A DNA stretch of 64,000 nt from Imbricaverruca yamaguchii. Lineage: Eukaryota > Arthropoda > Thecostraca > Neoverrucidae. The notes under the pieces were generated by a model, which was given only the letters and a program-made list of their open reading frames with translations, was not told the DNA's origin and made no database searches. A program made the position numbers and the translations under genes. This document shows positions 1 through 64,000 of this stretch, in pieces (within the stretch, counting starts at the first letter, position 1; each line of letters opens with the position of its first letter). Location: assembly GCA_034440575.1 (NCBI GenBank), contig JAOTOL010001392.1:612001-676000 (forward strand). Direction: 5' to 3'.

Positions 1-83
1 GGGGTACATTGTCAAAGGTCTTACTAAAGTCAAGGTATGCTACATCAACCTGATTTCCATGATTAAATTGTTTTGTGGCGAAG
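1..83 (-). mobile_element. 5'-truncated CR1-type LINE fragment (RT domain)
   Basis: Read on the minus strand, this stretch matches the reverse-transcriptase part of LINE copy A around 5755-5840. It encodes the same run through VDVAYLDFSK and the FDKVP-like segment. The match stops abruptly near position 83, where the unrelated 2 kb repeat begins, so this looks like the truncated 5' end of a copy whose 3' part lies before the window. Confidence 0.8.
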
Positions 84-2030
84 TTTACTGCCCTGGTCTG
101 TCACAGCAAACGGTGTGGGATAAGTTACGGCTTTCCAGGATCTATCCGAGCAGATTTCTGTGCATTAGTTGTCTTTCCTCCTATCCTACGGTTAACCTTA
201 CCATCAGTAGGTACCCCATGTCACCCATGTATTAATATTTACCAAGTCGTCACAGCCATTGAATCTGCTTGAGACACCGCTACTCTTATTGGACATTTCG
301 ATCAATGGATATCGATGCCATCAGAAAAGCATATTCCCCCAGCAGCGAAACTGGCCTTACTTCCACAAGGGTGATGATTAGAGGTTCTGACAACGCGGCC
401 AGAAATGAGAACTATATGAGAACTCCTCTCACGTCTGCCATTTGTTTGTACTGTCCGACATTTCGCACCTCTTTATATTTGTCCCCGGGACAGAAACAAA
501 TACAATCCGGTCAATTCGGGTCATTTCAGGTTTTTCATTGTCCACCTAATATCATGTTCTACTACTCACGTGGCTCTGGAACCGAAGTCAAATTTCACTT
601 CACGAGGAACAGTAGCCTTCGGCATAAGACGACAGTGCGTGCATAATATCACCGAAGCAGCTGACACGCACAAAAAATCCCACCTACACACATAAGATGA
701 CGGTGTAGAATATATATAACACTTGACCTGACCTAACGCTATTGACTATGTCGTATATTTGAAAGCAGAATGTCTACATAATTATTTTATCATGTTCTAC
801 ATGAAACGTTTTCTCCTTACTACGATAAAAAAATAATCTGACCCGACCTCAGTTTAATAACCATGACCTTAAACAAAATATCCGGAAAGCAGAGTTGTTC
901 GTTTGATTGCATGGAAGAACAGCATGCTCTAAGTGTGATGTTGCTACGCTGCGACTACTTCAAATGACGGCATTTTGGATATTTTGGAATAATATGCTCC
1001 TTAATCCGTCCCAACCCAATTTGAAGAGGAAGTATCAATGAATTTCGCACTTGACATTACTTCTGGGAGGGCAAGCATTGCAAGCACAGGGTTGCAGCAA
1101 AAATGCTCCTGTTGGGACACACCGGGGCGGGGACCATGCCAATTCCGCCGATTTGAAAACTGTTGATTTCTGCCATTAATCCCACATTCCGAAGTTTTGT
1201 GCATATTTATTTCCGACTCTAGCAAAGAAACAATTCGGCCGACATATCCATTTCCAAACCATCGGATGGCCATTCTGAGAATCTCTTGGGATGATCTTTT
1301 CGGACTTCCTGGCCGTGACTGGAGAGGCATGTGCCTAGTGTGTTCTATTCTTGGTCTTGGATGCGCCATTTGGTGCGGACGGAGTTTTCAGACTGTTGCA
1401 AAAAAGCACATAGTAGAACGATTGCGCTGATCGGTGCCTGCGGTCCATTGTGCATCTTAGTTTGCTTGTTGTCGTGTGTGGTAACTGACTAGACTCGGCG
1501 ATCACGATGACTGCATCAATGCACATGATTAATCAGAGGACATTGTTTTCGATATCTCCGCTTTTGTGAAAGCTGTGTGTCTTCCCCGACCCCGAACTCG
1601 CCCAAGCACAACTTTGGCTTCGCCACTCCCGAATGTTAGGCGCCAAGGAAATACTATCACTAATTGCCATCACAGTTCAGGTCTGCTGTGATCCTATACT
1701 GTATCAAGGCCGGCGTGTTTTAGCCTGCCGGACACATTTTTATTTAAGCCGGTGTGTGCTTGTTGGTGTGTGGAGTGAGGGGAGGAGGGTGACGGTGACG
1801 ATAGATCCGAGCCCACTGTATGAAACTGCCGTCGCATGCCGTTACTCAGAGTTGTTATGTTGACATGTAATATGCACTGCTCATTTAATTATGACTTCAC
1901 CGGTTATTGGACGACTTTCCCCGTTGGTGAGTAAGGTGAATACACATAAACATACACATCGTCGAATAGTAACTCAGAATTTCTGAGATCTGAAAATATA
2001 GTGGGCGAAATCCGATGAGTTTTTGTTTGG
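84..2030. repeat. ~2 kb dispersed repeat, left member of inverted pair IR-1
   Basis: The sequence is clearly homologous, in inverted orientation, to 36055-39260. Aligned landmarks include the block at 240-330 (partner near 39080), the block at 590-640 (partner near 38640), 1070-1560 (partner near 37400-36920) and 1880-2030 (partner near 36230-36060). No long open reading frame is shared by both copies. This member lacks the two insertions (36552-36898 and 37643-38356) present in the other, so it serves as an empty-site reference. Its class is not recognised; it may be a non-autonomous DNA element. Confidence 0.75.
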
Positions 2031-2985
2031 TTGGTTGGGGGGGATCGTGCGTTGACGCTTCGCGCCCCAATGTTTTTAAAAATCGACACCCTGGCAGTAG
2101 GTAATGTGTTGTAATATTTTGGGCAAGCGGTTAATTGTGGATCGCCCTATATGGCTTTGAATAGCGTCAGCCAGCATTAGTCTTTTCGTGTGTGAAGGCG
2201 ATTGAAAGGAGCTGCCGCAGCCACTCTGTTCACGAACCTCACCGGGACCCGCCGCAGACCAGAGCTCTCGTAGGAAAAAGGAGAATGCCGGTCTGAATAC
2301 CCCGTTAGTCTCGACAGCCAGATATCCGAAACGGTAACGGCTGCTGAGCTGCTCATATCGCCGGTATGTGTACTCAGCAGCGCGCGCCGTAGCGCACAGT
2401 CGCAGCGTATAATGATACTGCAAAAATTATAAAAATTTGCGAACATTTGACCATCACTTAACTGCGCGTTGAAGCAGCGATCACCCAAAATATATTGATC
2501 ACGGGATCTCGTCGTGCGTCACTCACCGTTTGGAAATGCTAGGAAATAGTTGGAACTGCATGCACCAAACATATCCCTGCAGCAAAAAGCAGCCTAATTT
2601 TTATACTAATTTCTTTCTGACCGTTGTGACTATACATGTGGTAGAAATCCTTTCATTTGTACCATTTGTACCCTTTGTAGAAATCCTTCCTTTCATCATT
2701 TAACACTATTTGTTCCACATCGCGTGTACTTAATTACTTACAGGTAACACCAATGTAGACATGCCCAAGGCGATATATACGAGGTGGCGTCATCCCTACT
2801 GCGCAGCTTTCTGCGCAGGTCATTATATGACGTCATCAGGGGTACCACTTAATACGGGCCAAGCCGCTAACACGCTGTCGAATATACGAAGCGTATGCAT
2901 AGTACGGGGGATAAAATGCGGATTTAATAGATGCAGGTGAAAAACTTAGAGCGTCATAGTCCCGGAAGGGACCTCCAATAACTTT
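2031..2985. other. gene-free stretch
   Basis: Nothing supportable as a gene is seen. Overlapping minus-strand frames at 2076-2488 show no recognisable domain. Short internal repeats of the form ATTTGTACC occur near 2660-2690. Confidence 0.5.
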
Positions 2986-3085
2986 TATACACATATTATA
3001 CCCGGAAAAACGTACAAAGCGAGGTAGGACAAGGCAAGATAAAGCAACAAGGGGTCAATCCGTAGCAGGGACATCATATGCCCAG

Positions 3086-3895
3086 GTGGTCGCAGGCCAC
3101 CAGGTAGCTGAGGTTTCCCCTACTGTGGAGGTGGCTGGGATCTCTCAAGAGGGGAGTGTTAATAGTGTTAATAGTGAACAGAGGAGGGGTAGTTCTGGTA
3201 GGTCACAGGAGGGGAAGTGGCATGAGGTCAGGGGGTGGAGGATTTGGAGACGCGAACCTAAGGAAAGGGTCAGTGAGTGGCAGGTGGCAGGTGGTAGGAG
3301 CGGGAGGAAGTGTAGCCGACCGGCCCAGCGGGCAGGCATAGTAACAGCAAATATGTTCCAGGCATTAGATGACTGCCCCCAGGATAGCAGTAGTAAGGAG
3401 TCAGTGCTGGTCATAGGAGACTCTCGTGTGCGTCATTTAGAGCGGGTATTTTGTAAAGGTAGGAGGGACAGGAGGTGCATTACCAGGCCTGGTGCCAAGG
3501 TGAAGGACCTGGTAACTGCGGTGGCACAGGTCACCAGTGATCACCAGTTTAACACAGTCATAGTGCATGTAGGGGTAAATAACATAGGTCATACTAGGAG
3601 CGAGGAGCTTCTGCGGGAGTACAGGGCCCTTCTGGCCACCCTGAAGGGTACCAATAGAGTGCTTGTAACAGGAATTTTGCCTAGGGCTAGAGCCTCCCCT
3701 GAGTGGAGCTCTAGGGCACTGGCAGCTAACACCAGGGTAGGAAAGCTCTGCCAGGAGCTAGGTTTTACATTTGTAGACGAGTGGAGCAGGTTTTATGCAT
3801 CGTGGGACCTCTATCAGAAGGATGGCCTGCATTTTTCTGAGAAGGGGGTCCATGTGTTAGGCAAAGTATATGAGCATGTCCTTCAGGGAAACTAG
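3086..3895 (+). CDS. CR1-type LINE ORF1, SGNH/GDSL esterase-like protein (copy A)
   Basis: The 269-codon frame carries an SGNH-hydrolase-like fold. GDS lies at residues 111-113 (VLVIGDSRVRHL), GVNN at 163-166, and the final DGLH at 246-249, so Ser, Asn, Asp and His catalytic-type residues are all present. In CR1-group LINEs this esterase-like domain belongs to ORF1, thought to act in the retrotransposition RNP. The N-terminal zinc/coiled-coil part seen in copy B is not obvious. The first codon listed is GTG, and the frame stays open upstream to about 3002 without an ATG, so the true start is lost or mutated. The stop UAG at 3893-3895 follows CAG-GGA-AAC directly and overlaps the ORF2 frame. 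Confidence 0.8.
   Translation: MVAGHQVAEVSPTVEVAGISQEGSVNSVNSEQRRGSSGRSQEGKWHEVRGWRIWRREPKERVSEWQVAGGRSGRKCSRPAQRAGIVTANMFQALDDCPQDSSSKESVLVIGDSRVRHLERVFCKGRRDRRCITRPGAKVKDLVTAVAQVTSDHQFNTVIVHVGVNNIGHTRSEELLREYRALLATLKGTNRVLVTGILPRARASPEWSSRALAANTRVGKLCQELGFTFVDEWSRFYASWDLYQKDGLHFSEKGVHVLGKVYEHVLQGN
3886..3892 (+). promoter_or_regulatory. putative -1 frameshift slippery heptamer (copy A)
   Basis: GGGAAAC sits in the ORF1 phase as G-GGA-AAC, directly followed by UAG. Reading GGG-AAA-CUA in the -1 phase enters ORF2 without a stop. The heptamer matches the X-XXY-YYZ rule and is conserved at the same place in copy B. A G-rich stretch follows at 3901-3913, but no pseudoknot was worked out. Confidence 0.55.
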
Positions 3896-6800
3896 GAAAT
3901 GGGGTGGGGAGGGATGAAATTGCATTGCCAACTCAGGAATATTCCAATAGTGTCAGCCAAGGCAATAGAACCTCAAAGTCTCCAAATAGGGACAGCAGCA
4001 ACTCAAGGGGACAGAGTTATAGTTCATCTAGTGATAAAAGAACTCCTCAATATGAAAAAGCCAAAGGTGGTTATGGAGCATTTGTTAAGTGTATGATGTT
4101 TAATGCTCAGAGTATCCGTTCCAAATTTGATGAGTTCAAGTGTTATGTTGCTGAGGAGGAACCGGATTTTGTTTGCATTACGGAGGCATGGGTCAGTGAA
4201 GGATATTTTGGAGATAACTTACAGGACTATGAGATCCAGGGATACAATATGTTTTCGTGCAATAGGGGTCCAGCAATGAAAGGGGGTGGTGTAATGCTCT
4301 ATGTGAATAGCTTATTCAGTTCTCAAAAAGTAGCAGGTGGGGATAAAAATGTGTCTGTGGAGTCCATTTGGCTTGATGTCACTGTGGGAAAAGGCAACAG
4401 CAATACTCTTAGGATAGGAGCTTTCTACCGATCAGGAACCCTGCCACATTCTCAGCAACTGGAGCTTGACAAGGTGATTTGTGAGGAAATCAGTAGAAAC
4501 TTTAAGAGGAAGTGTCTTATTCTCGGTGACTTTAATCTAAAAGGTTATGAAAATGCTGGTGTTGGCTCCCCATCATGCAAAATGTTCAGGAAATGCCTTG
4601 AAGAGGACCTGTTCTTACACCAGTTTGTATCGGAACCTACCAGGCATGGTTCATTCTTGGACCTTGTATTCTCGGATTTAAGTGACTTGGTTCAAGACTT
4701 GACTGTAGGCGAAACTCTCGGAAAAAGTGACCATAACATAGTTAGATTCAAGGCACATGTAGGGGAAACTATCAAGGATAATTTGGTAAAGGTTCCAAAT
4801 TTCAACAAAGCAGACTTTAACGGCATGAGAGCGGCTTTAAGTGCCATCAGATGGGAAGAAGAATTCTCCAATTTAAATGCCTGTGAAATGTGGGAAAAGT
4901 TCAAATCTTACTTAAAGGAAACTCAGATTAGACATGTCCCCCAAAAGCAAAGACGCAAAAGAAGGGTAGGAAAGCCAGCATGGCTTACACCAGACGTGAT
5001 AAAAGCAATTAGGGCTAAGAAAACTGCATTTACAGTTTTTAAAGAAGCCTCAAATGTCATTAATCTAAAGGCGTATCGAAAAGCTAGAGACACTGTGAAG
5101 CAAAAAACCAGAGCAGCAAAGCGAGCAAAGGAACTGGATTTAGCTAGAAACTGTAATGGGGACAGTAAAAAGTTCTTTAGTTTCTACAAGCGGAGTAAAG
5201 TTTCTAACACAATTGGTCCACTGGAAGTAAACGGGACTACATTGGGTGAGGATAGTGAGATGGTTGAGGAGCTGAGCAAGCAGTTCAAATCAGTGTTTAC
5301 ATTGGAAGATATGACCAATCTGCCGACCGTACACCATAGTTCAGATACATGGGATCTGACAAATGATGTTGATTTCATTGGTAGTGATGTTGTTTACAAT
5401 CATATCATAAAAAAAAAGCCAAATAAGACAGAGGAACCTGATTATATTTTTTTTATGGTGTGGGGGAAAAAAAAAAAAAAAAGCATTTCTCTTTACTTAG
5501 TATAATATTTTGTAGATCAGTTTCACATAATGAAATTCCAACCGATTGGAAAAAGGCAAATGTAGTTCCTATTTTCAAGAAAGGAGAAAGGAGGGTAAGT
5601 TGACAACTATAGGCCAGTAAGTCTCACATCCCTAATCTGCAAGGTACTCGAATCAATTATCAAGGATATAATAGTTAGTTATCTAGAAGGTAGCAGATTG
5701 ATTCAAGATACTCAATGGGTTTAGAAAAGGACGATCGTGTCTCACCTCTTGCTTTTTAACTTCGCCACAGAACAATTTGATCAGGGAAATCAGGTTGATG
5801 TAGCATATCTTGACTTTAGTAAGGCCTTTAACAAGGTACCCCATAAACGGTTAATGATACAGCATCAGTCCCATGGTATTGCAGGTAGCATCTTAAAATA
5901 GATAGAGTTGTGACTTTCAGATAGACAGCAAAGAGTGATGCTAAATGGTACAAAGTCATCATGGCAAAATGTTCTTAGTGGAGTCCCCCCAGGGGTCAGT
6001 ACTGGGGCCACTACTGTTCATTATATTTGTAACTAACATTGAAAGTGGCCTAAGCAGTAAAGTTTTGAAATTTGCGGATGATTTGAAGGTCTTTAGGGCA
6101 ATAACAGGTCAAGATGAGCACATCTCGCTGCAAAAAGACTTAGACGAACTTGTGAAGTGGTCCGAAGAATGGCAAATTAAATTAAGTTTTGAAAGTGCAA
6201 AATCATGCATGTAGGTAAGCAGTATATGAAGGCTCCATACTTGATGGGTGGCCAAGTGCTTTCAGTGACTCAACAGGAGAAGGATTTAGGTGTTATTCTA
6301 AACACAAAACTGGGGGCATCAGAACAGACCAAGGAAACCAGGAAGAAGGCACTGAGAATGCTCGGGGCAATAAATAGGAATGTATCATACAGAAGTGAGG
6401 AAGTGATCAGGAAACTTTACTGTGCATACGTCAGGACACATTTGGAATATTGCATCCAAGCTTGGTCTCCTAGCTATGAAAAATATTGTTGGCTTTTAGA
6501 GAGAGTACAAAAGAGGGCTACAAAAATGGTTAATGGCATAAGCAACCTGGCATATGAGGAAAGATTGAAGAAATTGAATATGTTTTCACTTAGATATAGA
6601 AGGCTGAGAGGAGATCTCATCGAGGTCTTTAAATTTGTCCATGGTCTGGAGAGGGGATACCTTGGGAAAATGCTTGAATTGAACAGAAATGATGCAATTA
6701 GAGGTCATCAATTCAAAATTAAAATTAACCACAGCAGAACAAGGTTAAGGCAAACTTTCTTCACCAACAGGGTAGTAGAACACTGGAACCAGCTGCCAGA

Positions 6801-6900
6801 AAACATTGTCAGTAGCAGCACATTGAAAATCTTTAAAAACAGCATAGACAATCATCATAAGAATAGAGGGCTTGCTTTTCAGTATTACAGGGAGGGCTGA
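3886..6900 (+). pseudogene. CR1-type LINE ORF2, endonuclease-RT (copy A, broken)
   Basis: The -1 frame is open from 3874 to 5505 and holds an APE-type endonuclease: FNAQSIRSKF, ITEAW, GGGVMLYV, RIGAFYRSG, GDFN and SDHNIVRF. The frame is then lost at an A-rich tract near 5470. RT motifs continue in shifted frames: YLDFSKAFNKVP near 5805-5845, SGVPPG near 5980, and the catalytic KFADD near 6068-6082 in the frame 5945-6214. The C-terminal segment is open at 6205-6900 (LEYCIQAWSPS, NRVVEHWNQLP). At least three frame breaks and several stops make it non-functional. An in-frame ATGATG occurs near 4093, just before the endonuclease domain, and is the only internal AUG that could start it without frameshifting. 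Confidence 0.85.
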
Positions 6901-7000
6901 TTGACAGATTTGGTGGGCAACTGGTTCAGTGTACAGAGTGCAACCAAGAAGGGCCGTTGTGGCTCATAGTTGCACTAATCTGTTATGTCTTTATGTCTAA

Positions 7001-7225
7001 CCAAGAGCTGGACACAACGGCCAGGAGCGCCTCCGGTGCTTCAGACGTCGGACAGCGAAGCAATGTATTGACGCCTCATTTTGTAGGCGACGAAGCCGGC
7101 AACGACGGCAAGGCCGTCCTGCTCCAGTCCCAGTTTGCTGATGATAGTCGTGTTAAAATTCATGTGAATAGAAGTGGCACCAAACTAATTGAACCGGCTC
7201 TTTATTTAGCTATACAAAGATAAGA
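7001..7225. other. spacer between two LINE 3' ends
   Basis: A short sequence separates the 3' end of copy A from the truncated 5' end of copy C. It is open in one plus frame to 7223 but shows no recognisable domain. Confidence 0.4.
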
Positions 7226-8013
7226 TATGCAGATAAGGTAAGCAGCATATGAAGGCTCCATATATGATGGCGGTGGCCAAGTTCTATCGGTGACTCAGCA
7301 GAAGGACTTTGGTGTTATTCTGAATACAAGATTCTGGGCATCAGAACAGACGAAAGAATCTAGGAAAAGGCACTGAAAATGCTTGGGGAAATACATAGGA
7401 ATGTATCATACATAAGTGTCATCAGGAAGATTTACTGTGCATGTCAGGCCACATTTGGAATACTGTGTCCAAGCTTTGGCTTGTAGTTATGAAAAAGATT
7501 GTTCACTTTTAGAGAATACAAAACATGGCTACAAAAATGGTTAACGACATCAGCAACCTGGCATATGAGGAGAGATTGAAGAAATTGAACATGTTTTCAC
7601 TTAGATATGGAAAGTTGAGAGGAGCACTCATTGATGTCTTTAAATTTGTTCATGGTCAGGAAGATGGATATATTAGATAAATATTTGAATCTAACAGAAA
7701 TCATGCACTTAAAGGTCATCAATTCAAAAAATTAAAGTTAACTACAGCAGGACAGGGTTAAGACAGTCTTTCTTCACCAACAGGGTAATAGAACACTGGA
7801 GCCAGATGCCAAAAACCATTGTGAGTAGCAGCACATTGAACATCTTTAAAAACACCATAGGAAATTCTTAGAAGAATAGAGGGCTTGCTTTTCAGTATTC
7901 CAGGGAGGGCTGATCGACGGATTTGGTGGGCAACTGGTTAAGTGTTCAGAGTGCAACCAAGAAGGGACCTTGTGGCTCAAAGGCACATTGATCTTTTGTG
8001 TCTTGATGTCTAA
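7226..8013 (+). mobile_element. CR1-type LINE copy C, 5'-truncated 3' end
   Basis: This matches the last ~800 bp of copy A (from about 6195 to 7000), including the C-terminal ORF2 segment and the 3' UTR with the phrase GGTGGGCAACTGGTT. Multiple small indels break the frame. It ends at TGTCTTGATGTCTAA, equivalent to the copy A terminus. It lies in the same orientation, 225 bp downstream of copy A. Confidence 0.85.
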
Positions 8014-8436
8014 GATGCTCCAAAATGCAGCGAGCATTCCAGACAAGCATGATGCAACACTCCATACCATACAGATCTGATAGGCAGGCTAATTCATGGA
8101 ATGACACCAGAAAAGGCAGGTGTTGACACTGACATTAATTTCAGCTGCATCCGTGGCCAGGATCATAACCATCAGATGTAAAGTGGTTGGAACAAATGGA
8201 TGGGCTGGTTGGATGAACTCCATCAGCTCCTTTTCACTGTCAACCAGGTCGTATATGCATTTTCATCTCTTGGAAACATAAGCATGTTGGTTGACAATCT
8301 CTTCTTTCCATATCTTTCTTCCAGATGATAAAGACACACCCCAACAGAACACTATGCAATAAAACTACAACTAAAACGCACGTACATCGAACACAAAGTA
8401 TCACAGACATAAGACCAAGCATAAAACGGAGACGTA
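8014..8436. other. gene-free stretch before minisatellite
   Basis: No domain or RNA gene is visible. The frame 8325-8624 on the plus strand exists because it runs into the tandem repeat. Confidence 0.4.
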
Positions 8437-9050
8437 TCATAACCTCCACAGGTCGTAACCTCCACAGGTCACAACCTCCACAAATTCAACACATCGCAGC
8501 GGTCGTAACCTCCACAGGTCATAACCTCCACAAGTCCGCAGCGGTCATAACCTCCACAGGTCGTAACCTCCACAAGTCCGCAGCGGTCATAACCTCCACA
8601 GGTCGTAACCTCCACAGGTCGTAACCTCCACAACTCCGAAGCGGTCATAACCTCCACAGGTCATAACCTCCACAGGTCGTAATCCCCACATGTTGCAACC
8701 TCCACAAGTAGGGAGCGGTCATAACCTCCACAGGTCATAACCTCCACAACTCCGAAGCGGTCGTGACCTCCACAGATTCAAGAAGTACATAATTTTATAG
8801 AAGCACCATTTCGGATAGCTATCGCTAGGTAGCAGTACGATCTAGGTATTATAGCAACGGATATTGAATGAATGTCATGCGATTGAACGTTGAAGTATAG
8901 ATAACAATATTTCTTACTAGATGGCAGGATGTGTCGTTGAATACGCTTTTTCTGTGTGCGCACATTGTTAACTTTTGAGACGTCGGTAACCGGCCGTCGC
9001 CCCGTGGGAAGCTGATATGCGGCGCAGTGGCGGATGCAGAGTACGAACAC
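8437..9050. repeat. minisatellite plus flank, member 1 of an inverted pair
   Basis: About twenty copies of a ~16-bp unit (GGTCATAACCTCCACA and GGTCGTAACCTCCACA) fill 8437-8777. Some are interleaved with AGTCCGCAGC spacers that make a 25-bp variant. The flank 8778-9050 is homologous, inverted, to 26610-26932. The shared landmark ATTTTATAGAAGCA is followed by GGATAGCTATC. The array is therefore part of a dispersed element, not an isolated slippage event. Confidence 0.75.
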
Positions 9051-12000
9051 CCTGCTCAGACCTGTTTGTATCAGATTTGATGGCTACCTAAAATGTTGAA
9101 TACATTGTGATTCTCGCGCAATATTTGCATTGTCCGCCTTGAATATGCCGACTAGTCGTACCCTGGTGACGCCATTGATCAGCTGTCTTGGGAAGGAACG
9201 GAGAAAGCGCAGCGTCTGTGGCGCGAAAGTGGGCGGTTCGCGTCGCGAACCAGTCACGGTGTCGCTGATGAAAAATTAGGGAAGCCTAAGTGGGTGATTA
9301 GGAGTTGACTTGGCGCTTTTTCCCGGAGTGGGTGATTCGGAGTTTGGTTTGGAAAATCGCACCGATTTTTTTGGGTGAATATGGGATCAGGGGTCGTGGG
9401 CCACTTAGTTTTGGGAATTTTTCCCCATTTTTTTCTTCGAAAAATTGTGATTTCTGCTGAGTCGTTGAAGTAGGGTGATTTGACGGTATTTTCTTACCTT
9501 CTGAGTGGTTGCGATGCCCATTATAATACCATAAGCATGTAATTCAAGCCGGTGATTCGGAGTTCGCGTCTCGGAAACCACATTTTTCCATAGCAAATAT
9601 TAATATTAATATCCAAATATCCAAAAATACCGGCGGAGAAAGCCCCCATGTCGCATCTTTTGTGCAACTTTTGAAACTTTTTGTTGAAAACATTTCTTTC
9701 AGATTAACAATTATATTCAAATAACGTAGGTAATTGTAGAGTGTATTGGACGAATGTAGATCATTGAAAAGTACATATTTTCTTCATTTTTGATTATGGG
9801 ATGCACAGCTCCCGTGGCAACACATTTTGTCTAAATGGAAACTTCATCTTGAGTACAAACCTATCCGCTGTAGTGTTTCCGCTATAATTGTATGTTTCTG
9901 TGGGTGTTTTGCTTTAAAATCCGCTGGCAGCCGAATGTTTGTTGGACCAGAATTTCCTCCGATAAAGCATTTTTTCTTTCGATTAAAATCCGATGATTGT
10001 TCGCATCGCGAAACCGTCACGGTGTCGCTGATGAAAATGTGCATTAACCTGCGAGAACGGGTTACCCATAGTTCATTATAGCCTCCTGCCTCTTGTGCAC
10101 TCGAGGTGCATTACGAGTTGGCTCTCTTTTACTTGCACGGTGTTGGAGTTTTTTATGTCGCAATAGCGCTTGCTGGACGAAGCAACTGCTTTTTGTAGGT
10201 AAGCGACCACCAGGCTAGACCACCGTTCCAAACCCTCAAGGAAAGAATTACTCATGTATTACTCATCATGTACGATTGTATTTGCGTACATCTAAAGCAC
10301 CTCGGCTTAATTAGTTAAACAGTGGTAAAGTTCTACAGAATGCACCGACACTGTATATCTTGTTAAACTTTATGCGATGAAGTGAAAAGCTCCGGGCTAT
10401 TTTTGTATAGCATCATTTGATTTTGCGGTTGGAAATTGCAGCTGAATTTAGGATTTTCCTGTCTTAATCTTGTCTTGTAGTTATGTTATCGGAACATACG
10501 TGTGTGATTCGGTAAGAATTTGGCTACACCCTTCTGTGTTGTCTAGCTCTTCCAAACAGCTACTGTTCCGTTAAGAAGCAGAATGGACGATTCCAACCAT
10601 CACATAATTGGTCGGTATGCGTTGTATCGCAAACTGTGTGCAAGTTTTGTAGCAGCTGGCATGTGTTCGCAGACTTCATTTTGTTTCAACCGACCTCTGG
10701 CGATTCTATTCCCGTTCAAGAAATAAAAAAAAAAAAAAAAAAAAAAAAACAGCGTCCGATGCGCAGTCAATTATGCGAAAAAATGCAGACTTCCTAAATC
10801 TGTTACTTCAAATTTGTGTCCATCAATTCCAACGACTTCCGAATGGCCAAAGAATACTCCAGAATGTAATGATAAGAAAATACATATTCACTAAATCATT
10901 GAAATAGATCTCAATCCCCCAAAAAGATGACGGTGTGCATAATCGTGCTATGCCGTACCATTGGTTAACATGACCTCCCAGCATGCTATGAAACATGCAT
11001 GCTGTCTAGGCCCAATGCGCCCTCATGTAGTATCCATCCCCGGCGTGTGACATATGAAATGTCCGCTAAGCTTTAGATTGTGATATCTTGCAAACGTAAT
11101 AGAATCGGGCCTCTTGGATCGGCCAATCGAGCTAAAAACTCCATGACGTGCAACAGTGCATGACCAGATTCTCATTTTTGGAAAGCTGAATGTTTTCAGC
11201 TTCATGTTTTCACACCCAGAAACAGAGATCACGGACCCAGCAGACATAATTTATTTCCAACCTTCCCACCACTCGTGGGATCTCCGGCAGTGCACTGAAC
11301 TGCACATTGTATACTGATGAATGTACGGAACACTCGAGGGGACGGGGCAAGAACAGGAGAAAGCTACTCTGTAGACGTCTCTGGGTTCAGCAACAGAGAT
11401 GGGATAATATCGACTACTTTAGCAGTTCTATGCTAACTCCACTGTCATAGAACGTCGTTTATGCGAGGGATTCGAAAACTGTTTGCTGGGCGCGAGATAG
11501 GCTGTGTTATGGAAGCCAGGGTTTTATGTTGTTAACTGTAAAGAACATGCCTAGGAAATATATCGTCCCTCTTCTCCCAAAACAACTTTCGACTTCCCAA
11601 TCATAGACAGGCCTAGGAAAAGGAAAAGATGAGACATTCGCTCCCCACCCCAGCTTGTGAGGGCCAATAAAGCGTCATATTATGAAGGTGGCAGGCCGAT
11701 ATCATGTGTATGGCGCAGGAATGATTGTGTCTGACCCCGTATTGGTAGGAATTTGTCACCTCTTCCCTGCTGAGTGTTTGTTTTTGTTGTTGGTTCGACA
11801 CTCATGTTCCCAAGCACCGAGTGTTGTACATGCACTGCGAGTCACCTGATGATCTCGGAAAGTGCGCCCGGCCGAATCAGTTTGTGTGAATGTGCTGTAT
11901 TTCATTGGCTTCGCGTACTTTGACGTATACGCATGCCAATTGTGCGCACACTCAAGTCTACGTAACCACGAAAACACACATGCGCAAATGTAAGTAAGCG

Positions 12001-13034
12001 CAAATGTATGGAGGCCAAAGTTTCGTATATGAATATAGGTCAGCGCAAATGTACGTGAATATGCGGAAATGTACATACACAGATGCAAGGGAACTCACCC
12101 ATGTTTGCATGCACAAGCGTACTTCGGAGTAGCTGCACTTAAGCAACCGTACGTTAGAGCACAGGCGTGCTCAGAATATTGTTAAAATGTAGTTGTATTA
12201 AGAAGACCAGAGGTGTCTGTGGATTTATTACATTTACTAAAGTGGGGCTCGTTTAGGCCTGAATCTATGGGATGGATCCCCCCATCTATCCCCTCCATCT
12301 CGAAATCTATTGGACACATATCGAAACTGGACAGCTCAGGTTCGTCTAATATACACTTTAAGAATGCCGAAATGTCAACCTTCCCAGTGGAGAGCTCAGG
12401 AGGTAAAACGATTGGTGGATTGATAAAGGCTATTTGGGCTTGCGTTTAAATTTTACGTCGATAAAATTGTCATAGCTCGGAACAAATGATTGTTAATGGT
12501 GTAAAGCACTAGATGTCCATATATGCACATGCAAAACATCCAATGGTGCAGCCAGAAGCCTGAGGAATGGAAGGTATCATTCGTTCCTTGTTGCTGATCT
12601 TCACAGTCAGTGCCACAAACTTGGACGTAGCTAAGAGGGTGACTGGATCGGTCACCCCATTCTTGGGATTCTACGGGTCCATGACACGGCCCGAGGGCCA
12701 TGCTAGTGGCCCATTCGCACTCCTCTACGCTATTTTCTTGGAGGAGACAGAAAGTTCAACATAACTTTTTTAGGTGTTGTTTGGAGCCTAAGCCCTTGCA
12801 CGCCTTCAAGCCCTTGCAAATAATAACGGACCCTTTGAGATGTCTACGATATACACAAGTGGTGGGTAAGGAGGTAGATTGGGACGCTGGAATCACTCCC
12901 ACACATCTATGATTATCTACAATTAGTTGTGGGAACATGAATAGGGAACAATTATTGAATCAACAACACATCCCTGACATCGAAACTATTCCTTTTATAA
13001 GCAACTGTATTCGTGATCCATGCTTCTGCAACAG
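9051..13034. other. gene-free stretch
   Basis: No supportable coding region is seen. A poly(A) run lies at about 10727-10749. A loose tandem of GCGCAAATGTA-like motifs lies at 11985-12085. The phrase CACGGTGTCGCTGATGAAAA occurs twice, near 9256 and 10018, suggesting two diverged copies of one repeat. The open frame 12213-12449 has no recognisable domain. Confidence 0.45.
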
Positions 13035-13058
13035 CCAACTGGCCAAAAGGCCAGTTGG
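13035..13058. repeat. perfect 10-bp hairpin
   Basis: CCAACTGGCC and GGCCAGTTGG are perfect inverted repeats separated by four A residues. Nothing around it suggests a terminator or RNA gene. Confidence 0.7.
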
Positions 13059-13566
13059 CCAGCAGTTGGACTTCTCATATTCGCACAAAAAAAAACAATG
13101 AAATCAAAACATAAATAAACCCAAATGTAAACCTAGACGAGATCATTGTTTTCGAACAAAGTCTCGTGTCGAAACCCAGCGTATTCAGATACAATCGCTT
13201 CAGTCAACATGGAAGATGGCTCATAAAATGGCCATACAAGAGATATCGAACGAGAGCCATGTGGGAAGCAGCAGCATCGTGGAGGCGGCTGACAGCTTCA
13301 GTGTGTACTCACATTCGGTTGTGAACATATAGCAAATATTCATCAGCGAATATACATGGCTTTGTATTATCGGGGATCGATATGGCATGTCCATTATGGC
13401 ACCAACCCCGCCGGTCGGGTTCAGTGTGACCCGGCGAAGTAGCTGATGACTAGATATTGCAATAGAATCCCACAACTTGTGGTCGACCACGAGTCGCTAA
13501 AATCACGGCCCAGCCTACCCCAAGGCTCCGTGCCGTCTGGCGCGAGCCGTTCCGTGGCGGCGGCAC

Positions 13567-13823
13567 CTAGTTGTAGACGTGGTCAGCCAATACACTGACA
13601 CGCACATGACGGCGCACACGTGGCCGGCTGGACCTAGCTGCCAACGTGGTCATCCAACACACTGACAGACACACGTGGCCGGCTGGACCTAGTTGTCGAC
13701 GTGGTCAGCCAACACACTGACACGCACATGACGGCGTACACGTGGCCGGCTGGACCTAGCTGCCGACGTGGTCAGCCAACATTCTGACACGCACATGACG
13801 GTACACACGTGGCCGGCTTGACA
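13567..13823. repeat. 67-bp minisatellite, four units
   Basis: Four tandem units each run from CTAGTTGT or CTAGCTGC through GACGTGGTCAGCCAAC and end in ACACGTGGCCGGCTGGAC. Units 1, 3 and 4 are 67 bp. Unit 2 is 55 bp and lacks the CGCACATGACGG segment. Sequence identity between units is high, so the array looks young. Short minus-strand frames across it are by-products of the repeat. Confidence 0.85.
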
Positions 13824-14030
13824 TATTTTGGCTGGAACAAAACTTTGGATTTCAGCCACTTCCTTTTCAATGCCATTTTCAGACACTTCAATTCATTTCA
13901 ATTCCAGTGTATTTCAATTTTTCAGATTTACCATTGCTAAAAATGATTTTTTGGTGACTAATTTTGCACGAAAATTAGCAAGTTTCACTGCTTATCTCTA
14001 ACTATGAACGTCTAGTTTTATGTCGTATGT

Positions 14031-14072
14031 GTTGGACCTGATTCACTATCACCATAGTAAATCAGGTCCAAC
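14031..14072. repeat. inverted repeat, ~18-bp arms
   Basis: GTTGGACCTGATTCACTA is followed, after a TCACCA loop, by its near-perfect reverse complement ending AATCAGGTCCAAC, with one mismatch. It may be a hairpin remnant of a small element. Confidence 0.7.
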
Positions 14073-14819
14073 AATGTTAGAGCAATGTTTTAAGTATGTT
14101 TAACGTTGCCCTCTCGTAGCAGGAAAAACATAGATTATCGGACGATGTTTTTATGGTAGCAAAGATGAACATGCCATTTCACTTCCCATGCTATCCTGTT
14201 TTATGGGGACACATTCCCCCAGGCCGGGAAATGCGTCCCTCTGAAAAGGTTCCAGTGTTCCCGCTCGCATTTTTCAGCTTGAGGCGCCTCTATTAAATAA
14301 AAAGGCTCCCCTTGGAAGGAAAGGCGCCCCTTGGGGAAGAGCCGATTGCATCCCGCCCCCTCGAATTTTGCAGCGAGAGGCGCTACTTCAGGCGCTTTCA
14401 CAGTGGAGCCGATCCAAAGAAATGGCGCCTCTCCAGACAGGTGCCCACGTGATAATTCCTGGGTTCTACACCTGATTACAACATTGCTCTCTCGCGGTTA
14501 TGAACTCGGGCTAGTTATAAAATTGTGCGCATTCACGTGTGGCTTCTCTTGCAAATTTGACAACTACAGTTGAGTCATTAAGAGGAAAGCGGTCAAACTG
14601 AAAATAAAGTTTTATGTTTTGTATGTCCGTAACAGCAATGTGGCAGCGTAAATTAAAAACCAGCGATGAGAGCACCGTCCGAACAGGTTTCGACGGATTT
14701 CCTGGGGAGCCCCTAGTCATATAGGATACGAGTGACTGCTATCACAAAGGCTGCAAATAAACATAGATCTGACCGTCCTATTCCTACTACACTCAATAAT
14801 TGTAAACACGCCGGACCTT

Positions 14820-14945
14820 CGACATTTTTGAAATTACTTCGATATCTCAACATTCTGATACCGTACGGCAAGCCACGTCAAGTGATACCCACATGATACA
14901 AATTGAAGCCATAACCACAAAACGCAAGGACTCTGAAACACACGC
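14820..14945. repeat. solitary partial unit of the ~275-bp satellite
   Basis: The block TGATACCGTACGGCAAGCC, followed by CACGTCAAGTGATACCCACA and an AAATTGAAGCCATA phrase, matches the unit core in the array at 15949-17235, about 1 kb away. Confidence 0.65.
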
Positions 14946-15544
14946 CCTGGAGGAGGGGGGGGGAGAGAAATCCGCCTACCCCTCCAGTTTTTCGTACATC
15001 ACTCCAGATAGTTACTGGCAGAAAAACACCATTGTTTGCGTACCTGCTTAGAATTGACAGGCGCGTTGCTTAAAGCATGAAAAACGGAAATTGGCCAACA
15101 AATTTCAGGTTAGGGGCCGTTAAAGTCCAAAAATTTCGCAGCGCCAATCCACAGAAATCGGCGTTGATGCGATTCCCATAGATTGGCAAAATGGAAATGT
15201 TCTTGGCAACACTAGCGACTTGTTTCATGTATATTATTATGCCATATAGTTTCAAAGTTATGTTAGGTCACCGAGGTCAAGTTAGGTCCAGTTCATGACA
15301 GGTTAATGGAACCAAACTTGGTCAACTGGAATGCTGTCATAAATGCAAATGACCGTCATGCGGTTGATGTCACTTTATGTGTTATTCCCTACACATCTTG
15401 AAAACTACTGTTTGTCATTGTGTACCTAAGCGCTTCCATACTTTATTCATATACTTCACTCCGTTCTTTGCGAAGCCGATTGCGACGAGCCGCCCAACGG
15501 AGATGTCAGGGGGCGGCCCGGTTACAGTAACCGCAGCTGGTAAT

Positions 15545-15930
15545 GGCCCGATAAAATGCTGCTATATAGATGACCTGGGGTCAAATGTCGGGTCTAGCAT
15601 CTGTACTGCATCAGTAGTAATGTCCAAAACACATTGATGTCCATTTTGGAGCACAATCACAGCGATCCATAACAATGACAAGCCAAGCCACGCAAAACCA
15701 GAACATTTTGACATATTTTGACCTAGATATTGGCCATGATATAGCCTAGATATAGACATTTCGTGGCCAATATCCTTGAAGATATTGGCCATGAAATTTC
15801 CACACAATAGAGTTCACTATGGTACCCATCTACCCTGCGAATTTCGCTTCACCAGCTTTAATAGGAGCCGTGAACTTAAGGGCGGAATCCGCCCCCCCTC
15901 CAGTGCGTGTAATTTTCAGGCGCTTTCCAG
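15545..15930. repeat. ~380-bp dispersed repeat, inverted partner at 34225-34605
   Basis: Shared landmarks read in opposite orientation: ACAATCACAGCGATCCATAA with AACAATGACAAGCCAAG, then CTGCGAATTT, CAGCTTTAATAGGA and CAGTGCGTGTAATTTTC. This copy also has a local hairpin at 15758-15797 (16/17-bp arms around GGCCAATATC). No coding capacity is shared. Confidence 0.75.
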
Positions 15931-15948
15931 GGCGCATGTTAAGCTAAT

Positions 15949-17235
15949 CTTTGACCTTTGGGTTTGATCTGACATGCCCGAGATTGAAATACTACTCCAG
16001 AGTTTCCCACGGGCTATCTCTTGATACCAAGCATGGGTAGCTTTTGGAGAAAACGAACGATCGTTGGGCGACAGAAGAAATGAGTTCGACCTTTGACTTT
16101 GAAAATTAAAGTGATTTCTGAACAGTTTGATGGAGTACGACACCACGACACGTTGAGTCACTCTACTGGATGAGAATTGAAGACATTGCGACGAGGCATG
16201 AGGACGTCGAACCATTTAAACTAACCCCCGGTCTTGTGCTTTGACATTGACATTGATCCGGTTTGAAATGTTGCTTGAGGTGCACCATGGGCTATTGCTT
16301 GGTATCAGATGCGAGTAGGTTAGGGCGAAGAAGAAAATGCGAGGCGACTAAGGAAGTCGGTTTGACTTTTGACCTTAGAAATTAGTTATATTTGGTAGCA
16401 TTATGATACGGTACAAGCCACGTCGAGTGATACCCACTTGGTGCAAATTGAACCCATAGGGACGAATCGCGAGGACTTGGAAAAATTAAAACTAGCCTTT
16501 TGGCTTTAGGATTGATCTTGCCACATCCTGGTTTAAAAATGTTACTCGAGGGTTCACTATGGGCTGTCGATTGATAGTGGATCTGGGTAGGCTTGGGCGA
16601 AAACCACAAAAACATATGAGGCAACCGAAGAAATCAGCTTGAATTTTGATCCGTCAAGACTATTTCTAAATTGAAACTTTCTGATAATGCACAACAAGAC
16701 AACACGAGTGACACAATACGAATGACATCCATTTTCTGCAAATTGAAGCAATAGCGACGAAACGCAAGGACATCGAAGAACTGAATCAAACCTTTGACCT
16801 TGACCTGTCCCGGTTTGAAATGTTACTCGAGTGTTCACCATTGATTATTGTCTGTCAGATTTGGATAGGTTTGAGAGAAAAAGAAGAAAATAGGCGATCG
16901 AAGGATCAGCTTGGCCTATTCTCTTGAAAAAAATAGATTGCTTAGCTTTCTGATACTGCATAGCAAGCCACATTGAATGATCCTCATTTGATGCAAATTG
17001 AGGCGAATGCAACCGATTCTCCCGTTCGGTCAATATGACTTCAATGTCACCATCTAATAAATCAAGCTAACATTTGACCTAGAAGTTTGACCTTGACATG
17101 TGCCGATTTGAAATGTTGCACGACGGTTCACGACAGGCTATTGCTTGATACCAGATGTGGGCAGGTGTGGGTGAAAAAAAAAACTGGACACGACCGAAGA
17201 AACCGGTTTGCGTTGAACCTTGACCGTTAAAGTTG
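15949..17235. repeat. satellite array, ~275-bp unit, about 4.7 diverged copies
   Basis: The core phrase (TGATACGGTACAAGCCACGT and its variants) recurs near 16129, 16403, 16682 and 16951, giving spacings of 274, 279 and 269 bp. Each unit also has a GACCTTGACCTG or similar phrase, GGTTTGAAATGTTACTCGAG, a GGGCTATTGCTTGATACCAG variant, and a GGCGACCGAAGAAATCGG-like phrase. The copies are substantially diverged, so the array is old. Confidence 0.8.
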
Positions 17236-20200
17236 TATTGTGAGACCTATGTAGTTCCTTCCGGCGTGTTCAGTACAGGCAGAAGCATTCGTGACAATTG
17301 ATTCGAACGATCTTAAAACCGTCGCGGAATGCCGATGCCATTACAAATACCCCTCTGGCGAACTCGTCACTGAATACGAATACGAATACGACATTAACTA
17401 GACATACGTGCTTACGGCTCCCCATGACTTCCCTCAATAGTCTCGAAGGTACCCAAGAACACCTAGAGTCACATTTGTTCAAGATATATCAATATATGAG
17501 CAGGTGAATGCAACCTAAGACGTATAAAGCCCTGCGATAATGCAAATTTGTTGTCTAGCAGAGCACAATTTTCTACCCAAGTGAAAACAGAAGATGGTCA
17601 AGGTTCATGTTCTTCAAGAATTGGCTGGAAGCAAAAAAACGTTTCCTGATTTATAATTCGGATATTTTGCAACTACAGATAGCCTGCGAAGCTCGTCGAT
17701 TGCCTAGGTCGGCTTTTAGTATTGTTGGTGATTCTCTGACATACATATTTTCACTTCATAAATGACTAAGTAGAATTTTGCAGAGATGATACTCAGGTAG
17801 CTGAGGCTGGGGGGACACGACAAAATTCAGGGGGAAAATCGTCACTTCTCAGAAATTGGGGGACATGTCCCCTCTCCAGCCCCCCTCAATGGTTACACCC
17901 ATGCAGCACACCAATAGTTAATCCCTGGTTATTAGGGCTTAAGGGCGCATCGACTACATTGGTCATGTAGCGCCCATATATAATAGTTAATCCCTGATTC
18001 CGAAGCAGGGGAGGGGGCAATTACAAACGAAATGTCATCATAGATAAGGAATCAAATTGTGAGGCATCAAAAGTGTGTAAAAACTTGCATTCGTAGCGGA
18101 GTACAATCTAAGCATACATGGGAGGAATAAACAACTTGCAATGTCTTCATAGCCATGAAAAGGTTCTTAAAATGAATGACTATTATTTCAAGAAATTACC
18201 AACGTTTCGGATTTGATACTCAATTGCTGATATATGGTGATCAAGTCTGAAGCACAAAACGTCGGTAATGTAGTGAAACAATGTAACTTTTGAATGTACT
18301 GTCCCAAAAGATTGAGGGCGAGGGGGACATTAATACCTTGCGGGGTGATAGTACGTGTCATCGCTTTCCCAAAATATGCACCACACGACTGCTAATCGAC
18401 AAGAACGTAGCTTATAAACGTCTATGAAACCTAAAGTGATCTGCCCTAAACTTTACTTCAATGACTCCTAGTTCCTCAGTTGAACACGGGTCATGTTTGC
18501 GTTGGTAGACGCACACCAGCAGATGTTACGCCACACGTTCAGCAATGAAACCAACATTGGAGGACCCTGAGCCTTAAGCCTCAGTCGGCGCGGTTTTTGG
18601 TCAGGTGCATCGATTTGTAAGCCTCAATGCAATTTGTTTTAAACTATATTCGATATTTTAAAGGTCCCTTGTTTTTTATGAAACTGAACCATTCCGGAAC
18701 CATATGGAAGCTTTCAGGCCACGGTGCACTTTTTCAAGATCCATCTCGATTTTTTTTTCTCGGGAGGATTGAGTCCAACGATTTTGTGGACTCTGATACG
18801 ATTTTCTTAGGCCGCGGCGCGATTGGTATGGAGCCCAGCAAGGTTCGTTTGAACACTATCGCCGTTGTAGTCTCTGGCGATATTTTTTAGAGTTATACCC
18901 AGCGGCTTTGTTTTGAGATGAATGGCTCACTCAATCTAACTACAAGATACCGTCCCAGTCTCCGTAACACCCAGCCCTACACCCAGCCGGTTTTATCTTT
19001 TATCACAATATTTTGCAATGTCCTTTCTGCAGCGTTTTGGGAGCAAATTTGATGCCTATGATTATGTAAGCACTGATGTCAGAGGATTCAAATGGCACAG
19101 TCCAGGTAACAGCTTGCGAGGTTGCCGTACAAACACATTAAATAGCCGTGAAAAATAGGAGTATGGAGACCGGGTCTAGTTGATACACGGGATGGTTAAT
19201 ACAACAGCATTTTCTCCAAAAGCATGAAGCCGGTTGCCATGGCTACTGTTGCACATGTTGCTACTGACACCCTCTTCTCACGGAAAAATCAAGCCCAAGT
19301 ACTTTTGACCCGAGACTACAGAATGGTAAAGATGTGACACATTTTTGGACCGAAATTGCCTTTGCTTTGCCCTAAATTTCTAATCTGTCGCCCTCTTGCT
19401 AACCTTTTAAGTGTCAGCTCATTACCATGTTCTCTCAACTTTGCGACTGTGAAATGTGTTTAAATTCGTGCTTAACATACAGCCTGTTCCAACGTTTTAT
19501 GGATTGGAAATGGAGCAAAATAACCATAAAATTGCCTACTTTTATTAAGGCGTCTGCTAAAACTGTATCAAGATATCTATGGAATGAACGTTTGAGCATT
19601 CCATAAATGGCATAAACCATTAGCTATGGTTAGTCAAGACTCACAACAGTATTGTTACTGTAAGCGTGAAATATGAACCTTTCAAAAGGAGCAAGCTTGT
19701 ACCATCTATATTAATAACATAGTTTGCTTAACCTACATTATATCAACTTAACCCATCATCAGCAACAATTTAACCCTATTGCGGGGTAAGTTGATGAACC
19801 GATAGTTGCGCCATGATTTGCTCTCTGGTGAAAAGCCCAGAGGACGCCACGGAAACAAAATATCGTGATGATACCAGGTTTAGGCTCGGCGTAGGTGCAG
19901 CAATCTCCTCGCTACCCCTCCAAAGTGATGAGTTATATTGAGTTTCGCTAAAATTGTATGGACTAGGCCAGGTTTCCCCTATCCAATGCTTGCAACAATG
20001 ACGTCATTAACGTTTGCTTCACCTCAGGCCCATCCATTGTTATGAAGACTGTAGCGAGACAGAGGAACATGAGCTTATCACACGAAGTCACCAGATAGGC
20101 ACAGTAGATGTTATGCCAAAGTACGCCCACACATCCAAAAATCAGCTAGACTTCAGCCGCTTTGTTGTAGGCATCGGGTATGTTTGAAACATTTTTACCA

Positions 20201-20765
20201 GCTGTAAAAATCAAGCATGTATTTGGAAGTTGATGGACCCTGCCATCCCAACTTTCAAATTGGAGAGGCAGTTTCCCATACTGGCATCACAGTATCTACA
20301 ATGATGATGTCTTTCACCTCATTAAACTTAAAAATACAATAAGTAGTACTGATACCATATTACATCCTAAGCGATCACTACAGCTTGAAGGCATTCATTA
20401 TTGCTATATTTGTGAGTATTAAGATGGAATTCAATGTTTAATTATACCTAATTGTTCTAGTTTTTCTAATTATGGGGGGACCATTCAAATTGTCATGCTC
20501 GAACGACTTCGAATTACGCTCTCAATACGAACTAACGTGTGCATTGCTATGCCTGTTGCCGACGGTAGCACGAAATAATTGGTGATTTCGCACCAGCCCC
20601 AGCATCACTTGAACTTCACCTTCCCTCGTAGCATTTTCATTGCCCACAGGGAAGTAGATTAAAATACTTTGCTTTTGTCTTACGCGACACGGATATGAGT
20701 CACGTTTCTGTTTTCACCGTAAATCTAGCCTAAATCCGTTCCCATTGTTAGTCGGCTGGTCATTG
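17236..20765. other. gene-free stretch
   Basis: No ORF with a recognisable domain, no convincing tRNA and no clear terminal repeats were found. The phrase ATAGTTAATCCCTG occurs twice, near 17915 and 17980, and flanks a 60-bp segment containing a related pair of GTAGCGCCC-type motifs. Confidence 0.45.
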
Positions 20766-20914
20766 GTTTTTACGACACATCGACCGTTGAGTCATGTAGC
20801 GTCGCCAATCTCTCACGCCGATTGGTCGCGGGCGAAGAGTAGCGACAGGTGAGACTCGAGCCCACAACCTTTCGATTGTGAGACGAGCAACTTACCCCTA
20901 AGCTGCTCGTCCCC
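20766..20914 (-). mobile_element. tRNA-Val(CAC)-like SINE
   Basis: On the minus strand the 5' head (20914 to about 20844) resembles a tRNA. It has a D-arm-like CAGCTTAGGGGTAAGTTG (A-box region), an anticodon region CGTCTCACAATCGAAAGG close to tRNA-Val(CAC), and a B-box-like GGCTCGAGTCT. A non-tRNA body follows, ending ACGGTCGATGTGTCGTAAAA. The body is shared with 42147-42265, so this is a dispersed family and not a functional tRNA gene. Cloverleaf pairing of the acceptor arm is poor. Confidence 0.7.
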
Positions 20915-21130
20915 GTGTTCCCATTGCTAAAATCCTTTGGTGGGGGGTGGGGCAGGATAGCCCGCGCTGAATTCGAAGTTATTAACGTATGACAAACGTT
21001 TTCATGGGACAACAAATTCGACTCTGCGCTGTTTAAGGTAGACATGCGAATTACCCCGGCACATGCAAACTGAGTAACTGATTTTATTAATTGGCTTACA
21101 TGTTCTCCTAGCTGGGTCGATGGTCTGCCC

Positions 21131-22215
21131 ATGACCAGCCACGACCCTTGGGAGGTGGAAACTGAGGTCACCCGTCGGACACAAGCTCTCCTACACGCAC
21201 GCCATCTAAAATCTGGGGAGCTCTTGATCCAGGCCTGCGACACCACGGACGCACACATCTTAGAGCAGATCACACACCTTTTAAACACACAGGTCACCAT
21301 AACACCAGACATACACCGCAACACATCTCAGGGGATAATACACGCATGGGAGTTGGAATGGATGCCTGAGGAGAGACTGGCTCGCAGGTTTGCGAGCCAG
21401 GGGATCTCCTCGGTGTACCGCCCCCCCCACAAACACACCAAACACTCACATTCTCATCCTGACTTTCACATCCAAACAACAACCCGCACATGTCACAGCT
21501 GGTTACATCACATACAAAGTAACATCACGTGCACCCCTCCCTCGTCGCTGTTCCTTTTGTCAAGGATATGGCCACACGAGGGGGCTGCAGACACACAAAC
21601 CCCACATGTGGCCTCTGTGCCGAACCACACTACACTATCGAGTGCACTAGTGAGGTTAGGAAATGCGTGGGCTGCGGCGGGAACCACTCCTCCCGGGACG
21701 GGGCTTGCCCTCGGTGGACGAAGGAGAAGGTCATCCTCCGACTCATCCACATCGAAGGCGTGGCCCCGTCGCGCGCACGGGAGTGGGGTGACGAGCAGTA
21801 CCCGATGCTCACCGCCCGGCCCACGCAGACACACACTCACCCTACAGCCACCCCTCAGGAAACCCAGACGGACCCTACAATTGTCATTCGGCCAGAACCC
21901 ACAACAAAACTTACGGCACAAGCACAGGCACCTCCCCTCTTACCACACCGCGAAGCATACAATCCACCACGCCTATCACTCTCCCCGGACCCACCCCAGG
22001 CACGCAAGGGGGAGTTTTTTCAGACTCCCCTTCACCACAGACCACCCACAGACTCAGAGGAAGAAGACATTAGCTCAGATAGCGCAGGAACCACTCTACA
22101 AACCACCCAAGCACCGACAACACGAGCAACCAACAAACCAAGCACTACATCCACGAACAAACCAACCACAACACCCATGAAAACCAGAACACGTAATAAA
22201 CCTACTCGACACTAG
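21131..22215 (+). pseudogene. gag-like ORF1 with CCHC zinc knuckles, non-LTR (Jockey/I-type), frameshifted
   Basis: The reading starts in one frame (MTSHDPWEVETEVTRRTQ...), continues through FASQGISSVYRPP near 21420, moves to a second frame for PLPRRCSFCQGYGHTRG near 21540-21580, and to a third for the knuckles CRHTNPTCGLC, CAEPHYTIEC and CVGCGGNHSSRDGACPRW up to 21720. Knuckles of this C-X2-C...GH/GNH...C type are typical of ORF1 of Jockey/I-group LINEs and bind nucleic acid. The tail is Thr/Pro-rich. Two frameshifts break it. No endonuclease or RT follows; (AAAACT)-like repeats at about 22377-22410 may mark the 3' end. It is an orphan, internally deleted or truncated copy. Confidence 0.7.
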
Positions 22216-22634
22216 ACAGCATAGGAACAAACATCCGAACAACTCCTCAACCCAGTCTCTCCCAACTCTGCCCATGACATGTGTTTATATTTTTTTAATC
22301 GAAAGAAGATGGTGCCAGACCGACATCAGAACCTCAAACAAACGTAAAAAGGAATTGGAAAAAACAGGAAAAAACAAAACAAAACTAAAACTAAAACTAA
22401 AACAAACTGTCTATCAGATCACTAGCTATCCGCTCTTCAGCGAGGGGTGACGTCGCGAAACACGAGTCTCTGGGATGGCTACCGGGCGTCCAGCGCTGAA
22501 ACAAACGCTTGCGAGTCCTGCAAAACTACCGTGAATTTAACGTCGGCGAACACAAGGCACAAGAACAACAGAAGGCGCGGCATATACCTAATCTATATAT
22601 CTATATCTAAATACAGATCCATGTCTTCATCTAC

Positions 22635-22636
<2 letters not shown>
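22216..22636. other. 3' flank of the gag-like remnant
   Basis: No ORF2 was found here. AC-rich sequence grades into A-rich tandem AAAACT units and then unique sequence before the AT tract. Confidence 0.4.

Positions 22637-22700
<64 letters not shown>
22637..22700. repeat. (AT)n microsatellite
   Basis: About 32 uninterrupted AT dinucleotides. Isoleucine/tyrosine-rich open frames across it are artefacts. Confidence 0.95.
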
Positions 22701-22703
<3 letters not shown>

Positions 22704-22769
22704 TACATACATTGATATCTATATCCATATATTCCTCTCCCTCTCTCCCTTCTCCATCACTCTTTTCAT

Positions 22770-23114
<345 letters not shown>

Positions 23115-23519
23115 ATTTTCGAAGTGGTGTCCTTCGGACATGGCCGCTGTGTGGTAATGTCTGGGTCTGCACCTGGCCAAAATAGAATGCAATTCTTAAA
23201 AAGTTAATTTCATACTATGCACTATTTCATTCAGTAATTCAATCTTGCTATTCGGGGCAGCATCGTGACTAGGGACTGTCTAAAGTAGAAGAGCGGGCAT
23301 CTGAAGTCGAAGAAGTGGTAGGTTATAGAGGGTTCATCTAAGGTCAGAGTGACGACCTAGCGGTGACATCGGACGTAAATGAGCAGACTTCATTTGAACA
23401 CGGTCACCCAGAGGTACCATCCAACGAACTATGAAACATCATGTGAACCTCAACACATCTCCGCATTATATCACCCCGGAGCCAATAGACGGCACGCTAC
23501 TAAGTATGACTAACCTTGG

Positions 23520-25150
23520 GTGCAGCCCAAAAAATACTCATTTCCTTAATGTATTATGGTAGCATAGGTACAATAATGAAGTCTACACCTTACTACATCA
23601 ACTTCAAGTGCGAGAATGCCACAAAAATTGCGTCAAAGACCCCAAACAGATGTCGGGCCACGGAAGGAAGTGCGTTGGAGCACGGAAAAAAATGCACCAG
23701 GAGCCCGAAGAATCGCATCGGGGCTCACAAATATCGCGCAGGAGGCTTACAAAAATAGAAGTCGACCCCAATAAGTCACAAAGCGATTCTGTCGAGTTCA
23801 CCCGAGCACCGGACAATTCAGAAGAGGTTACGAAAGGAAATTATCCTGAGGGCCTTTCTACTCTAAATAGTGCCATCCGCTGGAAAAAAAACTCGTTGAG
23901 CAGCCGCAGTGGCATGCTAAAGAGGAAAATCTCCCTCCGTCCTAGCAAGGCGGGCTCCGAAGAACCCAAGAATCGCGCCGGGGTCCACAAAAAAGGTTCT
24001 CGGGCAAGATACATTCGCGTCGGTCCCCCATAATTAAGGATTTTAAATAAATACAGCGGACACCAAAAAACTTCCTTCGGGCTCTAAAACTTGCGCCGGG
24101 GAACGCTAAAATTAGTCTGGGCCTGGGGTCGGATTAGGACAACGCGACCTGTCAACTGGCGCCAACACCCCCACCCCCAAATGTCGCGCATGGGACCCAA
24201 AATTCCCGTCGGTAGTCGCGTAAGTTCTGGTCGAGGCATCCATAATTCCCTCGGGGCTCACAAAAATTGGCGTTGATGTCCCCAAATGAGCACAGCGTGG
24301 TCCCAAAGTCGCAACGCAACCCGACAAGAATCAAGCCAGAACCCTAAAAAATGAAGGGAGGTTCCGAAAAATGAATGTTCCGACCAGAAAAATATCCCCT
24401 TAGTCCAAACATACTACGAGATGCCTTAACAAATCGTATACGACAACGAAAAACATTCCGGAACTCGACAAATCCCGGCGGGACATACAAATACAGAAAT
24501 GTCGCCGAGGGCCTGAAAAATAAGGCCTTGGCTGGGACTTTACATCAGTCAGAATCAGTCACTAAGAACTGTCAAGCCCAGAAAGCTGACGTCGGATTCT
24601 CCCGGAACCATGCGACAGGGCCAGAAGCGTCGAGACCGGATCCAAAGAAATTATACCGGGCCCCTAATATCGTGCTGAAGTCCCACAAATATGAGAAATA
24701 ACACAGCGGGACTCAAAAAGCATAACTGGAAGACGGAAATGCACCGAGCGCTTCAAAGCTTTCCGAGTCTGGAAAAAGCGTCATTACCTTAAGACATTCT
24801 GCTGCTCTAAGTATACACACCGGAGCTAAAAATCAGGACACAACGGTCCCTCAAAGCACAGCGGGATTTGATACAGCATGGGGCCTAAAAACCAGGCTAG
24901 GTCCCTAAAGAATCGACATGGTCCTAGAAAAGGAACGAAAAGACAGTGCACTAAATGAACATTGTGGGGTCTGCGAAAACCCGCCGATGCTTACAAATTA
25001 TCGTCGGTGCACAAAAATAAGTAACAAAACTTTACTTTTATTTAAAAAGCCGGTATCGCAAACACGTGCCGTGCCCCAAGCAAAAAGTAAATGCTGGTGC
25101 CTTAAAACACATCCGAAGACAAAGGAAATTGGAAAGGTTAAAAAAAAACA
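23520..25150. repeat. degenerate short-unit array (CCCAAAAAT / GCGTCGGGGCT type)
   Basis: Irregularly spaced variants of phrases such as AAGAATCGCGCCGGGGTCCA, CACAAAAATTGGCGT and AAATTCCCGTCGG recur throughout at 20-50-bp spacing. Open frames across it (23608-24033, 24375-24701) carry Lys/Asn-rich repeats and no domain. It is best read as an old, degraded minisatellite. Confidence 0.5.
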
Positions 25151-26609
25151 CCTAATTAGAGTCTCAGTTTGGTACCCAATATGGAAGCGTTGTTATTTAA
25201 TCAGAAATGAGGTGCGTCAAAGCTAAGCGGTTATCCGGATTTCTTAGCCACTAGAAAACGTGGGAAGGATAGAGCTAGTCACCGAAGTGAATTCAGGATG
25301 GGCCCTTGCGGCCCTAAGTCTGAACACGTCTTGACTTTATGAGGTGTCGTGTGTTGTCACCTATCGGCTATTTTGCACTGCTTTGTTGGTCCTCAACATA
25401 TGCGCTTGCATTCCGTTTCATGGTGTTACGTGATGCAGTTGTACCATTTCCTTTCAAGTGGCAAATATTATAAAGTGCACGATGTGCATTACACATATGT
25501 TTGACGTGACTGATGAGGCCCTGAGGACGAACATAATACCATAGGTTATTATTTATAGCGCTTTTCTTTTCCCCATTCTGTCAGCTTGCCAATCATGGCC
25601 TCCCACAAACCGGATCAAAGCATCTTCAACCAGCGATCACCCGTCTTTCCTCTTCTCTTCCTCTCCAACAATAATCATGATAATTTCTTCATCGGCCAGC
25701 AAGTAGGCTTCGTTCATACTAGCAGCCAGTGCAAACGTATAAGGTGAACACTGCCTTAGAAACGTGTGTGGGCCAATAAGTACTAAGCATGGCTATATCT
25801 GGCAATCTGAATAAAATCAAACCCTTTCTCACCTTCACATTCAAGTAACTTGCCATGAAAATATGAACGTGTGAAGAATGTCTTAGGGGAAAAACTCAAC
25901 TCAATGAACAACAATCTGAATTGTGCAAAAGCATAGATCGGTGAACTCATAATGACCCCCTGCAGCTTTTGGCCATTTCAAAATGTTCGTTTACGGGATA
26001 ATTTGGACAGACGTTCTATTCTTTCTCCCCATGAACATCGGTGAAGAACGGAAGACGTCTCACGGACATTTGGCACTATATCTTGGAAACTAGGGCACAC
26101 CACGTATCTATTAGTGACGCTGTAATGAGCTTGCACCCACCCCACACATGCGCACATAGCGGAAATGGAAGCAATTTTGTTTGAACAGTAATATACTCCC
26201 ATCACGAAGGTAAACCTAGTATTGCAAATGCACCCATTAGTCGTGAAGAGTTCAAAGTCCAGCGAGAATTGTGAATTTGAATGTACTTATACTGTGATGG
26301 TAGTCCTTTTCAGTAACGCATCTTGTTAGCCATAACCACGTCCTGGGGTCTGCCCCATCCCTTTAGCGGTCCCCATCTTAGTTATAAAAGTTGTGTGTTT
26401 ACAATTAAAATTATCGGGTTATCAACCCAAAAGTGCTCAACCATGGTACTTTGCGAAATTCCTTGATGCGTCCCTGCTGTTCACCCTGGCCCACTCACTT
26501 TTGGGGACGTTCCTACCCCTGACCAGGCCATGAAAAGGCATCATTGCATTTCATGGCCGGGTCATTGCATGGCATATTGCAGACGGATAACATGCAAATG
26601 TCTTGCCAT
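25151..26609. other. gene-free stretch
   Basis: No supportable feature. The minus frame 25978-26205 has no recognisable domain. Confidence 0.4.
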
Positions 26610-27085
26610 CATCCGCCACTGCGTGTCGCATTATTTTCCCACGCGTCGACGTATTGCAGGCGAAAATCGTGTGAATGTTATACGATCATCGGCTACTGCG
26701 CAACGCATTACTTTCCCACGCGTCGATGCGCGGGCTACCGAGCTCTCGAAGAATAAGACAGCTGCACGCAAAGAGCACGTACCAAATTGTATCATTCTGC
26801 CATCTGGCGATATATATTTTTACCTATGATTCAGCATTCAATCTCATTAGTGTAATACGTAGACCGTGCTGCTAACTAGGGATAGCTATCTGAAGTGATG
26901 CTTCTATAAAATTAAAAAAAGTTTTTGAATTGTGGAGGTTGCACCTTGTGGAGGTTATGGCCGCTGCGGACTTGTGGAGGTTGTGACCTGTGGAGGTTAT
27001 GACCTGTGGAGGTTACGACCACTGCGATGTGTTGAATTTATGGAGGTTGTGACCTGTGGAGGTTATGAACTGTGGAGGTTATGGT
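26610..27085. repeat. minisatellite plus flank, member 2 of an inverted pair
   Basis: CTGTGGAGGTTATGAC-type units (reverse complement of the unit at 8437-8777) fill about 26933-27085. The flank 26610-26932 matches 8778-9050 inverted. It has an internal tandem duplication, two ~60-bp copies near 26610-26665 and 26685-26740, each containing CCCACGCGTCGA. Confidence 0.75.
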
Positions 27086-27811
27086 ACGCTGTCGCTTAAT
27101 GACTGTTTATTTTTATTTTTACCATGAAATATATATCCTCTCACGTGCCCACCTGATGCAGGTCCATTGTTAGATGTGCTATCTATTGTTAGACGTGTTG
27201 TTAGTTCAATTGTGCATTGACATTGACATTCAACCATCCATGGAATATGCATTGACTTCCTTCCAAGTGCCAGTCTTGTTCTTGACAAATGTAGCTTAAT
27301 GATATTTTGAGCTATTAATCAAGGGCTTACATGATTGCTGTCTTTGGTGATTATCTTTCACATCTTGACTATTTAGCCATCTATTTTTAGATAATTGAAT
27401 CCATATGTTTAAACTGCTTTATGAAATGCTGAGCTGTATACATGTATATATATGAGCCTCAGAATATATGTCTTAATCTTGAGTATTTGGTTTTTCACAA
27501 CATGTTTAAAAGGAATAGCAAGCAGTGTATTCATTGCCAAAGGATCCTGGTGTTTATAAAAGCTTAGTTGAATGTGGTCAGTGCTATTTTCATGGTGTGC
27601 TTATTGAGATATTAGTACTTGAATGTGAACTGCTGCATCTTAAGTATTTCCTGTTGCACTGAGAAAGAAAATCAATTTCAATGAAATCACATCAGAATGC
27701 ACCACAAAATGAGTTTTTGAACCACAGCTGTGCCAGGGGCTTCTTATGAATATCTACCTAGGTAACTTCAGCAGTGCATGCTGAATTGATTGATTATTTT
27801 GGCTTAGTCAT
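27086..27811. other. gene-free stretch
   Basis: AT-rich sequence without a recognisable domain or repeat, up to the 3' end of LINE copy B. Confidence 0.4.
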
Positions 27812-28087
27812 AAAGTCATAAAGTGTTAAGGCTTAATAAGGGCCACAAGGGCCCATCTGGGTCAAGCCTGTCTAGAAGATATTAGAAAGTACATGTTCAT
27901 ACCTATCAATTCCAAACCCATGCAATCCCTCCACCTGTGCCACCACAGCCAATCTCATCAGTATGACATCGCAAAGGAAGTTGCCAAATCCACTGCTAGG
28001 TACACCCCATATAGTACAACATAATACTAGCATAATGTTATACCCTATATAGCTAGTGAAAATACTCAATATCCCATGCATCACAAG

Positions 28088-30940
28088 TTAGAATTCAAAA
28101 ACAACATTTTCCTGTCTAAAAAATTTATCCACCCTACTTTTAAAGACATTCAATGAGGGACTCCCCACTGCATCAGCAGGCAGCCTATTCCATTGGTAAA
28201 CAACCCTTTGACTGAAGACCTGTTGTCGTTTAACTGTCCTGCACCTCATTTTGTCTAACCTGAATTGATGACCCCTATGGGATACTCTAAACTGCAGAGC
28301 ATCATTCAAATTGACCTGATCTAGCCCTCTAACAATTTTGTACATTTCAATCATGTCTCCCCTTAATCTCCTATACTTGAGTGAGTACATATCTAATGCA
28401 TTAAGCCTTTCTCCATATTCTAAGTTACTTAATCCACTGACGAGTCTAGTGGCTTTGCGCTGGACTCTTTCTAACATATCTATATCCTTTTCTAGGTAGG
28501 GGCTCCATGCTTGTACAGAGTACTCCAAGTGGGGCCGCACATATGCTAAGTACAGCTTTTTCATGACTTCCCTGCTCTTATATTTCATACTTCTATTTAT
28601 GAGTCCCAGCATTCTGAGTGCCCTATTTCTAGCTGAGATACATTGTTTTTCTGCTTTAAGGTCTTTTGAGACCAACACACCTAAGTCCCTTTCCTCTTCA
28701 ATAACATCCAGTTCCCTCCCTCCCATTTTATAACTGAATGTCTCGCCTGCAGACCCTATATGCATAACCTTACACTTATCATAGTTGAAAGTCATCTGCC
28801 ATTGATCAGCCCACTCTTTTAGGTCGTCCAAATCTAGTTGAATATTACTAGATTGATCTCTGCTGTTAGCCACTCCTACCAGCTTGATGTCATCAGCAAA
28901 TTTGAACACTCTATTCCTCAGCCCTACTTCAATGTTGTTCACAAAGATGATAAAGAGGAGGGGCCCTAGAACAGAGCCCTGTGGCACTCCACTCAGAACA
29001 TCTTTCCAACCAGATTTACATCCATTCAATACTACCCTTTGTTTCCTTCCCTGCAACCATGCTTCAATCCAATGTAGAACTTTTCCTACAATCCCATGTT
29101 GTTGTAATTGATGAATTAACCTTCCATATGGAACTTTATCAAAAGCTTTGCTAAAGTCCAAGTACACAACATCCATCCTGCTTTCATTGTCTACTTCTTT
29201 GGTAACATACTCAATGAACTCCAATAGGTTAGTTAAACAAGACCTTTGAGATCGAAATCCATGTTGAGTATCCCTTAAAAGGTTGTGCCTATCAAGATGA
29301 ATCTGAACATTCTGTTTAACCAGCTTTTCTAGTACTTTGCAAACTAATGAGGTCAAACTGATTGGCCTGTAGTTTCCTACACTCTTCCTATTTCCCTTTT
29401 TGAAAATTGGTACTACACTTGCATTTCTCTAATCTTCAGGTACTTCTGAATACTCCATAGATCGCCTGAAAATGATACCTAGGGGAGTTGCTAAAGCTTT
29501 AGCACACTCTACTAAGATCCTAGCATATATTTCATCTGGTCCGGAAGCTTTATTAGGTTTTATATTCTGCAACTGCTTCTCTACGGCTTCTGTAGTTATT
29601 GTAAGATCCTCCAGCATATCACCTGCCATGGCATGGCCTACAGATGTTCCTATTGTACCAGAATTATCTTTAGTGAAGACTGATGAGAATGGCTTGCTTA
29701 GGGATTCCACAATGTCGCAATCATCAACCACTATTTCCCCATCTACCTCCAGTGGTCCTACACTACACTTTTTAGCCTTAAATTTATAGAAGCTAAAGAA
29801 TCTCTTAGCATTACCTGCTGAACATTCTCGAGCAAAGTTGATTTCAGCAAGTCTTTTAGATGCTCTAACACACCTCCTAACTTTATTTCTAGCTATTCTA
29901 TATGATTCTAGGTTTAACCCAGAGTTAGTATCTTTTAGTTTCTTGAATGCTTGTTTCTTTGAGTCCAGTAATTGCTTAACTTCCCTAGTCAGCCACGAAG
30001 GGTGCTTAACCCTGTTTGATCTAATTTGCCTACTGGGAATGAACCTATCCTGACCCTGAAATAGCTTATCTTTTAGCATTGTCCACATTTCATAAGCATC
30101 TAAGCCATTCAATATGACTTCCCAATTAATTTCACTTAGGAAGCTCCTGAACTCACTGTAATTCCCTTTTGTAAAATTCGGAATCAATGTTCTGTTGGTT
30201 GCTACCCTTCCAACATATAATGAGAAGCATATAATGTTGTGATCACTATTACCAAAGGTCTCTCCTACGTTAACATTTTGCACAAAATTTTCCTCATTAG
30301 TAAGCACTAGATCTAATATTTTATTTTCCCTTGTAGGCTCGTGTATCATTTGAAAGAAGAAATTGTCCTCAAAACAAGCCATGAAACATCTTTCTGATTT
30401 GCTTACACCTATTGTTTTGTTTCCCAATCCTGCTATGTTGAAATCCCCCAACAAAATAGTTATCTCCTGTACTCTCCTACTTATCTCTTCCTGCATCAGC
30501 CTGTCAGTGTTTTCATTCTGGTCTGGAGGTCTATAGAATGCCCCAATCCTAAATTGTGTTCCATTCTTCAGAATTATATCTAACCACAAAGATTCTACTC
30601 CTGCACTATGTACTCCATCCTCTATGGAATGACATTTCATTACTTGCCTAACATACAAGAGAATGCCACCTCCTATCCTTGCCTCTCTTTGATAGGCATG
30701 CATGTTGTAGCCTGTCAATTCAAATTCTTGCAAGTTGTCTCCAAACATGCTTTCGTTAACCCATGCTTCTGTTATGCACACCAAATCTAGCTGTTCAGAC
30801 AACATATATGCATGCAGTTCCCCAATTTTGTTCCTAACACTTCTGGCATTGACATAAAAACATGATAAATTATTCCTTCCATTGCTTGCTATGTTTCTCT
30901 CTTTATCAGCTACATCCCCCCATGTCCTGCCTAGTTTCCC
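28088..30940 (-). pseudogene. CR1-type LINE ORF2, endonuclease-RT (copy B, one nonsense codon)
   Basis: From the slippery site the frame is 951 codons including the stop, interrupted only by UAG at 29431-29429, where TGG (Trp) is the likely ancestor (VPED-stop-RNASVVPIF). The endonuclease part shows YVNARSVRNK, CITEAW, GGGILLYV, RIGAFYRPP, GDFN and SDHNIICF. The RT part shows KPNKASGPDEI, NYRPISLTS, QHGFR, VYLDFSKAFDKVP, SGVPQGSVLGPLLF and the catalytic KFADD. The C-terminus has the usual LEYSVQAWSP and NRLPADAV segments. All catalytic motifs are kept. The first in-frame ATG (30805) would remove the start of the endonuclease, so translation from it is unlikely to give a full enzyme. Confidence 0.88.
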
Positions 30941-31806
30941 TGTTTCCTGTTGAGAGCCTCCTCATACCTATTGCTGAGCAATTCCACTCCTCTCTTGCTC
31001 AGATGTAATCCATCTAAAGCAAACATCTCCGTCCTCCCCCAAAACTCCCCCCACAAATCCAAGAACTGCACCCCAAGCTCCTTACAAATGTTGGCCACCC
31101 TGGTATTGAGCCCAATGGCCCTCGAATACCACTCCATGCTTGCATGGACCATAGGGAGGATGGATGTCACCACTCCTCTTTTCCTACTTCCTGCTAAACT
31201 ACCTATCGAAGCCCTATAGGCTTTCATTGTTTCCTCTGTATTATTTTTTCCTACATCGTTAACTCCAACCTGCACAATTACCGTTGCACCCTCTCCACTT
31301 CCCCTCATTACTCCCTCCAGCCTATCCCTAACATCTTTCACCTGCGCTCCCTGGTAGCAAACACGCATCCGTCTGCTGGGGTTCTTGCTACAAAATGTTC
31401 GATCCATGTACCGAACCCTGGAATCCCCTATGACTAAAACCTCTCTCTCTCCATCTCTATCTTCAGCCATCTGGTCATCCCCACCTCCGTCCCTCTCATC
31501 ATTACCTTCCCTCTCCTCCAGTGCATCAAACCTATTTTTAATTGGGATGCCCATGTCCACCTTCCTCAGCGCCAGTCGGGTGCTATGGCGCCTTGCCACC
31601 TTCCAACTGCCACCATCCCGGACCAAGCCATCCGAACTCCCATCAGTCCTCCGCTCGGGCACCCGAGTTGCCTGGCTGGCACCTCCCATGATGGGTCCCG
31701 CCACCAAACACTTCAAGCGCTCCACCTCCCCCGTTAACATATCTAACCTCTTACTCAAGTCCCCAATGATTCCCACACACTTACAATTCCCACAGTCTCC
31801 TTCCAT
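30931..31806 (-). CDS. CR1-type LINE ORF1, SGNH/GDSL esterase-like protein (copy B)
   Basis: The product is 291 residues and starts at an ATG (MEGDCGNCKC). The N-terminus has a Cys cluster (C5, C8, C10) and a Leu-rich coiled-coil-like stretch at residues 14-36. An acidic linker lies at about 95-120. The SGNH-like domain carries GDS at 127-129, GVND at 181-184 and DGLH at 265-268, so the Ser-Asn-Asp/His residues are kept. It belongs to the CR1 ORF1 family, where the esterase-like domain is thought to function in the RNP or at membranes; the substrate is unknown. It is intact over its full length. It ends NRKQGN-stop, with the last codons CAG-GGA-AAC-UAG forming a slippery site shared with copy A. 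Confidence 0.88.
   Translation of the reverse strand: MEGDCGNCKCVGIIGDLSKRLDMLTGEVERLKCLVAGPIMGGASQATRVPERRTDGSSDGLVRDGGSWKVARRHSTRLALRKVDMGIPIKNRFDALEEREGNDERDGGGDDQMAEDRDGEREVLVIGDSRVRYMDRTFCSKNPSRRMRVCYQGAQVKDVRDRLEGVMRGSGEGATVIVQVGVNDVGKNNTEETMKAYRASIGSLAGSRKRGVVTSILPMVHASMEWYSRAIGLNTRVANICKELGVQFLDLWGEFWGRTEMFALDGLHLSKRGVELLSNRYEEALNRKQGN
30934..30940 (-). promoter_or_regulatory. putative -1 frameshift slippery heptamer (copy B)
   Basis: GGGAAAC on the minus strand is phased G-GGA-AAC in ORF1 and is followed at once by UAG. Slipping back one base reads GGG-AAA-CUA-GGC and continues into ORF2. The ORF2 frame contains no ATG before codon 46, which lies inside the endonuclease domain. A UGA blocks the -1 frame shortly upstream, so entry must occur in this ~20-nt window or by reinitiation. 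Confidence 0.6.
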
Positions 31807-31954
31807 ATTTGTTGTTGTTTTTTTTTCTTTCTACTCTTAGTACTAAGTCTAGTTACTGTAAGCTTGTAAGCCTACAAGTATCTACTGTAATATATCTACA
31901 GTAATACAGTAATATAGCCTAGAAGTATCTACAATACACTATAATCCCGTATAA

Positions 31955-32273
31955 TTACACTAGATATGAAGATACCTACTGTAATTTATGCCCACTATTT
32001 TAGTCCTAAAATCTATCTTAAACTTACACACCAATTTGACACAAACTTATTCACTACAGAAGCCTACACTATATAATTATACACTCTAGAATTACACACT
32101 ACAGAGCTCACACCACACAAATATACACCACTGAATCAAACACTGTAGTACCCGTCCACAACACCCAACAATCCTGCAGTTACACTAGGATATGAAGATA
32201 TACCTAGTGTAATGCTATGCCTACTATCCTAGTCTTAAAATCTATCTTAAACTTAAACACCAAATTGACACAG
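31955..32273 (-). repeat. tandem direct repeats in the LINE copy B 5' UTR
   Basis: Two ~90-bp blocks, 31955-32043 and 32180-32273, share TTACACTAG, ATATGAAGATA, CTACT, TTAAAATCTATCTTAAACTT and AAATTGACACA-type phrases. They are offset by about 225 bp. Repeated 5' UTR monomers act as promoter units in some LINEs; a promoter role here is inference. Confidence 0.65.
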
Positions 32274-32330
32274 CCAACACCCTTAGAACTTAACAAAATG
32301 GCGCTGGGCAGCCTCCCTGGGTTAATATAG

Positions 32331-33248
32331 CCTAATTTGCTGGTCAAAAATATTTATTTGATAAAAACTGTTGAAATATACGCTCAGAAGCAACCGCTAA
32401 ATATCTATACACAATTTATCCCAGTACACCGTCCTTTTCCGCAACACTTAGCTTGTATGTAGTAGCCCCACCAAACACGTGTTTCCTCCTCAACGCCTGC
32501 CGGCAGGAAAACGATGGATACTGTGCCATATCCATGTGTGTTTGTATTCCGTCCTTGTCTAGGGGAGTGCTAACTAGCTCTCCTTTCATACAACACAAGG
32601 GAGCATCAACTGCTACTGGTTATGTAGCACCCATGTGCATGCTGAATAGATCAGCAGTGCATGCAGCGGGCAATAGATCAACATTAAATGCTTGCATAAT
32701 ATGCCAAAGTTTGCTGGATGTTCTTTAAATGTCTGATATTTCTCATGGCCTTTCTATGCCAAGTCGATCACATTCAGGCTTCGATGCCACCTGTTCCCCT
32801 CATCACACCCTATCATTGGTGCATTATCTAGTTGAATTGGGATTTATCATGCTTTTAGCAATACTGGTATATTTGTACTTATATTTGCCACATAACATTC
32901 AATATTTCCTCATTGAGACCATGAGATGTAAGTCCTGTTGAGTTGTGATGCATCCCTGGATTCACTAACTTGATTCCCGGATGTATATGAATGCTATGGC
33001 ATTGTTGTATCAACATGTATGTAGTCAAGTGTCCAGGATAGTACTTCAGTAAAATCAAAATAACTAAGTAATATTTCAGTAGTAAGAATGCATGCAAATA
33101 CACAAATACTCTTGCTGTCCTCTACTCTCCTTCTAGGGCTGTTCCATGTCATGTAGACATCTTGAAAAAGCCATGAACACTAAACAATGATTAGCTCAAC
33201 CCTAGGTATTAAACCATGAAACTAACTTGCAACTCTCTCTCTCCTCAG
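32331..33248. other. gene-free stretch upstream of possible exon
   Basis: No domain or RNA gene is seen. It ends in a pyrimidine tract, CTCTCTCTCCTCAG at 33235-33248, that resembles a splice acceptor. Confidence 0.4.
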
Positions 33249-33439
33249 TGCCACGCATATTATACAAACTAACGATGGAAATAGATCCGTTATTGCTGCC
33301 ACCTGTGTGGCCTACTGTTAAGGTGGAGTTCAATAATGTCACAACAGATGGCGATGGGGACGCTGCAACCCAGCCAGGATGTGCATGGTCCAGCTTTCAG
33401 GCACTCCGACTGAACATCAAGCACTGCGACCATGAATTG
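33249..33439 (+). CDS. possible host-gene exon with start codon (unrecognised)
   Basis: A strong pyrimidine tract ending in CAG at 33248 is followed by a short leader and ATG at 33275. The frame gives 55 codons (MEIDPLLLPPVWPTVKVEF..., ending ...CDHEL) up to a donor-like TTG|GTGAGG at 33439/33440, keeping phase 0. The segment is Pro/Val-rich then Asp/Gly-rich, and no domain is recognised. Short acidic leaders with a VKVE-type phrase occur in front of some C2H2 zinc-finger genes, so it could belong to such a gene, but no partner exon was found nearby. The splice signals, and not homology, are the reason to list it. Confidence 0.3.
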
Positions 33440-34224
33440 GTGAGGTGATGAGCATGAAGCTGATGTGTCGGTTTGAAATGATGTCGGAAGAAAACGGGCT
33501 GATGCACCAACATTAATGTTCACTATTTCTGTAGAGGATCCCAGTCGGGCTGAACGGGGTCGGTGCTGGTTTCAAGCTTCCGTGGCCCTACGAGCCACCA
33601 AACCCCAAACTCTTCCTAGCTAGACGACCAGCCGGGCGCACTCACGGGCGTTTGTGATTTGAAAGAGCCATATCTCGCCTATGTAAATGCGTGTCGTGGT
33701 GGCGATGGGCCGCGGTAGGGCTGGCGACGTGGAAGCAATGGAAGAGGTGGGCCCGGGAAAACAACTCGTGCCAATATAGTTAGAGATAAAAGGTGAAATT
33801 TGGTCTCGATTGAACACTGAGCGTCACGCCTCGCACCTGAACGCATGAGAAATTCCGCGTTTTAATGAACTGCTTTGACGCAATGAAGGTTCGTAGTGCT
33901 AGTTTTTGTCCATACATGCAGAAATTATCTCGTTTCTCTCTCTCCACCGGTGCTATTTTGATCGTGTCTTGATGGCATCGCCACGGCAGCTCTTAGTTTC
34001 TCTGTTGTTGTCATTTGCCTGATTTGACTCTACATCTTTGGCACACTCAAGGCGCACGACTATTTACGTCTTGAATTATGAATCATCACTAAAAATACCT
34101 GCAACTGGCACTTTACCTGCCAGTACAGGCATTCTGTGTGCAAGCGTAGCAGTGACGAAGGAGGTCGCCGTGCTGAATTCAGTGGCAGTGGTAACATCGA
34201 CTATGAAAAATATCTTTTTCACAG
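33440..34224. other. gene-free stretch
   Basis: No feature is supportable. If 33249-33439 is an exon, this would be the start of its intron. Confidence 0.35.
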
Positions 34225-34605
34225 ATTAGCACGCACCCTAGATAACCTCAGAAAATTACGCGCACTGCAAGGGGGTGGATGACGCACCCTCCCCCAGATT
34301 TCCGTTCCTATTAAAGCTGTAGTGATAAAATTCGCAGTGTGGATTGGTATAAGGAATTCCATCGTGTACACATTTCATAATCTTAGGTCAATATCTTCAA
34401 TGTCAAATGTGGTTACATATGTCAAATTGCTCTTGTTTTGGGTGTCTTGGCTTGTCATTGTTATGGATCGCAGTGATTGTGTTTAAATGATCCAAAATGG
34501 GCATCAATGACGTTCTGTACATTGCTAATAATGAAATACAGTTGCTGGACTCGGAATTTGACCTCAGGTGACCTATATAACAGCACTTTTTGAGGTCAGT
34601 TAACT
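34225..34605. repeat. ~380-bp dispersed repeat, inverted partner of 15545-15930
   Basis: The reverse complement matches 15545-15930 in order: the AGGTCACCTGAGGTCAAATTC region, CCATTTTGGA, CACAATCACTGCGATCCATA, TGACAAGCCAAG, TGCGAATTT and AGCTTTAATAGGA. Confidence 0.75.
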
Positions 34606-35805
34606 TTTCCAGTTACGTTTGCGATTAAGTACCGTTTATAGGCTTCGAATGATGCCCTGATGACTGCGACCACTCTGCATAGTCCAGACAACGCTTCTTT
34701 AAACACAGGATGGACCGGCATCTGCCGCCGTGGCGACGGATCCGCTGGCGCCAGTCGGCGGGCCGATTGAAGGTCTCGCCTCCACTGGTCCGCCGTCTCC
34801 GCCGTACGACTTCCCTGGCTTCACGCATGAGGCAACACTCAAGTAGGTAGACTTACTTGATGTATGGCTCTTTTTTATGTGCTATGTCTACCACGGGCTT
34901 GGAAGCTTGATGGCGGCTTGTTGTTCTGTTCTGCTCTTCTTGCATTCATCATTTGTGGGAGTCACATAGGTCCTGGAAAGAGGATGTCAGATAACGGTAT
35001 TTTGAGCGGTTGTTTTTTAATCGCACCCAGTGTTGTATGTGTGGTTGGGACACATACTCCTATTTCCACTTACAGGGTATGATGTTACCAGTAGCTGTCC
35101 AGGCATCACTGGGAGTAAAGCGGCGGCCAGTATTGTATTGGCTGAGCCTCTATGTGTGTCTTCCTAATTCTCTTCGCCAGGTATGGAACTACACCAGCTT
35201 TCTTTCGACATACCAGCTGAAATTAGTCGATCACTTGGAATCCGCTCGCGGTAAAAGCTATTTCAAGCTTCGATGGAGAAGAAAAGTTTTAATTTATTTT
35301 CTTCTACTCAGCTTCTTTTCTGCTTGAACTATCCCTCCCACCCTCAGTAGGTAAACGCCTGTATAGGCCACGTGAGTAGCGGTCGAGCACTTGCAGCTTC
35401 AGACATAGAAACACTGCAACGAGGAGTGTATGGAAACCATCGTTATTACCTGACGACTGTGGCGTCAACGCTTTAAAGTTACCTGTTACTTGTCCCTCGA
35501 CCGACTTTTGTGCAAGTCATCTCATAGATACCTAGCTCTTGCTTGAGGAATGCAGGAATCGAAGGAAGGTTCGGTTACAGTAAATTAGAAACAAATAACA
35601 AATGTTATTTGGCTTGGGCGTCGAATTATCCAACGTTTGCGATTCATTTCTTCACTCATTACTCCTTTGCCCCCCCCCCTCTTCTCTCCTTCGGTACGCC
35701 AATATAGCTGTAGGTGGGGGAATCTTTTCCTACTAATTTTGTATTTGGAGGAAAGGAAGAACTAACAATCCTGCGCACGGGTGTCGATTTTTGTAAGTCA
35801 TTGGG
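34606..35805. other. gene-free stretch
   Basis: No recognisable gene. The frames 34864-35082 and 35010-35327 on the plus strand have hydrophobic stretches but no domain and no convincing start context. Confidence 0.4.
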
Positions 35806-35822
35806 GGGCCGAAGTTTAATAC

Positions 35823-36023
35823 AACGAAGAATGGCTCTTAAGTGCTCCTGGGTTTTAGACATTGCGTGAGACGAAATGTACGACCCTCAATATACCAGGA
35901 GGTGCTGAGTTTGCATTAAAAGTAGCGTTAGGGATTATGCTATATTACTCAAAGTAATCGAGTAATATAGCATAATCCCTAACGCTTCTTTTGATGTAAA
36001 CTCAGCACCTTCTGGTATATTGA
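35823..36023 (+). mobile_element. retrozyme-like small element, palindromic copy
   Basis: It is flanked by a 17-bp target-site duplication with one mismatch (GGGCCGAAGTTTAATAC at 35806-35822, GGGCCGAAGTTTATTAC at 36024-36040). Segment A (to 35864) is nearly identical to the start of 45729-45915. An inverted full-length copy of segment B (35865-35950) follows, then a 9-nt spacer, then the first part of segment B in direct orientation. The 67-nt arms 35884-35950 and 35960-36026 pair at 63/67 positions. The hammerhead core of the sister copy is absent. Segment B begins with GAGTAATATAG, the same base that follows the predicted cleavage site in the sister. Confidence 0.65.
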
Positions 36024-36551
36024 GGGCCGAAGTTTATTACATCCCCCCCCCCCCAAAAAAAAAAAATAACTCATCGGATTTTGCCAACTATATTTTCAGA
36101 CCTCAATAATTATTATTTCTATATGACGATGTGTATGTTTATGTTCATTCAGCATCCTCGCCAACGGGAAAATCGTCCAATAACAGGTGAAGCCACATAA
36201 ACAAAAGACCAATGCACAGTACATATCAACATAAAAACTGTGAGTCATAGCATGCGACTACAATGTCATACAGTGGACTTGGGTCCATCGTCATCTTCAA
36301 CGTCATCTATATCCTCAACGTCATCGTCACCCTCCCCTCACTCCACACACCATCAAATACACAACGGCTTAAGTAAAATATGTAGGCGCCCATCTGTAGG
36401 CTAAAACACACCGCCCTTGATGGAGCATTGGAGCACAGCAGGCTTGAACTGGGATGATGACGGGTGAAGGTATTTCTTCGGTGCCCAACATTAGGAAGGG
36501 TGAAGCCAAAATTTTGGTGGGGCGGGTTCAGGGTCGGGAAGGGGGCATGAC

Positions 36552-36898
36552 CATAGGCGCACCGGAGGGGGGAGGCCCCCATGAGACCAAAGTGCCCTTT
36601 TGGCCAAAAGTGCCCTTTTGACCGAAAAGTGCCCCATTGGCCGGAGTGTCCCAAATTCAGCCCAAAAATTACCTGCCTGATGTGCCCCGCCTGTGCCAAA
36701 GGTGCCCTATGGGTCCAAAACTGCCCTTTTGGCGATTTTTTTCCACGCTGCCCTCTCCCCCGGTTCAACAAATTTTCTAGTCTGCCCCGGACTGCAAAAA
36801 GTGCCCTTTTGGAGCAGGTCAGGTGCCCTTTTGGAGCCGGCCAAGTGCCCTTTCCGGTCCGCCTCACCCCCCTTGGTAAAATCCTGGATGTGCGCCTG
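36552..36898. mobile_element. hAT-like non-autonomous insertion
   Basis: An 8-bp direct duplication GGCATGAC lies at 36544-36551 and 36899-36906. The ends are imperfectly inverted: CATAGGCGCACCGG on the left, and CAGGCGCACATCC when the right end is read in reverse complement. The 8-bp duplication and CAGG(G)GCG-type ends are features of hAT elements. The interior is a degenerate array of AAGTGCCCTTTTGGCC units with no ORF of its own. The paralogous site near 1560-1580 lacks the insert. Confidence 0.6.
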
Positions 36899-37642
36899 GG
36901 CATGACTCTCACAAAATCATAGCGATCGAAAACAATGTCATCTTATTAATAATGTGCATTGATGTAGTTATCGTGATCGCCGAGTCTAGTCAATCACCAC
37001 ACACCACACCGAGTATACTAAAATGCACAACGGATCACATACATCAATCAACGCAATCGTTCTACTATTTATTTTTTACAACAGTTTAAAAACTCCACCA
37101 GTACCCAATGGCGAAACCAATTGCAAGAGTAGGCCACACTGGGTACACGCCTCTCCGATACGGCCAAGGAGTCAGAAAAGGTCAGTCCAGGAGATTCACA
37201 GAAGTGCCATCCGATGGTCTTGAAATGGACATGTCGGCTCGAATGGTTTCTTTGCTCTAGAGTCAGAAATGTAAAGTACAAAACTTCTGAAGATGGGAAT
37301 AATATCAGAAATCAACAGTTTTCAAATCGGTGGAATTGGAATGGTCCACGCACCAGGTGTGTCGCAACAGGAACATTTTTACTGCAACCCTGTTGGCACT
37401 TGTAATTATTTTCCTCCAAAAGGTTAAGTGCTGAGTTTTATATACCTTTGGTAGTGCTTGGACCCACCATATTTACCTTTTTGACCTCAATTACCAATTT
37501 GGCTTCTAATTCCCCTTGAAATTGACTTGGGACGGATCAAGTAGGATAATATTCCCACATCTCCAAAATACCACCATTTGCGGTAGTTGAAGCATAGCAA
37601 CACCAAACCAAGATCATAATGAACTTTCATGAAATCGAGTAA

Positions 37643-38356
37643 AGGACTGTTCACACCTAGCGTAATCTCGACGCAAAAAAGTCAGCGCAATGACGGACTA
37701 GGCGTAATCCCGGCGCACTGGGCGTAATTTCGACGCGTTGGCAGACCAGTGCAGCGACATCGCCTGGACGTGAGTACGCCAGCGATCAGCTGACATATCA
37801 GCTGTTTGGCAACAGAATCAGCTGTTTGACAACAGAATCAGCTGTTTAGATTTTGAAACTGCTTAAAGCATGAGTTGTGTCATACCTAAGTTAAAGGTGC
37901 CTTCAAAAATGTATTATCAGTGTTCTACTTACATATAACCCTTGGTTGTATCTTGGTTATATCATACCAATTTCCAGTATCGAAAACTTTTTAACGCAAA
38001 GTAGGTAAATACCTACCTGCCAGCCGTCCCTTCCCCTCACCTGTTCTTGGTCTGCTTGCATCTTCCGAGAGAGACATGCTGCAATCTACAACTTGAAAAA
38101 ACCGCAGCCGATGTGGCCCCAATCCGCCGAAGATCAGCAATATGGCGACTTTGCGTCAAGGACGCTGGTGCGCCGAGCGGAAAAGTTGAGAAAACCCAAC
38201 TTTGTCCGCTCGGAAATCGCTAGCGTTTTGTAGGACTCGGCGGACAGCTGACGTAATGCCGGCGCAATGGCAGAATCGGCAGACTCATTGGGCCCCATGC
38301 TAGCTTTGCGCCGATTCCGCCAGTGCGTCGAGATTACGCTAGGTGTGAACAGTCCT
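37643..38356. mobile_element. PIF/Harbinger-like MITE with perfect terminal inverted repeats
   Basis: The termini are perfect inverted repeats of about 31 bp starting AGGACTGTTCACACCTAGCG. The element is flanked by the 3-bp direct repeat TAA (37640-37642 and 38357-38359), as expected for PIF/Harbinger. It is 714 bp with no transposase ORF, so it is non-autonomous. The other copy of the host repeat, near 890-900, retains the uninterrupted sequence GCAGAGTTGTTCG, which is the empty site. Confidence 0.85.
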
Positions 38357-39534
38357 TAACTCTGCTTTCCCGAAATTATAATGTAGGTCAAGGTTACTAA
38401 ACAGAGGTCAGGTCGAATTATCTCTTGTTTCACAGTAAGGAGAAAACTTCTTTTGTGCAGAACATGATAAAAGAATGACATAGGCATTCTGCTTTCAAAT
38501 ATGTGTCCAGGTCAATGGTGTTGGGTCAGGTCAAGTATTATGCATATTCTACACTGCCGTCCTTTTTGTGGAGTTGGGATCTGTGTGCGCGTCAGCAACA
38601 GCGACGGGAGGCATTGTGCCAGCAATGTCGTCTTATGCCGAATGCTACTGTTCCTTGTGAACTTCAATTTCAATTCGGTTTTAGAGCCACCGAAGTAGTA
38701 CACCATGACATTTCGTGAACAAACAATGATCCGATATAACCCGACTCCGTGTGACTGGACCTTATTATGTGAAGCAAACATAAAGCATATAAAGAACAAA
38801 TATGCATAGAGGTGCAAGATGTTGGACAGTAGGAACGCATGGCATATGAAAGAAGTCTTCATATAGGTCCGGGGGACACGAATAAGGCCACAAGGGTACC
38901 GCACCCAAAAGAACTTCTGGTCGTGTTGCTGTCAGTACCCGTAATGATTACTTTAGTGGAAATAAGGTCAGTCTCGCTGCTGACAATTTGTTTTTCTGAT
39001 GTCATCAATATCCATTGATCGAAATGCATAACAAGAGCAGCTGTGTCTCAAGCAGATTCAATGCCTCTGACGAATTTATAAATATTAATGCATGGGTGAC
39101 ATTGGTATCCATTAATTGTAAGGTGAACGGTAGAATGCGCAGAAAGTGCCAACTAATGCACACAAAACTTTCGGAAAGTTTATGCCAAGCCGCGACCAAT
39201 CCCACACCATTCACCTCCACTGCCTACGGCCGTCGAGTGCATCCAGTCTACCAGGGTCGGATTTATACCTTGCTATCCTAGATGAGGAGAGTACAATTTC
39301 TCAGTTATGGAATACGGAGAGGACATTTTCCTTCCAACCTTGCCATCAGAATCTCACTTGAAGTTTCAGGTGAATCTTGAGCACTTTACCACAGGGCAAT
39401 TCGTTGTCGAATAACTCCATCGGACATCCAAATTGAAAACACATGGAGTAAACAACATGGGGGATAATTTTGTGAAGAGGATAATACTATTGATGGCGAA
39501 ATTCCAGGAAAAGCCCCTTTTTCAACCCTGACGT

Positions 39535-39970
39535 CCACTGTGACCGGTCAAGGTCGCAGAGGACATCGTCCACTGTGGCGGACCTGAGTCGCGGAGCACA
39601 CCGTCCACTGTGGTGGACCAGGGCCGCGCAGTACATTATGAAATATGGCAGACCAGGGTCGCGGAGTACTCCACCCACTGTGGTGAACCGGGGCCGTGTG
39701 GCACACCTACTATGACGGACTAGGGCTCCGAAGCATAGCGTCCACTGCGGCGGATCACGGCCGCGGAGTACATCATCTACTGTGGTGGATCAGGGTCGCG
39801 AAGCAAACCGTCCACTGTGGCGGATCAGGGCCGTGGAATATACCGTCCATTGCAACGGATCGGGGCCGCGGAGCACACCGTCCACTGTGGCGGATCGTGG
39901 CGCGGAGCACATTGTCCATTGTGGCAGACCGGGGCCGCGGAGTACACTATCCATTGCGGCGGATCATAGC
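39535..39970. repeat. 35-bp minisatellite, about 12 units
   Basis: Units start GTCCACTGTGGCGGATCAGG and continue GCCGCGGAGCACACC. Most are exactly 35 bp, with single 32- and 34-bp variants. Two plus frames (39696-40067 and 39782-40129) stay open across it because the unit lacks stops; nothing else supports them as genes. Confidence 0.85.
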
Positions 39971-42146
39971 CATCAACATGTCATATTGTCATGCCATGAC
40001 AGTGTCGTACATAGGATTTGCGAGAGAGGGCAAACTGATTTGGAAGGTGTCCACCTACCCAAATTAAAAAAGGCCGCGGATTGCCGCCAATATTTTTTCA
40101 AAGATGCTCTTTATATTTTTGGCATATAATAATTAGTCGCCAAATTCACTGCCCTGTGGAGGGGGCCAAATCTATCACCATTCTGAATTACCGGATTTCA
40201 ACCATAACTCCCCACATCCTGTTTGAAGGTTTTTTTGGTTTCCCTTCAAAAGTAACCTTAGGCTGCTGAAATTACACCTGAACAAATCACTAAGAAATAT
40301 ATAAATTTGTCAATATCAGGCATTCCAATTAATAACGCCGATCGCCAAAACGCCAACGTTCCTGAACGGGTACACCAGCCTTGCGCAGTCGGCGCGGTCC
40401 CCACCCTGCGTGCGCTTCTCCGGTTTCTGTTAGGCCACCCACGTTTTGCTGATTACTGCCACATCATAGTCTTGTGCCAAATTTGACATGTGGAAAGCCT
40501 GGTATGGCGACCCGCTTGAAAAAAGAACCGATAAATTCAATTCGATGTATTAGTTCTCTTCTTCCCACATTTTCCCCTGATTAAGAAATCCAGACACACT
40601 AAGCTTTCATGCGCCTCATCTCTTTGGATAAATAAGCTCTCAGATTGGCTACCGAGCCGTGACCCTACCCAGGTGTTTGCATTTTTTACCCGTTGCGTTT
40701 TCTTTTTCTATGTATGTGTTTTGGAGCTCCAGTCAATGTTTGTTAGGGGGCCGGAACACGTTTGAGACCGGATCTTTTTTTACAGCTTGGTTGCTTCTCA
40801 TACACCGGTAGTATTTTTAACCCACGCCGTCTTTCCGGTCAGATCCTCACACCCCGTATCGGGAGGGGGGGGGCGGTTAGTAAGCCCCTCTAAGATCCAA
40901 ACTGAGCATCGCACGAAAACGAAAGAGGTGTCATCGAAAAGCGCTCCATGAATAGGGTCCGGGTCCACCCCCGAAACAATTTTCCCCCAAAAGTAACGTC
41001 ACCAGGGGATTTTCACGATTTTCACGACTTTTCACGACTTACATTATGTTTTGGCTCTGGAGAGTTCGTTTTGGTGTATATATGAGAACAAATTATTTGG
41101 AATGAGAATAGGACAGCGAAATCGACCAGGGCTTTTTCCCCCCAAATACTTTTAGTTTTGAAATGTCAATTTTGAATTTTCAAGTTTTCCTTAATTTTCC
41201 TTTTCCAATAGGTAGATCAGACCGAGAAACGTTGTTGGAAGTCAACTTTCCTTAATAAGAACTGCTTACTTTAGCCAGAATTCTCTATTTGAACTGCAAT
41301 TTTGGAAATACGCAAAATTTATATGTAGTCAAAAACGAAAAAGTGACAAATCCCACTCGTAGGTTTCGTTGAATCCCTAAAGATAGGGAAACGCTGAAAG
41401 TTTCATCAAAGTATATGTATTCGTTAAAGCGTTACGACTGGTTGAACTTTTTTTGGGGGTGACCTCACTTGACCTTGGCTAACTCGTTCACCCTAGATGA
41501 CTTGACTTCAAAATTTTGAAACAGCGTGCTAAATTGATGTGGGAAAGGGCATGCCAAGTTTGGACGCGCTGCAGCACGCCGTTCGTCAGCTATCCGCGAA
41601 AAACCTTAGAGGGCGGTTGAAGACCCCCCCCCTCCCCGAGACGGAACGGGTTAAGTTATCGGCGCTTTTTCGAAGATGTTTTATTTATTGTCCGATATTT
41701 TTGTTTCTTGTTTCTGATAATTCCCTATTTGAGGCCCCGTGCGGTCTCATAACCCTGATGTGCCTTGAGGGCCCCCGTTATGCTTTTATGTAGCGCTTCT
41801 GGCTTCTGGTTTGTTTATTTCGAGCTGCAGAGCATATTTGAAGACCCTGTCGCTTTGCGAAACTCGGTATGCCTTGGATTACCGACATTAATTTGTGTGA
41901 TTACCGACGGAATGTTGATAATTCTTGGTAGCCCATGCTCAGCGTGACTTTCAGAGGTTCCTGCCCGACCGTTTGTGGCCTACGTGTGCGTCGTGATTTT
42001 TGTATCACCGGTACGACCCTTTTGAGCCTCAGCGTGGTTTTCAGGGGGTCAGGTGGGAACTTTTGAGGTCCCAGCGTCCTTTGGAGAAGCCCGTGCGCGA
42101 CTATTTTGACCAGATGCGATTTTTCGGGGCCCCGGTACGATTATTT
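39971..42146. other. gene-free stretch
   Basis: No recognisable gene. The motif TTCACGA recurs in a local tandem (41011-41040). The frames 41539-41793 and 41765-41947 have no domain. Confidence 0.4.
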
Positions 42147-42265
42147 GGTGGTTCGAGTCCCACCTGTCGTTATTCTTCGCCCGCGGCCAATCGGCGCGAG
42201 AGATTGTCCACGCTACATGACTCAACGGTCGATGTGTCGTAAAACCAATATCCAACCAACCAACC
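42147..42265 (+). mobile_element. tRNA-Val-like SINE, 5'-truncated copy
   Basis: This begins inside the B-box (GGTGGTTCGAGTCCCACCTG) and continues through the body shared with 20766-20914 (CTTCGCCCGCGGCCAATCGG, CATGACTCAACGGTCGATG), ending GTGTCGTAAAACCAAT plus an ACCAACCAACC tail. The tRNA 5' half is missing. Confidence 0.75.
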
Positions 42266-42427
42266 AGCGATTATTTGGGCCCAAACTGAAGTTTTAGGGA
42301 GACTAGCGCATTTTTTTCCAGAGCTCTACACGATTCTTGGGGGCCCCACAACCTGTCAGGGGGCAACTGCCCACAGTGACCCTTTCCCATTCGGCACGCC
42401 ACTGTGTCATGTAATTCTGCACCATTA

Positions 42428-45243
42428 GGGGAGGTTGTACCCAGCAGACCCAAATTCTTCATTTTTTGACCAAACTCTTTTATACTTTGTAATAATATAT
42501 TTGACCCCAATGCAATTGCTATGGAACAATCATTTTTTTCTATAAAACTGCCTTAAGCCAGGAAAAATCCAGATGGCGCCGTGCGCTGGGTCCGAAAGCC
42601 ACCCTCCAGTTTTTGAAGCATACCTGCAAAAGGAATGGGGCATTTACACTCAAATTTTTGCTAGCTGTTTGCAACCACATAAGCTAGGTCCCAAACCTAA
42701 AAAAAAGTTACTCTTTATACCAAATAGTCATGTGACAGTCTAATTTCCTAGGAAATGGAGAAAAAGGCTCGTGCGCACAACAGTTTTGAGCTTAATACCT
42801 AGCTGGTCAGTTTAGAAATCAATACAATCTTAAATTAAGAGGTTTAGGACCAAGTAACATCATTTTAGAACACATCTGGAAATTTTGAAGCTAATCTGAC
42901 CACAACTTTTGGAAAAATGTTGAAAATAATCAAGCCATGATGTTCAAAAAAGTGATTCTCTAAAATTAATGTTCAAAATTTACACTTCTAGCGTGATCTT
43001 ATTTGCTAATCTAAGTCAGTTCTTACTTGTTAGAAGCCTCCTGGGTTGTAGTCAGCTTCATCAGCCTTCTTCTGCAGGCTTTTGTCCTTCCTCCTCTGCT
43101 TGGTTTTCTTGCTACTTGCTGCCAGTGACGACAGCACACGACTCCTGTCCCGCCTGATCATTCCTCTGAATGTGTAGTATCCAGTACCTAGGTACAGTCC
43201 ATTGAACATTTCTACTTTTCCAGTTTCTCCATCATTATACTGGATCACTGCCTCATCGAGACCAATCTCTAGCCTCTTTCTGCCCGCAAACACCTCCTTG
43301 GGGCACTTGGTCCAGATGATGTTGTGGAGGGAGTCATTTGTGTTTTGAGTCCCTCCATTCAGGCACTTTTGTAGGAGATCTGGGGCTGCCAGACTCCTGA
43401 ACACAGGTTTGATCTCATCCATTATGTATGAAGGCAGTGCATTCTTGTTTGCCTTCTCATCTTTTGTGCACCATGTGCCACACATTTGATGCTCACCTTT
43501 GCGGTGGAAGTAGATAGCCCAAACAGCCTTCCTCTTTCCGCTTAGGTCACCTTTGTGGTCTCTGATGGCAGCACCATTGTGACCTTGCACTCTGGCGATG
43601 GCACACTTACTGAGCTTCTTTTGTCCACCAATACCTTTCACTTTCTTCCCACCATCTGCTGTTAATTGTTTGTTCTTGCACTCAGAGACCTTCTTCATTA
43701 GGTGATTGGTCATTATCTGTTGAATGTGCCCTACGCACTCAAGCTTTTCTATTTCCCTTTCTTCGTGCTCAGGAGGGACTGCTTCACTCACTGTCTTGAA
43801 TGATTTGCTGTCACCATCTCCCAGGAAAGAGGTGTACCTCAGCCCATGTGTCTTTTCAGAGCGTCTGAATACTGCTAGAGCTCCCTTCGGCTCCATGGAG
43901 CCAGCTGGTCCATCATGATTGGATGTACAATCAGACTTGTGGCCTGCCATCCATTCCTTGAGCTCCTCACCTGACATTCTGGTTTTGGCAAGTGCACAAG
44001 CCTGACAGTAGGAGGTGAGCAGTTCCACATCAAGGACTTTGCAGGTCAGGTCATTTGCAACACTGACGCATGTCACAACACCATTATTTTTAGGAAAACC
44101 CCCTTTTCTACCATGTGCCATCAACCGAAACAGCAACATCACAACCATCTTTCTTCAACTCCTCACCTGCTTTTGCCATGGATTTCTTTGACACATTTTT
44201 CAAGGCTGAGTGAATCCTGTTTGTATACTTTTCCCATGCTTTCACACTTACAGGGGGAGGCATGTTCAAATGCGTGAGCAGAGTTTCTGCTGCAGTCCTG
44301 TTTTTCCCAATGGCCAAAATTCCTTGAGTGAATCTGCTATTAACCTCATAGCCTCCCTTTGGTACCTCTTGATGTCCCTAGAGCTTGTGAGTACCCACAC
44401 TGGCACGCGTATCTCAGTGTAGACTGGCAGCCTCGCTGAGTCTCGGATACACACTTGAGATTACATTCCTGGCATTCTGGGCAGCACAGATTTGCAATGA
44501 GATCATTGAGCAAGTCCACATCCATCAAACGAAACCCAGTAATTTTCCTCTCTGTTCCAAATGTGCTCGTCATGACTTCATTCTGGATTTTTCGTCCAGA
44601 AGCAGACGTATCCAAGTCAACTTTTGGTGCGCCACAATCGCCTACAATACCTTCTCCAGCATCCTCTGCTCCTGTCTGTTGATCCAACCTAGGTTTTTTC
44701 ACCACATGCTGGTTGCCTTGAAACTTCCGTCGGTTTTTGCCCCGATATCTGCCCATTTCTGGCCAAAATAGCAACAATATCAAGCACGCAAAACTTCGTC
44801 ACCATCAGAATATCGCTAAACAAGCCCACAGGATGTAAACAATTCCAGCGTCTCGGCTCTCAGCTGACAACCATGAAACGAGTTCTCTGATTGGCCGGCT
44901 GCCGCAAGGCCACGCTCTAACAACCAATGAAAATCGATTTAACAAATGAATCGCCGCACTGGATCGACGCTATTCAGCGTCAAAAGATCTATCGATTCGT
45001 GCTTAAAGTGTGAAAATCCGTCCATAAATATCGATGATATGGGTAAAAATATAAGACCAGTGTCCGAAGAAGGAAAGCATAGGTAGATAAAAACTACTTT
45101 TTGAGATATTATTATACTTCAATGCCAAAAAAGAGCAACGCCATTCGAAAGACCATGCTTCAATTGCCCGAAAACAGCACAAAAAAAAACAAGAAGATTG
45201 ATGATTTTGCCCAAACTCGATCGTGAAGGGGTACACCCTCCCC
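42428..45243 (-). mobile_element. Mutator-like DNA transposon (MULE), defective
   Basis: It encloses the broken transposase at 43030-44783. Candidate termini are GGGGAGGTTGTACCCA at 42428-42443 and the inverted GGGGAGGGTGTACCCC at 45228-45243, 14 of 16 identical. A matching 9-bp target duplication was not found, so the boundaries are tentative. Confidence 0.5.
43030..44783 (-). pseudogene. Mutator-like transposase, three frameshifts
   Basis: Four overlapping minus frames join into one family-like order. 44783-44346 has a Cys-rich zinc-binding segment (CCPECQECNLKC ... CQCG). 44454-44266 continues with SSRDIKRYQREAMRLIADS. 44317-44108 has NMPPPVSVKAWEKYTNRIHS and ends CDVAVSVDGTW. 44148-43030 has NNGVVTCVSVANDLTCKVLD, SYCQAC, GDGDSKSF and KLECVGHIQ. 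The order SVDGTW, GDGDSK, then KLECVGH is that of the animal Mutator-like transposase domain, a DDE nuclease that cuts and pastes DNA; the first two Asp residues are kept. Frame changes fall near 44400-44450, 44300 and 44120. The rest of the coding sequence looks otherwise well kept, so the copy is probably recently dead. Confidence 0.8.
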
Positions 45244-45728
45244 ATAAGCATCCAGGAATAGCTCATCTGTTTAATCACTCACACGTGATTTTAACTCCCA
45301 AGTTCTCCAGACAGTTTGAGGAAAGTCAAACATCTGCTACATGGACAGGCAAGGATTGACTATTAGGCAACAGGGACACAATGGAATTAAGATCATAGTA
45401 CTTTTGCTGCAATGCATACCTTCTTCCACAAACTGAGTTGGAGATGTATGCGCTCCTGAAGTTTGGTCAGGGTTGAAGTTGGAGATTGGTGGAGCAGCAC
45501 TGGGAAGGACATAAGATATGTTTCAAAGAACTTCTTTCTGTTTACATTAACAACGCAGGTAATGAAGTAACACTTTCATTGATGGACTTCTATGGTGTCC
45601 TGAGTGAGCAATATAATCGAGATGGGTTCTTGTGATATACCTTATAAAAGTAAGGTTATGAGGTAGTTTTTAGACACCAGTAGGAATGGTATGGATTCAC
45701 TCATAAGTGAATCAATACCACAACCTAA

Positions 45729-45915
45729 TATTTAAGACAACGAAGAATGGCTCTTAAGTGCTCCTGGGTTTTAGACATTCGTCCATCGTCAGGAGTCAAC
45801 TCCTGACGATGGCCCCTGGCCGAAACGTTGAGTAATATAGCATAATCCCTAACGCTACTTTTGATGTAAGCTCAGCACCTCCTGGTATATTGAGGGACGT
45901 ACATTTCGTCTCACG
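45729..45915 (+). mobile_element. retrozyme-like 187-bp element with target-site duplication
   Basis: It is flanked by identical 10-bp repeats CACAACCTAA (45719-45728 and 45916-45925). Segment A (to about 45782) matches the start of 35823-36023, including GAAGAATGGCTCTTAAGTGC. A perfect 14-bp inverted repeat (45783-45796 / 45799-45812) overlaps a hammerhead-like core, and segment B (45830-45915) follows. Size, short duplications and an internal hammerhead resemble metazoan retrozymes and Penelope-like element repeats. No ORF is present, so mobilisation would need enzymes supplied in trans. Confidence 0.6.
45799..45833 (+). ncRNA. hammerhead-ribozyme-like motif (type I)
   Basis: The order is ACTC (stem I), CTGACGA (core box 1, 45803-45809), a stem-loop GGCC-CCT-GGCC with one extra T before it (stem II), GAAA (box 2), CGTT, then GAGT (45830-45833), which pairs with ACTC. 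A15.1 C15.2 with G16.2 U16.1 gives the minimal stem III known from type I motifs, and ACGU is self-complementary, so a dimer could form. Predicted cleavage is after U45829. The unpaired T at 45810 in stem II and the competing 14-bp hairpin are weaknesses. Confidence 0.5.
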
Positions 45916-45925
45916 CACAACCTAA

Positions 45926-48900
45926 GAACCATAACCAACATAATGTGATCTAGCATGTCAAATCCCTCCTTTGGGGAAAAATGCTCGCAAAAAAATACAT
46001 TCTAAAAATTGTAAGCAGTACATTTTCTGAACATTTCACAAAATATAAAAACCTAACCCAGCCTAACCTAACCTAACATCAGCTGCTTTAGAAGTAAACA
46101 TTTCAGTTTTTTGGAACTTTTTGAGACAAAATTGTCCACCTGAAAAAACCTGCACTAGTCTAACATAACCAAACTGGTATTATTGTGCTTTAAGGTAGCA
46201 CCAAGACAAGTTTTTACACACACTTGCCTCCAAACAGCAAAGCAATGGGTTTGGTTTAAGTTAGGTTAGTTTAGATTTCTACGTTGGAATGCTTTTCAAA
46301 AGTTTTCAAAAATGTTTTCCCCCAAAAAATACAACTTAGTAAATTTGCCATTGATGGTGTCCTTAACTTGTTGAATCTTTCTTCAGAATACCATGCTTAT
46401 GAAGGTGATTAAGATGATGGGACCACTCATTTTATGTGCAAAGGCATACCTTTCATGCTGTGAACAAAATGACGTGATAAAGGGTTTTGAGTTAGGGAAT
46501 ATAGCATGAAAAGAACGTGTAAAAAAATGCCCAACCAATCTACCCAAACCCACCTTTTGAGAGAAAAATAAATCATAAAAATATCAAGCATTTTATTTTT
46601 TGAAAATGTTCACCATTAGAAAGGAAACCTAACCCAGCCTATCCATACCCAAACCTCACATAAGCAGTTTCTGAACAAAAAACTTCGTAAAAATGTTTGT
46701 GTATTCCAAAAATACTTCTTGGCATTACTAGGGAGGAGGGGTGAAAGAGGCCAACATACAAGAAGGCGATGGGCAGACCCAGATTGATCGGGGGTACACA
46801 CTTTATGGGGTCCCATGCTAGGGCTTGAAATCATTGGCGTGGGGCAAAGCCAACATTGATGTGGCATTTTTCCCCTCGAAAATATATATAACAACACCCC
46901 TGCCTGAGCGTCAACCTATGCCCTGCAGGATGGTCGTGCGGATTCAGGCATGGTCGGTTGATTCAGGGTTATGTCCCCATGGAACCTGCGCCCCTCCGGG
47001 AAGACTCGAATATTCCACTTCGTATTTGTCACCCGGAAGCACTCTTCAGTGTGCTCCAGTGCACGCCCGTCCCTGCTTAGCGGATCTTCGTTTAGCTCCT
47101 TCGGGAATTTTTGCAGGGTGCACCTCCTAATAAATGGCGCCCCCAGACGAATACCCCTCTCCCATGACAATTATTGGAACCCACTCTGATTATGATATAG
47201 GGTGCACACGCAGTACACGTATTCTGTGAAGTACAAGCATTCCCAGCGTTACTTCGCAGGCGTGTATGGGTCATGATTCCATTGGGTACACATGCGGAAT
47301 GCCGCACAAAGTTGACAAAACGATGATGGAAGTTATACATTAAAAGCACAATTACAATATTTTGTAAGATTTGTCGCCATTTATAGTTGCTCATCGTGAA
47401 CCCAACATTATTTTCACTACTTATTGTCAAAATCTATCCATAACTTTTCATCTTACATTTCATTCCGGGCCAAAACGCATGGGAGTGGGAGAATCTTTTG
47501 CCCATATACCGCTGCTCCAGCCGGGACCGGCCGGAATAGGACGCGGATCTCGTGCGGCGAGTCGGCCGTCTAGTTATGTATATAGAGGTCAATGCCTGAT
47601 GCCATTGACATAGAGCGCAATGCCTCATGCTGTCAATTCCTGTCGTAGTAAAGGGACAAGCTATGACGTCGCTAAGGCTTACAGTCAACTTTGATGCTTG
47701 TTCTAATGTAATGGTATCCTTGGTGTCACTTGATGAAGCCTACTAGACGGTGGTATTGTATGACTGTGCACTGATTAATACATACCTATTGCTTTCTTCA
47801 GGAATATCAATTGTAACAGTATCCATGCAGCTTCTGACTTTTTCTTTCATGGTATCATAAGCTGGCAGACTGGCTCAGATGTGGGTCTCATTGGTTCAGT
47901 TTGAGGTACCTACCTAGGTAGGTAGGTACCTACCTATGTATGTAGGCACCTACCTAGGTATTATCTCATTGGTTATGTATCTACCTAGGTAAGTAGGACC
48001 TGTCTTGGTAAATGTCAAGCTGCTAGGGTGATGGGTGGGCTGCTGGACATTATTATAGTGTGTATATCCATAATCTCAATGATAAATGTGATTGTTTTCA
48101 CTGCACTTCATGGTATGACGTTTGATGACTGGAAATTTAAAAAGGAATTAACCCTGTTCAAGCTCCATATGCATGTGGCGTTGTCATTGGTGGTGTGCAC
48201 AAACATCAGTATGACAATGCAATTGTTGTTTAGTGGCTTAGCAGATTTGTCAGACAATCTGGTTTAAAGTGCATCAGCATCAGCTAATCTCAACATTGTA
48301 TGATGTAGGTACATTGTCCTTCCACACTGGAGGGAAACACAGCTATTTCAGTTTTTTGCACAAGTTTCAAGTTTACAGCAAAATGTGGAGAGCTAGTCTA
48401 CTATCTAATCCAAGTATGTTTCTTTTCAGTGCAAAATGTGTATCAACTAAGTTGTATATTTTGTAAACCTAATCTGTTTCTTTACAGTACAAAATATGCT
48501 GATTAACATCAAGTAAGTTTTATATGCAGGTGTTTTCTACTTTTTTCTTTTTTTTTCCTTTGGATTTCTATGAATCGTAAAACAGCATGGCTTCTTGGGG
48601 GGCCCAAATCAACAGTGGGGGCCAAGGTCAACATTGGGGGTCATGGCCCCCACAAAAGAATACACATCGAACCCCCTGAGCCTGCGTACTGATGTTGATG
48701 AAATCGAATACCAAGATGGTATTTATCTTCCAGCTTGTGAGATGATAATTTCAATAAGCACCTTCCAAGTGGTCTTGAACATTTTATGGCAGTATAGTTC
48801 ATCGTCAAATAACATCATTTAACCTGCAAATGTGGAAAATATGAGATACATTTCTGGAGAGGATAATGTTTTCAATAATACAAATTCAGGAACACACTTG

Positions 48901-49106
48901 CTCCGACCCTCGTCCCTCGTTAGCCATGCGCTACAAACCATCTCCGTGTATTGTGACAGTGACCACAAAAATATGTGCTCGTTTTCAGAAGCGCACATAC
49001 TTTGGCCACCTTGGAACAACAGCTGAGAACCATAGTCGGTGAGTCTTGGCATGCGCGTCTGGCGAGACGCGATGTCTTACCAGACAGGTTCATCAGAAAC
49101 GGTAGG
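45926..49106. other. gene-free stretch with short repeats
   Basis: CCTAA runs at about 46058-46076 and a related CCTAACCCAGCCTA phrase at 46626-46640 lie in two diverged copies of one AT-rich repeat. A palindromic CCTACCTAGGTAGG microsatellite lies at 47906-47995. Open frames here (46825-47130, 48028-48267) have no recognised domain. Confidence 0.45.
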
Positions 49107-49163
49107 TCTGCTGATGGGTGGGTGGAGCCGGTTTTAACCATCGTTTGTACTGTTGAATACAGG
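49107..49163 (+). repeat. direct repeat flanking the zinc-finger exon (5' copy)
   Basis: TCTGCTGATGGGTGGGTG and GTTTGTACTGTTGAATACA match 50700-50755, which lies just 3' of the zinc-finger reading frame. The pair suggests a ~1.6-kb unit that was once tandemly duplicated. Confidence 0.55.
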
Positions 49164-49458
49164 TAGTTTCACCACCCTATTCCGACACATTGTGTGTAAA
49201 TGCACACCAGGTGCTGGCAGGCACTGACCCACGAAGTGCAACACTGCCGAGTATCATCAGCTCGGAGTGGGAACTTACAACCGAAGGGATCACTACGAAG
49301 TAAATTAGTTGCTAAAACAGCACAAGCAGGAGAAGCTGTCACAGTACCAACCAGGGTGGCGCCCCCCCCGAGCAGCCAAGGATGTCCTGAATCAAACAAA
49401 AAGGGCGCCGCAGTACCACAGTCGATAGAGCGTCGAACTTTTGATCGCAAAAGTGTAG

Positions 49459-50346
49459 CATGCTCATTCATCGTTTCGGGTTTCAGGTTTTACTGCGTTT
49501 CGTTCCAACCGTGGGAAGAACGGAAGTATTCTGTTTCAACAGCCGATCTCGGGAATTGCATCGCAGTGCAGTATTAACAGCGGCAACGACAGCAACAGCA
49601 GCCAACGCTCTGAGGATGCCAGCGACACTTCGCGACGACTACCCAGGACTCAGCCGGCAGCGAGTTCGTACGACTGTGACGTGTGTGGCAAGGTGTTCAA
49701 GAGTCGTGGATGGCTGCTTCGACACTGCAAGATGTACATGGATACAAAGGCGTACAGTGGCGACAGTCGGTACAGACATTCAAAACAGACAGGCTTGTTT
49801 AGTTACATGAGAATCCACAGCAAGGAGCGACCATATAAATGTGAGACATGTGGCAGGACGTTTGCTGCCAAGACTACCTTAATTGTGCACTCGAGAACCC
49901 ACACGGGAGAGCGACCTTACAAATGTGAGACATGTGACAGGTCGTTTATTGTTAAGGCACACTTAGTTACTCACATCCGAACCCACACTGGAGAGCGACC
50001 TTACAAATGTGAGACATGTGACATGTCGTTTATTGTCAAGGCACGCTTGGTTGCTCACATCCTAACCCACACTGGAGAGCGACCGTACAAATGTGACATA
50101 TGTAACTGGTCGTTTATTGCCAAGTTGAGTTTAGTTACTCACATGAGAACCCACACTGGAGAACGACCGTACAAATGTGCGACATGTGACAGGTCGTTCC
50201 CTGCCAAGAGGAACTTGGTTAGGCATATGATAATGCACACTGGAGAGCGACCTTACAAATGTGAGACATGTGACAGGTCGTATACTGCCAAGTGGACTTT
50301 AGTTGCTCACATGAGAACCCACACTGGGAAGCGACATTATAAATGA
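49459..50346 (+). CDS. C2H2 zinc-finger protein, exon with six canonical fingers
   Basis: The frame is open from after a TAG at 49456-49458 to TGA at 50344-50346. A splice-acceptor-like GTTTCAG ends at 49486, so the exon may begin there. A Ser/Asn-rich region precedes CDVCGKVF, a degenerate first finger near 49676. Six regular fingers follow at 28-residue spacing with TGERPYKC linkers, first Cys at codons 54, 82, 110, 138, 166 and 194 counted from 49681, each with C-X2-C and H-X3-H. Such arrays bind DNA in the nucleus, usually as transcription regulators; the target is unknown. The stop results from TGT to TGA at the first Cys of the next finger, so the array is shorter than its ancestor. Upstream exons were not identified. 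Confidence 0.75.
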
Positions 50347-50600
50347 GAGACCTGTAGCAGAATGTTTACTCTCAAGGCCTGCTTAGTCACATGAGAATCT
50401 ATACCGGAGAGCGACCGTATAAATGTGAGACATGTGGCAGGTCGTTTTCCTCCAAGAATAACTTCAATGTGCGCTTGAGAACCTACAGGGGGAGCGTCCT
50501 TGGAAATGTGGACATGTGGCAGGCCGTTTTCTGCCAAAAGAAACTTAGTTACTCACATAAGCACGACACTGGCGATTGTTCGTGCACCGACGTTTTTGAG
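50347..50600 (+). pseudogene. decayed 3' fingers of the zinc-finger array
   Basis: After the nonsense TGA the coding similarity continues: [14 protein letters not shown], then a 4-nt loss (TTAGTCACATGAG versus TTAGTTGCTCACATGAG), then [20 protein letters not shown] in another frame, and a fainter further finger. Three fingers have therefore been cut from the protein. Confidence 0.7.
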
Positions 50601-50699
50601 GAGGGAATACGTACAACATCTAACATCGACTGTACACACGTCGGTGTTATCGAAAGATAATGTATGAAACCAAGGGTGGTTACCCACGGTGTTGGGGAG

Positions 50700-50755
50700 T
50701 CTGCTGATGAGTGGGTGTAGCTGGTTGTCACTATTGTTTGTACTGTTGAATACAC
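50700..50755 (+). repeat. direct repeat flanking the zinc-finger exon (3' copy)
   Basis: This is the partner of 49107-49163, located about 100 bp after the last finger remnant. Confidence 0.55.
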
Positions 50756-51327
50756 GTCGTACCGCTGCTTTAGTCTGAGACATACTGAGCCCTAGCCTAA
50801 ATGTAATGCTGGGGCCTATTCATGCCCGGAGGGTACCACTTTCCCATGGGAGGAGCATGCCCGCAGTGCCCCCACCCTTGTTTACGTCGCTGCACCGAGT
50901 GGGGAGGAATTATGTTGCACTAGTTATCTCTTACTTGGTCCTACCCCTCCTTCCCAGCCATGATAGCCTGTGTCATTATATTGCTGTTATCCGTGGCACC
51001 AAGCGATTCCTGCAGCGTTCGACATGAATGCAGTTAGCGTTGGCCTAAGCGAAAAGTCCTGGTGTTGGGAAAAAATACGGCTCATATTCAAGAACAAAAT
51101 TGTACAGGTTTTCTAATGAATCCCATTATGTTCAATTTTGATGGTACTTAGGACCGGAAATGTATGGAAAACACGGAAATTTGGCTGGAGCGCCTATGGG
51201 ACTGGGCAATTGTCCAGCCCATGTGACGTCACCGGTTGCCAAACAATATTGAAGGGCCTGGGAATTTTCGCTGCAAGGGGGAATGAGTGGAGGGATACTC
51301 AAATGCCCTGTGATGAAGTCGTACTAC
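50756..51327. other. gene-free stretch
   Basis: No feature is supportable up to the outer edge of the left arm of inverted pair IR-2. Confidence 0.4.
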
Positions 51328-53390
51328 AAACTGGATAAAACTCGCGCATTTACCGTTGAGGGCGCTAGTGCGCTCACTACTTATGACGTAAAAGGGTGGT
51401 TTCGAAACGTTTTCGCACGCACGATACCAAACATACGTTTGCTGTGCTGTCTAGTGGTGGAAATGCGTGTCATAATGAAATCACAATTCGCGCAGCAGTC
51501 TATAATTACATACTTTTGTTGTATTAATTTGACGGTGGAACACATCTAATTGTGGACTAGTAATATCTCAATGTACATCTTTCTGCAGGTTACCGCCAAA
51601 CTCAGCATATAACATTAATCTGTCTTCTCTATACCTCCAAACTGGATAGAGTTTTCGTTCGAGAAAATTAATTGCGAATAATACCGGCATCTATTTGAAT
51701 CATGCCGGCTCTTCCATATATAACATTGAGAAGTTGCACTATATATCTATAATTATGTTTTTCAATATCCAAATATACCAACAAATACTGATAATTATAA
51801 TCCTTCAAAACAGCGTCGGACGCTGTCAGCGTCGACCTGGCGCCATCTATGTGTGCTGTAATATAATTTAGATTCAAAATCATCTGAATCTCTGTCAAAA
51901 TCTCTGTCGGGGACACTTTCCCGGTTCCTAAGGGGATGGAGGAGGGTGGTCGTCCCCTAGGGCCCCTCTGTATTCGTTCTCGGGTAGCTTGATGCAGTTT
52001 GATGAAGGCATGTCTTGTCAGAATAATGGATAAACACAAATTTATAAAAGAAGATTACTTCAAAACTAGAACAATTTGGAAAAATTATACGGGAAAGTTG
52101 CGCAGATCTAGGCAATGGCAGAAGATAACCTTGATAACCGTGCAATTTAATTTAACTTGCGCGAAATTCCCATGTTAAAAGTTGTAATTATTGGAGGACA
52201 AAACAAATATTGGAGAGGAGGCAAGCATCCTCCCAATAACGTACAAAGATGCACTCAAATGTATTTGCAGCGCCACCTCTAAGATCTTGCAAAGCTGGCG
52301 GTACAAGCTCCATTGGCGTTGTCTTACCCACATTTGAAAAGAAATCCTTATGAATCGAATGATGACCGCCGCAATGTTGAAGACTCCCGAGTGTTTAGGG
52401 TGAAAAATTAGAAGCGTGTTCCAACTCACCTCATCACACCAATGGACGTTTCTTCGGGTACCATAGGAAAATCTTTCAATGCTAGATTGAACCACAATTT
52501 GATCAGATGAACGTGATATGCCTCCATCAGTCGTTTTCAACAACAACAAAAATAATCGCGTACCTCTGGACGACGAGAACGCGGAACTTAAATATTTTTT
52601 AAAGAGAAGGACGTTACTCGGTCTCCAACGAAATGCGACCGGTGTAACAGACGCAGAAAAAAAATCATCTTCGTCAAAATATATTCCACAAGATGCAATC
52701 ATTTACAGACACAAAAGGTAAAAGAAGCAAACGGAACACATCCGAGCACACTCATATTTCACTGGCGGATCCCGAGGCGGGCGTGCACTAGATGATCCTG
52801 TGCCGGGCCCTGATCAGCGAACGACAATTTTCATATAACCGATCAAAGTGGCGCATCGCGATGGTACATCCATACAAACTTCAACCGGCCCAATGCCACC
52901 ATCCCGCCACCCTTCATCGAAATGCTCAGCAAAATGTGTCCCCTGGACAGAAATGCCTTAAGATGTTTATGCATATCCTCCACTCTCCACACTCCAAAAA
53001 CAAATTCCGCATCCCTGTTCCGGATCCAAAGTGCAACGGGAGACAATAATAACAAGCATGGAATAAAATCCAATAAAGTAATAAAATGTTCGGTGAGAGG
53101 CGTCTCACCTTGCCCTCCTCTGTAACATAAACACTGGGACCAAGATGCGAATTTGCAGAAAAGTCTCCCAACAGCTATCTGGATACAAAATTAATTTGGT
53201 TCTTACGAGTGCCTATTTGCATTAACGTGTAATAATCTAAGAAAAGAGAAAATCTGACGACTCTTAAGGGAAAAGAGAACATTTTTACGCCAGCTTCGAT
53301 GCTTGCCATGAGACATCTATACCCAAAACTATTAAACGTGTGTAACACAAGGCATCATTGATCCTGCAGCTGGAACGACGAACTTCCAAC
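51328..53390. repeat. IR-2 left arm (~2.1 kb)
   Basis: It is homologous in inverted orientation along its whole length to 60427-62685. The outer edge starts AAACTGGATAAAACTCGCGC on both sides, and the inner edge ends GACGAACTTCCAAC. Several small frames are present, but none is intact with a recognisable domain in both arms. Confidence 0.85.
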
Positions 53391-55040
53391 CAGGGGCGTC
53401 GCCACCTGGGGGGGGGGTGCAGCGCGGGCAATTGCCCCCCTGCCGTGAGACTGGGGGCGCCGCCCCCTGAAACTTGTGGAGGCCCCCAGGACGAAAAGGA
53501 GGCCCCAAAGACGAAAAGGAGGCCCTCAGGACGAAAAAGATGCCCCCAGGACGAAAAGCAGGTCCCTCAGGATGAAATGAGGCCCTCAGGAGGAAAAGGA
53601 GGCCCTCCAGGATGAAAAGGAGGCCCTCTAGGACGAAGAGGAGGCCCTCCAGGACTAAAAAGAGGCCCTCCAGGGCGAAAAGGGTGCCCCAAGACGAAAA
53701 AGACATTATACAAATTAAGGGCCTCCAGGAGGAGGCCCATAATTTGTAAAAGAAGTCACCTAGGAGAGGGTAGGAGGCCCCATAAATGAAGCAAGTGCCA
53801 AATATTGACACAGAGGCCCCCAGGACGAAAAGGCCCCCCCCAGGACGAAAAGGAGCCCCCCCGGACGAAAAGGGGACCCCTGGACGAAACGAAGGCCCCA
53901 GGACGAAAAGGAGGCCCCCAAGACGAAAAAGAAGCCCTCCAGGACGAAAAGGCGGTCACTCAGGACGAAGAGGAGGCCCCCAGGACGAAAAGGAGGCCCT
54001 CCAGGACGAAAAGGAGGCCCTCCAGGACGAAAAGGAGGCCCTCCAGGACGAGAAGGAGGCCCTCCAGGACGAAATGGAGGATCTCATGACGAAAGGGAGG
54101 CCCTCGAGAACGAAAGGGAGGCCCCCATAGCGAAAAAGAGGCCCCCAAGACGAGAAGGATACCCCCAGGACGAACAGAAGGACCCCAGGACAAAAAGGAG
54201 ACCCCCAGGACGAAACGAAGGCCTCAGGACGAAAAGGAGGCCACCAAGACGAAAAAGAGATTCTAGAAATTAGGGGCCTCCAGGACGAGACCCATAATTT
54301 GAAAAATAAGGCACCTAGGGGAGGGTAGGAGGCCCAGAACTCAAGAGAGTGCCAAAAATTGTCACGGGACGTCGCTACCGGGGTGGGGGCAGTGGGGGCA
54401 ATCGTCTCCACCCCTTGCCTTGAGACTTTGGAGGTGGCGCCCCCTGTAATTTGAGGGGACCACTAATATATTTGAGGGGACCATAACGAGGCCCTCAGGA
54501 ATTGTAATCTGGTTCCTGTAAGAGACAAAACAGATTGTGAGGAGGCCCCCAGGATTCAAAGGAGCCCCCCCCCCCCCCCCCCCAGGACGAAAAAAAAACC
54601 CCAGGATGAAAAGGATGCCACCGAGACGGACAAGAAGCCACACAGGGTTACACGAGAAGGCTTCCGATGGGTGGCAAGATATTCTTAATTTGGAAAACGA
54701 GGTCCCCAATATGGAAGAGAAGGACCCTACAATATAAAATAATGACAAGAGATATTTATCCGGACGCAAGAGGGAGCCCCAAGATGGGTAAGAAGGCCCC
54801 CTAGGAAGGAGAGAAGGCCCCAGAGACCAGCCAGATGAGGCCCACATTTTAGAAGACGAGAACCCTAGAAGAGAAGATTTAAGACTGATGCAAAAATAAC
54901 CTGCTAAGAGAATAATGAGGCTCCAAACACAGATGGGGAGGCCTCCAAGACGTGAAAGGAGTCCCACCATTTTAAAAAGGAGTCACCTAGAAGATTGTAG
55001 GAGGCCCCAGAAATCAAGAGAATGCCACAAATTGGCACGG
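53391..55040. repeat. 21-bp-unit array with higher-order blocks
   Basis: Units of GACGAAAAGGAGGCCCTCCAG and variants occupy most of 53470-54240. Since 21 is a multiple of 3, one frame stays open as DEKEALQ repeats (53786-54130). A flanking block containing CACCTAG, AGGGTAGGAGGCCC and TGCCAAA...TTG...CAC recurs near 53751, 54310 and 54974. A GGGGCGTCGCCACC / GACGTCGCTACCGG block recurs at 53392 and 54365, about 975 bp apart. The left edge, CAGGGGCGTCGCC, resembles a hAT terminus and starts exactly where the IR-2 arm ends. Confidence 0.75.
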
Positions 55041-56153
55041 AGGCCCCCATAATTGTAAAGGACGCCCCAATACGGGAAGGGAGCCCCAGAAAGTCAGAGG
55101 AGGCCTCAAGACGGAAAAGAAAGCCAGTGGATATGAGATGAGGCTTCGGAGACGCAAAAATAGGCACCAAAACGAGTAAGGTTCCACAAAAATAGAAAAG
55201 GGTGATCCAGAGACATGGCAGGAGGCACCTAATTCGGAAGAGGACCACACAAGGTTGGAAATAAGACCCCATGATGAACGAGGAGGCCATAAAATTGGAG
55301 ATAAAGGTCATTGGATGAGAGAGATAGCTCCCAGGCAGAAAAGAAGGCTCGCAGATGTCAAAAAGGTCCCCGGGAAATAACAAAAGGTATGGGTATGGCT
55401 GGTGCAGAAACAGGTGCCTGGTGTGGGTGGACTCATAATCCACTAACAGTTCACACATGACTTCGAGGTTTGCAAGAAGAAGAAAACCACAACAATTAGA
55501 GAAAGCCTTCAGAATGTGGTAAACTCAACTGTAAAACAAACATAAAACTCAGGATGTGTTAATGTAGAAAGGATGCTTGCTATAAGCCCCTTGTTTGTAT
55601 TACGTCATGCTCATTATTTGCATTTGGTGGTGCATTCAATCTCCCTGGTGGATATTTTTGTTCACGGCTGCTGTGCCCTGTGAGCCATTTGCCATACTTT
55701 GCAGTCTGGATGTTTAGTGGCATTCCTTGGTTTGCCTCCAGCATTTCCAATTTGAAATTGGTGTTTGTATGATGATGTACGATTGTATAATGATGACGAT
55801 GGGTGATTGTATGATCTAGATATTCAATCCTGCTTCCATAATACCACATATTTTTATGCAGAAACCTTCCCAAGTGGTTTGATTGTGATGGTGTATCATG
55901 TCAAATGGGACCAGCTGGAGGTATGCTCATTTTCATGGTGATACGGAATGTGCCACCATCAGACATATGCGGTCAGCCTTGTCATGGTCTCGGTCAGGGC
56001 TAAGCCCAGAGTTAGGACTCTGTGTGCACGAAGTGCATACCTGCCAGCACAATTCAAAGTGTCCGGTCTGTCAGCCCAAATACAATGTAATACCTGTACC
56101 TGTATTACTGTCAGCCCAAATACCTGTATCCATTTCGCAAAATGGGGAGGATA
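55041..56153. other. gene-free stretch
   Basis: The first few hundred bases still contain degraded AGGAGGCC-type units. The rest shows no gene. It ends at the 3' tail of the L2-like LINE. Confidence 0.45.
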
Positions 56154-59100
56154 TTTATTTATTTATTTATTTATTTAACAATACATGTCCTCCACGTGCA
56201 GTGGCTGTTACGGACAGTCTGGGTTGAACTCACAGATATTTACAAAGAAAGGATAGATGTGTGGTCAATAGTGGGAGCAGATGCGCAACAAACATTCGTA
56301 CACCAACATAATACAATATCCATATCACTTTCCGCACTGCATACACCGTACTTGCAACACGAGCTATACACGAGTGGCTTGTATAAGTGATAGGAAAGCG
56401 ATGGCCTAAAGGTGACTTCGTAGGGTACACATATCCATGGTGTAAGTTTTTTTTTGTGTGACTAGTGTTGTTCGTGGAGACACGCTAGTGCATGTTTCTT
56501 GAAGCTAGAGAGCCTCGATGTTTTTGTTTCAGTAGGAAGTTTGTTGTAGTGGAAGACAGATGAGTAGAGAAATCTCCTGCGGCCAGCCTCTCTGTGTATG
56601 GCTGGCAGGCGCAGATGGTCGTCTGCACGTGTGTGACGGCTTCGCAGGGTAGAGTTTGCAGTGATTTGACCGGCAATGTGCGTAGGCTCACCCGTCAGAA
56701 TGACCTTGTGGAGCAAAGTGAGACTGTGAAATAGGTACAGATCAGCTGCAGTGAGGAGACCCAACTCGTTTCGGACATCAGTAATATGATCAAATTTTCG
56801 GAGACCTGACACGACTCTAGTGGCGAAGTTAATGATCTTGTCTAGTCTGTGGATATTTGCTGACGACCCGTTCCCGTAAACAGATATGCAGTATCGGATA
56901 TTGGATATAACTAGGCTATTGACTATAGTGAAGAGGGTGCTGGTCGGCAGATGGTGACGCAGATGGTTCAGGGCCAGAAGGAACCCAGTACACTTCCGGA
57001 CAACAACAGCTACATGGGAATCCCACGACATGTGGCGATCAAATGTTACCCCAAGGTTCTTACACGAATGTTTCTCATCTAGCGCGGCGTCCCTAAAGCA
57101 CACTCGTATCGGGGTAATATTCCGCAGATTTTGACGCGATCCAAGAGTAAGAAGCTGAGTTTTGGTCGGGTTCACCTTCAAGCCGTTATCCAGGAAGTAG
57201 TCGTAGAGTTGGCTCAGGCATGTCTCCATCTGACTTATCAGATTTGGGGGATCAGATTTCCGACCGGAGATGAGGACCTGTGTGTCGTCTGCGAACTGGG
57301 TGACATGTGCTTCCGGGACGTGCAGACTGAGGTCGTTCGAAAAGATGCAATAGAGAAGTGGACCTAATGATGAGCCTTGAAAGACACCTATGTTGTTTGG
57401 GAGAAAGGAGGAGAGATGCCTGTTTCCGTGTTGATCTTAGATCCTAACAGCCTGCGTGTGACCTCCCAGATATGCTTTAAACCAGTCGGTATCGATTCCA
57501 TGGAGTTCAAGTTTAGTGAGCAGTTTGGTTTGGTCTATTACATCGAAACATTTACTGAGATCTAGAATGCAAAGGAGAGCTACTTCCGAACGGTCCATTG
57601 CTGGTAGTATTTCGTCCGTGACTGAGATAAGGGCGGTTTCCGTAGAGTGGCGTGGTCTGAAGCCGTGCTGAGTTTGGGCCAGTAGGTGGTTTGAGTTTAG
57701 GTAGTGATAGAGGTGTTTCTGCACTACTCTCTCAGTGATCTTGGCGATATCCGGAACCAGTGAGATGGGTCTAAAATTAGAGGGATCCGAAGGATCTCCT
57801 GATTTGTAAATGGGAGTTACTATTGACTGTTTCCAAGTGGAGGGGATATCAGCTGTAGTCAGGCAGGTGTTTATAATGTCGAGCAGCACTTCGCCGATAA
57901 AAAAGAACAGAAATTTGATGACCTTAATACAGATCCCGTCGGGTCCGCACGCACTTGTGCTTCTCATGTTTATGACGATTTTGGCTAGCTGTTCAAGAGA
58001 TATGGGTGATACTTTATACGAGCTGGTAGAGACGCGCGATAGCCGGCAACTGGGAGATGTGTGTTCAGGCATGTTTGCCTGGAGTTTGACCTCTGCGGAT
58101 ATTTTTGGTCCGACACTAACAAAATAATGATTTAGCTGCTCAGGTAGAACCTGAGGTTGTACTCTGTGATATCCTTTTTTTGTATCGATAATAGGCTTGA
58201 TAGCACGCCACGCAGCTGATGGGCCTTTTTGAGCTATCTTTCCGCTAATCTCTTCCCTACAGTCAGCTCTAATAGCTGATCGAACTTGTCGGTTAAGTAT
58301 TTTGTAAGTGTTTCTATCTTGTAAGCGTAAGGCTACATTTCGCCGATGCATGAGATGTTTGGTAGCTTCGCTAACATGTGGTGCTGTTGGGTTCCGAATT
58401 TTGATGTTTCTGAGTGGCAGGTGCTCGTCGAGAATAGGTGTCAGCAATCTCAGCAGTGTGTTCCATTTATCGGTTACTGAGATGCGACCAGTGACCTGGA
58501 CGCAGTCGATCTCACCAAGGTCAAGGGTCAGTTCGGATGTGTCCACTCGTCCGAAAGAACGTTTTTTTATCACGGTGTTAACTGAGGCAGGCCTGTTTAC
58601 TTTAATTGAACATGTGATAAATTTGTGGGGACTGTAGTGGTAGAAACTCACTTTGGGTCTGTCGACAGAGGTGGGTGAATTTGTTATGATGACATCCAAT
58701 AAAGAGCCTGTGGAGAATGTAGGGCGCTTCACTATCACGGTAAGTGAATAGTTTCTTACGAACTCAAGCAGGTGTGTTTTGCTGGGGCAATTTGCCGTGT
58801 CGAGAAGATTGCAATTTAGATCACCTGCGAGGTAGAAAGTGCCGGTAAAGTTCAGTTTCGCCAATTGAACCTGTCTTTCGAGCTCAGCGAAGTCAACATT
58901 CAAGGCAGGTAGACTGTTACGAGAAGGTCGATAGATTGCCGCCAGAATGAAATACCTTCCGCTTTTACCTTTTACTTTGGTCCAGAGTGATTCTAGTTTG
59001 GAGCTCGAGTTTGGAAGCGTAGAAATTTTCAAAACGGTAATAGTAAGCGCTGACTTGGCGATAATCGCCACCCCACCGTAGCCACTAGAGTCAGGCCGGT

Positions 59101-60080
59101 CCGCACGTTTTAACTGGTAACCAGGGAAGTTAATGAGACGCGTGGGGGTGCTAGGTCGCAGCCAGGTCTCAGTCACCACAGCTAGGTCTAGAGAGTAAGA
59201 AAGAAAGTCGTGTTGTAGCTCAAGTAGCTTAGGTTTCATAGATTGGGCATTTATGAGTCCCAGGTGCAGCTGCCCTTTGCGCTCCTGAACCGTCGCCTGT
59301 CTTGTTCCGCCCCGTGATCCCCGTCGTCTGCCACCCCTGGCGCCGCGCCTGCCCCGTCGTGTTTTCTTTGGCGTTGTCATGGTAACGCCGACGGTCTGGT
59401 TTCTCGTTCTGCAGATGCGAGGGTGGTGACTGGCGGGAGTCAAGGTCGCGTAGTTGATGGCGTCGCGGACGGGGCGGCTGCGTGCGCGTTGCTGACCGGG
59501 GGACGTGATGGCGTTGAACATTTGGACCAGGGCGATGGTTAGCAGAAACCTGATGATGTCTGTATGCATGGTAGAGTTGAAAATGGAAGACTGGTAGAGC
59601 TGAAGATGGAAGACTGGTAGAGCTGAAGATATACGATAGGAGGCAGACGTCACTGTTGTTAGAGTCACAGGAATTCCGAGCGGCACCAAGTCGTCAGTCC
59701 AATCAATTTCTTCTCAGCTGCAGTGCAGAAAAGAAGACTGGGCACGGGCAGTACCTGATGCTTGATGGAAGGGCAGTCACTATGGAGAAGGGCGCTGTTA
59801 CTTCAGCACACACTCAGTTTTTAGGAGTCCAATCACTGCCGTGTAAACTTTGCGCACGTGTAGCGTATGAGTACGTCGGTTTAGATCACTATGCCACTTT
59901 TTCTTCTTTTTTTTACTCGTACACTTCACTAGTTTGTTCACTTCTTCACATGTTCACTTCTCACTCAGAGTATCACACACCTTGCATACAGAGGCAACGA
60001 AGAGGGCGAGGGAAAGGCTGGGCAAGCGACCGAGACACGTCAGCCCGTGGCGCCGCGCTCAGGACAACTGACAACAGGAC
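56154..60080 (-). mobile_element. L2-like non-LTR retrotransposon, nearly complete
   Basis: On the minus strand there is a GC-rich 5' region, one long ORF2 (59689-56462), a ~300-bp 3' UTR and a (TAAA)n tail at 56154-56176. A 23-bp tandem duplication (TGAAGATGGAAGACTGGTAG plus AGC) lies at 59578-59625, near the start of the ORF. The 5' boundary is uncertain and set near 60080. It sits between the two IR-2 arms. Confidence 0.75.
56462..59689 (-). pseudogene. L2-like LINE ORF2, endonuclease-RT with one nonsense codon
   Basis: One frame of 1076 codons is broken only by UAA at 57439-57437. The N-terminus is Arg/Gly-rich (KKTRRGRRGARGG near residues 105-117), likely RNA-binding. The endonuclease part has LINAQSMKPKL, VVTETWL, YGGVAIIAK, AAIYRPSR and GDLN. 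The usual SDH is SPH here (YHYSPHKFI), a loss of a catalytic Asp. The RT part has STSACGPDG, NFRPISLVP, QHGFRPRHST, CILDLSKCFDVI, GVFQGSSLGPLLYCIF and the catalytic QFADD. The C-terminal segment through RYCISVYGNG and NKLPTET is intact to the stop. Possible starts are an ATG at 59689 or a later one before TTPKKTRRG; the sequence does not decide. Confidence 0.85.
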
Positions 60081-60426
60081 AGGACAAGCATATTTAGTAA
60101 CAAGGCTTAATCATATTTTGTGCTTTCAGCATCTGCCGCATCAGCAGCTTGCAGCATCAGCATCTGTGGGCGTGCAAGTGGCGCCAACTGGGTGGTCGAC
60201 ATGAGCTGCTGCCCGACAAACACCTTCCGACCACAGTGGGACATCAAGTGGTGGTGGGACAGCGGTGTCACTTTGTGCACCACTGAAGAGAGGGCTCACT
60301 AGATGGATTATAGCCTGTGACAGGTCACCTCATGATAAACGTATACTAGCATTTCGTTGGGAGGTGCTATGATGACATTTCATGTTCTTCATGTGCTGTG
60401 ACTGCGTGGACCCGGGCCTAGCATAT

Positions 60427-62685
60427 GTTGGAAGTTCGTCGTTCCAGCTGCAGCATCAATGATGGCTTGTGTTGCACACTTCCAATAGTTCTGCGTACAG
60501 ATGTCTTTCATGGAAAGCAGCGAAGCTGGCGTGAAGATTTTCTGTTTTCCCTTAAGAGTCGTCCCATTTTCCCTCTTCTGAGATTATTACAAGTTAATGC
60601 AAATAGGCACTCGCAAGAACCAAATTAATTTTGTATCCAGATAGCTGTTGGGAGACTTCGACAAATTCGCAGCTTGATTCCAGTGCTTACGTTACAGAGG
60701 AGGGCAAGGTAAGACGCCTCTCACCGAACATTTTATTACTTTGTTTGATTTGATTCCAAGCTTGTTCTTCTTGTCTTCCGTTGAATTGTGGATCCAGAAC
60801 AAGGATGTGGATATTGTTTTGGGTGTGGAGAGTGGAGGATATGCACGAACATCCAAAGGCATTTCTGTCCGGGGGACACATTTTGCTGAGCATTTCGATG
60901 ACGGGTGGCGGGATTGTGGCATTGGGCCGATTGAAGTTTGTACAGATGTACCATTGCGATGCGCCACTTTTGTCGGCTATATGAAAATTGTCGTTCGCTG
61001 ATCAGGACCCGGCACGGGATGATCCAGTGCTCGCCCGCCTCCGGATCCGCCAGTGAGATATAAGTGTGCTCGGATGTGTTCCGTTTGCTTCTTGTACCTT
61101 TTGTGTCAGTAAATGCTTGTATCTTGTTGAATATATTTTGGTGAAGAAGAATACATTTTTTCTACGTCTGCTACGTTGGTCGCATTTCGTTGGAGATCGA
61201 GCAACGTTCTTCTCTTAAAAAGATATTGAATTTCCGCGTTCTCGTCGTCCAGAGGTAGGCGATGTATCTTTTTAAAATGACCGATGGAGGCATATCACAT
61301 TCATCTGATCAAAATTGTGGTTCAATCTAGCATTGAAGGATTTGCCTATGCTACCCGAGGAGACGTCTTTTCGCATGGTGAGGTGAGTTGGAATACGCTT
61401 TTAATTTTTCACTCTAAACACTTGGGAGTCTTCAATATTGCGGCGGTCATAATTCAAGTGATAGGATTTCTTTTCAAATGTGCGTAAGACAACGCCAATG
61501 GAGCTTGTGCCACCAGCTTTGCGAAATCTTAGAGATGGCGCTGCAAGCACCTTTGAGTGTATCTTTGTACGTTATTGCAAGGATGCCTGCTTCCTCTCCA
61601 ATATTTGTTTCATCCTGCAATAATTTCAACTTTTAACATGGGACTTCTCTGCAAGTTAAATTCAATCGTACAGTTATCAAGGTTATCTTCTTCCATTGCC
61701 TAGTTCTGTGCAACTTTCCCGTATAATTTTCCCAAATTGTTCTGGTTTTGATGGCATCTTCTTTTTTTAAATGTGCGTTTATCCATTATTCTGACAAGAC
61801 ATGCCTTCATCAAACTGCATCAGGCTACCTGAGAACGAATACAGAGAGGCCCTAGGGGACGACCGCCCTCCTCCATCCCTTTAGGAACCGGGAAAGTGTC
61901 CCCGACAGAGATGGTCGCTCCTCCAGGTGACAAAGGCACCTCTGTGAAGGTTGAGTGCACCCTCAGTCCCACTGAACAGATTCTTTGGTTCAAGGTTCCT
62001 CTCCGGGTGAAAATGTGCCCATAAAAAATACGCCCGCACCCCGGCAACGAAATCTAAATTTTTCAGTGCAGCTAGCATAAATTGTGTATCGTGCCTGTAT
62101 CCGTGTCCTATATTGGTTCAGAAGATTTTGATTATAAAGTATATTATAGTAACCATAGATGGCGCCAGGTCTTCCCTGACAGCGTTCGACGCTGTTTTGA
62201 AGGATGATAATTGTCATCATTTATTGGTATATTTGGATATTTAAAAACATAATTATAGATATATAGTGCAACTTCTCAATTTTATATATGGAAATTTTAT
62301 ATATGGCATGATTCCAATAGATGCCGGTATTATTCGCAATTAATTTTCTCGAACGAAAACTCTATCCAGATTGGAGGTACAGAGAAGACAGATTAATGTG
62401 ATATGCTCAGTTTGGCGGTAACCTGCAGAAAGATGTATATTGAGATATTATTAGTCTACAATTACATATGCGTTCCACTGTCAAATTAATACAACAAAAG
62501 TATGTAATTATAGACTGCTGCGCGAATTGTGATTTCATTATGGCACATATTTCCACCACTAGACAGCACAGCAAACGTATGTTTGGTATCGTGCGTGCGA
62601 AAACGTTTCGAAACCACCCTTTTACGTCATAAGTAGTGAGCGCACTAGCGCCCTCAACGGGAAATGCGCGGGTTTTATCCAGTTT
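60427..62685. repeat. IR-2 right arm (~2.26 kb)
   Basis: Inverted partner of 51328-53390. The inner edge starts GTTGGAAGTTCGTCGTTCC and the outer edge ends GTTTTATCCAGTTT. It is about 200 bp longer than the left arm owing to small indels. One plus frame (60741-61001) is also partly open in the left arm on the opposite strand, but no domain is recognised. Confidence 0.85.
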
Positions 62686-64000
62686 CTAGTTGAACTCATA
62701 TTAACCACAACAAACAACAGTGTTTGTTGTCTGGGTTGCGGCATAAACGCAACTGTTCTTATCAACAAATCCTGTTCGTGAGCTTGCCCTCTCTCCTGCC
62801 AGCATTTCAGCCAAACGTCACACAGGGCTAAAAAATCGTATTGTTCTGTCGTCGTGGACGACAACCACGAACGGGGACTTTTGGCGACCACATTTCCATA
62901 TCATTATAAATATTATATGTGAAATCATATAAATGGTACCTACTATACATAAAATTGACTACGTCACGATATCCGTGTCAAGGTACGCATGATTGAAACG
63001 AATCGGATTGGACCGGGACTGGAAATGTTTTCCGTGCAGACCTCTAGAAATGAACCGTGCAGACCTCTACCACCCACCGCCACGCTACCATTTCTTCATT
63101 CCCATCGTACGCTTTTGGGTTTCTAGTATCTAGTATCTAGTACGCTCAGCGGCAACAAAAATGACTCAACGGCAACAAAGTATCGTCGAGACAACCATTC
63201 TATCGTTCAGACGACCGCCGACGATAAAATCGTCTCCCGTTTAGCACAGAGCCAATGGCATGCCTTCTGGTCGCCGGTGGTTGTCGAACTCGCCCGGTAC
63301 CACTTTATGCTCGATGGCAGCGGTACGGAAGTACCCAACTATGGTATACTCAGCGGCTTTGGAGGCAATCGACTAGACCACGGGTACTAAAACAACACTA
63401 GACCTACGTTAAGTAGTGAATAATTTATAACATTAGCTTATTTTTTAAAACAATTTTAATTTGAAACCTTTTTTCATGTAGGATGTACGATAATATTTTT
63501 TATTTCATTAAAATCGTTGGAAATAATATAGAAGAATATCATTCTTTTACGCGCATTCCTCGCATTCAAATCCGTCCATTTCCATTTTAAACGCGACGAT
63601 GTGCGTCGAAGAGTGAAATAGGGAATTGATCACGGTTCTTTATAATTGATGAGTGGTGGATGAGTGCGGCAAGATAAAACTACCAAGTTCGAATTATCTG
63701 GAGTGTTAATCAAACGATTTTTTCTTCATTTTCTGACTTATATGAGACCAAATGAAGTGGTTCGGTCTTAAACAGACTCCAGAAACCGACTGTATTCAGG
63801 GCCAGGGCGTAAGGGTGACAAAGTTAGTAAGGTCATCCTCTAGATGTGGACATTGCAATTGGAAAGGTACTGCACAGATCATTTACAAACATTCAAAAGT
63901 AAAGCGCCCAGGTCTACCAGTGTTAAGAGTACTGCAAGATAGCCGTTTTGGCCCTGGCAGGCAATTTGACTGGACTTGCAAGCCAGCACTGGATCATGAA
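62686..64000. other. gene-free stretch to window end
   Basis: No coding region or RNA gene is seen. A short tandem TCTAGTATCTAGTATCTAGT lies at 63122-63142. Confidence 0.45.

Follow-up and report, generated by a model that had tools for sequence, protein, structure and literature searches.

How does a LINE with two open reading frames (ORFs) make its second protein? For two-ORF LINEs this is a long-standing question, and most answers have invoked reinitiation or starts that are unexplained; a retrovirus-like -1 slip for the second protein is rarely described in such LINEs. The question arises for two LINEs, copies A and B, in the 64-kb stretch of DNA that we analyzed (the window). In both copies, ORF2 overlaps the end of ORF1 in the -1 frame and lacks an early ATG (Table 1). 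The sequences make it quite probable that -1 ribosomal frameshifting at the heptamer G_GGA_AAC fuses ORF1p to ORF2p.

Table 1. Features of the two LINE copies, in window coordinates
Feature	Position	Strand	Remarks
ORF1, copy B	30931..31806	-	ATG at 31806 to TAG; 291 aa; SGNH/GDSL esterase-type ORF1p
ORF2 frame, copy B, N-terminal part	29429..30961	-	linker and APE-type endonuclease; stop-to-stop frame
ORF2 frame, copy B, C-terminal part	28088..29428	-	reverse transcriptase; frame unchanged after TAG; PF00078, E = 2.4e-36
Putative slippery heptamer G_GGA_AAC, copy B	30934..30940	-	in ORF1 phase; final ORF1 codons
ORF1 stop codon TAG, copy B	30931..30933	-	immediately 3' of heptamer
Overlap of ORF1 and -1 (ORF2) frame, copy B	30931..30961	-	31 nt
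G-rich stretch GCAGGACATGGGGGGATGTAGC, copy B	30909..30930	-	directly downstream of TAG; candidate stimulator or pause
ORF1 frame, copy A (second family)	2960..3895	+	esterase-type; ends CAG GGA AAC TAG
ORF2 frame, copy A	3874..5505	+	linker, endonuclease; first Met is codon 70 from the shift site
Putative slippery heptamer G_GGA_AAC, copy A	3886..3892	+	in ORF1 phase
Overlap of ORF1 and -1 frame, copy A	3874..3895	+	22 nt

Two divergent LINEs with the same junction

In profile searches, PF13472 matched ORF1 of both copy B (E = 3.5e-10) and copy A (E = 1.1e-10). ORF1 also has a profile match (E = 4.5e-39) to the "ORF1-encoded protein" of PDB entry 4c1b, which we take to be the ORF1 esterase of ZfL2-1. 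The endonuclease of copy B's ORF2 was matched by PF03372 and PF14529. For copy A's ORF2, the profile match covers the endonuclease part only, and we judged the reverse transcriptase end by eye from the translation. The two families, A and B, are CR1-type LINEs with an esterase ORF1, where "CR1-type" refers to the domain layout. (The 3' end of CR1-type LINEs typically has a short tandem octamer repeat.) Proteins of the two families are 39-40% identical.

On the minus strand, the junction of copy B reads ...AAC AGG AAA CAG GGA AAC TAG GCAGG. As the initial annotation of this locus described, ORF1 of copy B ends with CAG GGA AAC TAG (30931-30942), ORF2 is in exactly the -1 frame (30961-29429), and a TGA lies just upstream (30964-30962). 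Because this TGA closes the -1 frame, a -1 shift must occur within the overlap. The absence of an early ATG was also described correctly: with the GGG codon as codon 1, there is none in the first 45 codons, and the Met at codon 46 is already within the endonuclease. This Met lies past residues that A and B have in common at the endonuclease's start. In copy A, 69 codons lack an ATG.

The same 13 nucleotides, CAGGGAAACTAGG, lie at the end of ORF1 in copy A (3884-3896), and ORF2 is again in the -1 register. The two ORF1 ends agree in QGN, in the stop codon, and in the next G. Across both ORFs, 125 of the 299 residues that are identical between A and B use the same codon, yet CAGGGAAACTAGG is identical. 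In the window, CAGGGAAACTAGG occurs twice (0.00 expected, from shuffles), as does GGGAAACTAG (0.13 expected), and in each case one match is at the ORF1 end of copy A and the other at that of copy B. The joint probability that a canonical heptamer would be present in phase in both overlaps by chance is about 0.002, as computed before requiring the identical heptamer at the identical place.

Could the removal of an intron from part of the transcripts join the ORFs instead? This seems highly improbable. Since the ORFs overlap, by 31 nt in B and by 22 nt in A, nothing lies between them that could be spliced out, and reverse transcription of the spliced RNA would yield spliced copies as well.

Alternatively, ribosomes might terminate at the UAG and then either reinitiate or start ORF2 without an AUG, as has been suggested for SART1 and human L1. 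According to PMC2881922, translation of ORF2 in these two elements depends on ORF1, perhaps via reinitiation, and PMC5009743 considers an AUG-independent start for L1. There are AUGs near the UAG in our elements, starting at the 4th base after it in A and at the 8th in B. However, these AUGs are out of frame with ORF2, copy B has no in-frame AUG before the endonuclease, and by eye, the first codons of ORF2 do not include a CUG, GUG, or ACG at a position that is common to A and B. We consider a fresh start at ORF2 to be unlikely.

Conservation among genomic copies

The initial annotation had suggested checking if other copies conserve the heptamer. We fetched 115 junction loci from one genome (65 from family A and 50 from family B), and the heptamer is kept in 62 of the 65 loci from family A and in 49 of the 50 from family B. 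All of CAGGGAAACTAGG is kept in 58/65 and 49/50 loci, respectively. The identity among recent copies mostly reflects shared descent. In family A, the 13-mer has tenfold lower variation than its flanks, but we set this aside as evidence because the pattern that was used to pick rows included part of the 13-mer.

The initial annotation also named a sign against frameshifting: related full-length copies in which ORF2 has its own in-frame AUG before the endonuclease. In 97 copies, the -1 frame stays open as far as the endonuclease motif, and 96 of these lack a Met ahead of it. The exception is L107 (family A), in which a point change has created an in-frame ATG at codon 35. A point change in L061 (also family A) creates an in-frame ATG at codon 7, but this frame has a stop at codon 43.

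The heptamer might still have arisen by chance in a single decayed element, and the ORF2 of copy B in the window is indeed broken, by a TAG at 29429-29431. But a 957-aa ORF2 frame is open at this position in many other copies, long open ORF2 frames (957 or 1010 aa) are present in many copies, and the site is common to both families, despite their divergence, and to nearly all of the fetched copies. A chance match is largely refuted, and we give it almost no weight.

A few loci have other arrangements. In L113, which has a deletion at the end of ORF1, a single frame of 1321 aa runs through both ORFs; in L106, which has small deletions, the single frame has 446 aa. We considered these two loci as a lineage with fused ORFs and rejected this, as each is a single indel mutant. 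Separately, C490 has a 1976-aa frame that stops at the usual TAG (L080).

For queries of the same genome with P0017, P0012, P0011, P0045, P0026, and P0025, 91-128 of 393-6987 candidates were scored for each query. The 55 junction loci fetched from these all belong to family A or B, with no third family among them. Scans of viral_contigs and genome_contigs found no relatives at the DNA level.

C-termini of ORF1 relatives

We also examined 47 usable relatives of ORF1. These are from metagenomic sources and are available as proteins only, so codons and heptamers are deduced from the ends of the proteins. G_GGA_AAC encodes Gly-Asn (GN) and A_AAA_AAC encodes Lys-Asn (KN). One of these dipeptides is the exact C-terminus of 29 of the 47 relatives, and in another 8 it lies 1-10 residues before the C-terminus. 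In total, 37 of 47 relatives have GN or KN at the end or at most 10 residues from it, versus a background of 0.35%. The residues that precede GN (Q, S, or K) can always be encoded by a codon that ends in G, and those that precede KN (S, P, A, or T) by a codon that ends in A. Of the other 10 relatives, 2 end in EN, to which no standard heptamer corresponds, and 8 have neither GN nor KN near the end. We discarded a binomial value for these ends because it assumes that the proteins are independent, and they are not (they form 23 clusters at 60% identity).

Perhaps the C-terminal peptide is needed by ORF1p itself, in which case the heptamer would be a by-product and ORF2 would be made in some other way. 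This explanation would fit the very wide occurrence of the dipeptide and the QGN that A and B share. On the other hand, one group of relatives (P0034-P0037) has KN instead of GN, and it adjoins GN relatives, which is expected if one heptamer replaced another and no peptide was being preserved. In another group, KN is 9-10 residues short of the C-terminus, and P0008 and P0012 have additional residues after QGN. Furthermore, A and B share the stop codon, the next G, and the -1 register. In the predicted fold of ORF1p, the last helix (271-286) is followed by coil, and the final residue has a pLDDT of 30, so the fold does not explain the conserved end. Overall, a need for the peptide is very unlikely to account for these ends. 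Reinitiation, for its part, would leave both the in-phase heptamer and the GN or KN ends of the relatives unexplained.

RNA downstream of the junction

The RNA downstream of the heptamer had been proposed as a place to look for a stem or pseudoknot. We found no convincing one in A or B: the single-sequence folds have z = -1.40 (B) and +1.33 (A), the folding energy of the junction ranks near the middle of the windows along the element (38/77 for B and 30/80 for A), and a simple home-made search found no H-type pseudoknot in either. For the best single stem that starts 3-10 nt downstream, 8 of 200 shuffles matched or exceeded B, and 30 of 200 matched or exceeded A. The only Rfam match with E up to 1 was a weak and irrelevant one to U6atac. 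What we did find is G-rich RNA, with 14 (A) or 12 (B) G per 25 nt, and this stretch could possibly act as a stimulator or a pause.

Proposed mechanism

We propose that ribosomes would read ORF1 as far as its final codons. Most of them would read GGA-AAC-UAG and terminate, releasing an ORF1p with the SGNH esterase domain. A minority would slip back by one base, with GGA giving way to GGG in the P site and AAC to AAA in the A site, bypass the UAG, and read GGG-AAA-CUA and on into ORF2. The product would be an ORF1p-ORF2p fusion with the endonuclease and the reverse transcriptase. The rate of slippage would presumably set a high ratio of ORF1p to ORF2p, as in gag:gag-pol frameshifting. PMC5009743 lists G_GGA_AAC as one of the heptamers on which mammalian ribosomes shift most readily.

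The fusion by frameshifting that the initial annotation put forward thus gains support from a second family that shares the 13 nt, the -1 register, and the lack of an early ATG, and from the GN or KN ends. More broadly, we lean toward the view that an entire old branch of esterase-ORF1 LINEs makes a fusion of ORF1 and ORF2 to express its reverse transcriptase, via a -1 frameshift at the end of ORF1. The site would have been kept across deep divergence, with G_GGA_AAC and A_AAA_AAC swapped for each other, and the ratio of products would be set as in retroviral gag:gag-pol, by convergence.

If this is correct, then the working reverse transcriptase has an esterase domain at its N-terminus. The heptamer can be silenced without changing ORF1p, which makes the expression question directly testable in one family. 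And other LINEs can be screened quickly for this switch by applying the GN or KN rule to the end of ORF1.

Comparison with known systems

Like A and B, other esterase-ORF1 LINEs (of the CR1/L2 type, such as ZfL2-1) have an SGNH/GDSL ORF1 and an ORF2 with endonuclease and reverse transcriptase. In the type of heptamer, its phase, and the -1 register of the second ORF, A and B resemble gag-pro/pol frameshifting in retroviruses and LTR elements. G_GGA_AAC or A_AAA_AAC is used in the gag-pro/pol -1 frameshifting of retroviruses. In contrast to those elements, we found no pseudoknot or stem in A or B, and their ORF1 is of the esterase type, not gag.

Bombyx SART1 and human L1 resemble A and B in that one RNA serves for ORF2, whose translation depends on that of ORF1 (PMC2881922). 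However, SART1 and L1 are thought to start ORF2 anew, while A and B have overlapping frames and an ORF2 without an early AUG. In the parts of the literature that our search covered, no paper describes a -1 slippery site at the ORF1-ORF2 junction of CR1-type or esterase-ORF1 LINEs.

The initial annotation had contrasted this element with two-ORF LINEs in general. This was too strong, because a review states that ORF2 of two L1-type LINEs from Dictyostelium, TRE5-A and TRE3-A, requires a -1 frameshift (PMC5911963). These elements are from a different LINE clade and a different host than A and B. As they are already credited with -1 frameshifting in that statement, the switch in A and B would be a new variant rather than a new kind.

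The junctions of two LINE families

In copy B, the minus-strand LINE with its junction at 30931-30945, ORF1 ends with CAG GGA AAC TAG. The frame that encodes the endonuclease and reverse transcriptase domains (ORF2) is -1 relative to ORF1, and the two frames overlap by 31 nt, from the TGA at 30964-30962 that closes the -1 frame to the TAG. A -1 slip at G_GGA_AAC would give GGG AAA CTA GGC AGG ACA TGG, which matches the ORF2 frame. The first Met of ORF2 is codon 46, beyond the residues at the start of the endonuclease that copies A and B have in common. The ORF1 end, the -1 register, the upstream UGA and the lack of an earlier AUG had all been described in the initial annotation, and our analysis bears them out. 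Copy B is not intact, as its ORF2 is interrupted by a TAG; the 957-aa ORF2 frame is open in many other family B copies.

Copy A represents a second family. (We judged the end of its reverse transcriptase by eye.) Its ORF2 is also in the -1 frame, overlaps ORF1 by 22 nt, and has no ATG for 69 codons. The two copies are just 40% identical in ORF1 and 39% identical in the compared part of ORF2; the switch site is identical in these two divergent families. The 13-mer CAGGGAAACTAGG, which is the heptamer plus neighboring bases, occurs twice in the window, at the A and B junctions only (0.00 sites expected from shuffles). Where A and B have the same residue, across both ORFs, the codon is also the same in 125 of 299 cases, so the match in these codons, the stop, and the base that follows is noteworthy but would not be conclusive by itself. 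The probability of an in-phase canonical heptamer in both overlaps by chance is about 0.002.

Features of the window
Feature	Position	Strand	Remarks
LINE copy A, second esterase-ORF1 family	2960-6900	plus	layout as in copy B
Copy A ORF1 frame	2960-3895	plus	ends CAG GGA AAC TAG G
Gag-like ORF with zinc-knuckle-like CCHC motifs	21523-22215	plus	by eye; Pfam search without match
In-frame TAG in copy B ORF2	29429-29431	minus	between endonuclease and reverse transcriptase
LINE copy B ORF1	ATG at 31806	minus	291 aa; GDSL/SGNH esterase domain
Mutator-like transposase fragment	43030-44154	minus	PF20700, E 4.4e-30
C2H2 zinc finger array	49459-50346	plus	
Another LINE ORF2, split by one in-frame stop	56462-59713	minus	endonuclease and reverse transcriptase

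For two-ORF LINEs, the usual account, in the part of PMC2881922 that we consulted, is that translation of ORF2 depends on that of ORF1, perhaps via reinitiation. At the A and B junctions, however, the nearest AUGs are in the wrong frames, and family B has no AUG ahead of the endonuclease. Splicing might join the ORFs instead, but because they overlap, there is no room for it at the junction. We propose that ribosomes slip by -1 at G_GGA_AAC (we infer both the slippage and its rate) and that the ORF1-ORF2 fusion would be the working protein. The heptamer, its phase, the -1 ORF2, the stop directly 3' of the heptamer, and the missing ATG are observed.

Genomic copies

Both families are abundant in the 767 Mb assembly, and their best copies are almost identical: among the first-look candidates that were scored (150 of 4790 for B and 150 of 5817 for A), every listed copy had 99-100% identity. 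We fetched 115 junction loci (65 A and 50 B), including the window's own copies (L001 and L031). The first 60 loci are the best matches to the queries, which biases them toward identity, while L061-L115 take in decayed copies. The 13-mer is kept in 49 of 50 B loci (in L085, ORF1 breaks off ahead of the junction) and in 58 of 65 A loci (all but L062, L066, L102, L106, L110, L111, and L112). GGGAAAC is retained in L062, L102, L110, and L111, so 62 of 65 A loci have the heptamer. Conservation, which the initial annotation proposed to test, holds across these copies. The switch site is normal for both families. Because the copies descend from recent common ancestors, these counts do not show selection.

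Of the A loci, 55 of 65 keep the -1 frame open up to the endonuclease motif, as do 42 of 50 B loci. In 96 of these 97 loci, there is no Met before the motif; the exception is L107 (family A), with an in-frame ATG at codon 35 of the ORF2 linker. The -1 frame of 14 loci is interrupted ahead of the motif; in one of these, L061 (family A), codon 7 is an in-frame ATG and codon 43 is a stop. Among the 115 loci, an upstream in-frame ATG arose in L107 and L061, by a single point change each, which leaves our confidence in the frameshift reading unchanged.

Two single A copies, L113 and L106 (1-701 of each), have small deletions that join the ORF1 and ORF2 frames (1321 and 446 aa open, respectively). 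In family B, the G6 run 3' of the switch has 5 bases in L084, L091, and L095 and 7 in L092, which breaks the -1 frame in these copies.

ORF1 relatives

Three protein searches (about 8000 candidates scored per search) yielded 51 relatives of ORF1 from metagenomic sources. P0001 is close to family B and P0002 to family A. We excluded P0013, P0040, P0042, and P0051, four relatives of truncated or decayed appearance. Of the other 47, 29 end exactly in GN or KN, 8 have GN or KN followed by 1-10 further residues, and 2 end in EN (P0005 and P0020). We did not find GN or KN at or near the end of the remaining 8 (P0007, P0023, P0024, P0025, P0027, P0031, P0046, and P0049). In the rest of these proteins, the frequency among dipeptides is 0.22% for GN and 0.13% for KN. 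G_GGA_AAC encodes GN and A_AAA_AAC encodes KN. The residue ahead of GN is Q, S, or K, each of which has codons ending in G, and the residue ahead of KN is S, P, A, or T, each of which has codons ending in A. As these relatives are known from proteins alone, we infer that they carry heptamers at their GN or KN ends.

In P0043, P0044, P0045, P0047, P0048, and P0050, SKN or TKN lies 9-10 residues ahead of the end, and a possible shift site would sit well upstream of the stop. Two distant ORF1-like proteins, P0023 and P0025, both end in Phe-Leu-Gly, which could be encoded by U_UUU_UUA and then GGN.

Alternatively, the C-terminal peptide of ORF1 might itself be conserved, but this would not account for the KN ends, or for GN or KN ahead of the end. 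Nor does the predicted fold explain the conserved end: in the P0001 model, the last helix (271-286) is followed by coil, and the final residue has a pLDDT of 30. We built a tree from the core (at most 165 residues, tails excluded) of 41 relatives, leaving out the ten others, whose rows were short, truncated, or very distant. In this tree, one KN group (P0034-P0037) adjoins SGN, QGN, and SEN relatives, and another (P0043, P0044, P0045, P0047, and P0048) is placed elsewhere. The KN label requires 2 changes on this tree, whose deep order is unsure because of long branches, above all P0029.

RNA downstream of the proposed switch

RNA folding and a pseudoknot search found no convincing stem or pseudoknot 3' of the junction in either family. 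The initial annotation had proposed folding the 100 nt downstream to look for one, and the lack of one counts against frameshifting. A 25-nt stretch 3' of the switch is G-rich in both families, with 14 G in A (matched by 1% of element windows) and 12 in B (matched by 5.5%). We speculate that this stretch could pause ribosomes or fold as a G-quadruplex.

Comparison with known systems

According to the part of a recoding review that we examined (PMC5009743), G_GGA_AAC is one of the heptamers at which mammalian ribosomes shift by -1 most readily. That part names HeT-A, TART, and L1 among non-LTR elements, and the term CR1 was not found in it. Our literature search, on frameshifting in CR1 or other non-LTR elements and on the CR1 esterase, found no report of -1 frameshifting for CR1-type elements; most subscription papers were outside its coverage. 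Frameshifting by -1 into the ORF2 of a LINE has already been stated for Dictyostelium: in the part of a review that we consulted (PMC5911963), ORF2 of TRE5-A and TRE3-A requires a -1 frameshift, as we propose for families A and B.
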